Below, one piece after another: positions 1-60,353 of a stretch of DNA of 60,353 nucleotides. The stretch covers positions 1 through 60,353 of the forward strand of contig JANXXE010000049.1 of assembly GCA_025350815.1 (NCBI GenBank). The letters are read 5' to 3'. Position numbers and translations under genes: made by a program. The stretch comes from Myxococcales bacterium. Lineage in GTDB: Bacteria > Myxococcota_A > Polyangia > Fen-1088. Numbering within the stretch: the stretch's first letter is position 1; each line of letters begins with the position of its first letter. The notes beneath the pieces are model-generated. The model had not been told where the DNA came from and ran no database searches. It saw nothing but the letters and a program-made list of their open reading frames with translations.

Positions 1-907
1 TGTCCGCCAGGCGCAGCGTCGGGTGTCCGAACAAGCCCGCGACCACCCCAATCCCCCGATCCACCATGAAAACCAGCGCCACGAACGCCAGCAACATGGC
101 GCCCACGTTCAAAGCCAGTTGCAAGCCCTCGGCCGCACCCCGGGCGGCCGCGTCGATCACGTTGACGTCCAGCTTGGGAACGTCGACCCGCACGTGGCCC
201 ATGGTCTTCGGGACCTGCGTCTCGGGCACCATGATTTTCGCGATCAGAACGGCGGCCGGCGCGCTCATGAACGAGGCGGTCACCAGGTAGCCGGCGTCGA
301 TGCCCATCGCCACGTATGCAAAGAATACGGTCCCCGCGATGGTCGCCATCCCGGCGCTCATGACGGCGAACAGCTCGCTTTCCGTCATCGCGGCCACGTA
401 GGGGCGAATCAGCAGCGGCGCCTCTGTCATGCCCAGGAAGACATCACCCACCGTCGACAGCGCCTCGGCGCCCGAGATGTTCATGGCACGCGACAGGGCG
501 CGGGCCAGCAGCGACACCACCCGCTGCATGATGCCGAGGTGGTACAGGATGGCCATCACGCTGGCCACGAAGATGATGATCGGCAAGACCTTGATCGCGA
601 ACACGAAGCCAACCACCACGGGGGTCACGCCCTGCCCACCCGGCCCCGGGGTGGACACCATCGTCACCGCGGGCCAGTCGCCAAAAACGAAATGGACGCC
701 CGCGTTCGTGAACCCGATGAATGTGTCCGCAATGTCATTCATCAGGATGAAGAAACGCGCCCCGATGGGCGTGCGCAACACGATGATGGCGATGGCCACC
801 TGGATGCCCAGGCCCCAGGCAAAAATGCGGGCGTTGCACGCCAGTCGGCGGTTGGTCGAGGCCGCGAAGGCGATGCCCAGAAGGGCGATGACGCCAAGGA
901 TGCCCAT
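1..907 (-). CDS. CNT/NupC-family nucleoside transporter, C-terminus off the window
   Basis: Inner-membrane concentrative nucleoside transporter; members import nucleosides with protons or sodium. About 302 N-terminal residues are visible and the reading frame stays open to base 1, so the C-terminus is missing. The family hallmark is clear at about residue 160 (GMTEAPLLIRPY), followed by helices with TASFMSAPAAVLIAK, typical of the substrate-binding core. It begins with a hydrophobic helix. The ATG at 907 overlaps the TGA of the upstream membrane-protein gene by one base (TGATG), so the two are probably co-translated. The family call is firm; nucleoside specificity is inferred. Confidence 0.85.
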   Translation of the reverse strand, partial: MGILGVIALLGIAFAASTNRRLACNARIFAWGLGIQVAIAIIVLRTPIGARFFILMNDIADTFIGFTNAGVHFVFGDWPAVTMVSTPGPGGQGVTPVVVGFVFAIKVLPIIIFVASVMAILYHLGIMQRVVSLLARALSRAMNISGAEALSTVGDVFLGMTEAPLLIRPYVAAMTESELFAVMSAGMATIAGTVFFAYVAMGIDAGYLVTASFMSAPAAVLIAKIMVPETQVPKTMGHVRVDVPKLDVNVIDAAARGAAEGLQLALNVGAMLLAFVALVFMVDRGIGVVAGLFGHPTLRLAD

Positions 908-1356
908 CAGTCCGCGTCTATCACCAGTGGTGGTTTGTGAAAATACGTCCGCGCTCCGTTCAGAAAACGCAGCACCATCGGGCGGGTCAGCAGCTTGCGC
1001 TCGAGAACACGCTTGCCCGGAAAGTCGAGTAGGCTGAGCCCAATCAGAATGAACACCATCCCGGGACCAGGGACAAGCGGCAGCGCCATCAAGATCCCGA
1101 GCGGCAAGATCGCAAGACCCAGCACATTCTTGAACACCATCACGATCCCGTGCGCCACGGGATTGCGAGCGACCGGGGGCTTGGCGGCGGCGGTGTGGCT
1201 GAAATGGTCGACCGGCAACAACACCACCACGACAATACCCAGGGCCGAGGTCAACACCGTCCCCGCGACGATCACCAGCACCTGGCCGGCCAGGCCGATG
1301 CCTCCGAACATTCCGACCACCTTCCTGTAGAACTCGAGCACGCGCGTATATTGCAC
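907..1356 (-). CDS. Small PGPGW-type transmembrane protein
   Basis: Predicted protein of 149 residues with three to four hydrophobic segments. Near the C-terminus PLVPGPGMVFILIGL is followed by a basic stretch (FPGKRVLERKLL), the layout of the putative transmembrane PGPGW family (Trp of the motif is Met here). Function is unknown. The GTG at 1356 is chosen because a good Shine-Dalgarno (GGAGG) lies six bases upstream; a longer frame to 1461 reads like non-coding sequence. It is coupled to the nucleoside transporter downstream. Its start overlaps the likely start of the divergent FemAB-like gene by a few bases. Confidence 0.6.
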   Translation of the reverse strand: MQYTRVLEFYRKVVGMFGGIGLAGQVLVIVAGTVLTSALGIVVVVLLPVDHFSHTAAAKPPVARNPVAHGIVMVFKNVLGLAILPLGILMALPLVPGPGMVFILIGLSLLDFPGKRVLERKLLTRPMVLRFLNGARTYFHKPPLVIDAD

Positions 1357-2541
1357 CCCTCGCCTCCCAACATCGAGTGTCGCGTTGTCGAATCCGTCGA
1401 AGCCGTGCCCGCCGCCGACTGGGACGCCCTGGTCGATGCCAACGATCCCTTCGTTGAACACGCCTTCCTGGCGGCCCTGGAACGGTCAGGCACCGTTGGC
1501 GACGCAGCGGGTTGGCGCCCGCATTTCGTGCTGGCGCGCCAGTCGGGACGCCTGCTGGGCGCGGTGCCGCTGTACCTGAAGGACAACAGCTACGGCGAAT
1601 TCATCTTCGACTGGGCCTGGGCGAACGCCGCTCACCGCAACGGCCTTCGCTACTTCCCCAAGCTGGTGGCGGCCGTGCCTTTCACGCCGGCGACCGGCTC
1701 ACGTCTGCTGGTGCTGCCCGGGGCCGATCGCCCCGCCATCATCGCGGCACTGGTGGACGGCATGCGCAAGGTGGCGGCTGACACCGATGCGTCGTCCATC
1801 CATCTGCTGTTTTGCACTGACGACGAATCGACGCTGCTGGTCGAACAGGGATTCGACCGGCGGCTCAGCCTGCAGTTTCACTGGAACAACCGCCGCCCGG
1901 ATCCCTACCGCGACTTCGAGGACTACCTGTCCGCCTTTCGTTCACGGAACCGCAAGCAGGTTCGCAAGGAACGCGCGGTCGCGGCCGCCCACGGCCTGCG
2001 ATTTGCGACGTTGACGGGGCCCGAACTTTCAGACGCCGATTGGCGCGCACTTGAAGGCTTCTATCACGCGAACGCCGGCAAGCACGACGCCACGACCTAC
2101 CTGACGCCACAGTTCTTCGCGCAGGCGCGGAAGACCCTCGCCCACCGCGTGGTCGCGACGCTGGCGTACCGCGCGGATTCGCCCGCGCCGGTGGCGGGCG
2201 CGCTGAACTTCGAACGTGGTACGCACCTGTACGGCCGTTACTGGGGCTGCACGGAGGAACGTGAGATGCTGCACTTCGAGCTGTGCTACTACCGCCTCAT
2301 CGATCGGGCGATTTGTCGCGGGTACACCCACTTCGAGGCCGGCGCCCAGGGCGAACACAAGCTCAAGCGCGGTCTGCTTCCGTCGCTGACGTACAGTGCC
2401 CACTGGCTAAGACACGCCGACTTCGGGCGCGCCGTCCGCGGCTTCATCGCCGCCGAGGCCGAGGCGGTCAAGCAACAGGTGGCCGAGTACCAGGCGCTGT
2501 CTCCCTTCGCGCTGGCCGACTCTAGGGAGGCGAACCGCTAG
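1351..2541 (+). CDS. FemAB-like / GNAT-fold peptidogalycan-type protein (DUF482 family)
   Basis: About 396 residues resembling the FemAB_like (DUF482) family, often labelled peptidogalycan biosynthesis/recognition: tandem GNAT-fold domains thought to transfer acyl or aminoacyl groups, substrate unknown. Seen in the sequence: N-terminal PAADWDALV and FVEHAFLAALERSG, central SRNRKQVRKER, and C-terminal GRYWGC and HFEAGAQGEHKLKRG, which are conserved spots of the family. No ATG fits; the TTG at 1351 keeps the whole N-terminal domain, and GTG at 1405 is the alternative. No clear ribosome site supports either. An MFS carrier gene follows after 10 bases. Confidence 0.75.
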   Translation: MHPSPPNIECRVVESVEAVPAADWDALVDANDPFVEHAFLAALERSGTVGDAAGWRPHFVLARQSGRLLGAVPLYLKDNSYGEFIFDWAWANAAHRNGLRYFPKLVAAVPFTPATGSRLLVLPGADRPAIIAALVDGMRKVAADTDASSIHLLFCTDDESTLLVEQGFDRRLSLQFHWNNRRPDPYRDFEDYLSAFRSRNRKQVRKERAVAAAHGLRFATLTGPELSDADWRALEGFYHANAGKHDATTYLTPQFFAQARKTLAHRVVATLAYRADSPAPVAGALNFERGTHLYGRYWGCTEEREMLHFELCYYRLIDRAICRGYTHFEAGAQGEHKLKRGLLPSLTYSAHWLRHADFGRAVRGFIAAEAEAVKQQVAEYQALSPFALADSREANR

Positions 2542-2551
2542 ACCTCCGTCG

Positions 2552-3706
2552 ATGTTGCGCCCATTTTATTTTTGCTACTTCCTGGCAATGGCAGTCGCGT
2601 TGCCATTCTTTCCGTTGTACTTGCGCGATCTGGGGCTCACCGGTCAGCAGGTGTCGGTGGTGATGTCGATTGCGCCCTTTCTGCATCTGGGCGTCCCCCT
2701 GTGGTGGGGCTGGGTCGCCGATCGCACCCGCCGGACCGATCGTTTGCTGCAGCTGGCGTGCCTCGGCTCGTTCGTCTTTTACGGTCCTCTCATCTTCGTG
2801 CGCAGCATGCCTGCGCTGATGGTCGTGGTGGCGGCGCACCAGGCCTTCGCGGTGGCCATCAGCGGCCTGTCGGACACGCTGGCCCTCGATCGCGCGCGCC
2901 ACGGCGAGGACTATGGTCGCATCCGCGTTTGGGGATCGGTCAGCTTCATGCTGGCCTGCCTGCTGATTGCACCCGTGCTGGCAGCGCGCGGCCAGCGCCA
3001 CGGGGATCCCCTGGTTCCGATCCTGATGACCGCGTTCCTGGGTCTGACCTTCCTGTCGTCGCTGACCGTGCGTAGCAACGCCAGCCGTGAACGGCCCCAT
3101 GCGCGCGACGTCAGTGTTCTGCTGGCGGACAGACGCTTCCTGTTCCTCATCGTCGTCGCACCCGTGCACTGGGCGTGCTGCTCGCCCTATCACGCCTTCT
3201 TCGGCATCCTGCTGCGTGACCGGGGCCTGAGCGAGACGACCATCGGGCACGCCTTCGTGGTCAGCGTCGTGGGCGAGATGCTGGCGCTGTATTTCTTTCG
3301 CACCTTGCGCGAACGGTTTTCGTTGCCGACGCTGCTTGCGGTTTCGTTCGGCGCCTCGGCCCTGCGCTTCGTATTCACGGGTCTGGCGGTGTCCCCGGCC
3401 TGGCTTGTCGGCCTTCAGGCGGCACACGCGCTGACCTTCGGTCTGTACTGGGGCGCCGCACTTGCCTGGCTGGCCGAATGTGTGCCGCCCCAGCTGCGCG
3501 CGACCGGTCAGACGCTGTACACCGCGTGCACGCTGGGGATCGGTAACATCGTGGGCATGCTGGGGACAGGCGTCATATACGATCGCACCGGCAGCGCGGC
3601 GCCTGCGTACGTGCTGGCCGGATGCTTGGAGATCGTGCCCCTGGTGCTGGCCCTCAGCGTGGGGCGGCGCCTGGCACCGCGATATGACTTTTCGCGAGGC
3701 CTGTAG
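2552..3706 (+). CDS. MFS transporter, phenylpropionate-permease (HcaT/MFS_1-like) type
   Basis: A 384-residue, 12-helix major facilitator. The N-terminus (MLRPFYFCYFLAMAVALPFF), GWVADRTRR loop between helices 2 and 3, and YGRIRVWGSVSF around residue 125 match the MFS_1_like/HcaT subgroup, whose few known members carry phenylpropionate or sugars; the substrate here cannot be read. It starts 10 bases after the FemAB-like gene and ends 5 bases before the PLP-enzyme gene, so a three-gene transcript is likely. The carrier may serve the PLP enzyme, which is inference. Confidence 0.8.
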   Translation: MLRPFYFCYFLAMAVALPFFPLYLRDLGLTGQQVSVVMSIAPFLHLGVPLWWGWVADRTRRTDRLLQLACLGSFVFYGPLIFVRSMPALMVVVAAHQAFAVAISGLSDTLALDRARHGEDYGRIRVWGSVSFMLACLLIAPVLAARGQRHGDPLVPILMTAFLGLTFLSSLTVRSNASRERPHARDVSVLLADRRFLFLIVVAPVHWACCSPYHAFFGILLRDRGLSETTIGHAFVVSVVGEMLALYFFRTLRERFSLPTLLAVSFGASALRFVFTGLAVSPAWLVGLQAAHALTFGLYWGAALAWLAECVPPQLRATGQTLYTACTLGIGNIVGMLGTGVIYDRTGSAAPAYVLAGCLEIVPLVLALSVGRRLAPRYDFSRGL

Positions 3707-3711
3707 TAGCA

Positions 3712-4764
3712 ATGCATCCCACTGCCATGAACGTTCTCGACCTCGATACCCCTTCCATCTATGTCGATCTCGACGTCCTTGCCCGCAACATCCGCGAGAT
3801 GCAGGAGCGTTGCCGCACATGGAAAGTGGGCCTGCGCCCGCACACCAAGACGCACAAGATCGCGGAAATCGCCCGCATGCAGGTGGAAGCTGGGGCCATC
3901 GGGATCACCGTCGCGAAGGTCGGCGAGGCCGAGGTCATTCCGGGCGACGACGTTCTTATCGCCTATCCGTTGATGGCCCAGAAGATCCCGCGCCTGCGCG
4001 CGCTGGCCAGCACGGGCCGCCGCATCACCGTGGTCGTCGATTCTGTCGATGCCGCGCAGACCGTCGGCGACGTTGCTGGCACCCTGGTCGAGGTGGACGT
4101 CGGCATCGGTCGCTGTGGCGTCCAGTCGCCCGAGCAGGCCGTCACGGTGGCCAAGGCCTGCAAGAAATTTCGCGGCCTGTTTTTCTTTCCAAGCTGGCTG
4201 GACGAGCAAGGCTTTCGCAAGGCCGAACGCATCGTCGCCGACACATTGTCAGCCTTGAAGACCGCCGGCTTCGAGGCCGGGATTGTGTCGGGCGGATCGA
4301 CGCCGGGCGCGTCCATGACGCCGCTTATCCCCCACACCACCGAGATCCGCCCGGGCACCTACGTCTTTTACGACGCGAACAGCGTGCAGAACCATTTCGC
4401 CAAGCTCGAAGACTGCGCCCTGCGGGTTTTGGCCACGGTGGTCAGCACGTCGGTGAAAGACCAGTGCATCATCGACGGCGGCACGAAAACCTTCTCCAGT
4501 GACGCGACGATGAACTTCGGAACCTTCGGCCTGTTTCCCGGGCGGCCGTGGACAATGACGAAGATGAACGAGGAACACGGCTACGTCAGCATCGCCCACA
4601 ACAGCGACGGCGGCGAGGGCCCGAAGCCGAAAATCGGCGAGAAAGTCTGGGTGGTGCCGAGCCACGTGTGTTCCACCGTCAACATGCACGACGAGATCTT
4701 CTACGGCCGCGAAGGCCGCGTCGAAGGCTCGTGGAAGGTGACCGCCCGCGGGCGCGTCCGTTAG
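3712..4764 (+). CDS. D-serine dehydratase / D-threonine aldolase-family PLP enzyme (DSD1-like)
   Basis: A 350-residue alanine-racemase-fold enzyme with the D-Thr aldolase/D-Ser dehydratase C-terminal domain. The N-terminal DLDTPSIYVDLDVL and RPHTKTHK (Lys46 the likely Schiff-base lysine) are diagnostic. Near the C-terminus PSHVCSTVNMHD gives a His-x-Cys pair (about 318 and 320), the zinc-ligand pattern of eukaryote-type D-serine dehydratase; D-threonine aldolase has His-x-Asp. The reaction would be D-serine to pyruvate and ammonia through 2-aminoacrylate. ATG 3712 is used; ATG 3727 is also possible. The RidA and SDR genes converge on it from the other strand. Confidence 0.8.
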   Translation: MHPTAMNVLDLDTPSIYVDLDVLARNIREMQERCRTWKVGLRPHTKTHKIAEIARMQVEAGAIGITVAKVGEAEVIPGDDVLIAYPLMAQKIPRLRALASTGRRITVVVDSVDAAQTVGDVAGTLVEVDVGIGRCGVQSPEQAVTVAKACKKFRGLFFFPSWLDEQGFRKAERIVADTLSALKTAGFEAGIVSGGSTPGASMTPLIPHTTEIRPGTYVFYDANSVQNHFAKLEDCALRVLATVVSTSVKDQCIIDGGTKTFSSDATMNFGTFGLFPGRPWTMTKMNEEHGYVSIAHNSDGGEGPKPKIGEKVWVVPSHVCSTVNMHDEIFYGREGRVEGSWKVTARGRVR

Positions 4765-4768
4765 TTAG

Positions 4769-5500
4769 TTAATAGGTAGCCCGGCCGCCCGAGATGTCGT
4801 AGACCGCGCCGGTCGAAAAGCTGACCCGGTCCGACGCGAGAAAGGCCACCAACTCGGCGACCTCGTGGGGGCGGCCCAGGCGGTTCATCGGGATCTTGGA
4901 GACCAGCGCGGCCAGCACGTCGGGCGGGGTGGCCTTGTTCATTTCCGTCTCGATGACCGCCGGTGCAATGGCATTGACCAGCACGCCGCGGGTGGCCAGT
5001 TCCTTGCCCAGGCTCTTGGTCAACGCAATCACCGCGCCCTTCGAGGCCGAGTAGGCCGCGAGGTTGGCATTACCGTCCTTCCCCGCCATCGACGCGATGT
5101 TGACGATGCGGCCCCAGCCCGCCTGGATCATCGCCGGTATGGCAACGGCGCAGGGAATGAACGTTCCCATGACGTTGACATCCATCACCTTGCGAATCTC
5201 GTCGGTCGAAACTTCCCACGCCGGACGGGCGGCGCCCACGATGCCGGCTGAATTGACGAGGACGTTAACCGGTCCAAGGCGCGAGGTTGCCTGCGCGTGG
5301 GCGGCGCGCACCTGATCCTCACGCGTGACGTCGGCGACCAGACCCAGATGCCCCGGGCCCAGATCCCCCGCAGCGCGCGCGACCTGCTCGGCGTTCAGAT
5401 CAACCATCGCGCACAACACACCATCCGCTGCCAGACGCCGGGCGCACTCGTATCCCAGACCGCGCGCGCCCCCCGTGACGAAGGCAACCCTGGTTCGCAC
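4769..5500 (-). CDS. SDR-family NAD(P)-dependent oxidoreductase
   Basis: A 243-residue classical short-chain dehydrogenase. Visible: N-terminal cofactor motif VTGGARGLG, NSAG at about residue 85, catalytic Ser (NIASMAG) and YSASK, and the C-terminal LASDRVSFSTGAVYDISGG typical of FabG-like 3-oxoacyl or polyol dehydrogenases. Substrate unknown. The start is the GTG at 5500, whose G is shared with the ridA stop (TAGTG), so the genes are coupled. A longer frame to 5653 reads out of the ridA gene and is not used. It ends 4 bases from the stop of the convergent PLP-enzyme gene. Confidence 0.85.
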   Translation of the reverse strand: MRTRVAFVTGGARGLGYECARRLAADGVLCAMVDLNAEQVARAAGDLGPGHLGLVADVTREDQVRAAHAQATSRLGPVNVLVNSAGIVGAARPAWEVSTDEIRKVMDVNVMGTFIPCAVAIPAMIQAGWGRIVNIASMAGKDGNANLAAYSASKGAVIALTKSLGKELATRGVLVNAIAPAVIETEMNKATPPDVLAALVSKIPMNRLGRPHEVAELVAFLASDRVSFSTGAVYDISGGRATY

Positions 5501-5880
5501 TAGCCGGCCGCGATAGCGTCGATTTCGACAGAAATGCCCGACCCCAGCATGGCCTCGACCGTGGTGCGCGCGGGCCGAACGCCGGTGAAGAACGTCATAT
5601 ACACCTCGTTCATGGCCGCAAAGTCGGCGATGTCGACCAGGTAGACCGTGCACTTCACCACGCGGTCCATCGACGACCCGGCTGCCTCGACGATGGCCTT
5701 GATGTTGGACAACGTCAGTCGGACCTGATCGCGAATCGGGCCCAGCTGAAACGCGCCGGTCACCGGATCGATGGGCCCCTGCCCCGACACGAACACCAGT
5801 CCCGCGGCCTTCACGGCCTGCGAATAGGGGGCTTTCGGCGCGGGACCATTGGCGGTGCGAACTTCTTCAATGGCTTTCAT
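5500..5880 (-). CDS. ridA: RidA family enamine/imine deaminase
   Basis: A 126-residue RidA/YjgF/UK114 protein that hydrolyses reactive enamines and imines such as 2-aminoacrylate released by PLP dehydratases. Seen: APYSQAV near residue 18, VFVSGQGPIDP, and the C-terminal RPARTTVEA in which the first or second Arg is the conserved substrate carboxylate-binding residue. Length is normal. It overlaps the SDR gene by one base. Its neighbour on the opposite strand is a D-serine dehydratase-like enzyme, whose product would be a RidA substrate. Confidence 0.9.
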   Translation of the reverse strand: MKAIEEVRTANGPAPKAPYSQAVKAAGLVFVSGQGPIDPVTGAFQLGPIRDQVRLTLSNIKAIVEAAGSSMDRVVKCTVYLVDIADFAAMNEVYMTFFTGVRPARTTVEAMLGSGISVEIDAIAAG

Positions 5881-5892
5881 GTGAAAACGATA

Positions 5893-7008
5893 CTACGGGC
5901 CGCGATAACCACGCCAGGCCCACACCAGGGTCTCGGCCAAGGTGGCGTCCGACACCTTGCCGACGCAATGACCGGCTTCCTTCCCGAACACAAAGCGATA
6001 GTGATAGCCCTTGGCCCTGAGCGCGGCGGCCATTCGCTGGTTCGCCATGACCCAGTTGTGTTGCGTTTCCTCCGCGCGTGTCGCGCCGAGATCGGCGTCG
6101 TTCACGTTGATGAAGATGCGCAACGGCTTGCGTTCGGCGGCGGCCACCAGCGACAGTCCCGAATGGTATTCCCAGGCGCCCAACGGGTACGACGTTTCCT
6201 CGGCCGCGTCGTCATCCTGCTGATCCACGAACGTACCCGAATACGTGATCAGCCGACGAAACAGGTCGGGACGAAACCACCCCATGGTCAGCGCCGCGGC
6301 GCCGCCCGAACTGCATCCCATCGTCGCCCGCCCGTCCGGATCCTTCGTGAAGGCCAGGTGCGGATACGCAGCGCGAATCGTCGGATCAGCCAGCACGGCC
6401 GGCAAGACTTCGGTCTCGATGAAGCGGGCGTACCGATCCGACATCGTGTCGTATTCAAGACCTCGCTCGCTGCCCTTGCCATCGCCGCCTCCGTTGCCGA
6501 CCGAGATGGCAATGAATGCCGGCAACCGCCGGGCGGGATTCGTATTGGCGGTCAGATTGTCCATCGCCCGCTCGACGCTGTCTCGTCGCCGCGCCCCGTC
6601 CTGCAGGATCATGATGGGCGCGGCGGTGCCGTCCTCGTAGCGGGCGGGAATGTAGACATTCACCTGGCGAACAAACGCGTGCTGATTTTCCGGCTTCAGG
6701 GTCGCGTCCATGCCTGTAAAGATCTGACTTTTCGTCGAATCCATCATGAACGAAAAGTTCTGGCCAACTGGCGCCCCTTTCGCCGTCAGATCGTCCGACT
6801 TCGTATACGCCGGCCCCACCGTGAAATCCCCGTCACCCTCGGCGAGCGAATCCCGTGCGGGTACGGCGACGGGCAGCGCGACAACCGCCGGCGGCACAAC
6901 TGTTCCGGCCGTCCTCGTTCCGGCTGTCTTCGACGACGCGCAACCGACCACCAGCAGGAACAGCGGCACGGCCACTTTCATGACTTTCACGCGCCGTATT
7001 CTTTGCAT
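5893..7008 (-). CDS. Lipoprotein esterase, enterochelin-esterase (Esterase D) family
   Basis: A 371-residue alpha/beta hydrolase of the putative esterase/Fes type. An N-terminal signal ends in a lipobox (LVVGC), so it is probably anchored in a membrane. Catalytic residues: nucleophile in GCSSGG, acid in NVNDADLG, histidine in EAGHC. The oxyanion region VNVYIPARYEDGTAAPIMILQDG is typical of the family, which cleaves esters of siderophores or carbohydrates. The natural substrate is unknown. ATG 6981 would give a shorter, classic lipoprotein leader and is an equally good start. The frame ends 12 bases upstream of ridA's start. Confidence 0.8.
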   Translation of the reverse strand: MQRIRRVKVMKVAVPLFLLVVGCASSKTAGTRTAGTVVPPAVVALPVAVPARDSLAEGDGDFTVGPAYTKSDDLTAKGAPVGQNFSFMMDSTKSQIFTGMDATLKPENQHAFVRQVNVYIPARYEDGTAAPIMILQDGARRRDSVERAMDNLTANTNPARRLPAFIAISVGNGGGDGKGSERGLEYDTMSDRYARFIETEVLPAVLADPTIRAAYPHLAFTKDPDGRATMGCSSGGAAALTMGWFRPDLFRRLITYSGTFVDQQDDDAAEETSYPLGAWEYHSGLSLVAAAERKPLRIFINVNDADLGATRAEETQHNWVMANQRMAAALRAKGYHYRFVFGKEAGHCVGKVSDATLAETLVWAWRGYRGP

Positions 7009-7251
7009 GAATTCCGCAGAAGGCGGCCGACATTGTGCGGGCGGCTGTGGGTAACGACAAGACTGCCGGCCCTGTGAATGCGGGAATCCGAATCCGCGGT
7101 GATTGTCGTTTCAAGCGGTTTCAGACTCTCGGTGCCGCGGTGAATCAGATCCCAGCTTGCGAACCTGGTGTAGACTTGGCGCCTTCGGGGACGAGGTGCA
7201 TTGAGGGGTCCTGATGTTTAGGAACGGCTCACGCTTTTGCGAGGGGGACTC

Positions 7252-9084
7252 ATGAACGAACGGCGCAGTCACTCGGTCGCCACCGCGCACCCGCGCCGCT
7301 GGGCCCCCTTGTGTGGTCCTGCCCTGGTGACGCTGCTGGTGCTCGGATCCGCGTGTCAGGGCACGATTGGCGACAGCAGCGATCCCGGTGCCGGAGCGAC
7401 CACACCGAAGACAGCGGGCCCCGGCGGCGGCCAGGCCGGCAACGGACCCGGGGTGGGCACGGGGATGGGAACCGGCGGCTCGACGCCCCAGGGTCCCGGC
7501 GGCCCGACAGTCATTGGCCCCATTACCAGCTCGCCCACCGACACCGTTCGGCTGTCGCGTCTGTCGCACAAACAGTGGGAAAACACCGTCCGCGATCTGT
7601 TTCGCGTGTCGGTCTCGCCCGTCCTGGCATCGTCGTTCGTCACCGAACCAGTGCGCGGCACCTTCGACAACAACGGCGGCCTGATGGAAGTCTCGCCCAC
7701 GCTGTGGACCGACTACCAGCGCGCGGCCGAAACCGTCGCCGACACGGTCGTCAAAGATCCCAAGAAGCTGGCGGCGATCATGCCCGCCAACCTGCCGGCC
7801 GATCCCGCCGGTCAGGCCCGTGGCTTCATCGTCGGATTCGGCCTGCGCGCGTACCGACGGCCGCTGACGACCGCCGAGGTGGACCAGTACGTCGCCTTGT
7901 TCAACCAGGGCCCGAAACTGGTGGGCAGCGGCAACGCCTTTAATGATGGCGTCCAGTTGATGCTGATGGCGTTCTTGCAGTCGCCGCACTTCCTGTTTCG
8001 AACCGAGCTGTCGGGGGGCACCGCCGTCAACGGCAAAATTCCGCTGTCGGATTACGAAGTGGCGGCGAAACTTAGCTACGCCCTGGCAAGTTCGATGCCC
8101 GACGACATGCTGTTTGCGGCCGCGGCGGCCAAGCAACTGGGCAGCCGGGACGTGGTTCTCGAACATGCCCGGCGCCTGCTGATGACGCCCGCCGGGACAA
8201 AGACCGTCGAGGATTTCCACGCCCAGCTTCTGAACATGGGCCGCTACGATCAGATCACCAAGGACGTGGCCAGGTTCCCGCTTTTCCCGGCCGCCATGGG
8301 TGGCTTTGCGAAGACCGAAACGCTGGCCTTCGCTCGCGATGTGCTGCTGACCCGCGACAAGGGTCTGTCCGAGCTGTTCTTGGCGCCGTACACCTTCGTC
8401 AACAGCAAGCTTGGGGCGGTGTACGGACTGACCATGCCGGCGCCGCCCGCGATGGGAATGCCGGACCCGTTCGTGCGGGTCGACCTGGATCCCACGCAGC
8501 GGGCCGGCATACTGACGCAGCTTGGGTTCCTTGCGGCCTACGCCGACGGGTCGCAGCCGCAGACGATCTTGCGCGGCGCCTTCATCAACCGCGAGATTCT
8601 GTGCCAACCCTTGCCCCCCCCGCCGGACGCCTTCACGCTGCCCCCCGCGATGGGCAGGACCAACCGCCAGAGGGTGGAAAGCGCGACCAACGCAACGGCC
8701 TGCACGGGTTGCCACACGCGCCTCATCAACCCGCCTGGATTCGCACTTGAAGGCTACGACGCCATCGGCCACGTGCGGACGATGGACGGCACGCAAATGG
8801 TGGACACCACGGGCGTCTATACTTTCGACGGCGTCGAACGCAGCTTCAACGGTGGCGTCGAACTTTCGAAATGGATTGCGGGCAGTCACCAGGCGCACGA
8901 CTGCTACGCGCACCACTGGATGGAATACCTTTACGGTCGACTGGTCGACGGGGATTCGGACAAGAGCCTCAGCGGCCAGCTGGGCGCGCGATCGGTGCGC
9001 GGCGATTCGCTGCGATCACTGATACTGGAGATGGTGGCCACCGACACGTTCCTGACCCGGGCGCCCGCAAGGAGCAACCCATGA
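7252..9084 (+). CDS. DUF1592-domain lipoprotein with DUF1587/1595/1592/1588/1585 modules (copy 1)
   Basis: A 610-residue exported protein. The leader ends in LGSAC, a lipobox, and is followed by a Gly/Pro/Thr-rich linker to about residue 85. The modules follow in the usual order: LSHKQWENTVRDLF (DUF1587), YRRPLTTAEVDQYVALF (DUF1595), LQSPHFLFRTEL (DUF1592), the heme-like CTGCH with NPPGFALEGYDAIG (DUF1588), and a C-terminal GDSLRSLILEM (DUF1585). These families are abundant in Planctomycetes and Myxococcota and have no established biochemistry. ATG 7252 has a GAGGGGG ribosome site five bases upstream. It shares ATGA with the DUF1552 gene. Unlike the second copy it has no N-terminal PSCyt1 cytochrome. 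Confidence 0.88.
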   Translation: MNERRSHSVATAHPRRWAPLCGPALVTLLVLGSACQGTIGDSSDPGAGATTPKTAGPGGGQAGNGPGVGTGMGTGGSTPQGPGGPTVIGPITSSPTDTVRLSRLSHKQWENTVRDLFRVSVSPVLASSFVTEPVRGTFDNNGGLMEVSPTLWTDYQRAAETVADTVVKDPKKLAAIMPANLPADPAGQARGFIVGFGLRAYRRPLTTAEVDQYVALFNQGPKLVGSGNAFNDGVQLMLMAFLQSPHFLFRTELSGGTAVNGKIPLSDYEVAAKLSYALASSMPDDMLFAAAAAKQLGSRDVVLEHARRLLMTPAGTKTVEDFHAQLLNMGRYDQITKDVARFPLFPAAMGGFAKTETLAFARDVLLTRDKGLSELFLAPYTFVNSKLGAVYGLTMPAPPAMGMPDPFVRVDLDPTQRAGILTQLGFLAAYADGSQPQTILRGAFINREILCQPLPPPPDAFTLPPAMGRTNRQRVESATNATACTGCHTRLINPPGFALEGYDAIGHVRTMDGTQMVDTTGVYTFDGVERSFNGGVELSKWIAGSHQAHDCYAHHWMEYLYGRLVDGDSDKSLSGQLGARSVRGDSLRSLILEMVATDTFLTRAPARSNP

Positions 9085-10475
9085 AAGACTTTCACCGTCG
9101 GAAATTCCTGCGTGGCCTGGGCGGTGTGGCCGTTGGGTTGCCCATGCTGGACGCGTTTCGCGCGCACGAAAGCCGCGCGGCCAACGTGACCAAGAAGGTC
9201 TATTCGGTCTTCATGGCACAGGCGAACGGCGTCGCGCAGGCCTGGGACAAGGAGCCTGAGATGTTCTGGCCGCGCGCCTTCGGGCCGCTGTCGGATGCGG
9301 TCATGGGCGGCACCGACGTCGACCGCGCCACCAGCGAGCTGAAGGGCTACGCCGACAAGCTGCTGATGCTGAAGTTGAACTTCAGTTTTCCCGGCAACGG
9401 CTGCGGCCACTCGGGCGGCTGCAACCAGATGTTGACGGCCGCGCAGGTGTCGAAGGATCCGGCCGGCAACAAGTCATTGTCGATGGGCGAATCGGTCGAC
9501 AACCGCATCGCGCGCGAACTGACGCCCGGGCGCGAACCTTTCGCGGTTTACGCGGGCCACAAGCCGGCCTTCATCGACGATGCCATGTCGTACCGCGGTG
9601 CCTTGCAACTACGCGCCGCCGACAACAATCCGTGGACCGCCTACCAGCGCCTGATTGGCCTCGGCGCGGCCAGCGCGGATGCGACCCAGGCGCAGGCCTT
9701 GATCACACGGCGCAAGTCGGTCAATGACCTGCTGCGAACGCAGATCAAGGATCTTCAGGCGCGCACGGATCTGACCACGCAGGACCGCAGCCGCCTGGAT
9801 CTGCATTTCTCCAGCATCCGCGACATCGAGCTGAACATGATCAAGCAACTGGGGGCGATGGACGTGGCCACCTTGAAGGCCGTCGACGGCAAGCACCAGG
9901 ACAACGACAAGATGGAACAGGTCACGCGCATGCAGATCGACCTGATTGCCTTCGCCCTGGCGTCCGACATGACACGCACGTCGACCTTGCAGGTCGGAAC
10001 GGGCAACGACGGAACCCAGTACACGATCGACGGCGTCAAGCAGCCGAGTTTTCACCAGATTTCCCACCGCATTTACAGCGACAACGCCGTCGGTGCGCCC
10101 ATCGCGGATGCCTTCACCTTGCACCACAAGATTGATCGCATTCACGCGCGCCACTTCAAGTACCTGCTGGACAAGCTGGCGAGTTACACCCTGCCCGAGG
10201 GCGGGACCCTGCTGGATTCGTCCATAGCCGTGTGGTGCAATTCCATCGCCAGCGGCCCGCCGCACAGCTACACGGGCGTGCCCTTCATCGTGGGCGGCTC
10301 GGGCGGGGGCTTCTTCAAGACCGGGCAGCGCCCCGATCTGGGCGCGGTCACCAACAACAAGTTCTTCAACTCGGTTCTGGCCGCCAGCGGCGTGCGTAAG
10401 GCGGACGGCAGCCCCGTGGATGATTTCGGCGATCCCAAGAACGCCAAGGGCCTGCTGACGCAAGTCCACGCCTGA
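9081..10475 (+). CDS. DUF1552-domain Tat-exported protein (copy 1)
   Basis: A 464-residue protein of the DUF1552 family, related in architecture to the DUF1501/sulfatase-like exported proteins. The N-terminus HRRKFLRGLGG followed by a hydrophobic stretch is a twin-arginine signal, which suggests export after folding, possibly with a cofactor. Conserved parts include GCGHSGGCNQMLT, LDLHFSSIRDIELNM and SYTGVPFIVGGSGGGFFKTG. Function is not established. The start overlaps the stop of the DUF1592 gene (ATGA at 9081-9084), so the two products are made together; a second such pair lies at 41300-44982. Confidence 0.9.
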   Translation: MKDFHRRKFLRGLGGVAVGLPMLDAFRAHESRAANVTKKVYSVFMAQANGVAQAWDKEPEMFWPRAFGPLSDAVMGGTDVDRATSELKGYADKLLMLKLNFSFPGNGCGHSGGCNQMLTAAQVSKDPAGNKSLSMGESVDNRIARELTPGREPFAVYAGHKPAFIDDAMSYRGALQLRAADNNPWTAYQRLIGLGAASADATQAQALITRRKSVNDLLRTQIKDLQARTDLTTQDRSRLDLHFSSIRDIELNMIKQLGAMDVATLKAVDGKHQDNDKMEQVTRMQIDLIAFALASDMTRTSTLQVGTGNDGTQYTIDGVKQPSFHQISHRIYSDNAVGAPIADAFTLHHKIDRIHARHFKYLLDKLASYTLPEGGTLLDSSIAVWCNSIASGPPHSYTGVPFIVGGSGGGFFKTGQRPDLGAVTNNKFFNSVLAASGVRKADGSPVDDFGDPKNAKGLLTQVHA

Positions 10476-10511
10476 CGACGGCCGGCGGCACCCGCGATCA
10501 AGCCCCGAAGG

Positions 10512-10886
10512 TCACGTCCACAGGGTCGGTACGTTGTACGGACGCAGTTGCTGGTCATGGGTGACCAGGATCAGATCTTCCACCATTGCCTGCGCAAGCA
10601 GCATCCGGTCGAACGGATCGCTGTGGTGAGCGGGCAGCGTGCCCAGCACGGTCGCGTGCGTGAATCGAATTGGCAATTCCGTGAACCCATTTGCGTCCAT
10701 CGCTTCGGCCAGTGGGCCCGGCAGCCGCAACTTGCCGAGCGCCGTCTTGATGGCGATCTCCCACGCTGAGACCGCGCTGACGAACACGACGCTGGCATCC
10801 GTGATGCCCTTTCGCGCAGCCGCGGTCAAGCGCCGACTGCCCCCCTGCCACCACAGCAGCGCGTGGGTATCCAACAGCAACTTCAT
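10512..10886 (-). CDS. PIN-domain ribonuclease toxin (VapC-like)
   Basis: A 124-residue PIN domain. Acidic residues of the Mg2+ site are visible: Asp6 (KLLLDTHALLWW), the central Glu of SAWEIAIK, Asp of HSDPFDRMLLAQA and the C-terminal VTHDQQL. Such toxins cleave tRNA or other RNAs. The start used is the ATG at 10886, which overlaps the antitoxin stop (ATGA); an N-terminal extension to 10955 would lie inside the antitoxin gene. Together with the upstream Phd-type gene it forms a two-gene type II toxin-antitoxin module. It faces the DUF1552 gene, 36 bases away. Confidence 0.88.
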   Translation of the reverse strand: MKLLLDTHALLWWQGGSRRLTAAARKGITDASVVFVSAVSAWEIAIKTALGKLRLPGPLAEAMDANGFTELPIRFTHATVLGTLPAHHSDPFDRMLLAQAMVEDLILVTHDQQLRPYNVPTLWT

Positions 10887-11131
10887 TCGCCGCCCCCGGA
10901 AAACCTCTTCAAAATCTCGTCGGGCAGGGGCGCGTCGAAATCCGAGGCCATCCACAAGCGACCCTTCCAGGCGCCCGGGTGGCGCGTGGTCTTCGGACCA
11001 GTCGGAAGAGGTCCAAGCCGCGCCCGCGGCTTTCCGGCTTTGGCGATGACAATTTCCTCGCCTGCCGCCGCGCGGTCCACCAATGCGGACAACTGCGTCT
11101 TGGCGCTGTAGATGTTGACCGGCTTGCCCAT
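10883..11131 (-). CDS. Phd/YefM-family antitoxin
   Basis: An 82-residue antitoxin. The N-terminus VNIYSAKTQLSALVDRAAAG followed by EEIVIAKAGKPRARL is the Phd/YefM DNA-binding fold; the C-terminal half (WKGRLWMASDFDAPLPDEIL) is the usual disordered toxin-wrapping segment. It should neutralise the PIN toxin encoded immediately downstream and repress their joint promoter. The two genes overlap by four bases (ATGA). Confidence 0.88.
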   Translation of the reverse strand: MGKPVNIYSAKTQLSALVDRAAAGEEIVIAKAGKPRARLGPLPTGPKTTRHPGAWKGRLWMASDFDAPLPDEILKRFSGGGE

Positions 11132-11295
11132 CCCATCAGCTTAGGATTCGCCTTGATGTTGGTCAAGTTGGTCAAGGCCCGTCGAGAAACGCGGTCACCG
11201 GCAATCGCCTCCGGAATATCAACCGCGCAGAACGCCACCAGGGAGCGGCGCCCCCCCGGCGATCGTGAAAGGGGACATGCCCCGCGCCGATTTCT

Positions 11296-12519
11296 TCAGC
11301 GACCGGGGACCTGTGCGCCACCGAGCTCGGTGCCGACGCGGAGTCGATCGAGGTAGCTCCGGTACACGAAGGAGCGGTCGCGCTTCTTGCCGGTCGTCTC
11401 GACGAGAACGCCCGCGGCCACGAGCAGCTCGATCGCCCGCCCCGCAGTGGGCTTGGTCGTCTCCACCAGCTTCATCACCGATGCGACGGTCACGACTGGG
11501 TGGCGCGGGAGCAACTCGAAGAGACGCAGCGTAACGACCGACATCCCTTCGTGCGCGAGCACGCGCGCGCGGTCAGCGGCCACGAGTGCGAACAGCTGCC
11601 GAGCGGAGGCGACCGCTTCGGCGGCGATCGTCGCAACCCCGTCGAGGAAGAAGTCGAGCCAGCCCTCCCAGTCGCCATCGACCCGGACAGCGTTGAGCCA
11701 ACGGTAGTAATCCTCGCGATGCCGCTTGAAGAAGAGACTCAGGTAGAGGAGCGGCTTGGTCAGCAGCTTCCAGTGCTCGAGCAGCACCGTCACGAGCAGG
11801 CGCCCGATGCGGCCGTTGCCGTCGAGGTACGGGTGGATGGTCTCGAACTGCACGTGCAGGAGCCCCGCACGCAAGAGCGGCGGCAGCGCGGCGTCGGCGT
11901 GCAGGTGCTTCTCGAAGGCGCCGAGCACCTCGCCGAGCACGTGCGGAGGTGGCGGCACGTATGCGGCGTTGCCGGGTCGGCTTCCGCCGATCCAGTTCTG
12001 GCTGCGACGCACCTCGCCGGGCATCTTCTCGGCGCCGCGGACGCCGCGCATGAGTCGCTGATGCATCTCGTTCAGGAGGCGCATCGAGAGCGGCAGGCCC
12101 TTGGGGTCGGCGAGTTGGGCGCGCGCGTAGGCGAGCGCGTCGAGGTAGTTGCACACCTCCTCGACGTCGGCATTGGGCGCGGCGCTCTGCTCGGCGCCCT
12201 CCTGGGCCTCGAACGTGAGCAGGTCGACGAGGGTCGCCTGCGTTCCCTCGATCTGCGACGAGAGCACGGCCTCCTTGCGGACGAAGGCGTAGATGAACCA
12301 GTCGAGCGACGGGACCATCTCCCCAGCCAGCTCGAGGCGAACGAGCGCTTGCTCTGCCGCACGGAGGCGCTCGGCGAGGGCCGCGTCGACGACAACGGGC
12401 GGATCCGCGGGCGGCAGCGCGAGCGGGACGAAGGCCGCGACCTCCTCCCCACCCACGGTGGTCCGCTCGTATCGTCCGGTGGCTCGCTTGGGAATGTCGG
12501 CTCCGCTCGGAACGCCCAC
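11296..12519 (-). CDS. Fic family protein with N-terminal inhibitory helix and C-terminal winged-helix
   Basis: A 407-residue Fic enzyme, predicted to transfer AMP or another nucleotide moiety onto a target protein. The catalytic loop is HPYLDGNGRIGR with His229. An upstream SSQIEGTQ (about residues 89-96) matches the S/T-x-x-x-E-G/N inhibitory helix of class II Fic proteins, so activity is probably self-restrained. The C-terminal 100 residues look like a winged helix (VASVMKLVETTKPTAGRAIELL), so it may bind DNA and control its own promoter. GTG 12519 is the start; ribosome site weak. No separate antitoxin is seen. Three 31-bp-spaced repeats lie just upstream. Confidence 0.88.
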   Translation of the reverse strand: MGVPSGADIPKRATGRYERTTVGGEEVAAFVPLALPPADPPVVVDAALAERLRAAEQALVRLELAGEMVPSLDWFIYAFVRKEAVLSSQIEGTQATLVDLLTFEAQEGAEQSAAPNADVEEVCNYLDALAYARAQLADPKGLPLSMRLLNEMHQRLMRGVRGAEKMPGEVRRSQNWIGGSRPGNAAYVPPPPHVLGEVLGAFEKHLHADAALPPLLRAGLLHVQFETIHPYLDGNGRIGRLLVTVLLEHWKLLTKPLLYLSLFFKRHREDYYRWLNAVRVDGDWEGWLDFFLDGVATIAAEAVASARQLFALVAADRARVLAHEGMSVVTLRLFELLPRHPVVTVASVMKLVETTKPTAGRAIELLVAAGVLVETTGKKRDRSFVYRSYLDRLRVGTELGGAQVPGR

Positions 12520-12551
12520 TTGACCAGCCGCGCCGGTTGGGAAAGCCGACG

Positions 12552-12620
12552 TTACTAGGGCGTGGCGCTAGGAACAAATTCTTTACTAGAGCCCAACGCT
12601 AGTCAAGCCTGTGTTACTAG
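12552..12620. repeat. Three iterons (TTACTAG) at exactly 31-bp spacing upstream of the Fic gene
   Basis: TTACTAG occurs at 12552-12558, 12583-12589 and 12614-12620, each 31 bases apart. The first two are each followed after seven bases by CGCTAG (12566-12571 and 12597-12602). The array lies 33 to 101 bases upstream of the Fic start, where an operator would be expected. A regular three-turn spacing puts all copies on one face of the helix. What binds is unknown; the Fic protein's own winged helix is one candidate. Confidence 0.7.
12573..12609 (-). promoter_or_regulatory. Possible promoter of the Fic gene inside the iteron array
   Basis: On the minus strand TTGACT (revcomp at about 12601-12606) is followed after 17 bases by AAGAAT (about 12578-12583), a fair -35 and a weak -10 (4 of 6). 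The second iteron falls in the spacer, so a protein bound to the array would block transcription. Read by eye only. Confidence 0.35.
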
Positions 12621-13037
12621 CGATGGCGAAGCCCTCCCGCTGCGGAGGGCTCGCTGCGGCCAGTTCGCCCCGTTGGTTGGCAGTATTACACACGTGAATT
12701 CGATGTCTTGCGCGCCTTACCGGCCGCCGCTAGGTCGACGGTTTTTGAGCCCTGGTGTTCCTGGTCGAGGACGGCGTGCTGCACGTCAGCGGCACCGACT
12801 TCGGCTACGTCGCCACGGAAATGGAGTACGGCGGCTACGATCCGTCCGTCGAGTATCGCTGGGGGACGCAGACGCACAGCCCGCGCGAGGGCCACCACGA
12901 AGCTGGGCAACGGCGATTCGTCGCAGCCTGACGCGCGTCGAGGGCGATTGCACAGGCCCCAATTGCCCGTGGCGCCCGCGCAGTTGGAATCCGGTTTCTG
13001 GCGGGACGCCGGAAGCGCGGTGCTAGGGTGGTCGACC
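12621..13037. other. Gap between the Fic gene and the sulfite-oxidase-like gene
   Basis: Apart from the iterons and the DUF1080 remnant I see no intact gene here. The reading frames through 12562-13026 and 12708-13037 have no family resemblance and lack ribosome sites. Confidence 0.5.
12749..12931 (+). pseudogene. Remnant of a DUF1080 (3-keto-disaccharide hydrolase) protein
   Basis: An open stretch of about 60 codons bounded by stops and without a start encodes VFLVEDGVLHVSGTDFGY, then VATEMEYGGYDPSVEYRWG and TQTHSPRE. This is the central beta-sheet of DUF1080 domains, which bind or cleave glycans (3-keto-glucoside hydrolases). The conserved continuation after PRE (a KARDSG-like segment) is lost; about 60 bases on, another frame reads VEGDCTG, resembling the later V-x-EGDTGD motif. 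I take this as a gene broken by deletions and frameshifts. No intact copy is in the window. Confidence 0.55.
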
Positions 13038-14153
13038 ATGCGACGACGGGAATTTCTGGCAAGTGCCCTGGGCAGCACTGTGGCGGCCCGGGCGACGCCC
13101 GGATGGGCTGGGGACACGTTGCTGCGGCAGCTCGACTCGCCGGACGCGCTGGGCACGCCGCTGTCGCAGTTCGACCAATTGCTGACGCCCGTACCGGTGT
13201 TTTTCGTGCGCAGCCACTTCGGGGCGCCCGCGCTTGACCGCCGGCGACGCCTGAAGGTCGAGGGTGGCGCCCGTCCACTCGATCTGGGTGTGGATGACCT
13301 GAAAGCGTTCCGACAGACGACCGTCACGGCCGTTCTTCAGTGCGCTGGCAACGGCCGCAGTTTGCAGCAGCCGAGGGTGCCCGGCCTGCAGTGGGGTCAT
13401 GGGGCCATGGGACAGGCCGAATGGCGCGGCGTTCGTCTGGTCGACGTGCTGGAAAAGGCCGGCGTCAAGCCGGGCAACGGCCATCTGCGACTGCAGGGCG
13501 CCGATCGCGCGCCCGCACCGACGGTGCCCGCCTACCTGCGTAGCCTGCCGCTGTCCCGCGCACTGGACGGCAGCGTGCTGGTCGCAACACATATGAACGG
13601 CGCGCCGCTGACGCTGAGCCACGGCGCGCCGATGCGCCTGGTCGTTCCCGGTTGGAGCGGAAACCACTGGATCAAATGGCTGGTGTCGCTGCGCGTGCAG
13701 GCGGAGGAGGCCGAAGGTTTCTACCAGCGCACCGGATACAAATTCCCGCGCATGCCGATCGCGCCCGGCACGGCGGTCAAGCCCGAGGACATGGCGTCGC
13801 TGACCGAGCTCGCCGTCAAATCCGTCATCGCCCGACCCGCCGACGGGACGAAACTGGCGGCCGGCAAGCAAGAAGTCGTCGGTGTGGCCTTTTCGGGTGC
13901 GGCCATCATCAAGACGGTGGAGGTCAGCCTGGACGGCGGCGGCAGCTGGAACACAGCCCGGCTGCAGGGTGCCCCCGGGGCCGGTCGCTGGCAGGTCTTC
14001 CGCCACAAATTCGATGCGCGGTCGGGCGCCAGCCACCGCATCCGCGCCCGCGCCAGCGACGGGAACGGGCGGCAGCAGCCCGAGTCGCCACAGTGGAATC
14101 CCAGCGGCTATCTGTGGAACGGTTGGCACACCGTCGAGGTCACCGTCATATGA
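13038..14153 (+). CDS. Sulfite oxidase-like molybdenum-cofactor enzyme (SorA/SoxC/YedY-related)
   Basis: A 371-residue periplasmic molybdopterin oxidoreductase. A Tat signal (MRRREFLASALGS) starts the protein. The Mo-ligand cysteine lies in VLQCAGNGRS (Cys102), preceded by the substrate-entry segment; GHGAMGQAEWRGVRL, PTVPAYLRSLP and RLVVPGWSGNHWIKWL are the cofactor-binding motifs. A C-terminal dimerisation domain (VEVSLDGGGSWNTARL) completes the sulfite-oxidase architecture. It probably oxidises sulfite or a similar small anion and passes electrons to the cytochrome encoded next; the genes overlap (ATGA). The in-frame extension upstream to 12708 is not supported. Confidence 0.87.
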   Translation: MRRREFLASALGSTVAARATPGWAGDTLLRQLDSPDALGTPLSQFDQLLTPVPVFFVRSHFGAPALDRRRRLKVEGGARPLDLGVDDLKAFRQTTVTAVLQCAGNGRSLQQPRVPGLQWGHGAMGQAEWRGVRLVDVLEKAGVKPGNGHLRLQGADRAPAPTVPAYLRSLPLSRALDGSVLVATHMNGAPLTLSHGAPMRLVVPGWSGNHWIKWLVSLRVQAEEAEGFYQRTGYKFPRMPIAPGTAVKPEDMASLTELAVKSVIARPADGTKLAAGKQEVVGVAFSGAAIIKTVEVSLDGGGSWNTARLQGAPGAGRWQVFRHKFDARSGASHRIRARASDGNGRQQPESPQWNPSGYLWNGWHTVEVTVI

Positions 14154-14803
14154 TCTGGAGAATTCCGGTCGCCGTCTTTCTGGTCGCCGCCGCATCCTGC
14201 CGTGGGCAGGAGCCGCCTGTGGCGCCCCCAGCCGTCAAGACCCGCGTCGACGCTGCCACCGCGCCCGTCATCGAGGCCGCGTTGACCGACCAAGATCGCA
14301 CGAATGGGCAGGCGGTTCTGAACACGGCCTGCGTGGGCTGCCACAGTTACGCCATGCTGGAACAGCAGCGCCTCACGCGAAAGCAGTGGGACGCCGTGCT
14401 GAAGAAGATGACGACCTGGGGGGCCGTCGTCGAAACGGCGCAGCTGTCGCTGACCGCGCGTGTGGCGGCCGAACGATTCGGACTGACAGCGGGCACCTTT
14501 GCCCTGGAGCCGGTGGCCGCCAGCGCGGCCCTGAAACAGGCGCTGGATCCCCTGCCCGACGGCCGCTTTGCCGGCGGCGATGCCAGTGCGGGGCGGCAGG
14601 TGTACACCAGCAGTTGCGGGGCCTGCCACGGGCCGGCCGGCGCGGGCGGGCCACTGGGCGTCAACGTCGCCGATAGACCGATCCTGTACCGCGCGGACGA
14701 TCTGGCGGCGCTGGTGCGCACCGGACGCGGGCGCATGCCGGGGTTTCCCGTCGAGGATGGCCAGGTCGCGTCCCTGATCGCTTACCTGCGCAAGCTTCCG
14801 TAG
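14150..14803 (+). CDS. Diheme c-type cytochrome lipoprotein, partner of the molybdoenzyme
   Basis: A 217-residue exported cytochrome with two CxxCH heme sites, ACVGCHSY at about residue 60 and SCGACHGP at about 160. The first half resembles the sulfite:cytochrome c oxidoreductase subunit seen beside SorA/SoxC proteins (LTRKQWDAVLKKMTTWG); the second half is an ordinary class I cytochrome c ending in MPGFPVEDGQVASLIAYLR, where the Met is the probable axial ligand. The leader ends in AAASC, a lipobox. The start overlaps the molybdoenzyme stop, so it should accept the enzyme's electrons. Confidence 0.85.
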   Translation: MIWRIPVAVFLVAAASCRGQEPPVAPPAVKTRVDAATAPVIEAALTDQDRTNGQAVLNTACVGCHSYAMLEQQRLTRKQWDAVLKKMTTWGAVVETAQLSLTARVAAERFGLTAGTFALEPVAASAALKQALDPLPDGRFAGGDASAGRQVYTSSCGACHGPAGAGGPLGVNVADRPILYRADDLAALVRTGRGRMPGFPVEDGQVASLIAYLRKLP

Positions 14804-14879
14804 TGCACCGCCGCGTCGGCATGCGCATTCTCGGCGGCGGCTGCCGCCCTGGGCCTAGTGTGGGTGCAGGAGGATTCTG

Positions 14880-16082
14880 ATGAATGTGCTCTCGGCTCTG
14901 GTGACCCTGTCCTTGGCAGCCACCTCGCCCGCGCGGGCTACCACGCTGGACCGCTACACGGCGGCGATTCGCGCGCTGGACGGCTTCACGGCGGATCTCG
15001 AAATCGAGGACCGCGGACCGACCGGCGAGCCCGCGCTCATGACGGCGCGCGTGGCCGCCGCGCGCCCGAATCGCTACAGCCTGACACTGATCAAGGACGG
15101 CGTGCCCGTCGAGCACGTCGTCTCCGACGGCCGAACGCTGCGCCAGTGGGACAGCAGTCGCATCTCGGAAGATCCTGCCCCGCCCGCTCTGGACGCCTTG
15201 GCGCCGTCGGTGCTGAAGGCATCAAGCGCCCTGTGGCCCGTGGCGGTGTTGACGCTGCCCGAAGTGGCGGCGGGCCTGCGCGGCTTCGCTGAGAACAACG
15301 GCGATCAGATCGACGGCATAGCCACGCACAAGATGTCGGGCGCCCTGCACTACGGCGATGAACCCGGGGGCCTGGCCCTGTGGGTCGACGACGCCAGCGG
15401 ACTGCCACGCCGGGTCACCACGACATACAAGAAACGAACGCTGACGATCACGTTCAAGGATTTACGCGCGGGCATTCCCGCGAACGCGATCTTCGACGAA
15501 CGTCCCGCCGCGTCCGCCACGCGAACGAACATGCCCGCGAACAAGGACGCGCCGTCGATCAAGGTCGGCGCCACGGCACCGGACTTCGTTCTTGCGACCG
15601 TCACCGGTCAGAAGGTTTCGCTGTCGGCCCTGCGCGGAAAAGTGGTGTTGCTGGAATTCTGGGCGCCGTGGTGCCCGGGTTGCCGGCTGGCGGCGCCCAC
15701 GGTCAGCAAGGTCATCGGTGAGCAGCGGGCGCGCGGCGTGCGCGCGGTACAGATCTCGACGACCGCGACGAAGACCCAACTGGTCGAGTACCTGCAAGAA
15801 CACATGGTGCAGGGGCAGGCCGTACACGATCCGGCCGAGCAAGACGAAGCGGTGGGATACGCGCGTTATGGCATCACCGGCTTTCCGTCGTTCGTGGTCG
15901 TGGACGCCGCCGGCAAGGTTTCGCGTGCCTGGAAGCGCTACAGTGAAGGTGAATTCGAGGTCCAGCTGCGGGCCGCGCTGAACGGCGCGCGCCACGCGAC
16001 GGGTACACAGGCCCGGCTCGACGGCGGGCCGCGCCGGCAGGGCCGACCGGCGTCCCGCCACGTAGTCCCGCAAACGCCCTGA
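14880..16082 (+). CDS. DUF2092/LolA-like domain fused to TlpA-type thioredoxin domain (copy 1)
   Basis: A 400-residue exported protein. After a signal peptide (to about residue 22) a LolA/DUF2092-like beta domain runs to about 205 (DRYTAAIRALDGFTADLEI, DGRTLRQWDSS, LWVDDASGLPRRV). A TlpA/ResA thioredoxin domain follows, with APDFVL, the redox motif FWAPWCPGC near residue 260 and the cis-Pro at GITGFPSF. It may oxidise, reduce or fold periplasmic proteins while the front domain binds a lipid or lipoprotein. A GGAGG site supports the ATG. The last 30 residues are basic, low complexity and not family-like. A paralog lies at 24714-25898. Confidence 0.82.
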   Translation: MNVLSALVTLSLAATSPARATTLDRYTAAIRALDGFTADLEIEDRGPTGEPALMTARVAAARPNRYSLTLIKDGVPVEHVVSDGRTLRQWDSSRISEDPAPPALDALAPSVLKASSALWPVAVLTLPEVAAGLRGFAENNGDQIDGIATHKMSGALHYGDEPGGLALWVDDASGLPRRVTTTYKKRTLTITFKDLRAGIPANAIFDERPAASATRTNMPANKDAPSIKVGATAPDFVLATVTGQKVSLSALRGKVVLLEFWAPWCPGCRLAAPTVSKVIGEQRARGVRAVQISTTATKTQLVEYLQEHMVQGQAVHDPAEQDEAVGYARYGITGFPSFVVVDAAGKVSRAWKRYSEGEFEVQLRAALNGARHATGTQARLDGGPRRQGRPASRHVVPQTP

Positions 16083-16101
16083 GGTCGACGGGCGCTTCCA
16101 C

Positions 16102-17202
16102 ATGAGCAGGGAGGTAGCCGACAAGCACGCGCGCGTCATCGAGCTTCTGCACGCCCGCAAGCTGGATGTGCTGGTCTTGCAGCGGGTCAGCAGCGTGGCC
16201 TGGGCGACGGGGGGCGCCGCCACGTACGTCAACACCGCAACGACCATCGGTCCGGTGTCGCTGGTTCTGACCGCCGACGGCGCCCGTCACCTGGTGACCA
16301 ACAACATCGAAGGTCCACGCCTTCAACATGAAGAGGGGATCGAGGCGGGCGACTGGCAAATGCACACGCCCCGCTGGCATCAGCCGAACACGGTCGTCGC
16401 GGCCTTGACGGCCAATTTTCGCACGGGCGCCGACGTGCCGATGGCGGGCGCGGTGGATCTGGCCGATGACATCGCCCGGCTACGCGCGCGCCTTTCGCCG
16501 GTCGAGCAGGAACGCCTGCGCGAGGCCACTCGTCGTTGTGCAGCGGCCATGGACGCAGCAGCACGTGCCTTGCGCCCCGGCGATTCCGAACTGGCCATCG
16601 CGGCCCGCCTGGCCGCCCTGGCACAAGGACTGGGCGTGCAGGCCATCGTCAATCTGGTCGCCACCGACGAACGCATCGCCCGCTTTCGCCACCCACTTCC
16701 GACGACCAAGCATCTGGAGCGGCACGCCATGTTGGTGCTGGGGGGCCGCTACCGGGGCCTGACCTGTTCGCTGACCCGGCTGGTCCATTTCGGGCGGCTG
16801 CCCGAGGATCTGCGTCGGCGCGCACAGGCCGCCGCCGAGGTCGACGCCGCCCTGCTGTACGCAAGCCGGCCGGGGCGACGGCTGGGGGAATTGCTGGAGG
16901 TGGCCCAGGCGGCCTACGCCGCGCACGGCTTCCCCGACGAGTGGCAACACCATCACCAAGGCGGCCTCGTCGGCTACGAGCCCCGTGAGGCCCTGGCCCG
17001 TCCCGGATCGGCCGAGGCACTGTACGCGGGGCACGGCGTCGCCTGGAATCCCAGCATCGCGGGCGCGAAATCCGAAGACACGGCTCTTATCGTCGACGGA
17101 TTGCCGGAGATACTGACGGGCATCGAAGGGTGGCCCGAACTGAAGACCCGGCCCGCGGACGGCGTGACGCTGGGGCGACCGGCGACCCTGGAACTAACCT
17201 GA
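16102..17202 (+). CDS. M24-fold (Xaa-Pro peptidase-like) protein with altered metal site
   Basis: A 366-residue creatinase/aminopeptidase P-fold protein with an N-terminal creatinase-like domain (residues 1-125) and a pita-bread domain. Some conserved features remain (HHHQGGLVGYEPRE, and Glu in SEDTALIVDGLPEILTG). But the metal-binding pair normally read as D...SDxTR is GGRYRGLTCSLTRLV here, with Gly and Leu in place of the two Asp residues. It may bind a substrate without hydrolysing a peptide, or act on another amide. It starts 19 bases after the thioredoxin-fusion gene and ends just before the LacI gene, which runs the other way. Confidence 0.75.
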   Translation: MSREVADKHARVIELLHARKLDVLVLQRVSSVAWATGGAATYVNTATTIGPVSLVLTADGARHLVTNNIEGPRLQHEEGIEAGDWQMHTPRWHQPNTVVAALTANFRTGADVPMAGAVDLADDIARLRARLSPVEQERLREATRRCAAAMDAAARALRPGDSELAIAARLAALAQGLGVQAIVNLVATDERIARFRHPLPTTKHLERHAMLVLGGRYRGLTCSLTRLVHFGRLPEDLRRRAQAAAEVDAALLYASRPGRRLGELLEVAQAAYAAHGFPDEWQHHHQGGLVGYEPREALARPGSAEALYAGHGVAWNPSIAGAKSEDTALIVDGLPEILTGIEGWPELKTRPADGVTLGRPATLELT

Positions 17203-17204
17203 CG

Positions 17205-18233
17205 TTACCGGCGGCCGGGGCGGGCGGTCGATTCGCGGATGACCAGTTCTGTCGGCAACGCTGCGGGCACCACGGGCACGACGGGCGCGTCCGTCCGACC
17301 TGCCTTCAAGGCGTCGAGGACGGCCTTGACCGCCGCTTCACCCATCTCGACGGTCGGCTGCCGAACGGTCGTCAAGGGCGGCGTCGTGAAGGCTGAGTAC
17401 GGCTGGTCATCGACCCCCGCCAACGAAACGTCCTCGGGCACGCGCAAGCCACGCCGGTGCAGCACCAGGCGCGCGCCATACGCCATTTGATCGTTCGCGG
17501 CGAAGATGGCGGTCAGATCGGGCGCCCGTTCCAGCAACGTCGTCGCAGCATTGGCCCCCGAGGCCTCGTCGAAGGTGCCCGCAGCGACCAGCGCCGGATC
17601 GATCGGGATGCCGGCTTCGCGCAGCGCCTGCTCCCAGCCGGCGCGCCGATCCTTGGCGTGACGGTGGTGCGCCGGACCCATGATGTGGGCGATGCGGCGG
17701 TGGCCCAGATCGATCAAGTGCCTGGTCACCTTGAAGGCGCCGGTCACGTTGTCGGCGTGCAGGCAACGCGACTCAAGTTCCGCCATCGACGGCCCCACAC
17801 CCACGAGCGGCAGGGCGTCTGCCAAACCCGGCAGGCGCTCATCACGAATCGCCTCGCCAATCACGATCAAGGCGTCCACGCGGCACTGCAACAGCATGTC
17901 GAGGGCGCGCCCCGCATCCGCGGCGCCGGCCACGCTGGCGATCAGCGCGTGGTAACCGCTGCTGTCGAGGCCGCGTTCGACACCCAGCAGAATTTGCCCG
18001 AAGTAGGGACTGGCCTGGCTAAGCGTCAGGACGCCCACTGTCGAGGATGTACCGCGGGCCAGCCCCTGCGCGACGATGTTCGGCTTGTACTTTAGCTTCT
18101 CGATCGCCGCCAGCACCGCGGCCCGCTTGTCCGCCGCCACGCGCGTGCTGCCGGATAAAACGCGGGAGACTGTGCTCTGCGAGACATTCGCTGCGTACGC
18201 GATGTCGTAAATCGTGACCGCCTGCTTCGCCAT
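17205..18233 (-). CDS. LacI-family transcriptional regulator
   Basis: A 342-residue regulator. The N-terminal helix-turn-helix is typical (VTIYDIAYAANVSQSTVSRVL, here split over residues 6-26) with the hinge helix KYKPNIVAQGLA. The periplasmic-binding-like effector domain is complete, with the C-terminal VSLAGVDDQPYSAFTTPPLTTV. The effector is likely a sugar or derivative. ATG 18233 is the family-consistent start. It is divergent from the Gfo/Idh-MFS-isomerase genes, which it most likely controls; I could not find a clear central-CG palindrome between the genes. Confidence 0.88.
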   Translation of the reverse strand: MAKQAVTIYDIAYAANVSQSTVSRVLSGSTRVAADKRAAVLAAIEKLKYKPNIVAQGLARGTSSTVGVLTLSQASPYFGQILLGVERGLDSSGYHALIASVAGAADAGRALDMLLQCRVDALIVIGEAIRDERLPGLADALPLVGVGPSMAELESRCLHADNVTGAFKVTRHLIDLGHRRIAHIMGPAHHRHAKDRRAGWEQALREAGIPIDPALVAAGTFDEASGANAATTLLERAPDLTAIFAANDQMAYGARLVLHRRGLRVPEDVSLAGVDDQPYSAFTTPPLTTVRQPTVEMGEAAVKAVLDALKAGRTDAPVVPVVPAALPTELVIRESTARPGRR

Positions 18234-18343
18234 GAGCCGTCGGCATCTTCGTGGACGGCGGCCCACGGTGTCAAACCGCCCGGCGTCCGACGGAAACCGC
18301 ATTCCCATCCCGACCTACATGGCGAAGGTTTAGTATTGGCTTT

Positions 18344-19552
18344 ATGCAGCGCAGACGCTTTCTTTCAGGGACGGGGACGCTGGTGGCGGTGGGCACGGCG
18401 GGGCTGAGCGCCGCCAGTTACGCGCGCGTTGCGGGCGCGAACAATCGCGTCGCCATGGGGTTGCTTGGCTGCGGCAACCGCGGCACCGGCGTCATGAAGG
18501 CGTTGTTGGCCAGCGGCAAGGTCGATCTGGTCGGCCTGTGCGACGTCTACGACCAGCGCCGGCAAGACGCGCGGGCCCTGCTCGCCCCGGGTGGCCGGCC
18601 CCCGTTCGCCACCGTGTCCTCGGACGAATTGTTCGCACGCAAGGACATGGACGCCGTTGTCATCGCGACGCCCGACCACTTGCACACGGATCTGACGGTC
18701 GCGGCCCTCGGCGCGGGCAAGCACGTGTATCTGGAGAAGCCCACCACCCACCGCATCGAAGAAGGGCGCGTGCTGACGGAAGTGCTGAAGAAAAGTGGGA
18801 AGATCTTGCAGACGGGAACGCAGCAGCGCAGCTGCTCGCACTACCAGCGCGCGCGCCAGGAAATCTTCGCCACCGGGCGCCTGGGCAAGGTCGTCATCGC
18901 GCGAGCAATCTGGAGCGATTTCCCACGACAGAACCGAACGACAACCCCCGGGCTGCGACCGTCCGGCCTCGACTGGGCGCGCTTCCTCGGTCGCGGTGCC
19001 AAGGCCGACTACACCCCGGCGCGCTACGAGACCTGGCGCCTGTTCCCCGAGTACGGCTCGGGTCTGCTGGCCGATATTTTAACCCACTGGGCGGACGTTG
19101 CGCAGTGGATGCTCGACGACGCGCAGCCCCTGTGTGCGGTCAGTCTGGGCGGCATCTACCAGCACAACGATGAACGGAAGAACCCCGACGTGGTCAACGC
19201 CATCGTCCAGTACAAGGGTTGGAATCTGACCTTCGAATCGTCGGTCATGCCGCTCAAGAACAGGCCCCACGTGCTGTTCGAGGGCACCGAAGGGAATCTG
19301 GAAATCGATAGATTCGGCTACACCTTCACCCCGGCCCAGGGTGAGGCCCAGGTCGTCAAGGCAAGCGCGGATCTGGATCAGCAGCACGCCGCGAACTTTG
19401 TCGATGCGGTCATGAACGGCAAGGCGCCGAACGCGCCGCTGGCGATTGGCCTGCAGGCCCTGCGGCCCGTGTACCTGGCCCTGGGATCCTACTGGAAGAA
19501 GAAGCGGGTCGTGTGGAACACGGCGGGCACCGACGTCGTCGAGGCTTCGTAG
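18344..19552 (+). CDS. Gfo/Idh/MocA-family exported oxidoreductase
   Basis: A 402-residue NAD(P)-dependent dehydrogenase of the Gfo/Idh/MocA family, which oxidises or reduces sugars and inositols. A Tat signal (QRRRFLSGTGT) precedes the Rossmann motif GLLGCGNRGTGV. The catalytic lysine lies in EKPTTH and the substrate pocket in LLADILTHWADVAQWML. Tat-exported members carry their nucleotide into the periplasm, as glucose-fructose oxidoreductase does. The ATG at 18344 begins at the signal. First gene of a likely operon with an MFS carrier and a TIM-barrel isomerase, divergent from lacI. Confidence 0.87.
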   Translation: MQRRRFLSGTGTLVAVGTAGLSAASYARVAGANNRVAMGLLGCGNRGTGVMKALLASGKVDLVGLCDVYDQRRQDARALLAPGGRPPFATVSSDELFARKDMDAVVIATPDHLHTDLTVAALGAGKHVYLEKPTTHRIEEGRVLTEVLKKSGKILQTGTQQRSCSHYQRARQEIFATGRLGKVVIARAIWSDFPRQNRTTTPGLRPSGLDWARFLGRGAKADYTPARYETWRLFPEYGSGLLADILTHWADVAQWMLDDAQPLCAVSLGGIYQHNDERKNPDVVNAIVQYKGWNLTFESSVMPLKNRPHVLFEGTEGNLEIDRFGYTFTPAQGEAQVVKASADLDQQHAANFVDAVMNGKAPNAPLAIGLQALRPVYLALGSYWKKKRVVWNTAGTDVVEAS

Positions 19553-19578
19553 TCGGCGCGACGGCGATTCAAACACCC

Positions 19579-20940
19579 ATGACGGCTGTATCCGACGCAA
19601 GTCGCAAGCTGGCGGCGCCGCCCACGGTGCAGGCCAACCCAGCAGCCGCCGGCGCAGCGGGCATGCCGCCGCTACACCGCCAGGTGCGCTGGTGGATCCT
19701 GTCGCTGCTGTTGCTGGCGATGATCCTCAGTTTCGTGGACCGACAGGCGCTGTCGCTGGTCGCGCCGATCTTGCGCAACGATCTGGGCCTCAGTGCCACG
19801 CAGTACGGCCAGATCGTTTCGCTGTTCATGCTGGGAATGCTGGTGGGCGAATTTCCCATGGGCTGGGTGATGGACCGCTTCGGCCCGCGCAAGGGCCTGA
19901 CGTTCGCGGTGGTGTCCTGGTCCATTGCAAACGCCCTGCACGCGTTGGCGCGGTCTGCGCTGTCCTTCGGACTGTTTCGATTCTGGCTGGGGACGGGCGA
20001 ATGCGGCAGCACCTCTGGCAGCGTGAAGGTGGTGTCGCAATGGTTTCCGACGCGCGAGCGTGGGTTTGCGCTGGGCGTGTTCAACAGCGGCTCGATGCTG
20101 GGCGCGATGATTGCCGCGCCGCTGGTCGCCGCCATCACCCTGACCTGGGGCTGGCGAATGGCGTTCGTCGTGCCAAGTGCCGTCGGCCTGGTGTGGCTGA
20201 TCCTGTGGCAACTCGTGTACCGCGCGCCCGGGCAACACCCCCGCCTGACCGCCGCCGAGGCCCATTACATCAGGGACGGCGCCGAGACCGCCGACGATGA
20301 TGCGTCGCTGGTGCTGCCGTCCAGTCGGTCGTTGCTAAGCCACCGGAACACCTGGGCGTTGATGCTGTGTCGTGGCCTCGTCGGTCCCGTGGTGCATTTT
20401 TATCTTTTCTGGCTGCCCGAATACCTGTTTCGCGAGCGTGGAATGTCTTTGAAAGAGATTGGCCTGTTCGCGTGGATCCCATTCGTATGCGGGGACATCG
20501 GCAGTTTGACGGGCGGCTGGCTGGCGGGGCGGCTGATCACGACTGGCATGCCCGTATTTCGCGCGCGCGCCGTGCCCCTGCTGATTGGCGCCGTCCTGTG
20601 CGTCGCCAGCCTGGGCGTCGGCTACGCCGGTACCGCCACCGGCGCCATCGCGGCGATTTGCGTTGTCCTGTTCGGGCATACGTTCATTTCGGCGAACATG
20701 TTCGCATCGGTGTCCGACATGTTTCCCAGCAACGCCGCTGCGCGTGTCACGGCGCTGACCGGGATCGCGGGCGCGGTGACGGGACTGATCTTTCCGACGC
20801 TGACGGGCTTCCTGGTCGACAGGGTTTCCTATCAACCCATCTTCTTCATGGTGGCCGTGATGCCCCTGCTGGGCGTGACTGGATTCCTGCTACTGGGCAG
20901 GGGCCCGCGACGGGTCAGCCCGTCGGCGTTCCTGCAATGA
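19579..20940 (+). CDS. MFS transporter, anion:cation symporter (hexuronate/sugar-acid) type
   Basis: A 453-residue, 12-helix carrier of the ACS group (ExuT/GudP-like), which imports sugar acids with protons. Signatures: SFVDRQALSLVAPILRNDLG, GWVMDRFGPRKG after helix 2, and FRFWLGTGECGSTSGSVKVV followed by SQWFPTRERG. The specific sugar acid is unknown. It starts 26 bases after the Gfo/Idh gene and its stop is overlapped by an ATG of the downstream frame (ATGA at 20937), so they are one transcript. Confidence 0.88.
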   Translation: MTAVSDASRKLAAPPTVQANPAAAGAAGMPPLHRQVRWWILSLLLLAMILSFVDRQALSLVAPILRNDLGLSATQYGQIVSLFMLGMLVGEFPMGWVMDRFGPRKGLTFAVVSWSIANALHALARSALSFGLFRFWLGTGECGSTSGSVKVVSQWFPTRERGFALGVFNSGSMLGAMIAAPLVAAITLTWGWRMAFVVPSAVGLVWLILWQLVYRAPGQHPRLTAAEAHYIRDGAETADDDASLVLPSSRSLLSHRNTWALMLCRGLVGPVVHFYLFWLPEYLFRERGMSLKEIGLFAWIPFVCGDIGSLTGGWLAGRLITTGMPVFRARAVPLLIGAVLCVASLGVGYAGTATGAIAAICVVLFGHTFISANMFASVSDMFPSNAAARVTALTGIAGAVTGLIFPTLTGFLVDRVSYQPIFFMVAVMPLLGVTGFLLLGRGPRRVSPSAFLQ

Positions 20941-20981
20941 CGACCGACAGTAATGACGACCGACAATGTGGAGAGACGAAC

Positions 20982-21926
20982 ATGACCAACCAGAATCACT
21001 GTAGCCGACGACTTGTCCTGGGAGCCATGAGCGCCGGCGTCGTTGCCGCAATGGGCGACCCTGGCCGCGCCGCAGGCGCAAAACAAGAACCGCGCCTTCG
21101 CTGGGCGCAGGGGTTCTTGCTGTGGCGAGGCAACAAGGGTCAAACGATCCGCGACGCCATCGACAACCTGGCAGCCGTCGGTGCCGACGGAATCGAATTC
21201 ACACCCAGGAAGGGCGAACTTGAGGCGTTCGGTTTCACACGGGAGACGTTGCTCGCGTTCCTGGCAACGCGAAACATGTCGATCTCGGCGCAGTACTTCG
21301 GGACGGCGACCCCGGACACCACCCGGAAGGACGAGATCTTGGCCGAGGCGCGCGCACAGATCGCCACGGCCCACGCCTTTGGCTGTCCAAATCTGGTACT
21401 GGGCCCGCCCGGCAACCTGACGGCAGAACAGAACAACCCCGCGTGGAGAAGGGACGCCATCAAGCGCTGGGCCCCGCTGTGGAACGAAATGGGGCGCCTG
21501 GCGCATGAGTCGGGCGTCGTCGCTGGCCTGCACCCGCACCTCAACACCCTGGTCGAAACCGAGGGCGAAGCCGAACTTGCGCTTGCGGAAACGGATCCGC
21601 GGTTGGTGCGCTTCACCCCTGATACCGGCCACCTGTATCTTGGCGGGGCCAACGTCCTGGCTCTTTTGCGCAAGCATGCCAAGCGCCTTTCCTACTTTCA
21701 TTTCAAAGATGCGGCCCGGCCCTTCGTGCGCCCGACATTCGAGACCAGTCTGCGCGAACTGGGCCGCGGTGAGGTCGACTTTCCGTCGGTGATGCGACTG
21801 CTGAAAGAGGTCGGCTACCGCGGCTGGATCAACGTCGAACAGGACAAAAGCACCCTACCCCCGCGTGAGGCCTCGGCCGCCAGCATGGCCTACGTCAAGG
21901 GCACGCTGAAGAAGATCTACACCTAG
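20982..21926 (+). CDS. Exported sugar-phosphate isomerase/epimerase-like TIM-barrel protein
   Basis: A 314-residue xylose-isomerase/AP-endonuclease-2 fold. A Tat-type leader (SRRLVLGAMSAG) suggests export, as for the Gfo/Idh gene. Expected metal ligands are recognisable along the barrel: Glu in GIEFTPRKGE, His in GLHPHLNTLVET, Asp/His in FTPDTGHLYLGG, His in SYFHFKDA and Glu in NVEQDKS. It would isomerise or epimerise a sugar or keto-inositol. ATG 20982 has GGAGAG upstream and starts the leader; the coupled ATG at 20937 is the alternative. Confidence 0.82.
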   Translation: MTNQNHCSRRLVLGAMSAGVVAAMGDPGRAAGAKQEPRLRWAQGFLLWRGNKGQTIRDAIDNLAAVGADGIEFTPRKGELEAFGFTRETLLAFLATRNMSISAQYFGTATPDTTRKDEILAEARAQIATAHAFGCPNLVLGPPGNLTAEQNNPAWRRDAIKRWAPLWNEMGRLAHESGVVAGLHPHLNTLVETEGEAELALAETDPRLVRFTPDTGHLYLGGANVLALLRKHAKRLSYFHFKDAARPFVRPTFETSLRELGRGEVDFPSVMRLLKEVGYRGWINVEQDKSTLPPREASAASMAYVKGTLKKIYT

Positions 21927-21932
21927 GCCACG

Positions 21933-22050
21933 ATGTCGCGGCGGCTGGCCCTGGGATCGATGTTGTGCCCGGGCGTTCCGGTACACATCGAGACCATCTC
22001 GGGCAGCAACCGCGAGATCCCGTATCTGACGCCCGGCCGGCCGAGGCCAC
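21933..22050 (+). pseudogene. Probable remnant of a second sugar-isomerase-like TIM-barrel protein
   Basis: The frame from 21933 reads VPVHIETISGSNREIPYL, strongly like the metal-binding ETISG...PYL strand of sugar phosphate isomerase/epimerase proteins. It then runs into sequence without family resemblance. It has no ribosome site, is only about 35 codons long, and sits directly behind an intact gene of the same fold, so a decayed tandem paralog is likely. Confidence 0.4.
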
Positions 22051-22233
22051 ATGGGCGCCACCCTCCGACGGTGATCCTGTGCTGGCCGAACAGAGATACC
22101 AACGCAGCGAACTGGCACGCAGCCTCGACTATTGCCGAACAGTGTTGGGGCTTGGCCCGCCTGCACCGCGCTGAATGCGCTTTCGCTGCGCTGACTGTCG
22201 TCATCCCACGCAGGGACCCGTACCTTAGTGGAT
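22051..22233. other. Non-coding stretch before the TPR-redoxin gene
   Basis: I see no gene or clear promoter here. Several short overlapping frames cross it on both strands, but none resembles a protein family. Confidence 0.4.
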
Positions 22234-24717
22234 ATGCGCCACATGGTATCCGTCGCTGCGTTTACGCTGTACCTGGCCGGCACCGCCCGCGCCGAAGCCG
22301 CCGCCACTGACGCGAACGCGATCGCCGCCGGCCATTCCCTGATCGGGCACGTGTTCGACGATGGCCCGCGCCAGCGCGCCTACCTGATGCCCGGGATGCC
22401 GAAGGTGCATTTCCCCATTTCGTGTCGCGGTCCGCAGGCGCAGGAGTTTTTCGATCAGGGCATCGGGCAGGTGCACGGCTTCTGGTTCTTCGAGGCCGAG
22501 CGTTCGTTCCGCCAGGTGACTGCCGCCGACAAGAACTGCGCCATCGCGTACTGGGGCATGGCCATGGCGAACATGAGCAACGATCCGCGCGCACACAACT
22601 TCATAGCCAAGGCGATGGGGCTTCGCGATCGGGCGGACAAGCGTGAACGCCGCTGGATTGAAGCACTGGCCGCATTCTACGAGGTCAAGGCGGACGAAGC
22701 CGCGGCCGCCGCCAAGCTGGACCCCAGTGCGTTGAAACCATCCGCGGCAAGCGCGCCGAAGTACAGCCGTTCCAGCCTCGATCGCTACAAGGGCCTCATC
22801 GAGTCGATGGAGAACGTTGTCGAGGAGTACCCGGACGACATCGAGGCGAAGGCATTCCTGGTGTTCCACATCTGGGATGCGTCGGCCAAATGGTCACGCT
22901 ACTTCGATGCTGACATGGGCAAGGGCTTGCTGATTCCCAGTCCGGCCGCGGTCGATGCGCTGGCCCGCCAGGTGCTGGCGAAAAACCCGATGCACCCGAT
23001 CCACCACTACCTGATTCACCTGTGGGACGGTCCGCGCGCGCGTCGCGCCCTGCCGTCGGCCTTTCGTTCGGGCCAGTCGTCGCCCGGGATCGCGCATATG
23101 TGGCATATGGCGGGTCACACGCTGACCAAGCTCGAACGCTACGAGGACGCAGCGTACCAGCAAGAGGCCTCGGCCCGCGTCGACCACGCGTACATGATGC
23201 GCGACAACGTTTTCCCGGATCAGATTCACAACTACGGGCACAACAACGCCTGGCTGGTAGAAACCCTGGCGACCGTCGGACGGGTGCGCGATGCCCTGGG
23301 TCTGGCCCGCAATCTGGTCGACATTCCGCGCCACCCGCGCTGGAACGCGGTGGCGTCGCCTGATGAAAAGGGTTCGGCCTATGCGACCGCCAACGACAAG
23401 CGTGAAAACAGCGCCGCGTTCGGGCGCGTTCGCCTGTTCCAGATTTTGGTCGAGTACGAGCTGTGGGATGACCTTGTCCGCCTGCGCGACACGCCTTACC
23501 TCGACGGCACAACGGATCCCGAAATGCAGGCGAGTCGCGCGCACGCCCTGGGTCTGGCGTATCTGAATACTGGCCGGCGGGCCGATGGCGCCGCTGCAAG
23601 CAGCACTCTTGAATTGGTGCTCGCGCGGCAAAAGGAAGAACGGGCGCGCGCCTTTGACGAGGCATTCAGGAAGGCGCGCCTGGAAAAGCTTGCGGACGAC
23701 AAGGCGATGAAGGCCGTTGCCGAGGCCGTCGCCGAACCAGAAGCCGCCATCAAGAAGACGGAGGCATTGATGATGGAGCTTGTGATAGTGGCCAAGGTCG
23801 GGGGCGGCGCGAACGGGGCCAGCGTATCGGCGGCAGAATGGGATTCGTTGAAGTCCTTGCCGAAGACCCGCCTGTCGCGTTTGTACTTCACGGCCGGGCA
23901 GCGCGACCGCGGATTGGCGCTGGCGCGGGAGGCGGCCGATGCCGCGCGGAACCAGGTGGGGCCACTGGCCAACCTGGCTGACCTGCAGGCACACGCCGGC
24001 AAGCAGACCGAAGCCCTGGCGACCTGGAAGAAGCTGCGGCCCCTGTGCAGCCGCGTCGACCTCGACGTGCCGTTGTTTGCGCGCCTGACGCCGCTCGCGA
24101 CCAAGGCCGGAACACCGCGCGGCACCGACTGGCGGCCGCCCTACACGACGGCGCCAGACGTCGACGTTCCGCGCCCCGCCCTCGACACGCTGGGGTCGCT
24201 TTACTGGTCACCGCCCCCTGCGCCGGATTTCACCCTTCCCGACTCGAACGGCAAGGCGCTAAGCCTCAAGCAGTACCGCGGCAAGCCGGTCGTCGCGATC
24301 TTCTATCTCGGTGCCGGCTGTGTGCATTGTCTGGAACAGCTCACGCTGTTTGCACCCGCTGCCAAGAAATTCGCCGCAGCAGGGATCTCCCTGGTGGCCA
24401 TCAGTGTCGATTCCGTCGCAGGGCTGAAGAAGACCTTCGAGGCGGTCGAGGCACGCACGCAAATCACGTTCCCGGTGTTGTCCGACCAGGGTCTGGCCGC
24501 GTTCAAGGCCTTCCGCGCGTTCGACGACTTCGAGAAATTGCCCTTGCACGGCACTTTCCTCATCGACGGAGAAGGTCTGATTCGCTGGCACGACATCAAC
24601 TACGAGCCGTTCGCGCAGGTGGACTTCCTGCTGGAGGAATCAAGGCGCCTGCTGCGGACGGCGCCACGCCAACAACCGGGGCCGGGACGACGCGCCCCCG
24701 TGGCGCAGGGAAATTAG
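22234..24717 (+). CDS. Exported TPR protein with C-terminal AhpC/TSA-type redoxin domain
   Basis: An 827-residue protein. A short signal peptide (to about residue 20, TARAEA) is followed by a helical TPR-like region whose first motif (FDQGIGQVHGFWFFEAERSF, then CAIAYWGMAMAN) is common in myxobacterial and acidobacterial exported TPR proteins. A thioredoxin-fold redoxin domain occupies about 665-810: APDFTLPDSNGKALSL, then GAGCVHCLEQL, where CxxC replaces the usual peroxiredoxin Thr-x-x-Cys. It may couple a binding scaffold to thiol chemistry. ATG 22234 is chosen over GTG 22228 and ATG 22243. Its stop overlaps that of the convergent DUF2092-thioredoxin gene by four bases. Confidence 0.78.
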   Translation: MRHMVSVAAFTLYLAGTARAEAAATDANAIAAGHSLIGHVFDDGPRQRAYLMPGMPKVHFPISCRGPQAQEFFDQGIGQVHGFWFFEAERSFRQVTAADKNCAIAYWGMAMANMSNDPRAHNFIAKAMGLRDRADKRERRWIEALAAFYEVKADEAAAAAKLDPSALKPSAASAPKYSRSSLDRYKGLIESMENVVEEYPDDIEAKAFLVFHIWDASAKWSRYFDADMGKGLLIPSPAAVDALARQVLAKNPMHPIHHYLIHLWDGPRARRALPSAFRSGQSSPGIAHMWHMAGHTLTKLERYEDAAYQQEASARVDHAYMMRDNVFPDQIHNYGHNNAWLVETLATVGRVRDALGLARNLVDIPRHPRWNAVASPDEKGSAYATANDKRENSAAFGRVRLFQILVEYELWDDLVRLRDTPYLDGTTDPEMQASRAHALGLAYLNTGRRADGAAASSTLELVLARQKEERARAFDEAFRKARLEKLADDKAMKAVAEAVAEPEAAIKKTEALMMELVIVAKVGGGANGASVSAAEWDSLKSLPKTRLSRLYFTAGQRDRGLALAREAADAARNQVGPLANLADLQAHAGKQTEALATWKKLRPLCSRVDLDVPLFARLTPLATKAGTPRGTDWRPPYTTAPDVDVPRPALDTLGSLYWSPPPAPDFTLPDSNGKALSLKQYRGKPVVAIFYLGAGCVHCLEQLTLFAPAAKKFAAAGISLVAISVDSVAGLKKTFEAVEARTQITFPVLSDQGLAAFKAFRAFDDFEKLPLHGTFLIDGEGLIRWHDINYEPFAQVDFLLEESRRLLRTAPRQQPGPGRRAPVAQGN

Positions 24718-25898
24718 CGGGTCGCGTATCCGCCGAGGGACCGTTCCAGTTCGGCCCGAATCCTGACGTCCGAGGCGCCCTCGCGGTAATCGTCCCACTT
24801 GGCCGCGACGCGCCCCTGTCGATCGATCAGCACGAACGACGGCAAGATGCTGACCCCATAAAGGCTGGGGCCGATCGCCGTCTCCAGTGGCGCCGGATCG
24901 TAAAGCACGGTGCCCGACGGTGGATGGCTGCGCAGGTAATGGTCGACCTCGGCCTTGGCAGCCGTCGTGGACACCTGCACCAGCGCAACGCCGCGTGGGC
25001 GGAATTCCTCGTGGATGCGTTTGATGAGGGGGCCGCCCGCCCGGCATCCGGCACACCAGGGGGCCCAGAATTCCAGCAAGACGGTCTGTCCCGTCGTACC
25101 CGGCTTACCCCGCAGCGAAAATTTTGTTCCGTCGAGCGCCGCCAGCGTGAACGGCGGCGCCTTCGCACCGACGGCGATCCGGGGAACGTCGGGATCGGCC
25201 GCCGCGGGACGCAGTGCCTGTGGGGGCGCGAAGGCAAAGGTGTCGGGCGGCAGCGCTTGCAGGTCGTAACCCCGAAATCGCCATGTCGTCGCCGCACCGC
25301 CGGTACCGGGGCCCGTGTAAAGCAGGCGCAGTGGCCAGCCGGTCTTGTCGTCGAACCACACTGTGACCCGACCCGGCGCCGCGCCGTCGTACGCAAAGCC
25401 CGACACGCGCCGCGCGCCGCGACCGTCGACCTCGTCAGCACCCTGATCGTCCGGCCGCAACATGCGCGCCAGCATGTCGGGCAAAAGGTGAACGAAGCCG
25501 GGCCAAAAGGTTTGGCCGAGCGCTTCAAGCAGAGGCACAACCCCGGCCAGGGTTGTCGGGGCCGCAGCGTCGTGCAGCACGGCCTCGTCCCACTGGCGCA
25601 GGCGCTTGCCGTCGCAGACCAGACCTGCACCTGGCCCTGGGTCGACCACGCGAATGCGCGCGCGGTTGGGGCGCGACAATTCGAAGCGCGCCCGCCCCGT
25701 GACCACGGCCCCGTCGTCGGAAAGAAGCTCGATGTCGAACGCGAGGTGGGATGCCGCTGCAAGCTGGCGGACAAAGCGCGACAGGGACGCTGGAACTACA
25801 TCGCCGCTCGCGCCCAGGGCCCACGGCCCCCGCAAGCCCGAAGCCAGCGCAGCTCGCAAGGCGGCGCGCCTGCCAAATACGGGGGCACCGTTGCGCAT
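24714..25898 (-). CDS. DUF2092-like domain fused to TlpA-type thioredoxin domain (copy 2)
   Basis: A 394-residue paralog of the gene at 14880, with the same two-part plan: a LolA/DUF2092-like domain (GKRLRQWDEAVLHD, VTVWFDDKTGWPLRL) and a TlpA/ResA domain with FWAPWCAGC and cis-Pro at VSILPSFVL. The Cys pair should be redox active in the periplasm. The N-terminus FGRRAALRAALASG resembles a Tat or Sec leader, so ATG 25898 is preferred over 25928 or 25973; no start has a clear ribosome site. Here it is not next to a cytochrome but converges on another redoxin-fold gene. Confidence 0.8.
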   Translation of the reverse strand: MRNGAPVFGRRAALRAALASGLRGPWALGASGDVVPASLSRFVRQLAAASHLAFDIELLSDDGAVVTGRARFELSRPNRARIRVVDPGPGAGLVCDGKRLRQWDEAVLHDAAAPTTLAGVVPLLEALGQTFWPGFVHLLPDMLARMLRPDDQGADEVDGRGARRVSGFAYDGAAPGRVTVWFDDKTGWPLRLLYTGPGTGGAATTWRFRGYDLQALPPDTFAFAPPQALRPAAADPDVPRIAVGAKAPPFTLAALDGTKFSLRGKPGTTGQTVLLEFWAPWCAGCRAGGPLIKRIHEEFRPRGVALVQVSTTAAKAEVDHYLRSHPPSGTVLYDPAPLETAIGPSLYGVSILPSFVLIDRQGRVAAKWDDYREGASDVRIRAELERSLGGYATR

Positions 25899-26013
25899 GT
25901 CAACCAGCGTAGCGCCGCCGTTTGGCATGGCCAGCGTGAAATGCGCTTTCAATTGCCACACCTGGCACCGCATTCAGAACAAGCGGGCGCCGGGTACCCC
26001 GTACATTTAAGTC

Positions 26014-26859
26014 ATGAACCAATCGCTTCCTCCCCAGCAGGCTGAACCCAGACAGGTCACGTCGAGCCCCGATGCGCCCCTGGTTATTCCGGCGCCCGGC
26101 GAGCTTTTAGCTGCTGTGTTGTCGCAAACCGAGGCCCCATCGGCCAGCTACCGACAGCGCTTCACGCCCGAAAGCGGCAACCTGCAATTGCTGTCGGCCG
26201 GCGAGCACGAGTTGCCGCCCGGCACCGCCACGGGTCGCTTCGGCGTGCCCGGCGAAGAGATCTTGCTGTTCATGTGGCAAGGCCGCGCCACCGTAGAGCT
26301 GGAAGGCGGGCGCCATGCGCTTGAGCCCTACGATTCTTTTTACGTTCCGCTCGGCGCCGGCTTTCGCCTGAGCAACACGGGCATCGAGCCGGCGCGGCTG
26401 TTTCAGCTTTCGTCCCCGGCCAGCAACAAGCACCCGATCAAGCACAGTCGATTTTCCGAGATGTCGAAGCGCGAGGATCGCATTCGCCACCTCAAGGGCA
26501 AGGATGTCTACGTGATGCACGGCGAGGACGAAGGCGCCGATCGCCTTCTTGCCGGCTACACCTTCTTCGAGCCGAACGCGCGCTCGTGGCCGCCGCACAA
26601 CCACACCGATCAGGAGGAAGTCTACATCTTCATCAAGGGCCGGGGGTCGATGGAGGTGTACGAATCCGCCGAGGCACTGACCTTCGTCCGCCAGGTTAAC
26701 TCCGGGGACATGGTGACCATACCGGTGCTGAACTACCACCCGGTCTTCTCACAAGAACAGCCGGTCGAATTCATCTGGTGCATCGCCGGCGCCCGGTACT
26801 GGGTGGGCGACAAGAACAAGGCGTTCATGCAGGGCGGGTCCGCACCGATCACCACCTAA
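26014..26859 (+). CDS. Two-domain cupin, KduI/IolB-like
   Basis: A 281-residue bicupin. The second cupin holds a full metal motif, PPHNHTDQEEVYIF, with HxH and Glu ligands, followed by GSMEVY; the first cupin is degenerate (EILLFMWQGRATVEL). This is the arrangement of 5-keto-4-deoxyuronate isomerase and 5-deoxy-glucuronate isomerase, so an isomerase role in sugar-acid breakdown is plausible. It leads an operon with a hydroxyacid dehydrogenase 15 bases downstream. A weak alternative is a DUF4867-like or regulatory cupin. Confidence 0.72.
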   Translation: MNQSLPPQQAEPRQVTSSPDAPLVIPAPGELLAAVLSQTEAPSASYRQRFTPESGNLQLLSAGEHELPPGTATGRFGVPGEEILLFMWQGRATVELEGGRHALEPYDSFYVPLGAGFRLSNTGIEPARLFQLSSPASNKHPIKHSRFSEMSKREDRIRHLKGKDVYVMHGEDEGADRLLAGYTFFEPNARSWPPHNHTDQEEVYIFIKGRGSMEVYESAEALTFVRQVNSGDMVTIPVLNYHPVFSQEQPVEFIWCIAGARYWVGDKNKAFMQGGSAPITT

Positions 26860-26874
26860 AGCGAACGGCAACTT

Positions 26875-27858
26875 GTGAAGTCCATCCTGATACCGGAACC
26901 CCTTGCGGGGACGGCCATCGACGGGCTGCGCGAGCAGTTCGCGGTGGTCGCCGACTGGGAACTGTGGCGATCGCCCGAGCGCCTGCAGGCGGCCATTCCC
27001 GGCTTCGACGCGCTGCTGGTGCGCAACCAGACGCGTGTCGATGCGGGGCTCATCGCGGCGGCGTCCCGCCTGATGGTGATTGGCCGGGCGGGCGCTGGCC
27101 TCGACAACATCGACGTGCCGGCAGCGTCGGCAGCGGGCATCGTCGTGACGTACGCGCCGGACGCCAGCACCAATGCGGTGGCCGAACTGGCCCTGGGCTT
27201 CATTCTGGCGCTGGCGCGGAAACTGCCGTCGGCCGATCGCGACACCAGGGTCGGCGGCTGGGATCGTGTGCGTTTCACCGGGCAAGAGATCGAAGGCCGT
27301 ACCCTGGGCCTTCTGGGCTGCGGACGCATCGGAAGGCGCCTCGCCACAAAGGCGCGGGCGCTGGGAATGCGGCTCCGCGGCTTCGACCCCTACGTCGCGT
27401 CGGACGATGCCGGGATACGCGCCCTGGAGATTGAACTGGCGTCGCTTGAAGAAGTTCTGGTGAACGCGGATTTCGTGTCCTGCCATCTGCCTTTGGACGA
27501 CACGACGACCGGGCTTTTGGATGAACAACGACTGCGCACGATGAAGCGCGGCGCCTTCCTGGTCAACACAGCGCGCGGCGGAATTGTCGATGAAACCGCG
27601 CTGATCAAGGTCCTTGCCGACGGACATCTGGGCGGGGCAGCCCTGGATGTGCGCGCGGACGAGCCGCCGGCCGCCGGGGCAGCCACTGCGGCGCTGGCAG
27701 CGCAGCCGAACGTGATTCTGACACCGCACGTGGGCGCGTTTTCGCACGACGCGCAGGTTCGGGTCGTCAACACGATCGCAGCCGACGTGCGCGCCATTCT
27801 CGGCGGCGGTGACAGCCGCAACGCCGTCAGCTTCACGCGCCCAAAGCGTCGCCCGTAA
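26875..27858 (+). CDS. D-isomer-specific 2-hydroxyacid dehydrogenase (SerA-like)
   Basis: A 327-residue NAD-dependent dehydrogenase. The Rossmann motif is GLLGCGRIGRRL; the catalytic set is Arg in NTARGGIVDE, Glu in VRADEPP and His in LTPHVGAFS. It oxidises a D-2-hydroxyacid or 3-phosphoglycerate-like compound, or works in reverse; it lacks the C-terminal ACT domain of classical SerA. The start is GTG 26875. It lies between the cupin and the transaldolase-like gene, so it probably handles an intermediate of the same pathway. Confidence 0.87.
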   Translation: MKSILIPEPLAGTAIDGLREQFAVVADWELWRSPERLQAAIPGFDALLVRNQTRVDAGLIAAASRLMVIGRAGAGLDNIDVPAASAAGIVVTYAPDASTNAVAELALGFILALARKLPSADRDTRVGGWDRVRFTGQEIEGRTLGLLGCGRIGRRLATKARALGMRLRGFDPYVASDDAGIRALEIELASLEEVLVNADFVSCHLPLDDTTTGLLDEQRLRTMKRGAFLVNTARGGIVDETALIKVLADGHLGGAALDVRADEPPAAGAATAALAAQPNVILTPHVGAFSHDAQVRVVNTIAADVRAILGGGDSRNAVSFTRPKRRP

Positions 27859-27885
27859 CACAACAGGAACAAAAGGAGACTCGAC

Positions 27886-28563
27886 GTGAAGATCTTCATC
27901 GACACAGCGGACGTGGGGCAGATCAAGCAGGCAGCAAGCTGGGGAATACTTGACGGCGTGACGACGAATCCATCCCACGTGGCCAAGGCCCTGGTCGGCA
28001 CACAGCGCACCCTGGCGGCCCTGTATAGCGACATTCTTGAACTGACCGACGGTCCGGTCAGCCTGGAGGCGGTGTCGACGCAGGCGGCAGACATCGTCGC
28101 CGAGGGCCGGAAACTGGCCCTATTGCGCGCGAACGTGGTGGTCAAGGTGCCGCTGACACCCGAGGGATTGAAGGCCGTGCGGCAACTGGCCCGAGAAGGG
28201 ATCAAGACCAACGTCACCGTGGTGTTCTCGCCGGCGCAGGCGCTGCTGGCCGCCAAGTGCGGCGCCACCTATGTGTCGCCCTTTATCGGACGTCTGGACA
28301 ACGCAGGCGATCGCGGGCTGGACGTCCTGCGCGAGATCAAGACCATCTACCGCAACTTCGGCTTTAAAACCGAGATCCTGGCGGCCGCCGTTCGGCACCC
28401 CTTGCACGTGGTGGATGCGGCCCTGGCCGGGGCGGACGCGGCGACGATGCCCTACGACGTATTCGAGATGCTGTACAAGCACCCGTTCACCGACGCTGCA
28501 CTGGCCACGTTCGCGGCCGACTGGGCCAAGGTGCCGGGGCAGACCTCGGATCTGTCGCGATGA
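27886..28563 (+). CDS. Transaldolase / fructose-6-phosphate aldolase-type class I aldolase
   Basis: A 225-residue short-form transaldolase (TalC/MipB group). Landmarks: MKIFIDTADVGQIKQA, GVTTNPS, the Schiff-base Lys87 in VVVKVPLT, TNVTVVFSPAQALLA and VSPFIGRLDN. It would cleave or transfer a three-carbon dihydroxyacetone unit. The GTG at 27886 has a strong AAAGGAGA site. Its stop overlaps the start of the aldehyde dehydrogenase gene (ATGA), so product coupling is likely: the aldolase releases an aldehyde which the dehydrogenase oxidises. Confidence 0.87.
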   Translation: MKIFIDTADVGQIKQAASWGILDGVTTNPSHVAKALVGTQRTLAALYSDILELTDGPVSLEAVSTQAADIVAEGRKLALLRANVVVKVPLTPEGLKAVRQLAREGIKTNVTVVFSPAQALLAAKCGATYVSPFIGRLDNAGDRGLDVLREIKTIYRNFGFKTEILAAAVRHPLHVVDAALAGADAATMPYDVFEMLYKHPFTDAALATFAADWAKVPGQTSDLSR

Positions 28564-30014
28564 ACCCCGACGCCGGCCTGGCACTGGGGCGGGCGGGAAG
28601 TCTCTTTGTCGGCGGACACTGGGTGGATCCGGGGGCGCGCCGCCCGGTCATCGATCCGGCAACGGGCACGGCCTTCGCGGAATTCCCCTGGGGCGGGCGT
28701 GAACACGTGCGCGCGGCCTTCGCGGCGGCCGAAGCTGCGGCCGAGGCATGGCGATCCCTGCCCGCGAAAAATCGCAGCGCGCTGCTGAACGCCGTGGCGG
28801 ATCGCCTGGAGGCCCAAACGGCCGCGATGGCCCGCACCATCACCGCCGAAAACGGCAAGCCCCTGTCCCAGGCCAAGGCCGAGGTCGCCATGTCCGTCGA
28901 CCATCTGCGCTGGTTCGCCGAGGAGGGCAAACGCGTGTACGGACGCTGGGTGCCCAATCAGGTCGTCGGTAAGCGACACCTGATAGTCAAGACACCCGTC
29001 GGCCCCATCGGTGCCATCGCGCCGTGGAACTTTCCGCTTGGCCTGGCGGTGCGCAAGGTCGCTCCCGCGCTGGCCGCCGGATGTCCCGTGGTGCTCAAAC
29101 CCGCCACGCCGACGCCGCTGTCTTGCCTGGCCTTTGCCGCCATGGCCGAGGAAGCTGGCCTTCCGGCGGGCACACTTTCGGTGGTCACAGGCTCAGGCGC
29201 CGACGTGGGCGCGGAGATGCTGTCGAATCCCCTGTGCCGGAAGATCACCTTCACCGGCTCGACCGAGGTGGGGCGCCTGCTGATCGCCGGTGCCGCGGCG
29301 TCCATCAAACCTTTGTCTCTTGAACTGGGCGGACACGCACCGCTGCTGGTATTCGCCGATGCTGACATTGATCGGGCGGTCGAGGGGGTGCTGGCCGCCA
29401 AGTTCCGCAACACGGGCCAATCCTGCATCGCAGCCAACCGCATCTACGTCGACCGAGCGATCCTGCCGCGCTTTATCGAGGCCTTCGTCGGCCGCACCAG
29501 GGCCCTGGTCGTGGGCCAGGGCACCGATCCGGGCGTTGAAATCGGGCCGCTGATCGATGAGGCGGCGCTGGCCAAGGCTCTGGACCACATCGCAGATGCT
29601 CGCGCGCACGGGGCCAAGATCCTGTGCGGCGGGCAGCGCATCGATCGCCCGGGCTTTTTCCTGGCACCGACGGTGATGGTAGACGTACCGGCCGGCGCCG
29701 TGTGCCTGCGTGACGAGACCTTCGCACCGGTGGCCCCCGTCATGCCCTTCGACAGCGAGGACGAGGCCATTGCACGCGCCAACGATTCCGCCTACGGGCT
29801 GGCCGCGTACGCGTTCACCCGCGATCTGGGACGCACCCTGCGGCTGGCTGAACGGTTGACGGCCGGCACCCTGGGCATCAACGATGGCGTGCCCGCGGTG
29901 TCCAGTTGCCCTTTCGGCGGGGTCGGACAAAGTGGCTGGGGCCGGGAGTTGGGCACCGAAGGCCTGGACGCTTTCGTAAACACCAAGCACGTATCGATCA
30001 CGGAGGATGTCTAG
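28560..30014 (+). CDS. NAD(P)-dependent aldehyde dehydrogenase (succinate-semialdehyde type)
   Basis: A 484-residue ALDH of the GabD subgroup. Catalytic Cys289 lies in TGQSCIAANRIYV and the general base Glu255 in LELGGHAP; SPFGGVG-like and GYGLAAYAFT segments are present (CPFGGVGQSGWGRE at the C-terminus). Likely substrates are small acidic aldehydes such as succinate semialdehyde, or in this setting a hydroxy- or sulfo-aldehyde from the coupled aldolase. The ATG overlaps the aldolase stop. Confidence 0.9.
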   Translation: MNPDAGLALGRAGSLFVGGHWVDPGARRPVIDPATGTAFAEFPWGGREHVRAAFAAAEAAAEAWRSLPAKNRSALLNAVADRLEAQTAAMARTITAENGKPLSQAKAEVAMSVDHLRWFAEEGKRVYGRWVPNQVVGKRHLIVKTPVGPIGAIAPWNFPLGLAVRKVAPALAAGCPVVLKPATPTPLSCLAFAAMAEEAGLPAGTLSVVTGSGADVGAEMLSNPLCRKITFTGSTEVGRLLIAGAAASIKPLSLELGGHAPLLVFADADIDRAVEGVLAAKFRNTGQSCIAANRIYVDRAILPRFIEAFVGRTRALVVGQGTDPGVEIGPLIDEAALAKALDHIADARAHGAKILCGGQRIDRPGFFLAPTVMVDVPAGAVCLRDETFAPVAPVMPFDSEDEAIARANDSAYGLAAYAFTRDLGRTLRLAERLTAGTLGINDGVPAVSSCPFGGVGQSGWGRELGTEGLDAFVNTKHVSITEDV

Positions 30015-30019
30015 TCACC

Positions 30020-31273
30020 ATGTCGTCCACAAAAAGTCCCTTCGTCACCCACCTTGAATGCGCCAACTGTGGCGAGCGCTTCGACGCGACGAAACTGGCG
30101 GGCCTGTGCACGGGTTGTCACAAGCCCCTGTGGGTGCGTTATGACTTGGGCGCCGTCGGACGCGCGGTGACCCGGCACGACGTCGAACGCCGTCCGCCGA
30201 CGCTGTGGCGTTACCGCGAATTGTTGCCGCTGGCCGAGCCCGACGACGCGGTTTCCCTGGGCGAGACTATGACCCCGATAGTCACGGCATCTCGGCTCGG
30301 GGCGCGCTTCGGACTTGCGAATCTTCTGGTGAAGGACGAATCGCGCCTACCCACGGGCAGCTTCAAGGCACGCGGGATGACCATGGCCATCAGCCGCGCG
30401 CGCGAGTTGGGCATCACACGCGTGGCCGCACCCACCGCGGGCAACGCCGGCGGCGCGATGGCGGCGTACGCGGCGCGCGCCGGGATGGAGGCGTTCGTGT
30501 TCATGCCGGACGACACACCCATCATCAACCAGATGGAATGCAGCCTGGCCGGCGCGCGGACCTTCCTGGTGAACGGCCTCATCAACGATTGCGGCAAGCT
30601 GGTGCGGGACGGACGCGACGCCGTCGGCTGGTTCGACATGTCGACGCTGAAAGAGCCCTACCGCATCGAGGGCAAGAAGACGATGGGCCTGGAATTGGGG
30701 GAACAGCTGGGCTGGCGCCTGCCCGACGTCATCCTGTACCCGACAGGCGGTGGTACAGGCCTCATCGGTATGTGGAAAGCATTCGCCGAACTGGAAGCCC
30801 TGGGCTGGATTCCCGCGGGTCACCGGCCGCGCCTGTACGCCTGCCAAAGCGCGGGCTGCGCGCCCATCGTCCAGGCTTGGAAAGCCAAGCAACGCTTTGC
30901 CGACCTGTTTCCGAACGCCGCCACCATCGCCAGTGGCCTGCGCGTACCCGCCGCCGTGGGCGACTTCATGATCATCGACGCCATCGTCGCAAGTGGCGGG
31001 GCCGCCGTGTCAGCCCCCGAGGCGGACATCGAGGCGTGGATGCGCCACGCTGCGGGCGACGAGGGCCTGTCCCTGTGTCCCGAGGCCGCGGTGTGCCTGG
31101 GCGCCCTCGAACAGCTGTGCGCGCGCGGCGACGTACAACCCGATGAGCGCGTCGTCCTCTTCAACACGGGGGCCAGCCAGAAATACCCCGAGGCGGTCAA
31201 GCTGGATTTACCGCGCATCGATCCAGGCGCCGACGTGAACTGGCGGGACGCGCGCTTCGTGGGTCGCGTCTAG
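30020..31273 (+). CDS. thrC: Threonine synthase-like PLP enzyme with N-terminal zinc ribbon
   Basis: A 417-residue fold-type II PLP enzyme. The N-terminus carries a four-cysteine zinc ribbon (CANCGERFD and CTGCHKPL), typical of archaeal and actinobacterial threonine synthases. Lys116 in SFKARG is the Schiff-base lysine; PTAGNAGGAM and PTGGGTG bind substrate and PLP phosphate. Canonical reaction: O-phosphohomoserine to threonine. The gene is not with hom or thrB but ends a cupin-dehydrogenase-aldolase-ALDH operon 5 bases after the ALDH, so another beta/gamma-replacement or elimination is possible. The symbol reflects the family. Confidence 0.82.
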   Translation: MSSTKSPFVTHLECANCGERFDATKLAGLCTGCHKPLWVRYDLGAVGRAVTRHDVERRPPTLWRYRELLPLAEPDDAVSLGETMTPIVTASRLGARFGLANLLVKDESRLPTGSFKARGMTMAISRARELGITRVAAPTAGNAGGAMAAYAARAGMEAFVFMPDDTPIINQMECSLAGARTFLVNGLINDCGKLVRDGRDAVGWFDMSTLKEPYRIEGKKTMGLELGEQLGWRLPDVILYPTGGGTGLIGMWKAFAELEALGWIPAGHRPRLYACQSAGCAPIVQAWKAKQRFADLFPNAATIASGLRVPAAVGDFMIIDAIVASGGAAVSAPEADIEAWMRHAAGDEGLSLCPEAAVCLGALEQLCARGDVQPDERVVLFNTGASQKYPEAVKLDLPRIDPGADVNWRDARFVGRV

Positions 31274-31340
31274 CGCCCGCGTTTCGGCCTGCCGGGGCTC
31301 CGGTGCTAAAGTCCGCGGCTCGTCACCGAGGAGCCCCCGG

Positions 31341-33362
31341 ATGAAACGCACGTCGGTCGCCCTGGTTCTGTCATCGCTGCTGGCCCTGGCCACCGCCCCG
31401 CTTTTGGCGCAGCCGCCGAAACCCGCCGCACCGCCCGCGCCGCGGCAGCAGGCCGCGATTCCACTCGATCCCACGCCAGAGAATCTGGCGCCCTTCAAGG
31501 CCAAGCTTGGCGAGCTTGGCAACCTTCTTGATGGCCTGCGGGCGCAACACCCGGCCGACGCCCTACTGGCGGACGTCGAGGTCTACGAGAAGGCCGGGCG
31601 CTGGCTACTGGAGTTCCCCGATGAATTTTTCACAGTCAACGGCCTCGCACACGCCCTTGAGGTGATGGACGCCGGCATCCAGCGCGCCCGCGCCCTACGG
31701 GACGGGACATCACCCTGGCTTGCGCTCACGCATCGGGTTCACGCCTACCGTTCGGCCGTCGACGGATCAGTCCAGCCCTACGGCGTGACGGTGCCTGCGT
31801 CCTATGACGGGACGAAGCCTGTGCGGCTGTACGTCTTCCTGCACGGGCGTTCAACCAGGCTGACCGAGGCTGACTTTCTGTACGGGTTCGCCCGCCGCGG
31901 CGCGGACACGCCACTGGCCGCCGACATCGGACAGATCCAGCTGGCTGTGTACGGACGCTGGAATAGCGTTGGGTACCATTTCGCGGGCGAGGCAGATGTG
32001 TTCGAGGCGCTGACGGCCGTGCGCAAGCGCTACAACATCGATCCCAAGCGCATCTTGCTGCGGGGCTTTTCCATGGGTGGCGAGGGCGCCTGGCATATTG
32101 CCTTCCACCGTCCCGATCTGTGGGCCGCCGCCGAGATCGGCGCGGGCACGTGGTCTCGCCGCGGAATTGAATCGCAAGCGTTGCCCGACTTTCAGCGCCG
32201 GGTGTTGCGCATCTGGGAAAATATTCCTGAATGGGCGCTGAACGCGGTCAACCTGCCGCTGGCTGCGCACGATGGCGAGAACGACGGCCGCCAGCTGGAA
32301 TCGTCCATCAAGGCGCGCGAACAACTGGCCAAGGAAGGCTTTCCGTCGGTGGGCGAAGATCCTTTCGACCTGCACACCGAAGGGACGTCGTCGATCTTCA
32401 TGATCTCGAAGAAGACCGGTCACGGCACCACCCCCGAGGTGCGCACAAAACTGGACGCTTTTCTCAAAGAACACGGCGATCGCGGGCTGCAGACGCCCAA
32501 CCGCATTCGTTTCGTCACCTATACGACCCGCTACAACACGAACCACTGGGTGTCCGTGGATGCCCTTGCAAAACATTATGAACGCGCCGACGTGGACGCC
32601 GATCGTGGTGAAGACGCCGTCAATTATCACGTCACGACCCACAACATCACACGCCTGACCCTGAGCCAAACCGACCATGCCCGCAAGGTCGTGCTCGACG
32701 GACGCGAGCTACAAGTCAAGCCGGCGCCGTCCCTGACCTTTGAGCGATCTGCCGGCACCTGGCGCCTGGCCCCGGCGGGTGCGCGACCCGGACTGCACAA
32801 GGTCCACGCCCTGCAAGGGCCCATAGAGGACGCGTTCCTGGATTCCTTCCTTTGCGTCCGGCCGACCGGAATACCCTGGAACGAGGCGGTGAACCGCCAG
32901 GCTCTGCGCACGCTGGCACGCTTCAGCCGGCACTACAGCCGTTTCCTGCGCGCCCATTTGCGCGTCGTCGACGACCAGGATCTCACCGCCGCCGACTTCG
33001 CCAAACACAATGTCATCCTGTTCGGCGATCCCGGCAGCAACAGGTGGATTGCCAGGCTGCTGCCAAAACTGCCCCTACGCTGGACCCGCGCCAGCGTAGG
33101 CATCGGGCCCCAAGTGCTGCCGTCGGCGGAACACCTTGCAGCGCTGGTCTACCCAAGCCCGCTTGGCCCCGGGCGCTACGTGGTGCTGAACACGGGCCTG
33201 ACGATCGACGACAAGGAATACCGCGACGACTACGGCATGCCCCACCTAGGCGACTACGCCGTGCTCAAGGTCAGAAGCGACGCAGACATTGCGGACGTCG
33301 CGTACGCGGGGCTCTTCGACGAGGCATGGCAAGTGCCGAAATCGCCCATCCGCAAGCCCTAA
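31341..33362 (+). CDS. Exported prolyl-oligopeptidase-like esterase
   Basis: A 673-residue secreted alpha/beta hydrolase. A Sec signal ends near residue 23 (PLLAQ), then a helical lead of about 110 residues, then the catalytic domain: YVFLHGRSTRL, nucleophile in LRGFSMGGEGAWH, and a histidine in SKKTGHGTTPEV. The C-terminal 270 residues form a beta-rich region found in Planctomycetes and Acidobacteria esterase-like proteins. Substrate unknown, perhaps acetylated or feruloylated polysaccharide. GAGGAG seven bases upstream supports the ATG. It stands alone after the threonine synthase-like gene. Confidence 0.8.
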   Translation: MKRTSVALVLSSLLALATAPLLAQPPKPAAPPAPRQQAAIPLDPTPENLAPFKAKLGELGNLLDGLRAQHPADALLADVEVYEKAGRWLLEFPDEFFTVNGLAHALEVMDAGIQRARALRDGTSPWLALTHRVHAYRSAVDGSVQPYGVTVPASYDGTKPVRLYVFLHGRSTRLTEADFLYGFARRGADTPLAADIGQIQLAVYGRWNSVGYHFAGEADVFEALTAVRKRYNIDPKRILLRGFSMGGEGAWHIAFHRPDLWAAAEIGAGTWSRRGIESQALPDFQRRVLRIWENIPEWALNAVNLPLAAHDGENDGRQLESSIKAREQLAKEGFPSVGEDPFDLHTEGTSSIFMISKKTGHGTTPEVRTKLDAFLKEHGDRGLQTPNRIRFVTYTTRYNTNHWVSVDALAKHYERADVDADRGEDAVNYHVTTHNITRLTLSQTDHARKVVLDGRELQVKPAPSLTFERSAGTWRLAPAGARPGLHKVHALQGPIEDAFLDSFLCVRPTGIPWNEAVNRQALRTLARFSRHYSRFLRAHLRVVDDQDLTAADFAKHNVILFGDPGSNRWIARLLPKLPLRWTRASVGIGPQVLPSAEHLAALVYPSPLGPGRYVVLNTGLTIDDKEYRDDYGMPHLGDYAVLKVRSDADIADVAYAGLFDEAWQVPKSPIRKP

Positions 33363-33801
33363 ATTTAGAACTAGACGGCGCAGACGGCGCGATCCAGTTC
33401 AACGATTGGCTCAGCCAGCTGTCCGGTGAAAAAAATCCGCACCGCGCGGGGCACCGCCAGGACCGTCGGCGGTCGGGATGTCGAAACGCCGTGGGCACGC
33501 GGCAGGCCCTGGTCCAGGCGCTGCCACGTCTTGCCAGGCCGATTGTCCGTTCATGGGGAAGACCCAGGGGTGTCCGCATCGCGCGGACGCACGACCATCG
33601 GGAAACCCCGGACATCCCCATGTATCCCCATGTAAAGGTGGGCCGGATCGCGCAGGTCCACCTCGCCACGCGCCCCTGCGCCGGGCGCCTTCGCGGCCCC
33701 CTTTCAGAACCGCACAATCTGTCGAGATGACCTGCTCGTGCGCGCCATGACAAGCGCTTTTGGCAGAATGTCATGGCGCCGGGCCAGCCCTCCGCGATCC
33801 C
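33363..33801. other. Gene-free stretch between the esterase and the Ig-like lipoprotein
   Basis: No convincing gene. A short direct repeat, ATCCCCATGT twice in tandem near 33615-33636, is present. Frames on the minus strand across 33380-33700 show fragments such as LRDPAHLYMG interrupted by stops, so a decayed gene is possible, but I cannot name it. Confidence 0.5.
33742..33779 (-). terminator. Stem-loop behind the Ig-like lipoprotein gene
   Basis: Perfect 11-bp inverted repeat, GCGCCATGACA at 33742-33752 and TGTCATGGCGC at 33769-33779, with a 16-base loop. It begins 22 bases after the lipoprotein stop. No T-run follows on the minus strand, so it may act as a Rho-aided terminator or protect the 3' end. 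Confidence 0.45.
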
Positions 33802-36800
33802 TTACGGTGCGGCCGTGACCGTGACGGTCACCGTGCCGATCACACCCTGGAAGTGGGCGTCAACGGCGGTCATTCCGACGGCGAGACCCGTGGCAAGACC
33901 ACGAGAATCGTCAGCGTTGGAGACTGACACCAACGCAGTGTCGGTCGGCAGCCAGGTCGCCAGCTTGGTCACGTCCTGGGTCGAGTTGTCGTCGTAGGTG
34001 GCGGTCGCCGTCAGCTGCAAGTGACCACCCTTGGCCACAGAAGGCGCTGCGGGAGTGACCGCGAGGGACACCAGGGTTCGGACGGTAAGTGTGGTCGTTC
34101 CCATCACCCCCATGTACGACGCGCTGATCGTGGTCGGACCAGAGCGGAGGGCCGTGGCCGTACCGCGGGTCGCGCCGCCGTTGGAGATAGTGGCCACGCT
34201 GAGATCGCTGGAGTCCCAGCTAGCGCTGGTCGTTACCACGACCGTGGTGGCATCCGTGTAAACGGCCGTTGCCACGAAGGCGACGGTACCGCCGAGAGGC
34301 GCGCTGGGCGTCGCCGGCGTCACGGTGACGGACATCAGCGTCGCCGGTGTCACCGTGACGGAGATGCTGCCCGACTTGCCCGAGAAAGTGGCCGAGACGG
34401 TGCTGGTTCCCTCGGCGAGGGCGAGAGCCCGACCAGCGGTCGCGCCGGCATTGCCCACCGACACGGCGGCGCCATTGCTGGACAGCCACGTGGCCTGGGC
34501 AGTCACGTTGGCCGTGCTGAAGTCAGAGTAGACAGCCGTCGCCGTCAACTGTGCGGTCGAGCCCTTGGCGAGGGACGGTCCGACCGGAGTGACCTGCACG
34601 GACAGAAGCGTCGTATCCGTGACGGTCAAGGCGGCGGTGCCGCTCTTGGCCATCCAGGTTGCCTTGATGGTGGAGGTCCCGACGGTCAGGCCTGTGGCCG
34701 TTCCGCGGGGAACACCACCGCCACCACCACCCGGGCCACCGCCACCAGCAGCCGTGGTCGAAATCGCCGCCACCGCCGGACCGGACGACTCCCACGTGGC
34801 CTGCGCCGTGACGTTCTGGAGGGAACCGTCGTCCCAAACCGCGTTGGCGATGAAGGCCCGGGTCTGCCCGACGCGCAGCGAGGTAACCGCCGGCGTGACG
34901 TCGATGCGAACCAGGGTCAGCACGCGCGCCGTGAGCTTGCCGGTTCCGCTGACGCCCATGTAGGTGGCAGAGATTGTGCTGCTGCCAACCTTGAGGGTGG
35001 TCGCTATCCCACGGCCGCCGCCACCGCCCGGGAATCCACCGCCGCCGCCGTTCGAAACGACCGCGACCGTGGGGTCGGACGAGGTCCACGTGGCCTGCCC
35101 CGTGACCGTCTGCTTGGTGCCGTCATCCCAGATGGCCACGGCGGTGAAGCCCTGAGTCTGGCCAACGATAACCGTGGCATCGACCGGCGACAGTTCAACG
35201 AGGATCAGGGTCGGGCTGCGGACCGTCAGCGTGACGGTCCCGGTCAGTCCCATGGCCGTGGCTGTGATGGTCACCTTGCCCGGGTTCTTGCCGCTGGCCT
35301 GGCCGGGCGGAATCGGGGGCATGCCCCTGCCGCCCATGACCGCCACGTTGGTGATGTCAGCGATCATCGTATCGGATGACGACCACATCGCCGTAGTCGT
35401 GACATTCGCGGTGGTTCCGTCGCTGAAGATGACGGCCGCCTGGAAGTTCTGCGTGGCCCCAACCAGAATGCTGGCCAGCGGCGGTGAAACTGACAACGAC
35501 ATCGCAACGGGCGCAGTGACGGTCAGCGTGACGGCCGTGCTGAGACCCATCGCGGTCACACCGATCTGAACCTTGCCAGCGGCCACGCCGGTCGCCGTCA
35601 CGCCCGGCATCGTCATGGCGATCGACGCGATTGTGGCGTCCGATGTCGTCCAGACACCGTTCGTGATGGGCTGCGTGGTGCCGTTCGACAGAACGGCGGC
35701 GGCCACGAAATTCTGCGTTTGACCGACCCGGATCGACGGCACAAACGGCGTGAGCTGAATGAAGACGATGGTCGGGGCCGTGACGGTCAGAGCCGCAGTG
35801 CCGTCCCTGGTCAGCAGCTTGGCATGAACCGTGGTCATTCCCTGCACCAAACCCGTGGCCTCGCCCTGGGTCCCGGGGGCGTTCGAGATCGCTGCGATGT
35901 TGCGCGCGTCGACCGACCAGACGACCTGCGTGGTGACGTTGGCGGTCGAGCCATCGGTGTAGTTGGCCGTGGCGGTAAAGACCTGCTTCTTGCCGGCGGC
36001 TACAGTGCCAGCCCCCGGGGCCACCGTGATGGTGTCGAGTTCGGCGTTGGTGACAGTCACGCTGGCTGTATCGGAGATCGCTGCCACCGCGGCGGTGATC
36101 GTCGCGCTGCCAACCTTCAACGTCGACACCTGCCCGGCCGAGCCGGTCGCAGTGGCGACAGTGGCCACCGTCGCGTCGCTCGAAGTCCAGATGGCGGACT
36201 GGGTAACGTCGCGCGTGGAACCATCGTCGTAGGTTCCCGTCGCCAGGAGCTGGACCTTGCGGCCGAGGGCAAGGTTGCCGGTCTTCGGGGTAACGGCGAT
36301 CGTCTTGAGCGCCGCGACCTTCGCGGTCACCGTCGCCTGGCCGGACATCCCGCCAAAGGTCGCGCGCACGGTGGCCGAGCCCGCCGCGAGTGCGGTAGCC
36401 ACGCCACGGGTGCCCACGGCGTTCGAGATCGAAACGGCGTCAGCCGAGCTGGACCACAGTGCCGAGGTCGTAACGTCGGCGGTGGATCCGTCGGCGTACG
36501 TCACCACGGCGGTGAAAGTCTGGGTGGCGCCCACCAGCAGGCTGACATCCGCCGGGCTAACCTTGACGGAAGCGACCGCCGACTGAAGCACGGTCACCGT
36601 GGTCCGGCCACTGACCTGTCCGATCTGCGCCGTGACGTTGGTTGTTCCAACGGCGACTGCACGACCCAGGCCCTTGCTGCCCGCGTCGTCCGACACGGTT
36701 AGTGTCGCGGTGGTTTCCGAAGTCCACTTGGCCGCTGCCGTGACGTCGCCCGTCTTGCCATCGCTGAACACCGCCGTCGCGCGGAACTGTTGGCTCAAGC

Positions 36801-37644
36801 CAACCGCCAGGAAAGGCTGCGCGGGTGTAACCTCGATGGAGGCGATGGTGGCCTGCGTGACCACCAGCGTGACCTGGGCGGTGACGGCCTTGAACGCGGC
36901 CGAGACAACGACCGTGCCGGCCGCGATGCCGGTTATCTGACCGCGCGTCCCGTCGGCATTGGAAACGGTCGCCACCGCAACGTTGGCGGAAGTCCAGGTC
37001 ACCTGGGTGGTCAGATTCTGCTTGGAGCCATCGCTGAAGATACCCGTGGCCGTCAGGGGCACGGTGAGGCTGGCCGGGACGGTCGGATTCGCCGGCTCGA
37101 TCACCAAAGACGCGAGCGTCGCCGTTGTGACCGTAAGCTGCGACGTCGCCATCAGTCCCATGAACGCCGTGCTTATGGTGGCGCTGCCGGCGGTCACTGC
37201 CGTGACCGAACGACCCGCAATGGTCGCGATCGTCGGCGACGACGACGCAAAGGTAACCTGCGCGGTCACATCGACGACCGTGCCGTCGTCAAATTCGGCG
37301 CTGGCGGTGAGATCCGCGCGCGTACCGGCCGCGAGAGTCAGGACGGGCGGCGAAATTTCGAGCCGCTTCACCATCCGAACCGCATCCGGGGTCGTGTCAG
37401 CGGGGGCGCCGTCAGCCGTCGCAGGCGTACCGTCAACCGCAGAATCGTCCCCAGGAGCGACATCTGTCGTCGCCGGGGCTGCGTCCGTTCCCGTTGGCGA
37501 TCCGTCTTTAGAACCACCGCCCTCGGACTGGGCCACCGTGCCGTCTGGCCCTGCGTCGGTGATCTTGGCAGGAGAGCTGCTCCCGCCGCAACCGGCGAAA
37601 ACGGAGACTGAGGCGAGGGCAAAAAGGACGAGTATTTTTTTCAT
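33802..37644 (-). CDS. Surface lipoprotein of 13 bacterial Ig-like (BIG2) repeats
   Basis: A 1280-residue lipoprotein. The leader ends in VFAGC. A low-complexity, Ala/Asp/Pro-rich stretch runs to about residue 90, followed by 13 tandem repeats of about 90 residues. Each repeat begins like VTPxxxxLxVGxTQxF, continues with DGSTxDVTxxAxW and ends in VxAxxxGxSGTxxLTV, the BIG2 (invasin/intimin-type) Ig fold. Repeats 8, 9 and 10 carry Gly/Pro-rich inserts (such as GGGGFPGGGGGRG). No enzyme domain is seen, so it is probably a surface stalk or adhesin. Weak GAAAGG site. It is divergent from the histidine kinase gene. Confidence 0.9.
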   Translation of the reverse strand: MKKILVLFALASVSVFAGCGGSSSPAKITDAGPDGTVAQSEGGGSKDGSPTGTDAAPATTDVAPGDDSAVDGTPATADGAPADTTPDAVRMVKRLEISPPVLTLAAGTRADLTASAEFDDGTVVDVTAQVTFASSSPTIATIAGRSVTAVTAGSATISTAFMGLMATSQLTVTTATLASLVIEPANPTVPASLTVPLTATGIFSDGSKQNLTTQVTWTSANVAVATVSNADGTRGQITGIAAGTVVVSAAFKAVTAQVTLVVTQATIASIEVTPAQPFLAVGLSQQFRATAVFSDGKTGDVTAAAKWTSETTATLTVSDDAGSKGLGRAVAVGTTNVTAQIGQVSGRTTVTVLQSAVASVKVSPADVSLLVGATQTFTAVVTYADGSTADVTTSALWSSSADAVSISNAVGTRGVATALAAGSATVRATFGGMSGQATVTAKVAALKTIAVTPKTGNLALGRKVQLLATGTYDDGSTRDVTQSAIWTSSDATVATVATATGSAGQVSTLKVGSATITAAVAAISDTASVTVTNAELDTITVAPGAGTVAAGKKQVFTATANYTDGSTANVTTQVVWSVDARNIAAISNAPGTQGEATGLVQGMTTVHAKLLTRDGTAALTVTAPTIVFIQLTPFVPSIRVGQTQNFVAAAVLSNGTTQPITNGVWTTSDATIASIAMTMPGVTATGVAAGKVQIGVTAMGLSTAVTLTVTAPVAMSLSVSPPLASILVGATQNFQAAVIFSDGTTANVTTTAMWSSSDTMIADITNVAVMGGRGMPPIPPGQASGKNPGKVTITATAMGLTGTVTLTVRSPTLILVELSPVDATVIVGQTQGFTAVAIWDDGTKQTVTGQATWTSSDPTVAVVSNGGGGGFPGGGGGRGIATTLKVGSSTISATYMGVSGTGKLTARVLTLVRIDVTPAVTSLRVGQTRAFIANAVWDDGSLQNVTAQATWESSGPAVAAISTTAAGGGGPGGGGGGVPRGTATGLTVGTSTIKATWMAKSGTAALTVTDTTLLSVQVTPVGPSLAKGSTAQLTATAVYSDFSTANVTAQATWLSSNGAAVSVGNAGATAGRALALAEGTSTVSATFSGKSGSISVTVTPATLMSVTVTPATPSAPLGGTVAFVATAVYTDATTVVVTTSASWDSSDLSVATISNGGATRGTATALRSGPTTISASYMGVMGTTTLTVRTLVSLAVTPAAPSVAKGGHLQLTATATYDDNSTQDVTKLATWLPTDTALVSVSNADDSRGLATGLAVGMTAVDAHFQGVIGTVTVTVTAAP

Positions 37645-37762
37645 GGCAGCCTTTCGACCCGCATATCTAGCCCTTGTGGCGAAAATTGGGCTGTTAAAGA
37701 TGTAAAAAAAACGCCGAGGTGCCGCCTACACCAACCACGGCCAAGTGCGATAGCATGCCCGG

Positions 37763-39536
37763 GTGGCTGTGACGAAAACCACCGGCCGTTGGTTGACACC
37801 GGCCGCAGCGACGCTTCTGGTGCTTCTCCTCGGGGCACTCGGCGTCTTGCAGTACCACTGGCTCGGTCAGGTCAGCGCCGCCGAGATTGATAGATTGCGT
37901 GCGGGCTTGCGCCACCGCGGAGGCGCCTTTGCTGGCGACGTGGACCGAGAGCTCGCCCGCATCGTGGTGACGTTCTCGCCGCCGTTTTCCGCTTCGGGCG
38001 ACGTATCGGCCGCGCGCATCGCCGAGCAGTCGCAGCGCTGGCAGGCCCACGCCCCTTACCCCGGCATTGTGGGCGATATCTACCGCTGGCAGCGAACCGA
38101 GGCTGATCCCGATGGCATCTTGCTGCGATTCGACAGCGGCAAGAAGAAACTGGTACTCGCCCCGTGGCCCGAATCTCTGTCGGCCCTGCGAAACTCGGCA
38201 TGGCGCCCAGGTCCCCTTGAACGCGGCCCGTTTGATCCCGGTCCGCCCGAGGGTCGTCGTCTACTGTACGGCGAGACCTCCGCCCTTGTTCTGCCCGATG
38301 CACCGCCATTCGGCCGCGCGCCTGGTCGCTTTGGTCGGCCGACCGACCACGGCATGACAATCGTACGACTGGATCGCGCATTCATCGAACAGCAATGGCT
38401 GCCCCAACTCGCCAGGCGCCACTTCGATGGCGGCCCGGGCCCCGCCTATCTCGTGAATATTGAATCCGCGGACGGCACCGGCGCGATCTTCAGGACACCG
38501 GGGGGTGCGGCCATGACCGCCGGCCAGATCAACGAAGAGGCGCTCCCGTTGTTCCGGGTGCGACCGGAGGATATGAACAACGTTCTTGCGGGTACGTCCA
38601 CCGGGGACGCGTTCGGCCGACCCTTCGGGCCGCGCCTCGGCCGCTGGGCGCAGCCGGCGCAGTGGCGGCTGCTACTGGCGCATCCCTCCGGGCCCCTCGA
38701 ACAGGTCGTGGCCCGCTTGCGGCGCCGCAACCTGTTGGTCGCTTTCGGGATCATCGGCGTCCTGGGCGCCAGCATCGCCTTGCTGTCAGTCGCCATGGCC
38801 AGGGCCCAGCGCGCGGCCCGGCAGCAGGGCGAGTTCATCGCCGGCGTTTCCCACGAGCTCCGCACGCCCCTGGCTGTCATCGGGTCGGCGGCCGAAAACC
38901 TCGCCGATGGCGTTGTGCCGTCGGCAACCTCGGTCAGGCAGTACGGGGCGCTGATCCACCGCGAGGCCACCCGGCTGATGACCCTCATCGAACAGGTGCT
39001 GGAATTCGCGGGCTCGCGACAGCTCCGGGCCCCCATCAAACGTTCGGACGTCGACATGGCCTCCGTCGTCGAGGCGGCCCTCGCGGACTACAGCGCGGAT
39101 ATAGAAGAGGGCCGTGTCTCGGTCAACAAGACCATCGGAGCGGGCCTGCCCCACGTCCTCGGCGATCCCGAAGCCCTGCGCCGCTCGGTGGGCAACCTTA
39201 TCAGCAATGCCATCAAGTACGGCGGCGACGACCCGTGGTTGGGCGTCCACATGGACACCGCCCCCGGCCCCGGTGGCCCTGAAATCAGCGTGACCGTGCA
39301 GGACAGGGGCCTCGGCATTCCCCCCGCCGAGGGCCGGCGCATCGGCGAGCCGTTCTTCCGCGGGCGACAAGCCGTCGAGCGCCAGATCCGCGGCAGCGGC
39401 CTGGGTCTCAGCCTGGTCAAACGCATCATCGAGGGCCACCGCGGGAAACTGTCGTTCGACAGCGCGCCCGGCTTTGGTAGCCGTTTCACCATTCGGATCC
39501 CGGCTGTCGACAACGGCCCGGTGGCCGAGGAACCCC

Positions 39537-39562
<26 letters not shown>
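37763..39562 (+). CDS. Membrane sensor histidine kinase
   Basis: A 599-residue sensor kinase. A first transmembrane helix at about 12-32 and a second at about 320-345 enclose a periplasmic domain of about 285 residues without a recognisable family. No HAMP domain is obvious between the second helix and the dimerisation helix. Phosphoacceptor His364 lies in GVSHELRTPL. The ATPase has an N box (GNLISNAIKYGG), G1 (VQDRGLGIPP) and G2 (GSGLGLSLVKRI). It shares a transcript with the response regulator, whose GTG lies inside its last codons. Start: GTG 37763, not supported by a clear ribosome site. Confidence 0.88.
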
Positions 39563-40235
<673 letters not shown>

Positions 40236-40558
40236 CCTGCGGGGCCGGCGCCGTCACTTGTCGATCTATACACAGACCCTTTACACAGACCCTTTTCCGT
40301 CATTGGGTATGGGGGCTGTCGATGATGCGTCGTGCTGTTACGTCCGGCAAAAATGGCGTGTCTCCCGATGTCAGGAAGAATGACGAAAAACTCTTCCTGT
40401 CGGCTCTTAACCTTCTGGCGAGGCGCTTTGTCCCAGAAGGCCGCGACCTGCGGGTCCGAATATTTTTGCTATGCATCATGTTAGGTCGGCGTTGATTAAA
40501 CGGTAAGCCCGTTGCTATTGCTCGTTTGCAATCCCCAGTCCACATCGGAGGTATCCCT
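40236..40558. promoter_or_regulatory. Intergenic region with 13-bp tandem repeat and a stem-loop
   Basis: Bases 40269-40281 and 40282-40294 are a perfect tandem copy of TACACAGACCCTT, 34 bases after the response-regulator stop. Further on, CCTTCTGG (40411-40418) and CCAGAAGG (40433-40440) form an 8-bp stem with a 14-base loop. No gene seen. The region must hold the promoter for the lipoprotein gene at 40559, but no good -10/-35 pair is apparent. Confidence 0.45.
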
Positions 40559-41179
40559 ATGATCGCGAAAGTCTGTTCGTCATTGGTGGCCACGGCCGTT
40601 TTCCTGTCGCTCGCCGGCGCAATCGGCTGCGGCTCCGATCCAGCGCGCAAGCTAGCGGGCGACGACGGCGGCGATCAAAGCGGCGGAGGTGGCAGCACGG
40701 GCTCCGCGGGCAGCACAGGCTCCGCAGGCAGCACGGGTTCCGCAGGCAGCACGGGCTCCGCGGGCAGCACAGGCTCCGCAGGCAGCACGGGTTCCGCAGG
40801 TAGCGGTGGGACTGCGGGCGCTGGTGGCAGCACAGGCGTGCGCGACGCCGGTTCGCCCACCCCTGTCGCGGACGCTGGCGGCATGATGCGCGATGGTGGC
40901 GGCATGATGCGCGGTGATGGTGGTTTCATGCGCCCCGATGGCGGCGGCATGATCCGGACGGATGGCGGACGCCCCATGCGCGATGGCGGCGGCATGCGCC
41001 CCGACGGCGGCATGGTCGTGACGCTGCCGATGTGTACCGCCGGCACGATGAACGGCGGTGCCTGCGCGGCCAACACCCCAAGCTGCGAAGAAGCCGCCTG
41101 CGTCGCGGGTAGCCACAGCCTTTGCCGCTGTCGCAACGCCGTCTGGGCGTGCGCCGCGACGATGTTCGGCTGTCCCTAG
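40559..41179 (+). CDS. Low-complexity lipoprotein with (STGSAG)n repeats and cysteine-rich C-terminus
   Basis: A 206-residue predicted lipoprotein: the leader ends in AIGC. The mature chain has six hexapeptide repeats of Ser-Thr-Gly-Ser-Ala-Gly, then an Arg/Asp/Gly/Met-rich stretch (repeated MMRDGG, MRPDGG), then a C-terminal domain with seven cysteines (MCTAGTMNGGACA, CEEAACVAGSHSLCRC, CP) able to form disulfides. The Ser/Gly part looks like a flexible tether holding the Cys domain off the membrane, common in myxobacterial surface proteins. A GGAGGT site seven bases upstream supports ATG 40559. Function unknown. Confidence 0.85.
   Translation: MIAKVCSSLVATAVFLSLAGAIGCGSDPARKLAGDDGGDQSGGGGSTGSAGSTGSAGSTGSAGSTGSAGSTGSAGSTGSAGSGGTAGAGGSTGVRDAGSPTPVADAGGMMRDGGGMMRGDGGFMRPDGGGMIRTDGGRPMRDGGGMRPDGGMVVTLPMCTAGTMNGGACAANTPSCEEAACVAGSHSLCRCRNAVWACAATMFGCP
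40694..40802 (+). repeat. 18-bp tandem minisatellite encoding STGSAG
   Basis: Six 18-bp units, with small base differences that alternate so that a 36-bp higher-order unit is visible (forms ending GCGGGC and GCAGGC). It lies in the coding region of the lipoprotein and keeps frame, so copy-number changes would alter linker length without breaking the protein. Confidence 0.85.
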
Positions 41180-41299
41180 ACGGGCCTGACGGCCGAGGGC
41201 GTCTTCGGGGGTTGCGAACCCCTGAAGGCGACAATACAATCAAAAGTCCCGGTGCGGGCTGGATCGCAAGAGTCTTCCAGCCACCCACCGGGACTTCGC

Positions 41300-43651
41300 A
41301 TGTCCGGGCTGCGGCTCACCTCGGCCACGGTCCTCGTCCTGGGCCTGAACCGCCCCGGAATCGCTGCCGGCGCCGACCTTCGGCCCGTCGACTTCGGGAC
41401 CCGGGTGGTCCCGGTGGTCGAGAAATACTGCATCGGCTGCCACAACAGCCCGAAGAAGAAGGGCGATCTCCTGCTCGACGTCTATCGGAAGGGTGGTGAG
41501 ACCGCGGCCCTCGCCGATCTCGCCGTCTGGCAGGGGGTGGCCGAGCGCGTCGCCGCCCGCGAGATGCCCCCGCGCGACCAGCCCCAGCCGACTGCAGCCG
41601 AAATCGACATCGTCACGTCATGGGTGGACCAGGCGTCCCGGCTGCGCGTGCCCCTGGGCAGCCGCGATCCCGGGCGCGTGACCATCCGGCGCCTGAACCG
41701 CGCCGAATACAACAACACCGTCCGCGACCTTTTCGGAGTGGAACTGCGCCCGGCGCGTGATTTCCCCTCGGACGACGTCGGCTACGGCTTTGACAACATC
41801 GGGGACGTCCTGTCGATGCCCCCGGCCCTGGTCGAGCGGTATCTGGCGGCGGCCGAGCGCATCGCCGACCGGGTCATCGTGGCGGACCTCGCACCGCGCT
41901 TTCGCGTTCAGACATTCGCCATCCCGAGGCTGGTGCCGACGCCTGTGGGCAGCGTGATTCGCGATGGCGCCTTGGTCCTGTCCACCAACAGCGCGGTACG
42001 TACGCCGCACACCTTTCCCGTCGACGGTGCCTACCGCCTGCGGGTCCGGGCGTTCGCCGGCCTGCGCGGCAAACAGCCAGACAAAGATCCGGTGCGCATG
42101 ACGCTGCGGATCGACGGCTCCGACGTCGAGACGGTCTCGGTCCGCGCGACCAGGGGCCACCCCGCCGTGTACACCGTGCAGGCCAGGGTCGAGGCCGGCA
42201 GCAAGCGCCTGGAACTGGCATTTGTCAACGCCCGCGGCGAGTCGCGCCAGCTGGGGCTTGAGTCCCTAAAAATAGAAGGGCCGCTAAGTCCCCAGCCGAT
42301 AACGCCGCCCGAGAGCCATCGCCGTCTCATACCCCGGCCCGCCGACCAGGTCGCCTGGCGGGACGACGCGCGGGAATTCCTGACGGCCTTTGCCACCCGG
42401 GCCTATCGCCGGCCGGTGACGCCCGCCGAAGTCCAGCGACTGGTGCAGTTCGTTGAAGGCGCAGTGGCCGACGGGGAAACCTTCGAACGCGGCATGCAGG
42501 TCGCGGTGCGCGCGGCGCTGGTGTCTCCGCATTTCCTTTTCCGGGGTGAGCTCGTTGACGCGGATCCCGCCTCTGCTGACAACGCCGTTCCCGTCGGCGA
42601 CTACGCGCTGGCCTCGCGCCTGTCGTATTTCCTGTGGAGCAGCCTGCCGGACAACGAACTATTTCGCCTGGCGCGGGAGGGGAAACTGCATTCGGACGAC
42701 GTACTGGCGGGTCAGGTCCGGCGGATGCTTCAGGACCCACGGTCCGCGGCCCTGGTGGACAACTTCGCTCCCCAGTGGTTGCAGACCCGCAACCTTGCCG
42801 GCATCCGCCCCAGCCGCAAACTGTTTCCCGCGTTCAACGACGAATTGCGCGCGGCCATGATGAAGGAAACCGAATTGTTCTTCGCGGCCGTCATGCGCGA
42901 GGATCGCAGCATCTTCACCTTCCTCGACGCCGACTTCACCTTTGTCAACGAGCCACTGGCACGCCACTACGGAATTCCGGGCGTGGAGGGGCGCGAATTC
43001 CAGCGCGTCTCCCTCGCCGGAGGATCGCGCGGGGGCGTTCTCACACAGGCCAGCGTGCTGACGGTGACGTCGAATCCCACGCGAACCTCACCGGTCAAAC
43101 GCGGCCGCTGGGTGCTGGAGCAGCTTCTTGGCACACCACCGCCGCCACCGCCACCTGGCGTGCCCCAGCTCAAAGAGCCCACGGATCCCGGGACGCCGCT
43201 GGCGGCTGCGACCCTGCGGCAGCTCATGGAAAAGCACCGCGCCGATCCGAACTGCGCGACCTGCCACCAGAAATTGGATCCGCTGGGCTTCGGCCTCGAG
43301 AACTTCGATGCCGTCGGCGCGTGGCGGGACAAGGACGGCGACACACTGGTCGATGCGTCGGGAATCCTGCCCAACGGCCAGCTGTTCAGGGGACCGGCCG
43401 CACTGAAAGCGGTGCTCAAGAGCAAGGGACTATTGTTTCGCCGGGCGCTCGCGCAGAAAATGATGACCTATGCCCTGGGACGCGGGACCGAAGTCTTCGA
43501 TCGCCCTGCCATCGATGACGTCTGCAACGCCATGATCAAGGACGGTGATTCGTTCTCCAGTCTCATTGTGGCCATCGCCCGAAGCGAGCCGTTTCAGAAA
43601 CGGCGAGGGCGGGCCGCATCGGCGCGAGGTGACCCGCGAGGTGACCAATGA
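41300..43651 (+). CDS. DUF1592-domain exported protein with PSCyt1 and full module set (copy 2)
   Basis: A 783-residue exported protein. An N-terminal signal is followed by a cytochrome-like PSCyt1 segment with CIGCHN at about residue 45. The order is then DUF1587 (RRLNRAEYNNTVRDLFGV), a beta-rich carbohydrate-binding-like stretch (about 210-330), DUF1595 (YRRPVTPAEVQRLVQF), DUF1592 (VSPHFLFRGEL and DADFTFVNEPLARHYGI), DUF1588 with CATCHQKLDPLGFGLENFDAVG, and DUF1585. It resembles the longer, planctomycete-type layout. The frame from 41252 adds no signal features, so ATG 41300 is used. It shares ATGA with the DUF1552 gene. Confidence 0.9.
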   Translation: MSGLRLTSATVLVLGLNRPGIAAGADLRPVDFGTRVVPVVEKYCIGCHNSPKKKGDLLLDVYRKGGETAALADLAVWQGVAERVAAREMPPRDQPQPTAAEIDIVTSWVDQASRLRVPLGSRDPGRVTIRRLNRAEYNNTVRDLFGVELRPARDFPSDDVGYGFDNIGDVLSMPPALVERYLAAAERIADRVIVADLAPRFRVQTFAIPRLVPTPVGSVIRDGALVLSTNSAVRTPHTFPVDGAYRLRVRAFAGLRGKQPDKDPVRMTLRIDGSDVETVSVRATRGHPAVYTVQARVEAGSKRLELAFVNARGESRQLGLESLKIEGPLSPQPITPPESHRRLIPRPADQVAWRDDAREFLTAFATRAYRRPVTPAEVQRLVQFVEGAVADGETFERGMQVAVRAALVSPHFLFRGELVDADPASADNAVPVGDYALASRLSYFLWSSLPDNELFRLAREGKLHSDDVLAGQVRRMLQDPRSAALVDNFAPQWLQTRNLAGIRPSRKLFPAFNDELRAAMMKETELFFAAVMREDRSIFTFLDADFTFVNEPLARHYGIPGVEGREFQRVSLAGGSRGGVLTQASVLTVTSNPTRTSPVKRGRWVLEQLLGTPPPPPPPGVPQLKEPTDPGTPLAAATLRQLMEKHRADPNCATCHQKLDPLGFGLENFDAVGAWRDKDGDTLVDASGILPNGQLFRGPAALKAVLKSKGLLFRRALAQKMMTYALGRGTEVFDRPAIDDVCNAMIKDGDSFSSLIVAIARSEPFQKRRGRAASARGDPRGDQ

Positions 43652-44982
43652 TGAGCAAGATCCTGTCGCGGCGCAGGCTATTGCGCGGGGCCGGGGCGGG
43701 GGTCGCCCTACCCTTTTTGGACGCCATGGTGCCGACAGGGGCACATGCAAGGAGCAGCCGGGGCGGCAAGCCACCCACCCGTATGGCGTTCGTTTATGTG
43801 CCGAACGGCGTGCACATGCCCGACTGGCGCCCAGCCACGGTCGGAACGCAGTTCACGCTGCCCGCGATTCTCGACCCACTCAAACCGGTCAGGAACGACG
43901 TGCTGGTCATGACGGGTTTGGCGCAGGACAACGCGCGCCCCTTGCTGGACGGTCCGGGCGACCACGCGCGGGCGCTGGCCTGTTTCCTGACCGGCGTACA
44001 CCCGTTCAAGACCGACGGTGCGAACATCAAGGTCGGGCCGTCCGTCGACCAGGTCGCCGCCGCGAAGCTCGGACACCTCACGCGCCTGCCCTCGCTGGAA
44101 CTCGGCTGCGATCGCGGGGCCCAAAGCGGCAGCTGCGATTCAGGCTATAGCTGCGCGTATTCGTCCAACCTGTCCTGGAAAACCGAGTCCCTGCCGATGG
44201 CCAAGGAGACCAACCCGGCGCTGGTCTTCGATCGTATGTTTGGCGACGGCGTCGATCCGCGGCGCGACCGACAGAAGCTGAGCATCCTGGATTTTGTGCG
44301 TGAAGATCTACAGACGCTGCAAACCAAGCTGGGGGCGTCGGACCAACGCAAGATGGACCAGTACCTGACCGGCGTACGCGAGTTGGAAGGACGCATCGCC
44401 CGCTTCGGCACGCTGCCACCGCTGCAGGCGCCTCCCTTCGCGCGGCCGGACGGGCCCCCGCAAGATCCGCAAGAACACATCCGCCTGATGTGCGATCTCA
44501 TCGTGGTGGCTTTCGAGAGCGACGTCACCCGCATCGCCACCTTGCTGGTCGCCAACGCCGGCAGCACCCGGAGCTACCCCTTCCTGGACGTGCCTGAAGG
44601 CCACCACGAACTGTCCCACCACGGCCGCAGTCCAGAGAAACAGGCCAAGCTGGCCAAGATCAACCGCTTCCACGTCACACAACTGGCGTACCTGCTGCAG
44701 AAGATGAAGGCCATCCACGAAGGGGACGGCACTTTACTCGACCACTCGATGGTGGCCTATGGCAGCGGCATCAGCGACGGCGATCGCCACAATCACGACG
44801 ATCTTCCCATCCTTGTCGCCGGCAAGGGCAGCGGCACCATCAGCCCGGGGCGACACGTGCGCCACGACAAGAAGGCGCCGCTCAACAATTTGTGGCTGTC
44901 CCTGCTGGATCGAATGGGTGCGCCGACGGATGCCCTCGGCGACGCAGATGGCCGCCTGCCGGGTCTGACCGCCGATCTGTAG
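43648..44982 (+). CDS. DUF1552-domain Tat-exported protein (copy 2)
   Basis: A 444-residue paralog of the protein at 9081. SRRRLLRGAGAG is a Tat signal. Conserved segments include FVYVPNGVHMPDW, GDHARALACFLTG, SLELGCDRGAQSGSCDSGYS, QRKMDQYLTGVRELE, ESDVTRIATLLVANAGSTR and HVRHDKKAPLNNLWLSLL. Its start (ATG 43648 or 43651) overlaps the stop of the DUF1592 gene. A short tandem duplication, CGATCTGTAG twice, covers its stop codon. The next gene on the other strand is fabF, 28 bases away. Confidence 0.9.
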   Translation: MMSKILSRRRLLRGAGAGVALPFLDAMVPTGAHARSSRGGKPPTRMAFVYVPNGVHMPDWRPATVGTQFTLPAILDPLKPVRNDVLVMTGLAQDNARPLLDGPGDHARALACFLTGVHPFKTDGANIKVGPSVDQVAAAKLGHLTRLPSLELGCDRGAQSGSCDSGYSCAYSSNLSWKTESLPMAKETNPALVFDRMFGDGVDPRRDRQKLSILDFVREDLQTLQTKLGASDQRKMDQYLTGVRELEGRIARFGTLPPLQAPPFARPDGPPQDPQEHIRLMCDLIVVAFESDVTRIATLLVANAGSTRSYPFLDVPEGHHELSHHGRSPEKQAKLAKINRFHVTQLAYLLQKMKAIHEGDGTLLDHSMVAYGSGISDGDRHNHDDLPILVAGKGSGTISPGRHVRHDKKAPLNNLWLSLLDRMGAPTDALGDADGRLPGLTADL

Positions 44983-45010
44983 CGATCTGTAGATTAGTAC
45001 GCTGGGCCGG

Positions 45011-46255
45011 CTATTCGCGCAGGCGGCTCAAGACCAGGCACGCGTTCGTGCCGCCAAAACCGAAACTGTTGGTCAAGGCGGTCCGCACCGGCACCTCGCG
45101 CGCCGTGTTGGGGACGTAGTCGAGATCGCAGTCCGGATCCGGAGTCGTGTAGTTGATGGTCGGCGGCACCACGCCGCGCGCGATGGCCAGCGCGCAGATC
45201 GCCGTTTCAACGCCGCCTGCCGCACCCAGCATGTGTCCTGTCATCGACTTGGTCGAACTGACCATGACCTTGCGCGCGTGGTCGCCAAAGACCTTCTTGA
45301 TGGCGATGCTTTCGTTCAAGTCGTTCATCTTGGTCGACGTGCCGTGGGCGTTGATGTAGTCGATATCCGACGGTGCCAGGCCCGCATCCTTGAGCGCCAG
45401 TTTCATGCAGCGCTGGGCGCCTTCGCCCTCGGGCGCGGGTGCCGTGATGTGGTGGGCATCCGCGTTCGCCGCGTAGCCCCGCATCTCCGCGTAGATCTTC
45501 GCCCCGCGGGCCTTCGCGTGCTCCAGTTCTTCCAACACGACGACGCCCGAGCCCTCGGCGATGACGAACCCGTCTCGATCTTTGTCAAACGGCCGCGAGG
45601 CTTGCGTCGGCGCCACGTTGTGGGTCGACAGGGCGCGCATCGAATTGAATCCCCCGACGCCCAAGGGGGTGACGGTCGCCTCGGCGCCGCCGCAGATCAT
45701 CGCGTCGGCGTCACCACGTTCGATGACCCGGAAGGCGTCGCCGATGGCGTGCGCGCTGGTGGAACAGGCCGAGACCTGGCTGATGTTGGGGCCCTTGGCG
45801 CCGTACTTGATCGACACGTGGCCGGGCGCCAGGTTGACGATGATTTGCGGCACAAAGAACGGCGAGATGCCGTGACGCGGCCCCTTCGCGGCCAGGGTCG
45901 CGCACGTTGCCTCCAGCGTCGTGAGGCCGCCCAGGCCCGCACCGATGTAGCAACCCACGCGCTCGGCGAAAGCGCCCTCGATCTTCAGGCCGGAGTCCCC
46001 GACGGCAAAGGCGGCCGCCGCCAGTGCGAACTGGATGAAGATGTCGACCGTCTTGGCCTCGCGCGAGGTCATCCAGCGCGTGGGGTCGAAGTTCTTCACT
46101 TCGCCGGCAAAGTGAGTCGCAAAATTCGTGTGGTCAAAGCGCGTGATGGTCGCAATTCCTGAGCGACCTTCGAGCAAACCTTTCCACGTGTCCTCGGTCC
46201 CGATGGCCAGAGGCGTAACCAGCCCTAGGCCCGTCAGGACCACCCGTCGTGACAT
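45011..46255 (-). CDS. fabF: Beta-ketoacyl-ACP synthase II
   Basis: A 414-residue condensing enzyme that extends acyl-ACP with malonyl-ACP in fatty-acid synthesis. Catalytic Cys164 in [12 protein letters not shown], His in NAHGTST and His in [12 protein letters not shown] are all present; [11 protein letters not shown] closes the protein. ATG 46255 has a strong AGGAGG site, so the extension to 46309 is not used. Last gene of the fab operon, 83 bases after acpP. Confidence 0.95.
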
Positions 46256-46338
46256 GCGTCCGTGCCTCCTTGTGGCATCTTCGAAAACTTCCGAACACGC
46301 CGACGCCACTGGCGGCGACGGCGCGCGTTCTGTCCCTG

Positions 46339-46578
46339 TTACTTCGAGCGCGCCTTGATGTAGTTGATGGCGTCGCCCACCGTCTTGATTTTCTCGGTGT
46401 CCTCGTCGGGGATCTCGATCTTGAACGCCTCTTCGAGCGCCAGCACCAATTCGACGATGGCCAGCGAGTCGGCCTTCAGGTCCTCGGTAAACGAAGCGGC
46501 GGGCACCGCCTTGTCCGCCGGGATCTCCAGCTGCTCGACTATCAACTTGGTGACGCGTTCTTCTATGTTGTCTGCCAT
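46339..46578 (-). CDS. acpP: Acyl carrier protein
   Basis: A 79-residue acidic carrier. Ser38 in [11 protein letters not shown] is the phosphopantetheine site; the helix that follows ([15 protein letters not shown]) and the C-terminal [13 protein letters not shown] are typical. It carries growing acyl chains for the neighbouring FabD, FabF, FabG and FabH enzymes. It has its own AAAGGA ribosome site and is preceded by a small stem-loop (46616-46636), which may help make it more abundant than the enzymes. Confidence 0.97.
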
Positions 46579-46615
46579 TTGCTTGGATCCTTTGTTAGCA
46601 CTGCGTTGTCCGAGC

Positions 46616-46636
46616 CGCCCCGGTCCGCGCGGGGCG
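46616..46636 (-). other. Stem-loop between fabG and acpP
   Basis: CGCCCCG at 46616-46622 pairs with CGGGGCG at 46630-46636, with a 7-base loop. It lies 7 bases after the fabG stop and has no T-run, so it looks like an RNA-processing or 3'-protecting hairpin more than a full terminator. Confidence 0.5.
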
Positions 46637-46642
46637 ACTAAG

Positions 46643-47398
46643 CTACATTAAAAGGCCGCCGTTTACCCGTAAGACCTGCCCCGTCACGTATGCGGCAGCG
46701 GGGCCCGCCAGATACGCCACCGCCGCCGCCACATCCTCGGGACGGCCCACGCGCCCAAGGGGAATCGACTTGATCAAATCGCCTCGTCGTTCCTCCGGCA
46801 ACTCGGCCGCCGTCATGTCGGTGTCGATATAACCCGGGGACACGGCGTTGACGGTGATCCCGCGCGAAGCATACTCGCGGGCCCAGGTCTTCGTCAGGCC
46901 AATGACCCCCGCCTTCGCGGCCACGTAGGGTCCCTGCCCCGCCGAACCAGCCTCGGCCGTGATGGACGTCAGGTTGATGATCCGCCCGGCTTCCTTCGCC
47001 TTCATCAGCGAACGCAGGGCCGCGCGCGTGCAGTTGAATGTGCCAGTCAGGTTCACGTCGATCGCGCGTCGCCAGTCCGCGTCCTTCGCGCCCAGGGTCA
47101 GCGCATTGACCGCGATGCCTGCGTTGTTGACGAGAATGTGCAAGCCGCCTTCGGCCGCGGCCACTTCTTTGACGGCGGCGTCCACCGCCGCGCCATCGGC
47201 AATGTCGAAGCGTTTGGCTACGGCCTTGCCCCCGGCCGCCACGACGGCTGCCACGACCTCGGCGGCGGCGGCCTCGTTCGACACATAGTTGACGACCACC
47301 TTGGCGCCTTGTGCACCGAGTGCCAGCGCGACCGCACGGCCGATGCCACGCGAGGCCCCTGTGACCAAAGCGATTCGCCCTTCCAGATTACGCGGCAT
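46643..47398 (-). CDS. fabG: 3-oxoacyl-ACP reductase
   Basis: A 251-residue SDR reducing 3-oxoacyl-ACP with [13 protein letters not shown] binds cofactor; NNAG, Ser145 and Tyr158-x-x-x-Lys162 are the catalytic set; it ends in [14 protein letters not shown] as FabG proteins do. An AAGGAG site precedes the ATG. It overlaps fabD by 11 bases, so translation is coupled. Confidence 0.93.
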
Positions 47399-48320
47399 CT
47401 TTGAGGCTCCTTATCGAGTCGGGATCACCCGCCGGGCGTACCGAAATCGTCTGGACGATGCGCTTGACCAGACCGCCGAGCACGTTGCCCACGCCCACCT
47501 CGACAGCGCTGGTGACTCCCATGGCGGCCAGCGCCTGGACGGATTCCTCCCAGCGCACGGGCGCCGTCACCTGCGCGGTCAGTAGATCCCGCACGCGTCC
47601 GGCGTCTCGGTTCGGCTTCGCCTCGACGTTCGTCACGACCGGCACCGTGGGCGACGCAATTTCCAGACGACCAAGCTCGACCGCGAGGCGATCGGCGGCC
47701 GGCTGCATCAACGCGCAATGAAACGGGGCGCTCACAGTCAGGGGCATCGCCCGCTTGGCGCCGCGCTGCTTGCACAACTCCGACGCACGATCGACGGCGG
47801 CTTTGTGACCGGCGATGACCACCTGCCCGCCACCGTTCAGATTCGCCGGTGAAACGACGGCCCCTGATTCCTCGCGCGTCTGGGCGCATGCGGCCTCGAC
47901 GTCGGCCTGGCCCAGACCCAGGATCGCCGCCATGCCGCCCACGCCGGCTGGAACGGCCTCCTGCATGAACTTGCCGCGCAGGTGCACCACACGCGCGGCA
48001 TCGGCCAGGCGAAGGCTTCCCGCCGCCACCAGCGCCGAATATTCGCCAAGCGAATGACCCGCGACGACGTCCGGGCGCAGGTTGGTCTCTTTCGACAACA
48101 CGCGCAGCGCCGCCACGCTGGTCACCAAGATCGCGGGTTGCGCATTCGCGGTCAGCGTCAACTCGGCCTGGGGTCCCTCGAAACACACCCGCGACAGCGC
48201 ATAGCCCAGCGTCGCATCCGCCTCGTCGAAAACGGCGCGCGCCTCGGGATACTCGTCGTAAAGAGTCCGGCCCATGCCGACCTTCTGCGAGCCTTGTCCG
48301 GGAAAAAGAAAGGCGATCAC
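47388..48320 (-). CDS. fabD: Malonyl-CoA:ACP transacylase
   Basis: A 310-residue transacylase loading malonyl groups onto ACP. Nucleophile Ser90 in GHSLGEY, the N-terminal FPGQGSQ, and the catalytic His in SAPFHCALM are present. Starts 7 bases after fabH and overlaps fabG. Confidence 0.95.
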
Positions 48321-48327
48321 AGCGCGC

Positions 48328-49311
48328 TCACCACCGGATCAGCGCCGATCCCCAGGCGAAGCCCCCGCCCAGCGCCGAGAAGACCAGCAAGTCGCCGGCC
48401 TTGATCTTACCGTTCTCAACCGCCTCGTCGAGCGCGATCGGCACCGACGCTGACGACGTGTTCCCGTACTTTTCGATGTTCAGATAGAACCGGTCAAGCG
48501 GAATGCCCACCCGTTCCGAGACGCCTTCGATTATCCGGATGTTGGCCTGGTGGGCGATGACCCAGGCCACCTGATCGGGGCTGACGCCGTTGGCTTCCAG
48601 CGCCGCCTTGGACGCCGCCGCCATGTTCCGCACGGCGTGCTTGTAGACCTCGCGGCCGTTCATCTTGACCAGATGCTGCCGCGCCTCGATGGCCTCGGCG
48701 GAAATCGGTGCCCGCGTTCCTCCGACGGGGATGTTCAGCAGATCCGCATAGGTCCCGTCAGAATAGATGTGCGTGGACAGAATGCCGCGCGTCTCGTCTT
48801 TTTCCGGCGCCAGCAGCACCGCCCCCGCGCCGTCGCCAAACAGCACGCAGGTGTTGCGGTCTTTCCAGTCGACGATGCGGGACAAGATCTCGACCCCAAT
48901 GACAAGAATCCGCTGGAATTGCCCGCGGGCGATGAAGCCGTCGGCAATGGCCAGGCCATAGATAAATCCCGCGCACGCAGCAGAGATGTCGAAGGCGGCG
49001 CCGCCCGCCTTGGCGCCCAGCTTCTTCTGGACATACACCGCCGTGGCCGGGAATGGCACGTCCGGCGTCACCGTCGCAAGGACGATGCAGTCGACCGTGG
49101 CCGGATCCACACCGGCATTGCGACAGGCGGCAAGACCGGCCTCGGTCGCCAGATCGCTGGTCGCCAGCGACTTGTCGAGAACGCGCCGTTCTTTGATGCC
49201 GGTGCGTTCCACAATCCACGCGTCCGACGTGTCCACCATCTTCTCGAGGTCGGCGTTGGTCAGCTTGTGGGGCGGGATGCCGCGGCCGGTTCCGATGATG
49301 CGGCTTCTCAT
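48328..49311 (-). CDS. fabH: Beta-ketoacyl-ACP synthase III
   Basis: A 327-residue initiation condensing enzyme, joining acetyl-CoA (or a branched primer) and malonyl-ACP. Cys113 in SAACAGFIYGL, His in VIAHQANIRI and Asn in EKYGNTSSAS form the triad. The ATG at 49311 overlaps the plsX stop (ATGA); the upstream extension lies inside plsX and is ignored. Confidence 0.95.
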   Translation of the reverse strand: MRSRIIGTGRGIPPHKLTNADLEKMVDTSDAWIVERTGIKERRVLDKSLATSDLATEAGLAACRNAGVDPATVDCIVLATVTPDVPFPATAVYVQKKLGAKAGGAAFDISAACAGFIYGLAIADGFIARGQFQRILVIGVEILSRIVDWKDRNTCVLFGDGAGAVLLAPEKDETRGILSTHIYSDGTYADLLNIPVGGTRAPISAEAIEARQHLVKMNGREVYKHAVRNMAAASKAALEANGVSPDQVAWVIAHQANIRIIEGVSERVGIPLDRFYLNIEKYGNTSSASVPIALDEAVENGKIKAGDLLVFSALGGGFAWGSALIRW

Positions 49312-50414
49312 GACGGCAAGATTCCGGTCGACGTTTTGGGCGACGGCGAGGCGGATTCGTCGTGCCACACAAAGGCGTGACTCGCGATGGCCTGGGTCAG
49401 TTCGTCGAAGAATTTCATCTCGGCAAAGTCGCGCGCGACCAACAACGCGTTCTTGATGGCACGGGAATCCGAGCCACCGTGGCAGATCATGGCCACGCCC
49501 TCGACGCCGACCAGGGGCGCCCCGCCCGTCTCGGCATGGTCGGTGCGACGCTTGAATCGGCGCAGCGCCGGTTGCATCAGCCAGGCGCCCAGCTTCACCC
49601 ACGGCTCGCCCCGCATGACCTCGGCGCGCATCATGTCGAACACCGCCTCGACCAATCCCTCAAGGCTCTTGAGCATGACGTTGCCGGTGAAGCCGTCGGT
49701 GACAATGACGTCCACCTCGCCCTTGAAGATGTCGCGACCCTCGACGTAGCCGACATAATCGAATTCGGCGCCTGGTCCCCCCGCGGGGGCCGCCTGCCGC
49801 GCACGACACAGCAACTGGTGCGTCTCGCGCGTCAGCACCGTGCCCTTGTGTTCTTCCGAACCGTTCGACAGCAGGCCGACCCGGGGCCGCGCCTTCTTGT
49901 GCCGCAGGCGCGCGTAGACCGAGCCCAGGACGCCGAACTGTGCCAGTACCGTGGGCCGCGGGTCGACGTTGGCGCCCATGTCCAGCAAGGCACATTGCCC
50001 GGTCTTGGTCGGGAACGTGGTCACGATGGCGGGACGCTCGACGCCGGGCAAGCGCCCCAGCACGAACAGCCCACACGCCAACATGGCGCCCGAATTACCC
50101 GCCGATACGACCGCGTCCACCTCGCCGGTCTTGGCCAACTCGAAACACACGCGCATCGATGACTTCTTCTTGTGCTTGACCGCGGCCGCCGGTGAATCGG
50201 TCGTGGTGATGATTTCGGGCGCGTGCTGCACCGAAAGCCGGCCGTCCCGCCGCGCGGGCCCGGCCTCGGCCAGGATGGCCCGCACGCGCGCCTCATCACC
50301 CACGAGCACGACTTCCATGTCGGCTTCGTCCACGGCACAAAGAGCGCCCAAAATCTCGACGCGCGGGGCAGCGTCCGCACCCATCGCGTCGAGGGCGATC
50401 CTCAGGCGCTTCAG
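49308..50414 (-). CDS. plsX: Phosphate acyltransferase PlsX, apparent CTG start
   Basis: A 368-residue enzyme making acyl-phosphate from acyl-ACP for phospholipid synthesis. The N-terminal IALDAMGADAAP, SAGNSGAMLACG and DGFTGNVMLKSLEG are family signatures. No ATG, GTG or TTG fits before the essential IALDAMG motif, except a GTG at 50477 that would add 21 non-family residues inside rpmF. A CTG at 50414 overlaps the rpmF stop (CTGA) and has GGAAGAGGAGA upstream, so I choose it. It overlaps fabH by four bases. Confidence 0.9.
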   Translation of the reverse strand: MKRLRIALDAMGADAAPRVEILGALCAVDEADMEVVLVGDEARVRAILAEAGPARRDGRLSVQHAPEIITTTDSPAAAVKHKKKSSMRVCFELAKTGEVDAVVSAGNSGAMLACGLFVLGRLPGVERPAIVTTFPTKTGQCALLDMGANVDPRPTVLAQFGVLGSVYARLRHKKARPRVGLLSNGSEEHKGTVLTRETHQLLCRARQAAPAGGPGAEFDYVGYVEGRDIFKGEVDVIVTDGFTGNVMLKSLEGLVEAVFDMMRAEVMRGEPWVKLGAWLMQPALRRFKRRTDHAETGGAPLVGVEGVAMICHGGSDSRAIKNALLVARDFAEMKFFDELTQAIASHAFVWHDESASPSPKTSTGILPS

Positions 50415-50605
50415 GCGGTCTCCTCTTCCTTCGGCTGGATGACCAGGCGGTCTTTGTAGTAGCCGCAGCCGGCGCACACCCGGTGCGACAGATGGGGCTC
50501 ACCGCAGCGCGGGCAAGGGGTGAAGTGCGGCACGGGCTGCTTCATCACCTGGGCGCGGCGAATGGCGGAACGGGACTTCGATTGCTTTCTCTTGGGAACG
50601 GCCAT
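50411..50605 (-). CDS. rpmF: 50S ribosomal protein L32
   Basis: A 64-residue ribosomal protein. The basic N-terminus MAVPKRKQSKSRSAIRRAQ is the L32 hallmark; the C-terminal half has a zinc ribbon with CPRCGEPHLSHRVCAGCGYY. A GAGGAAA site precedes the ATG. The gene sits between yceD and plsX, its usual place in many bacteria. Confidence 0.97.
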   Translation of the reverse strand: MAVPKRKQSKSRSAIRRAQVMKQPVPHFTPCPRCGEPHLSHRVCAGCGYYKDRLVIQPKEEETA

Positions 50606-50623
50606 GGTTTCCTCGATTCTCGG

Positions 50624-51154
50624 TTAGTTCTTCACACTCAGCTTCGATATCGCACTGAACTTCGATTGGGCCTGCCGCTGCCGCTCCTGACAGTCGCAGG
50701 GGACCAGATTCCGGTTGCCGCCGCACGACGGACAAATACCGGCGCAGTCTTCCTTGCACAAGGGGCCGATCGGCATCGCCAGCAGCAACTCGTCCCCAAT
50801 GGCCGGGCCCAAATCGATGACGCCGCCGGAAAAACCCAGCACCGCCGGATCGTCGACATCCTCCGATTCTTCGTCCTCGGCCGGCTCTTCCTCGACGAAA
50901 GAAATCATCATTGGCAACCCCAGCGGAATCGTCGCCGGTTCCAGACAGCGCGCGCACGTGCCAACAAGCGCTCCGTTCAGTTGGCCCCGCAGAAGGTAAC
51001 TGTCGCCGCTTTTTTCCAGTCGTCCCCGCAGGCTGATACCACCCGGCGCGGGCTTGGCATCGAGGTCGGGACACTCGGCGGCCAGCCACTTGGAGCTGAC
51101 GGGCTCCTGGATGTCCAGGCCCTGCTCGTCTATGTCCCTGATCTTATAGCGCAT
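50624..51154 (-). CDS. yceD: DUF177 / YceD-family protein
   Basis: A 176-residue member of the DUF177 family, genetically linked to rpmF and plsX and implicated in 23S rRNA or ribosome assembly. CARCLEP and the C-terminal cluster CKEDCAGICPSCGGNRNLVPCDC are seen. ATG 51154 is preferred because a sigma70 -10 element ends at 51197, putting the alternative GTG 51193 upstream of the likely transcript start. First gene of the yceD-rpmF-plsX-fab operon. Confidence 0.85.
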   Translation of the reverse strand: MRYKIRDIDEQGLDIQEPVSSKWLAAECPDLDAKPAPGGISLRGRLEKSGDSYLLRGQLNGALVGTCARCLEPATIPLGLPMMISFVEEEPAEDEESEDVDDPAVLGFSGGVIDLGPAIGDELLLAMPIGPLCKEDCAGICPSCGGNRNLVPCDCQERQRQAQSKFSAISKLSVKN

Positions 51155-51196
51155 TTTACAGAACTGCCCGACGCGGGCGCGCGCGGGAAGCACGTA

Positions 51197-51224
51197 ACTA
51201 TAGGAAACCCCGGCCTGTCGTCAA
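51197..51224 (-). promoter_or_regulatory. Sigma70-like promoter of the yceD-rpmF-plsX-fab operon
   Basis: On the minus strand TTGACG (51224-51219) and TATAGT (51202-51197) are separated by 16 bases. Each element is 5 of 6 to consensus. Transcription should begin near 51190, giving a leader of about 35 bases before yceD. Confidence 0.7.
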
Positions 51225-51240
51225 GCCGACCGCTTGCCGA

Positions 51241-52761
51241 CTACTTGCCGGCTGCGCCAGCCGCGCCGCTGCCGCCGAACAGCAGGAACGACTTCAGATC
51301 CTCGTCGTTGAACACAAGCTGGGCGCCAAAGAACCAGTCGAAGAACTGGCCGCCCAGGCCCTTGGCCCGCGTGAAGTTGAGAACGTCGTCCACGCCGGCT
51401 ATCAGCTGGACGTTTTGCTTGTAAACCGACACGGCCGCGCGGCCTTGGAGGCGCGGGTATTGGTTCGACCGGGTGTCGAAGACGTCCGCGGACAACGTCA
51501 GGCGATCGCCCATCGTGTGCAGGTCCACGCCCATGCCGCCGGTCGATTCCTTGATGCCGAACCGGCCACACAAGGGGCCGATGCACTTGCCGAACTGGAA
51601 CGAGATGCGCAGCTTCTCCGACGTCTTGATCTGCGTCTCCGACACAAAGCCCTTGTCCGAGCTGTGCGTGACCGTCGTCGTGGCCTCGCGGTAGCCACGC
51701 GGATCGTCGACGATCTCGAAAAGGTAGAACTTGTCCGGGCGAGGCATCAGCGTCACCAGGAAGTAGCTCTTGAAAGTGTTGGCCAGGTAGTTGTACTCGG
51801 TGCGCAGACCAACAATCGTCTGCAACTTCGAGATGCCACGCACCAGGGTGCTGGCGTCGTCGGTGATGTCCTCGAGGTTGCGGGCGACGGTGTCGTTCGA
51901 GACCAGGCGGCCGACCGTGCCCTCCCCGTCGGCGATCTTGCCGGTGATTCGTTCCATGTTCTTGAGCGACCGGTCCAGGCTGTCCACGCTGCGCTGAAGC
52001 TTCTGGGCGGAGGTCCGAATCTCGTTGCCCGTGGCGCTGACCTGGCCCTCGCTGGTCCCGACCAGGCCCTTCAAACCCTCGGTGATCTCGCGAACATTGC
52101 GCAGCGAGATCTTGATGTCCTCGGTCTCGGCGCGCGTGATCCCCTGAATGTTGGCGGCGATGTCGTCGACCCGCAGCAGCAGGCGTTCAAGCACCACCGA
52201 GTTTTTCTCGATGAGCTTGTTGGTGTTGTCAGCGATGTCCTTGATGCTGCCCGAGGTCATGCTGCGGACGTCGCGCAGGATGTCCTTCAGGATCGGCAGC
52301 GTCGCCCCCACCTCGTCCATGATGTCACCGATGGCGGTGGGCTCGCTGACGTGGGTGATCTCGTCACCCTCCTTCAGTTGCTTCATCGCCACCCGCTGCC
52401 CGTCCCGCACCGCGAACGGGGTGCCCGGATCGATTTCCAGGTAGAATTCGCCCAGCAACGACGCCGATTTCTTCGAGACCAGAGCGTTTTCGTACAGTTT
52501 GAACCAGGGTTCCACGCGAACGGTGACCTTGGCCTTGGCGTTTTCGTCGAGCGCGCGCGCTTCAATCTGTCCGACGGGCAGGCCCGCTGTTTGGACGCGG
52601 GACTTCGTCGCCAGGCCCTGGGCGTCGCGAAAGCGCGCGAACACCGTGTAGCCCTCACCCTGGGCCACGCCTTCACGGGTGTACTTGAAGAGGGCGAACG
52701 ACGCCACCAGCACGACAATCACCAAAATGCCGACCGTCACGGCCGCCCAACTGCGTCTCAC
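51241..52761 (-). CDS. mlaD: MlaD/MCE-domain lipid-transport protein
   Basis: A 506-residue substrate-binding component of an MCE lipid transporter. A signal anchor (residues 5-27) is followed by the MCE domain (about 37-115: YTVFARFRDAQGLATKS, VQTAGLPVGQIE, LLGEFYLEI), a long helical, coiled-coil-like middle (about 140-320) and a beta-rich C-terminal domain (about 330-495) that looks like a small outer-membrane beta segment. Mycobacterial and myxobacterial MCE proteins have similar tails. It moves phospholipids between membranes with MlaE and MlaF, whose genes precede it with overlapping ATGA. Confidence 0.88.
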   Translation of the reverse strand: MRRSWAAVTVGILVIVVLVASFALFKYTREGVAQGEGYTVFARFRDAQGLATKSRVQTAGLPVGQIEARALDENAKAKVTVRVEPWFKLYENALVSKKSASLLGEFYLEIDPGTPFAVRDGQRVAMKQLKEGDEITHVSEPTAIGDIMDEVGATLPILKDILRDVRSMTSGSIKDIADNTNKLIEKNSVVLERLLLRVDDIAANIQGITRAETEDIKISLRNVREITEGLKGLVGTSEGQVSATGNEIRTSAQKLQRSVDSLDRSLKNMERITGKIADGEGTVGRLVSNDTVARNLEDITDDASTLVRGISKLQTIVGLRTEYNYLANTFKSYFLVTLMPRPDKFYLFEIVDDPRGYREATTTVTHSSDKGFVSETQIKTSEKLRISFQFGKCIGPLCGRFGIKESTGGMGVDLHTMGDRLTLSADVFDTRSNQYPRLQGRAAVSVYKQNVQLIAGVDDVLNFTRAKGLGGQFFDWFFGAQLVFNDEDLKSFLLFGGSGAAGAAGK

Positions 52762-53552
52762 AAGATTCGCCCTTTCGCATCGAATCGGACGGCGCCCGAG
52801 GTCTCGACGAATTCGCGCAAGGCTGGATGCGGCGCCGCCAGCAGTTCCTGCGGCGTGCCACTGGCGACGATGGCACCTTCGTACAACATCGCGATGCGGT
52901 CACCGATGCGGAATGTCGAGGCCATGTCGTGTGAGATCACGACCGAGGTCACGCCAAAGTCGTCTGCGGTGCGGCGGATCATTTCGTCGACGTTCTTGGT
53001 GGCGATGGGGTCAAGGCCGGTTGTGGGTTCATCGTAGAGCAGAATCTTGGGCCGGTCGATCAATGCGCGGGCCAGCGCCACGCGTTTTCGCATGCCGCCC
53101 GACAGCTCGGCGGGAAACTTCGCCTCGACCCCCGGCAGGCCCAGCCGCTGTAACAAGTCGCGCACCCGCGACATGATCTCGGCGCGCGGCAGGCGATAGC
53201 GCTCGGTCAGGGGGAAGGCGACGTTCTCGACGACGTTCATGGAATCGAACAGCGCCGCGTATTGAAACACCATCCCGAATTTCCGTCGAACCGTGCCGAT
53301 GGCCACGTCGTCCAGGCCCACGATGTCCTCGCCGTCGACGTAGATATGCCCCGTGTCCGGCTGCAACAGACCCATCAAATGCTTCATCAGGACCGATTTG
53401 CCCTGGCCCGAGCCGCCGATGATGATGTTGGTCTTGCCGCGTTCGATGTCGAGTTCGATGCCGCGCAGGACGTGCTGCGCGCCAAAGCTTTTGTGCAGGG
53501 CGCGCACCTGAATCTGCCAGCGCTCGCTTTTCGGTGGCGCCGCGTCGGTCAT
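52758..53552 (-). CDS. mlaF: MlaF ABC-transporter ATPase
   Basis: A 264-residue ATPase powering the MCE lipid transporter. Walker A GGSGQGKS, Q-loop VFQYAALFDS, signature LSGGMRKR, Walker B ILLYDEPTTGLDP and the switch histidine SHDM are all present. Its start overlaps the mlaE stop and its stop overlaps the mlaD start (both ATGA). Confidence 0.95.
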   Translation of the reverse strand: MTDAAPPKSERWQIQVRALHKSFGAQHVLRGIELDIERGKTNIIIGGSGQGKSVLMKHLMGLLQPDTGHIYVDGEDIVGLDDVAIGTVRRKFGMVFQYAALFDSMNVVENVAFPLTERYRLPRAEIMSRVRDLLQRLGLPGVEAKFPAELSGGMRKRVALARALIDRPKILLYDEPTTGLDPIATKNVDEMIRRTADDFGVTSVVISHDMASTFRIGDRIAMLYEGAIVASGTPQELLAAPHPALREFVETSGAVRFDAKGRIL

Positions 53553-54418
53553 CCGCCACCGAACGGCCAGATCAAGGACAAGATTTCGATGAGGAAATAA
53601 TCCAGCACCAGCACCGACACCGACCCGTAGACGACGGCGCGGGTCGTGGCGCGACCCACTTCCTTGGCGCCACCCCGCACATTGAAGCCCTGGTAACAGG
53701 CGGTCAGTGCCAGCGCGAGACCGAACACCGCCGATTTAATAAGCCCCATGTAGTAGTCCTTGGGGTCGGTCCAGTAGCGATAAAGCTCGGACGCCTGGCC
53801 AAAGTCGACATGGCTCATCACGATGGCGACCACATAGCCGCCGCACAGACCGATGACGTTGAAGACCATGGTCATAAGCGGCATGACCAAGATGGTTGCG
53901 ACGATGCGCGGCGTGACCAGGTACTGGATCGGGTTGACCGCGAAGGTGGTCAGAGAATCGATCTGCTCGGTGATGCGCATCGAGCCGAGTTCAGTCGCCA
54001 TGCCCGAGCCGGCGCGCGCGGTGATCATCAGGGCGGTAAAGACGGGCGCCAATTCCTGCGCCAGGGACACGCCCACCGTGAAGCCGACCCAGCGTTCCTG
54101 CTGGAAAAGCTTGAGGGCGCTGACCGTCTGCAAGGCCGAGACCGCGCCCGTGAAGAAACCGACGAGAGTGACTATGGGCAACGAGCCCACGCCCACGAAT
54201 TCCATCTGTTCGACAAACAGCTTGGGTCGAAAAGGTGGTCGCACGATCCACGCCAGCGCCCGCCCGAGCAGCATCATGTGCTCGCCGAAGGCCGCCAGGA
54301 ATTTCAACGGCGGACCCAACGCGACGCTGGCCACCGTCACCAGAACCGACGGCGACTCGGCAGGTGGCACGCCGGGCTCAACGGCGGGGGCTGGTGAGGT
54401 CGCGGGGCCGTCGGTCAT
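53549..54418 (-). CDS. mlaE: MlaE ABC-transporter permease
   Basis: A 289-residue permease of the MlaE family with five to six helices. Signatures: GFFTGAVSALQTVSALKLF, SLAQELAPVFTALMITARAGS, ATELGSMRITEQIDSL and a C-terminal CYQGFNVRGGAKEVGRATTRAVV. ATG 54418 overlaps the alr stop (ATGA); the longer frame to 54499 lies inside alr. It forms the membrane core of the MCE lipid transporter with MlaF and MlaD. Confidence 0.93.
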   Translation of the reverse strand: MTDGPATSPAPAVEPGVPPAESPSVLVTVASVALGPPLKFLAAFGEHMMLLGRALAWIVRPPFRPKLFVEQMEFVGVGSLPIVTLVGFFTGAVSALQTVSALKLFQQERWVGFTVGVSLAQELAPVFTALMITARAGSGMATELGSMRITEQIDSLTTFAVNPIQYLVTPRIVATILVMPLMTMVFNVIGLCGGYVVAIVMSHVDFGQASELYRYWTDPKDYYMGLIKSAVFGLALALTACYQGFNVRGGAKEVGRATTRAVVYGSVSVLVLDYFLIEILSLIWPFGGG

Positions 54419-55623
54419 CGCGCGGCCGTGGCCGTGTAGATGCGCGGGACGCGCTTGGAAAGGCCGCAGAGGATCTCGTAGTTTACCGTTCCGGCCCACA
54501 AGGCCAATTCGTCGATGCTGATGGGCGCAGCCGCACCGGTCCCCTGATCGCCGCCTATCAGCGTGACCTGGTCCCCCAGGGTCGCGCCCGGGACATCAGT
54601 CACATCGATCATCATCATATCCATGCATACCGCGCCCGCCACCGGGGCGCGACTTCCACGCACCAGCGTCTGGGCGCCGCGCACGTGCCGCGGGTAGCCG
54701 TCGGCATAACCGACAGGCAACGTGGCCACCCGGGAGCGCCGTTGCGCTCGCCAGGCCCCGCCATAGCTCACCCCCTGGCCAACCTTGACGTCGTGGACGG
54801 CCATGATCTTCGTCCTCAGGTTCAACACGGGCTCAAGATCAGGCCGCGCGACCAGCACCGACGGCATGGCGCCGTAAAGGGCCAATCCGGGGCGGATCGC
54901 ATCGAAGCGCGCCTCCGGAAAACGCACCGCCGCGGCGCTGTTGGCGGCGTGGATGGTGGCCAGGTGGGGCGCACGCGGGCGGGCCACGCCCAGCGCGCGG
55001 GCAAAAAGGCGAAGCTGCGCCTTGGTAACCGCAGCATCGGCCAGATCGGCCGACGCCAAGTGCGTGCACAGCCCCTCGATTCGTACGCGGGGGAAGGCCC
55101 GAGCGCGCTCGAAAAAGGCGGGCAGCTCGTCCACGGGGACGCCCAGGCGGTTCATGCCCGTATCCACCTTGAGATGGATGGCCACCGGTGCCCCCACCGC
55201 CGCGGGGCGACGCCGAACGGGTGCCTCGCCGAAGCGTTCGAGATCGCCCCGGTCATAGACGACGGGCGTCAGGTCGTGCTCTAGGACCTCAGACTGGTAG
55301 CGATCGTAGTAGGCACCCAGCACCACGATGGGCCCCTTGATGCCGGCGGCGCGCAGTTCCAACCCCTCCTCGACCAAAGAAACTGCCAGAGCGTCACACA
55401 GGGGCCCAAGCACTTTGCCCACGGCGGCCGCGCCATGACCGTAGGCGTCGGCCTTCACCACGCCGTATAGAGCCACCTTCGGCCCCGCGATCCTGCGCAG
55501 CCGCTCGACGTTGCGACGCAGGGCCCCCAGATCCACCTCGGCCACGGTCGGACGGATGGAGGTCCGGATGTCGACCTGCCGCGTTGTCAGTCCAGGGGCC
55601 GCCCCCGCTTTCTTTCGGCTCAA
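54415..55623 (-). CDS. alr: Alanine racemase
   Basis: A 402-residue PLP racemase supplying D-alanine for peptidoglycan. Lys57 in VVKADAYGHG is the PLP lysine; the Tyr base is in GVSYGGAWRAQ; VCMDMMMIDVTD is the conserved C-terminal segment. The start is TTG 55623 (no good ribosome site). It is translationally coupled to mlaE by ATGA, which links cell-wall and lipid-transport genes. Confidence 0.93.
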   Translation of the reverse strand: MSRKKAGAAPGLTTRQVDIRTSIRPTVAEVDLGALRRNVERLRRIAGPKVALYGVVKADAYGHGAAAVGKVLGPLCDALAVSLVEEGLELRAAGIKGPIVVLGAYYDRYQSEVLEHDLTPVVYDRGDLERFGEAPVRRRPAAVGAPVAIHLKVDTGMNRLGVPVDELPAFFERARAFPRVRIEGLCTHLASADLADAAVTKAQLRLFARALGVARPRAPHLATIHAANSAAAVRFPEARFDAIRPGLALYGAMPSVLVARPDLEPVLNLRTKIMAVHDVKVGQGVSYGGAWRAQRRSRVATLPVGYADGYPRHVRGAQTLVRGSRAPVAGAVCMDMMMIDVTDVPGATLGDQVTLIGGDQGTGAAAPISIDELALWAGTVNYEILCGLSKRVPRIYTATAAR

Positions 55624-55684
55624 GACGCGGCGGATCTTCCCACCACGTTCGGCGGACGGTCAAAGCCTTTCGCGGCAGGTCAGT

Positions 55685-56443
55685 CTACGCCTCGCCGCTG
55701 ATCGGCGACGACATGGCCAAAAAGCGCGGCGAAAGGGTCAGACGACGGCCGCGCAAGCCCACCAGGCCCTGGCGCGCCAGCTCGGCGATAATGCGCGAGA
55801 CAGTCTCGCGACAGGCGCCAATCATGTTGCCCAGCTCCTGCTGGGTCGGGCAGCGGCGAATAACCACTCCCTCCGGGGTCGGCTCGCCGTCATCGCGGGC
55901 CAGCGAGGTCAGCGTGTGATTCAGGCGGGACTGTACGTCGGCCAGGGCCAACCCGGCGACCATGGACCGCGAACGGGCCAGGCGGCGTTCGAGATCCTTC
56001 ACCAGAACCAGGGCGGCTTCTGGCGAGTTCCGTACCTGGGCCAAGAAATCACTGCGCGGGATAAACAGCAGCAGGCTGGTTTCCGCGGCAATGGATTCGC
56101 CCACAAAGGTCGCGGCCGACTCGGGCGCGGTCAGGGCGTCGATGCAGACGTCGCCTGCGCGGAAGGTTTCGAGGGTCACCTCGCGGCCGCCTTCCCCGCG
56201 GTGGATCGCCCGCAGGCGGCCCTTGACCACGACAATGACGGCGCCCGGCCCTTCTCTGTCGGGTGTGACGACCTGGCCCGGCCCAAATGACCGCAGCGAC
56301 GATACGAACGACAGGGTTCCCAATGCCGACGGCGACCACGTCGCGAACCAGGGACACGAGCGCAAGGCGGTGAACGCGGGCTGCGTTGCCGGATCACGCA
56401 CCTGCTGAGGGGCTTCGGTCCGAACGGATGCGATGGCAGTCAT
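55685..56443 (-). CDS. Crp/Fnr-family transcriptional regulator
   Basis: A 252-residue regulator: cyclic-nucleotide-binding-like beta-roll (GPGQVVTPDREGPGAVIVVV, GEGGREVTLETF) and a winged helix with RCPTQQELGNMIGACRETVSRII, in which RETVSR contacts DNA. It has no N-terminal cysteine cluster, so it is not an FNR iron-sulfur sensor; its cyclic-nucleotide-binding Arg is not obvious. AGGAGG upstream fixes ATG 56443. It may control the alr-mla genes 61 bases downstream. Confidence 0.85.
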   Translation of the reverse strand: MTAIASVRTEAPQQVRDPATQPAFTALRSCPWFATWSPSALGTLSFVSSLRSFGPGQVVTPDREGPGAVIVVVKGRLRAIHRGEGGREVTLETFRAGDVCIDALTAPESAATFVGESIAAETSLLLFIPRSDFLAQVRNSPEAALVLVKDLERRLARSRSMVAGLALADVQSRLNHTLTSLARDDGEPTPEGVVIRRCPTQQELGNMIGACRETVSRIIAELARQGLVGLRGRRLTLSPRFLAMSSPISGEA

Positions 56444-56671
56444 GAACTCCTCCTGAATCCGAGTTGCCGAAGCCCGGAGCTTCGAGCGGCCACGGCAGGT
56501 CGTGCCGAAACGCCGCGACCAGAGAATCAGCAACCCGGGTGCCAATAGCAAAACCCCGCAGGAACGCGCCTTGCCGCACATGTGACAGGGGCCATTGTGT
56601 TGCCAGCGCCACACCCCCTGTTCCTGAAAACCACAAAACCCCACAATTCGGGGGTTCAGGGCCCCATGGCG

Positions 56672-58804
56672 CTATTTTCTGGCGCTGTAGTCGACTTCGG
56701 CCAGATCCACGGTGTGGCCCGTGCTGCGCCGGGTCCGTCCGCGGGGCCGCGTCGCCTCCATCCCCAGTGCAAAACGCCCATGGTAAGGGAACTTCACGGC
56801 AATTCGCTCCTCCCGCAGCTCACCGCCGCGGGCTCCCCGGCAGCCCTGGGGCGGCGCGTGGTCGCTGGTCTGCGGTTTCCACTGGCGGCCAATCGGCGTG
56901 AGCAGGAAGCGCAAGGCAAAGTCCGGGGCGGAAGGGGGCAGCCCGGGACACTCCCAGAGAATCGACAGGGCTCGCTCGCCAACGAGCCACCGCGAGCCGA
57001 CGACCCGCCCGAACGGAGTCGGGTCCATCCATACCGTGGGGGGCGTATATCCGTCGAGCAGACGAGCCCTCGCCGCCGCCTTCGCCGTCGTATCACCCAC
57101 CAGGTTGCCAAAGTTGTGGAACAGCAACAGCCTCGGCCGATCCCCCGCATCCGGCAGCGTGACGGCCGGGCTATGGTCTGGGGCCGCCACCACGCCCAAT
57201 TCCAGATCGCGTTCCAGTTCTTGCCACGGCTGCCGGGTCAGCAGCGTCGTGTGATCGCCGGGGAACGACAAGAAGCGCTGCAAGCCGTCGCACATCGTCG
57301 GCCGCGTCGTGAACGCATAGCAGCGGATGCCCGCGTCGCTGCGACGCAGGTCCACCATCCACAGGGAGCCGACTTGCACCGCCGGGTGGTCCTGCAGCAT
57401 CGATTTCACAACGGCGGAATCCGCAGCGGCCAGCGGCTCGCCGAAAAGCAGAAACAAGTTGGATTCCTTCTGGCGGCGGGCAAGGGCCCCGGCGACAGTT
57501 GCCACCCGATCCACCCGCCGGTCCAACCGGTGGCGCAGCGCGGGGCCATCGGGGAAGCCCGGAAGCGCCAGCCCCAGATCGCGGGGGGTCGTCGCCTCGT
57601 TCGCCATGCGGATGAGGATCTCCGCTGATTCGGCGGGGGCTGGGTAATCCGCCCGGCTGCTAACCAACGTACGGATGAAAACGGGCACGGCGCCGACGAA
57701 CCACACGACCAAGGCCGCAGCCACAGCCAAACAGGACAGGCCGCGCCGGCCGCGCCCGAGCCACCGGATTCCAGCAAGCAGATCGACGACGGCGAGTGGC
57801 ACCAGCGCGGCCACCGGCGTCAGCCAGGTTCCGGCTGCCGGCCGCAGCAGCAGGAACAACCCGGAAAGCCCCAGACCCACCAGCACGGTGTCGCGCGGGT
57901 GCGGTCGGCGGGTCAGCACGCGCGCAACAAGGAAGATCGCCCACAGCGCCAGCAGGACCCGCGCCCCCGTCGGAATGAGGTGCAGGCCCCGAGCGCCATC
58001 CGCGGCCGGCGAAAAGCCCGCTGGGCACAGCCGCAGCAACGCGGCTTCCACAAGCAGGGTTCCAAGCAACACGGCGGCGAACCCCTGGTAGCCACGGCCG
58101 GTCCGACGCAGCATCACGGCCTGCAAAGGGCTTGAAAGCGACGCCTGCCCGCCGGCTGCGCGCCAGCGGGTCTTGGCTATCGCGGATAACACCAGCCCCA
58201 GCACAAGGGCGACCGCCATCCCGTACGCGCTGGGGTCCGCCAGCGTCGCGACCAGCAGCCAGAAAATCGTCGAACCGGCGGCGGCCGCCTCGGAACGGTC
58301 GAGGTAGCCCAGGTAGGACCGGGCCGCCATCAACATTCCCGCCACGGCGAGCATTTCTGGATCGGGTACCGCGGCGGCGGCCGCCAATCGCGGCGACAGC
58401 CCGAACACGACCGCCGCGACGACAGCGCCCCACGGTCCCCAGCCGCGCCAGCCGACAAGGGCCACGGCAAACAGGGCGCACAAAGCGACAGCGACTGCGG
58501 GAACGCGCGCCGTGTAGCTGTGGTCACCCAGGTACCGGTAGGACAGCTCTTCAAGCGCGACGACCGGCCTGGCAAGAACCATCGTCACGGAGGACGCCGC
58601 CGGAGCGCGGGCGAGTGCCCTTCCCTCGGACGCGTATTCGGCCAGACGCGCGCCGCCTGCGCCCACGCCGATCGGCGCCGCCACGCCCAGCAGCGAATGG
58701 GCCAGCAAGCCCGCGGCCGCCAGCAGGATCAGGACCGCCGCCAGCAGCCGCCCCAGCAGCGACCGTGAGGACGATCGGTGCACCTCGAAGCCGCTCCACT
58801 CCAT
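56672..58804 (-). CDS. GT-C / dolichyl-phosphate-mannose-transferase-like membrane protein
   Basis: A 710-residue protein with about 9 to 11 hydrophobic helices in its first 400 residues and a soluble, periplasmic-like C-terminal 300. The N-terminus has the ArnT/PMT layout (VVALEELSYRYLGDHSYTARVPAVAVAL, LSPRLAAAAAVPDPEMLAVAG), where an early acidic residue would be catalytic. It probably transfers a sugar or other group from a polyprenyl carrier; the donor and target are unknown. It starts next to the IS630 remnant. Confidence 0.6.
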   Translation of the reverse strand: MEWSGFEVHRSSSRSLLGRLLAAVLILLAAAGLLAHSLLGVAAPIGVGAGGARLAEYASEGRALARAPAASSVTMVLARPVVALEELSYRYLGDHSYTARVPAVAVALCALFAVALVGWRGWGPWGAVVAAVVFGLSPRLAAAAAVPDPEMLAVAGMLMAARSYLGYLDRSEAAAAGSTIFWLLVATLADPSAYGMAVALVLGLVLSAIAKTRWRAAGGQASLSSPLQAVMLRRTGRGYQGFAAVLLGTLLVEAALLRLCPAGFSPAADGARGLHLIPTGARVLLALWAIFLVARVLTRRPHPRDTVLVGLGLSGLFLLLRPAAGTWLTPVAALVPLAVVDLLAGIRWLGRGRRGLSCLAVAAALVVWFVGAVPVFIRTLVSSRADYPAPAESAEILIRMANEATTPRDLGLALPGFPDGPALRHRLDRRVDRVATVAGALARRQKESNLFLLFGEPLAAADSAVVKSMLQDHPAVQVGSLWMVDLRRSDAGIRCYAFTTRPTMCDGLQRFLSFPGDHTTLLTRQPWQELERDLELGVVAAPDHSPAVTLPDAGDRPRLLLFHNFGNLVGDTTAKAAARARLLDGYTPPTVWMDPTPFGRVVGSRWLVGERALSILWECPGLPPSAPDFALRFLLTPIGRQWKPQTSDHAPPQGCRGARGGELREERIAVKFPYHGRFALGMEATRPRGRTRRSTGHTVDLAEVDYSARK

Positions 58805-58843
58805 CAGATGGTGGAGTGTATACCGGGCTGGCCCTGGGTCAGG

Positions 58844-59019
58844 TGTGAAGGTCCCGAAGACGAGCGCCCCAGACCCGGTGTCCCGTCGTCGGGTGGTCGA
58901 ACAGGCAGCGGGAATGGCCCTTGTGGGCGTTCAAATTGTCCATAACCACGAAGTCGCCCGGCCGCAGGTTCGGCGCGAGTTGTTGCTCGACGAAGGCCAG
59001 AAATACGTCGGTGTCCGAT
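58844..59019 (-). mobile_element. Remnant of an IS630-family transposase (C-terminal DDE_3 end)
   Basis: The minus strand reads TDVFLAFVEQQLAPNLRPGD, then FVVMDNLNAHKG and VWGARLRDLHT and a stop. MDNLxxHKG is the second-Asp region of the IS630/Tc1-like DDE nuclease. Everything before it is missing and the sequence breaks off near 59019, exactly where an IS66 fragment begins on the other strand. Confidence 0.7.
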
Positions 59020-59350
59020 CAGGCACCGCAACAACTCGCTCTTCTACAAGAGCCAGCACGGCGCGAACGTGGGCGACATCTACATGAGCCTCATCCACAC
59101 CGCCGAGCTGCACCGCGAGAATCCCTTCGACTACCTCACGGCGCTCCAACGGAGCGCCAAGGCCGTAGCCGAAAATCCCGCCAACTGGCTGCCCTGGAAC
59201 TACCGCGAGACGCTCCAGCGCTCGGCGCCGCACGCGGCCGCCAGCGGCCGAGATCCCGGCCCTCCCGCGCCGCCCGCCGCCCGGCCTCGCCTACGCCGAC
59301 ACGCGCCCGCGTCCGCCGCCAACACCCTCGCTGCCCTACCATCGACCTGA
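59018..59350 (+). mobile_element. Remnant of an IS66-family transposase (C-terminal end)
   Basis: The plus strand reads RHRNNSLFYKSQHGANVGDI, then YMSLIHTAELHRENPFDYLT and PANWLPWNYRETL. This is the conserved C-terminal end of the IS66 transposase (SLIHTCEL, NPFDYL and PWNY motifs). The N-terminal four-fifths and IS ends are missing; the last 40 residues are low complexity. It abuts the IS630 fragment, so one element inserted in or recombined with the other. Confidence 0.78.
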
Positions 59351-59582
59351 CCATCCGTCGGGCCGGTCACCCCGCGATCCGCGCTGGCCGCCAGGCGGCG
59401 GTGAAACCCGCTGGCCGTGCCCCCTCGGGTGCCCCACGCCTGCCGGAAGAACACGATGCTTCCGGGTCCCCGCCCAGGTCAAAAAGACGCGGGACCTTGC
59501 GTTTTTCGGCGCGACATCTCCGCCGGGTGCGGTCTTCAGTACGAAACCCGGATCTACCCCCCCCCTCGAAAGGACAACTTCC
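59351..59582. other. Leader region of the small exported protein
   Basis: No gene seen. An imperfect A/T-flanked hairpin (AAAAAGACGC ... GCGTTTTT, about 59479-59505) could terminate transcription reading in from the IS remnants. No clear promoter pair. Confidence 0.3.
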
Positions 59583-59969
59583 ATGCGAACCATTCTCCGA
59601 AAAACCGCTCTCCTCTCCTCCCTCGCCGCCGTGATGGCATTCGGCGCCGTAACTTCAAGCGCCCGGGAAGCGGAGGCGGGCAGTTACTACGGTTTCGTGA
59701 AGGGAGCGACGACGTTGACCGTGAACGGAACCGCCTACTTCGCATTCAGGCACGTCTCGGCGCCTGGCTATCCCTCTTCCAACTTCTACTGGATCGTGCC
59801 GGCGACCGACGCTGGTACTGCCACCCTTGCAACCCTCTCACTTTCGCAGTCCATCTTCAACGAGTCCTATCAGATGGCAGTGACCGTCTCGTGCACCACC
59901 TGCAACCTCATGGTTGTGGGTGGTCGCACGTATTGGGTTCCTGAGAAAATCTCCATGGGCAACCTCTAA
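59583..59969 (+). CDS. Small secreted protein of unknown function
   Basis: A 128-residue protein with a Sec signal peptide (cleavage likely near SSA-REA, residue 27). The mature part is beta-rich and has a CTTC pair near residue 103. No family recognised. AAAGGA upstream supports the ATG. It lies behind the IS remnants and ends in a tandem copy of CCTCTAAGGGT covering the stop codon. Confidence 0.6.
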   Translation: MRTILRKTALLSSLAAVMAFGAVTSSAREAEAGSYYGFVKGATTLTVNGTAYFAFRHVSAPGYPSSNFYWIVPATDAGTATLATLSLSQSIFNESYQMAVTVSCTTCNLMVVGGRTYWVPEKISMGNL

Positions 59970-60006
59970 GGGTGCCTCTAAGGGTCCCAGATCCTCACTT
60001 TTCTGG

Positions 60007-60046
60007 CTCTCCTGACATCTGCGCTTCCACGAAGATGTCAGGAGAG
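60007..60046. terminator. Strong stem-loop between two convergent genes
   Basis: Perfect 14-bp inverted repeat: CTCTCCTGACATCT at 60007-60020 and AGATGTCAGGAGAG at 60033-60046, with a 12-base loop. It sits 38 bases after the stop of the plus-strand gene and 46 bases beyond the stop of the minus-strand frame, so it can serve as a bidirectional terminator, although the T-runs are poor. Confidence 0.6.
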
Positions 60047-60091
60047 GGCGAATTTGGTGTGAAGTGGGCCGCCGCCCAGGGGCCTCGTTCA

Positions 60092-60353
60092 TCACAGTTC
60101 CACCGAACCGATCATGATAAATCGAGCACCTGTGGGGATGGCTATCAGGTGTCGGACTTCCTCCGGCGTGGGATCACCCGTCAGCGCTGGGACAGCGAGG
60201 TTGCAAGTCACCCTTCCGTTGCTGCGTAGTTCCCTGGCGGGGGCTGCTTTGTTCTCGTACCTGGTGGTTGCAATCAGGTGGCGAGCAACGCTGCCGTCCC
60301 AGGGAAATGGCGTCACTTCCAGCAATAGCCAGCCCGGCTGCGCTCCTGGTGGG
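60092..60353 (-). CDS. Partial gene of unknown function, 5' end off the window
   Basis: The minus-strand frame is open from the right edge to a TGA at 60092 and gives at least 86 residues (PPGAQPGWLLLEVTPFPWDG, then HLIATTRYENKAAP and GDPTPEEVRHLIAIP). Composition is protein-like but I recognise no family. The start lies beyond the window. Confidence 0.4.
   Translation of the reverse strand, partial: PPGAQPGWLLLEVTPFPWDGSVARHLIATTRYENKAAPARELRSNGRVTCNLAVPALTGDPTPEEVRHLIAIPTGARFIMIGSVEL

What the first reader, a model, noticed from the sequence alone, without database searches (positions are those of the whole stretch)
12519..12620. Fic gene preceded by a three-copy iteron array with exact 31-bp period
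TTACTAG recurs at 12552, 12583 and 12614, exactly 31 bases apart, the first two each followed after seven bases by CGCTAG. The array sits directly upstream of a class II Fic protein with a C-terminal winged helix, and a candidate promoter falls within it. Most Fic genes are controlled by a separate antitoxin. Here the enzyme itself may bind the array and repress its own transcription, perhaps depending on its modification state. The iterons and spacing are seen; the autoregulation is inference.
Basis: partly seen in the sequence, partly recalled or inferred. Interest (0 to 1): 0.62.

Follow-up and report, generated by a model that had tools for sequence, protein, structure and literature searches.

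The report
Self-repressing Fic toxin with operator array
A gene for a Fic enzyme, from a family known to defend bacteria against viruses, carries four evenly spaced palindromic DNA sites laid over its promoter, kept in relatives across several bacterial phyla, which the enzyme's own DNA-binding tail most likely grips to keep its gene switched down.

Summary
The three TTACTAG copies exactly 31 bp apart are real and non-random, but the unit was misread. Each is one arm of a 22-bp palindrome, consensus CTAGKMAMGNNNNCKTKMCTAG. The window has four such units (12506-12527, 12537-12558, 12568-12589, 12599-12620; 31-bp period) between a sigma70-like promoter and the Fic start. Of 98 non-identical Fic orthologues (57-100% identity, several phyla), 91 carry at least one unit; 177 of 178 neighbouring pairs lie 30-32 bp apart. 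Shuffles give ~2.5 sites and never the 31-bp spacing. Arms and promoter boxes are conserved while spacers are randomised, and flanking genes are unrelated from locus to locus, so the array belongs to Fic. The -35 (TTGACT) lies in unit 1 and the -10 in unit 2, as expected for autorepression. One clade swapped the palindrome to AAGCGATCGCTT, keeping 31 bp, together with an otherwise invariant recognition-helix residue (T358 to A/G). Two truncated relatives keeping only the winged helix still have the array. Autorepression by a class II Fic with a C-terminal HTH is already proven for Yersinia CccR, so this is a new operator architecture of a known kind, in a SoFic-type protein. Binding is inferred; dependence on modification state is untested.

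The parts
12599..12620 (-). Operator 1, CTAGTAACACAGGCTTGACTAG (Fic sense); carries the -35 box in its right arm
   Evidence: PWM score 23.0, register shared with orthologues
12568..12589 (-). Operator 2, CTAGTAAAGAATTTGTTCCTAG; carries the -10 box
   Evidence: PWM score 28.4
12537..12558 (-). Operator 3, CTAGTAACGTCGGCTTTCCCAA
   Evidence: PWM score 23.6
12506..12527 (-).
   Evidence: PWM score 17.8
12601..12606 (-). -35 box TTGACT
   Evidence: TTGAC in an operator right arm in 66 of 90 arrays, nearly always the first unit
12578..12583 (-). -10 box AAGAAT, 17-bp spacer
   Evidence: hexamer at 17 bp: A1 66/66, A2 64/66, T6 58/66; T6 lies in the otherwise variable palindrome centre
12501..12504 (-). 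Shine-Dalgarno GGAG
   Evidence: read from sequence; spacing fits codon 9, not the GTG at 12519
12493..12495 (-). Probable start codon of Fic (ATT here, ATG in most orthologues)
11296..12519 (-). Fic gene as listed (407 aa from GTG; about 399 aa from codon 9)
   Evidence: Pfam Fic_N and Fic; PADLOC SoFic 366 bits
12244..12261 (-). Class II inhibitory helix motif SSQIEG (residues 87-92)
11800..11835 (-). Catalytic Fic motif HPYLDGNGRIGR (residues 229-240)
11323..11544 (-). C-terminal winged helix (residues 326-399), the likely operator-binding domain
   Evidence: AlphaFold2 model, pLDDT about 86-96 over most of the domain, weaker in the wing (76-83) and past residue 390
11416..11454 (-). Predicted recognition helix (residues 356-368), contains T358

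Best explanation
The 12506-12620 region is an operator array for autorepression by the downstream SoFic-type class II Fic protein. Shown by sequence: four 22-bp palindromes at 31-bp period (about three helical turns, so all on one DNA face), with a sigma70-like promoter inside (-35 in unit 1, -10 in unit 2) and units 3 and 4 filling the 5' leader up to the ribosome-binding site; the layout is conserved with the Fic gene and with no other gene. Inferred: Fic dimers bind the palindromes through the C-terminal winged helix, side by side and probably cooperatively, exclude RNA polymerase at units 1 and 2 and may block elongation at 3 and 4, so that Fic level is held low by negative feedback. The protein would then combine AMPylating toxin, its own antitoxin-like inhibitory helix and its own repressor in one chain.
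For: Conservation: 269 sites in 98 orthologues, 91 loci with at least one; spacing 31 bp 163 times, 30 and 32 bp 7 times each, other once; shuffles mean 2.5 sites and 0 at 31 bp; CDS control 0, far-upstream control 1. Selection: mean pairwise column identity 0.73-0.79 in arms, 0.32 in spacers. Promoter embedded in units 1 and 2. Linkage: neighbours fall into 80 groups among 81 loci upstream and 83 among 85 downstream, so Fic is the only constant gene. Genome-wide: a tandem-unit pattern hits 27 of 290 class genomes, 24 of them at a Fic gene, a Fic relic or a Fic winged-helix-only ORF. Winged-helix-only remnants keep the array: L154 and L185. A clade switched to AAGCGATCGCTT at the same 31 bp, with T358 (86/86) becoming A/G (8/8) in the recognition helix. 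Distant Fic relatives have their own inverted repeats just upstream: 17 of 36 at p<=0.05 versus 1 of 32 CDS controls. Precedent: CccR.
Against: No binding or expression data. The operator switch is a single event on one clade, and three well-covered other residues (103, 133, 248) also separate the groups perfectly, so it is suggestive only. Three class genomes and one Gluconobacter genome have a similar tandem away from any Fic gene. L185 looks frame-damaged and other Fic fragments lack the array. CccR uses half-sites 26 bp apart, a different geometry. The PWM was fitted on the sequences it counts, although the controls use the same PWM.
Confidence: 0.85

Rival explanations
1. A separate, unlinked transcription factor binds the palindromes and controls the Fic gene (for example a stress or phage-sensing regulator).
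For: Binding by Fic is not shown. Near-identical tandem units stand upstream of AbiEi-like genes in L168 and L178, and other Fic-free tandems exist.
Against: In the window's own genome CTAGTAAN9-13CTAG occurs only at Fic; with one mismatch the looser single-unit pattern finds few other places, no more than its reversed control. Array and Fic travel together across phyla with unrelated neighbours. AbiEi-like homologues lack the array and have their own repeats. Operator change coincides with recognition-helix change.
Confidence: 0.1
2. The array mainly recruits Fic to DNA to activate its AMPylation rather than to repress transcription, as DNA of random sequence stimulates Coxiella CbFic2.
For: CbFic2 activity rises over 22-fold with 20-bp DNA (PMC10628234). 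Several sites per locus would give local clustering. Not exclusive with autorepression.
Against: Sites overlap the -35 and -10 boxes with promoter bases conserved inside them, which recruitment alone would not require; CbFic2 stimulation used random DNA.
Confidence: 0.15
3. Replication or partition iterons, or a mobile-element end.
For: Regular spacing and AT-richer repeats in GC-rich DNA.
Against: Palindromic units at a nearly fixed distance from the Fic start in orthologues with unrelated surroundings; no other match to CTAGTAAN9-13CTAG in the genome; no replication gene among the ORFs listed next to it.
Confidence: 0.01
4. Operator of the divergent molybdopterin oxidoreductase gene (about 13038 onward) or another neighbour.
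For: The array lies between the two genes in this window.
Against: The neighbour differs at nearly every orthologous locus; the array's distance is kept relative to Fic and its promoter points to Fic.
Confidence: 0.01

Closest known systems
CccR of Yersinia pseudotuberculosis (class II Fic with C-terminal HTH; PMC9755527)
   Same: Class II inhibitory helix, Fic domain, C-terminal HTH; binds inverted repeats near -35 and -10 of its own promoter and represses it as a dimer
   Different: CccR site is one pair AGATAATCAT-N26-ATGATAATCT; here a tandem array of 22-bp palindromes at 31-bp period with other sequence. CccR is a type VI secreted effector; nothing of that kind was tested here
SoFic / EcSofic anti-phage Fic family (3EQX, 3ZCN; PADLOC SoFic; PMC12249575)
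   Same: Same domain order and fold; PADLOC SoFic model matches over nearly the whole protein with 366 bits
   Different: Far below the NCBIfam SoFic equivalog cut-off (152 vs 550 bits); the EcSofic antitoxin gene AS1 was not searched for, and downstream neighbours are not conserved; autorepression of SoFic was not found in the papers searched
Mycobacterium marinum Fic protein 7CB8
   Same: Best solved sequence and fold match
   Different: 28-29% identity; regulation not looked up here
CbFic2 of Coxiella burnetii (8CIL; PMC10628234)
   Same: Class II Fic with C-terminal winged helix that binds DNA
   Different: Binding tested on random DNA; specific operator not reported; low similarity
AbiEi of the AbiE type IV toxin-antitoxin system (PMC3985639)
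   Same: Winged-helix autorepressor of a toxin promoter with inverted repeats over the promoter
   Different: AbiEi is a separate antitoxin protein of another family; different repeats

Membership tests
Class II Fic proteins | Fic catalytic motif HxFx(D/E)GNGRxxR | tested here: met
   HPYLDGNGRIGR with F to Y at the third position; Pfam Fic 61 bits over cut-off 24
Class II Fic proteins | Inhibitory helix (S/T)xxxE(G/N) N-terminal to the Fic domain in the same chain | tested here: met
   SSQIEG at 87-92, conserved in 20 aligned orthologues
SoFic anti-phage family | Near full-length match to the PADLOC SoFic profile | tested here: met
   E 5e-110, 366 bits, residues 26-393, profile 5-358 of 361
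SoFic anti-phage family | NCBIfam NF046030 equivalog score | tested here: not met
   152 vs cut-off 550; so a relative, not an equivalog
SoFic anti-phage family | Protection against phage | not testable with these tools
   needs plaque assays
Autorepressing Fic-HTH proteins (CccR type) | C-terminal HTH domain | tested here: met
   winged helix in AlphaFold2 model; helices 328-336, 345-352, 356-368; whole fold matches SoFic
Autorepressing Fic-HTH proteins (CccR type) | Palindromic sites over the own promoter | tested here: met
Autorepressing Fic-HTH proteins (CccR type) | Site geometry as in CccR (10-bp arms, 26-bp gap) | tested here: not met
   here 9-bp arms, 4-bp centre, 31-bp tandem period
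Autorepressing Fic-HTH proteins (CccR type) | Direct binding and repression | not testable with these tools
   EMSA, footprint and reporter needed
Iterons | Head-to-tail repeats in a replication origin | tested here: not met
   units are inverted repeats in a promoter

The most novel reading that the evidence does not exclude
Fic dimers assemble side by side along the same-face 31-bp array, and this DNA-bound form is both the repressor and the stored toxin: a trigger (for example phage infection or a change in inhibitory-helix or AMPylation state) would release Fic from DNA, lifting repression and freeing the enzyme at once, in a single polypeptide without a partner.
Probability: 0.15. Interest if true: 0.8.

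Novelty: new variant of a known kind. Interest (0 to 1): 0.55.

Why it matters
PMC9755527 states that almost nothing is known of the functions and activity control of class II Fic proteins, about 80% of the family. A conserved, easily recognised operator code across several phyla, plus branch-specific repeats upstream of distant relatives, suggests that autorepression through the C-terminal winged helix is general for these single-gene toxins rather than peculiar to CccR. It gives precise DNA targets, a natural operator-switch clade and a natural repressor-only remnant, so the idea can be tested directly.

Tried and rejected
Iteron or replication origin: rejected, units are palindromes over a promoter. 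Operator of a neighbouring gene: rejected, neighbours are unrelated across loci. Operator shared with AbiEi-like antitoxins (arrays near such genes in L168 and L178): homologues of both proteins lack it and have their own repeats, so those two arrays look like remnants, unproven. A family-wide search from an Alphaproteobacterial locus was not accepted, replaced by 18 named genomes. Phage records gave only distant Fic hits. L190, L187 and L193 are Fic fragments without an adjoining array. Dimer-on-DNA geometry could not be modelled (monomer prediction only). T358 as sole specificity residue: not established, one clade-wide event with other co-segregating positions.

Full report
Observation. The Fic gene runs on the minus strand (11296-12519), so the array is upstream of it. 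Read in the Fic direction the repeats are CTAGTAA and CTAGCG alternating, which are the outer ends of inverted repeats.

What the unit is. I fetched orthologues from one scan of bacterial genomes (80 loci) and from class genomes. A palindrome-symmetric matrix over the 250 bp upstream of 98 non-identical orthologues (57-100% identity) converged on a 22-bp inverted repeat, CTAG-(T/G)(A/C)A(A/C)G-NNNN-C(G/T)T(T/G)(A/C)-CTAG. 269 sites were found; 91 of 98 loci have at least one, most have 2-4. Of 178 neighbouring pairs 163 are exactly 31 bp apart, 7 are 30, 7 are 32 and one is an outlier. With the same matrix, dinucleotide shuffles gave 2.5 sites on average and no 31-bp pair, the coding sequence gave 0 and a far-upstream region gave 1. 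In this window the chain has four members: 12599-12620, 12568-12589, 12537-12558 and 12506-12527.

Selection and promoter. In the 66 arrays with a recognisable -35, mean pairwise identity is 0.73-0.79 in the arms, 0.40 in the palindrome centres and 0.32 in the spacers. TTGAC(T) sits in an operator right arm in 66 of 90 arrays, in the first unit in 61 of them. At the 17-bp spacing the hexamer is A(66/66) A(64/66) G.. T(58/66); the final T falls in the palindrome centre, which is otherwise variable, so it is best explained as the -10 T. In this window the promoter is TTGACT 12606-12601, 17 bp, AAGAAT 12583-12578, with transcription expected to start inside unit 2. Units 3 and 4 fill the leader up to the GGAG ribosome-binding site.

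Ownership. The largest ORF upstream is unrelated between loci (81 loci, 80 groups) and so is the largest one downstream (85 loci, 83 groups): Fic is the only gene that stays with the array. In the own genome CTAGTAAN9-13CTAG is found only here. A tandem-unit pattern hits 27 of 290 genomes of the class; the reversed control hits 2. Comparing places and reading the exceptions, 24 of the 27 are at a Fic gene, a decayed Fic gene (L165) or, in L154, a 106-aa ORF that is only the Fic-type winged helix. The other three (L168, L176, L178) are not at Fic. Homologues of the AbiEi-like proteins next to L168 and L178 do not carry the array and have repeats of their own, so those arrays are probably leftovers; this is not proven. 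In a search of 18 genomes reached through the fetched loci, most of them Alphaproteobacteria, one further Fic-free tandem turned up in Gluconobacter.

Who binds. (a) The protein has a C-terminal winged helix (AlphaFold2; helices 328-336, 345-352, 356-368, wing about 373-385) and its fold matches M. marinum 7CB8 and SoFic. (b) A clade of seven full-length relatives plus one relic has a different palindrome, AAGCGATCGCTT, again at 31 bp. The clade is nested among users of the main operator, so the sequence was replaced while the spacing stayed. T358, third residue of the predicted recognition helix, is T in 86/86 main-operator proteins and A or G in 8/8 of the switched set. Positions 103, 133 and 248, outside the winged helix, separate the groups just as well, and the switch is one event, so this is supporting, not decisive. 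(c) L154 keeps array and winged helix after loss of the Fic domain; L185 is a similar remnant with a probable frame problem. (d) Of 36 more distant Fic relatives, 17 have a significant inverted repeat in the 130 bp upstream, with branch-specific sequence, versus 1 of 32 coding controls. Each Fic branch thus seems to have its own operator.

Mechanism. Shown: palindromes, period, promoter overlap, linkage to Fic. From established knowledge: 31 bp is close to three helical turns, so all units face one side of the DNA; winged-helix dimers bind palindromes; CccR, a class II Fic with a C-terminal HTH, binds inverted repeats by its -35 and -10 boxes and represses itself (PMC9755527). Inferred: Fic does the same here, probably cooperatively on four sites. 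Not known: whether one dimer takes one palindrome or bridges neighbours, and whether AMPylation or the inhibitory helix changes DNA binding. CbFic2 shows that DNA can stimulate a Fic enzyme (PMC10628234), so the array may also affect activity.

Membership. Class II Fic: met. SoFic family: met by the PADLOC profile, not met as an NCBIfam equivalog. CccR-type autorepressor: domain and site layout met, exact geometry not met, binding untested. It works like CccR; it is a new operator variant of that kind.

Caveats. Many loci are metagenome-assembled, and their taxon labels were not checked. Orthologues are related, so counts are not independent events; randomised spacers and unrelated neighbours argue against simple recent common descent of the whole region. 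The probable start codon in this window is ATT where most orthologues have ATG, so the gene here may be weakly translated, use another start, or hold a sequencing error.

Noticed in passing
window 12493-12495: Fic start position is ATT here, with GGAG in front, where most orthologues have ATG; the listed GTG (12519) lies inside operator 4 and has no ribosome-binding site. Rare start codon, decay or assembly error.
   Followed up: partly
window 10512-11131, minus strand: A PIN-domain toxin and Phd/YefM-like antitoxin pair (VapBC-like) lies directly downstream of Fic in the same direction.
   Followed up: no
L154 1467-1879: Array followed by a 106-aa ORF that is only the Fic-type winged helix: a possible free-standing repressor of incoming Fic genes.
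   Followed up: partly
L168 1498-1550; L178 1498-1550: Fic-type tandem operators without Fic, upstream of AbiEi-like genes that have their own repeats nearer the start.
   Followed up: partly
L200 about 1501-1547: In a Gluconobacter genome a similar tandem lies just upstream of a 126-aa membrane-protein ORF, with no Fic gene.
   Followed up: no
L134-L136, L121, L123, L140-L143, L195-L198 upstream regions: Distant Fic relatives, including plasmid-borne ones of Citrobacter, Rhizobium and Cupriavidus, have branch-specific inverted repeats right upstream.
   Followed up: partly
L165, L181, L187, L190, L193: Decayed Fic genes and fragments are common in the class, some still with the operator array.
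   Followed up: partly
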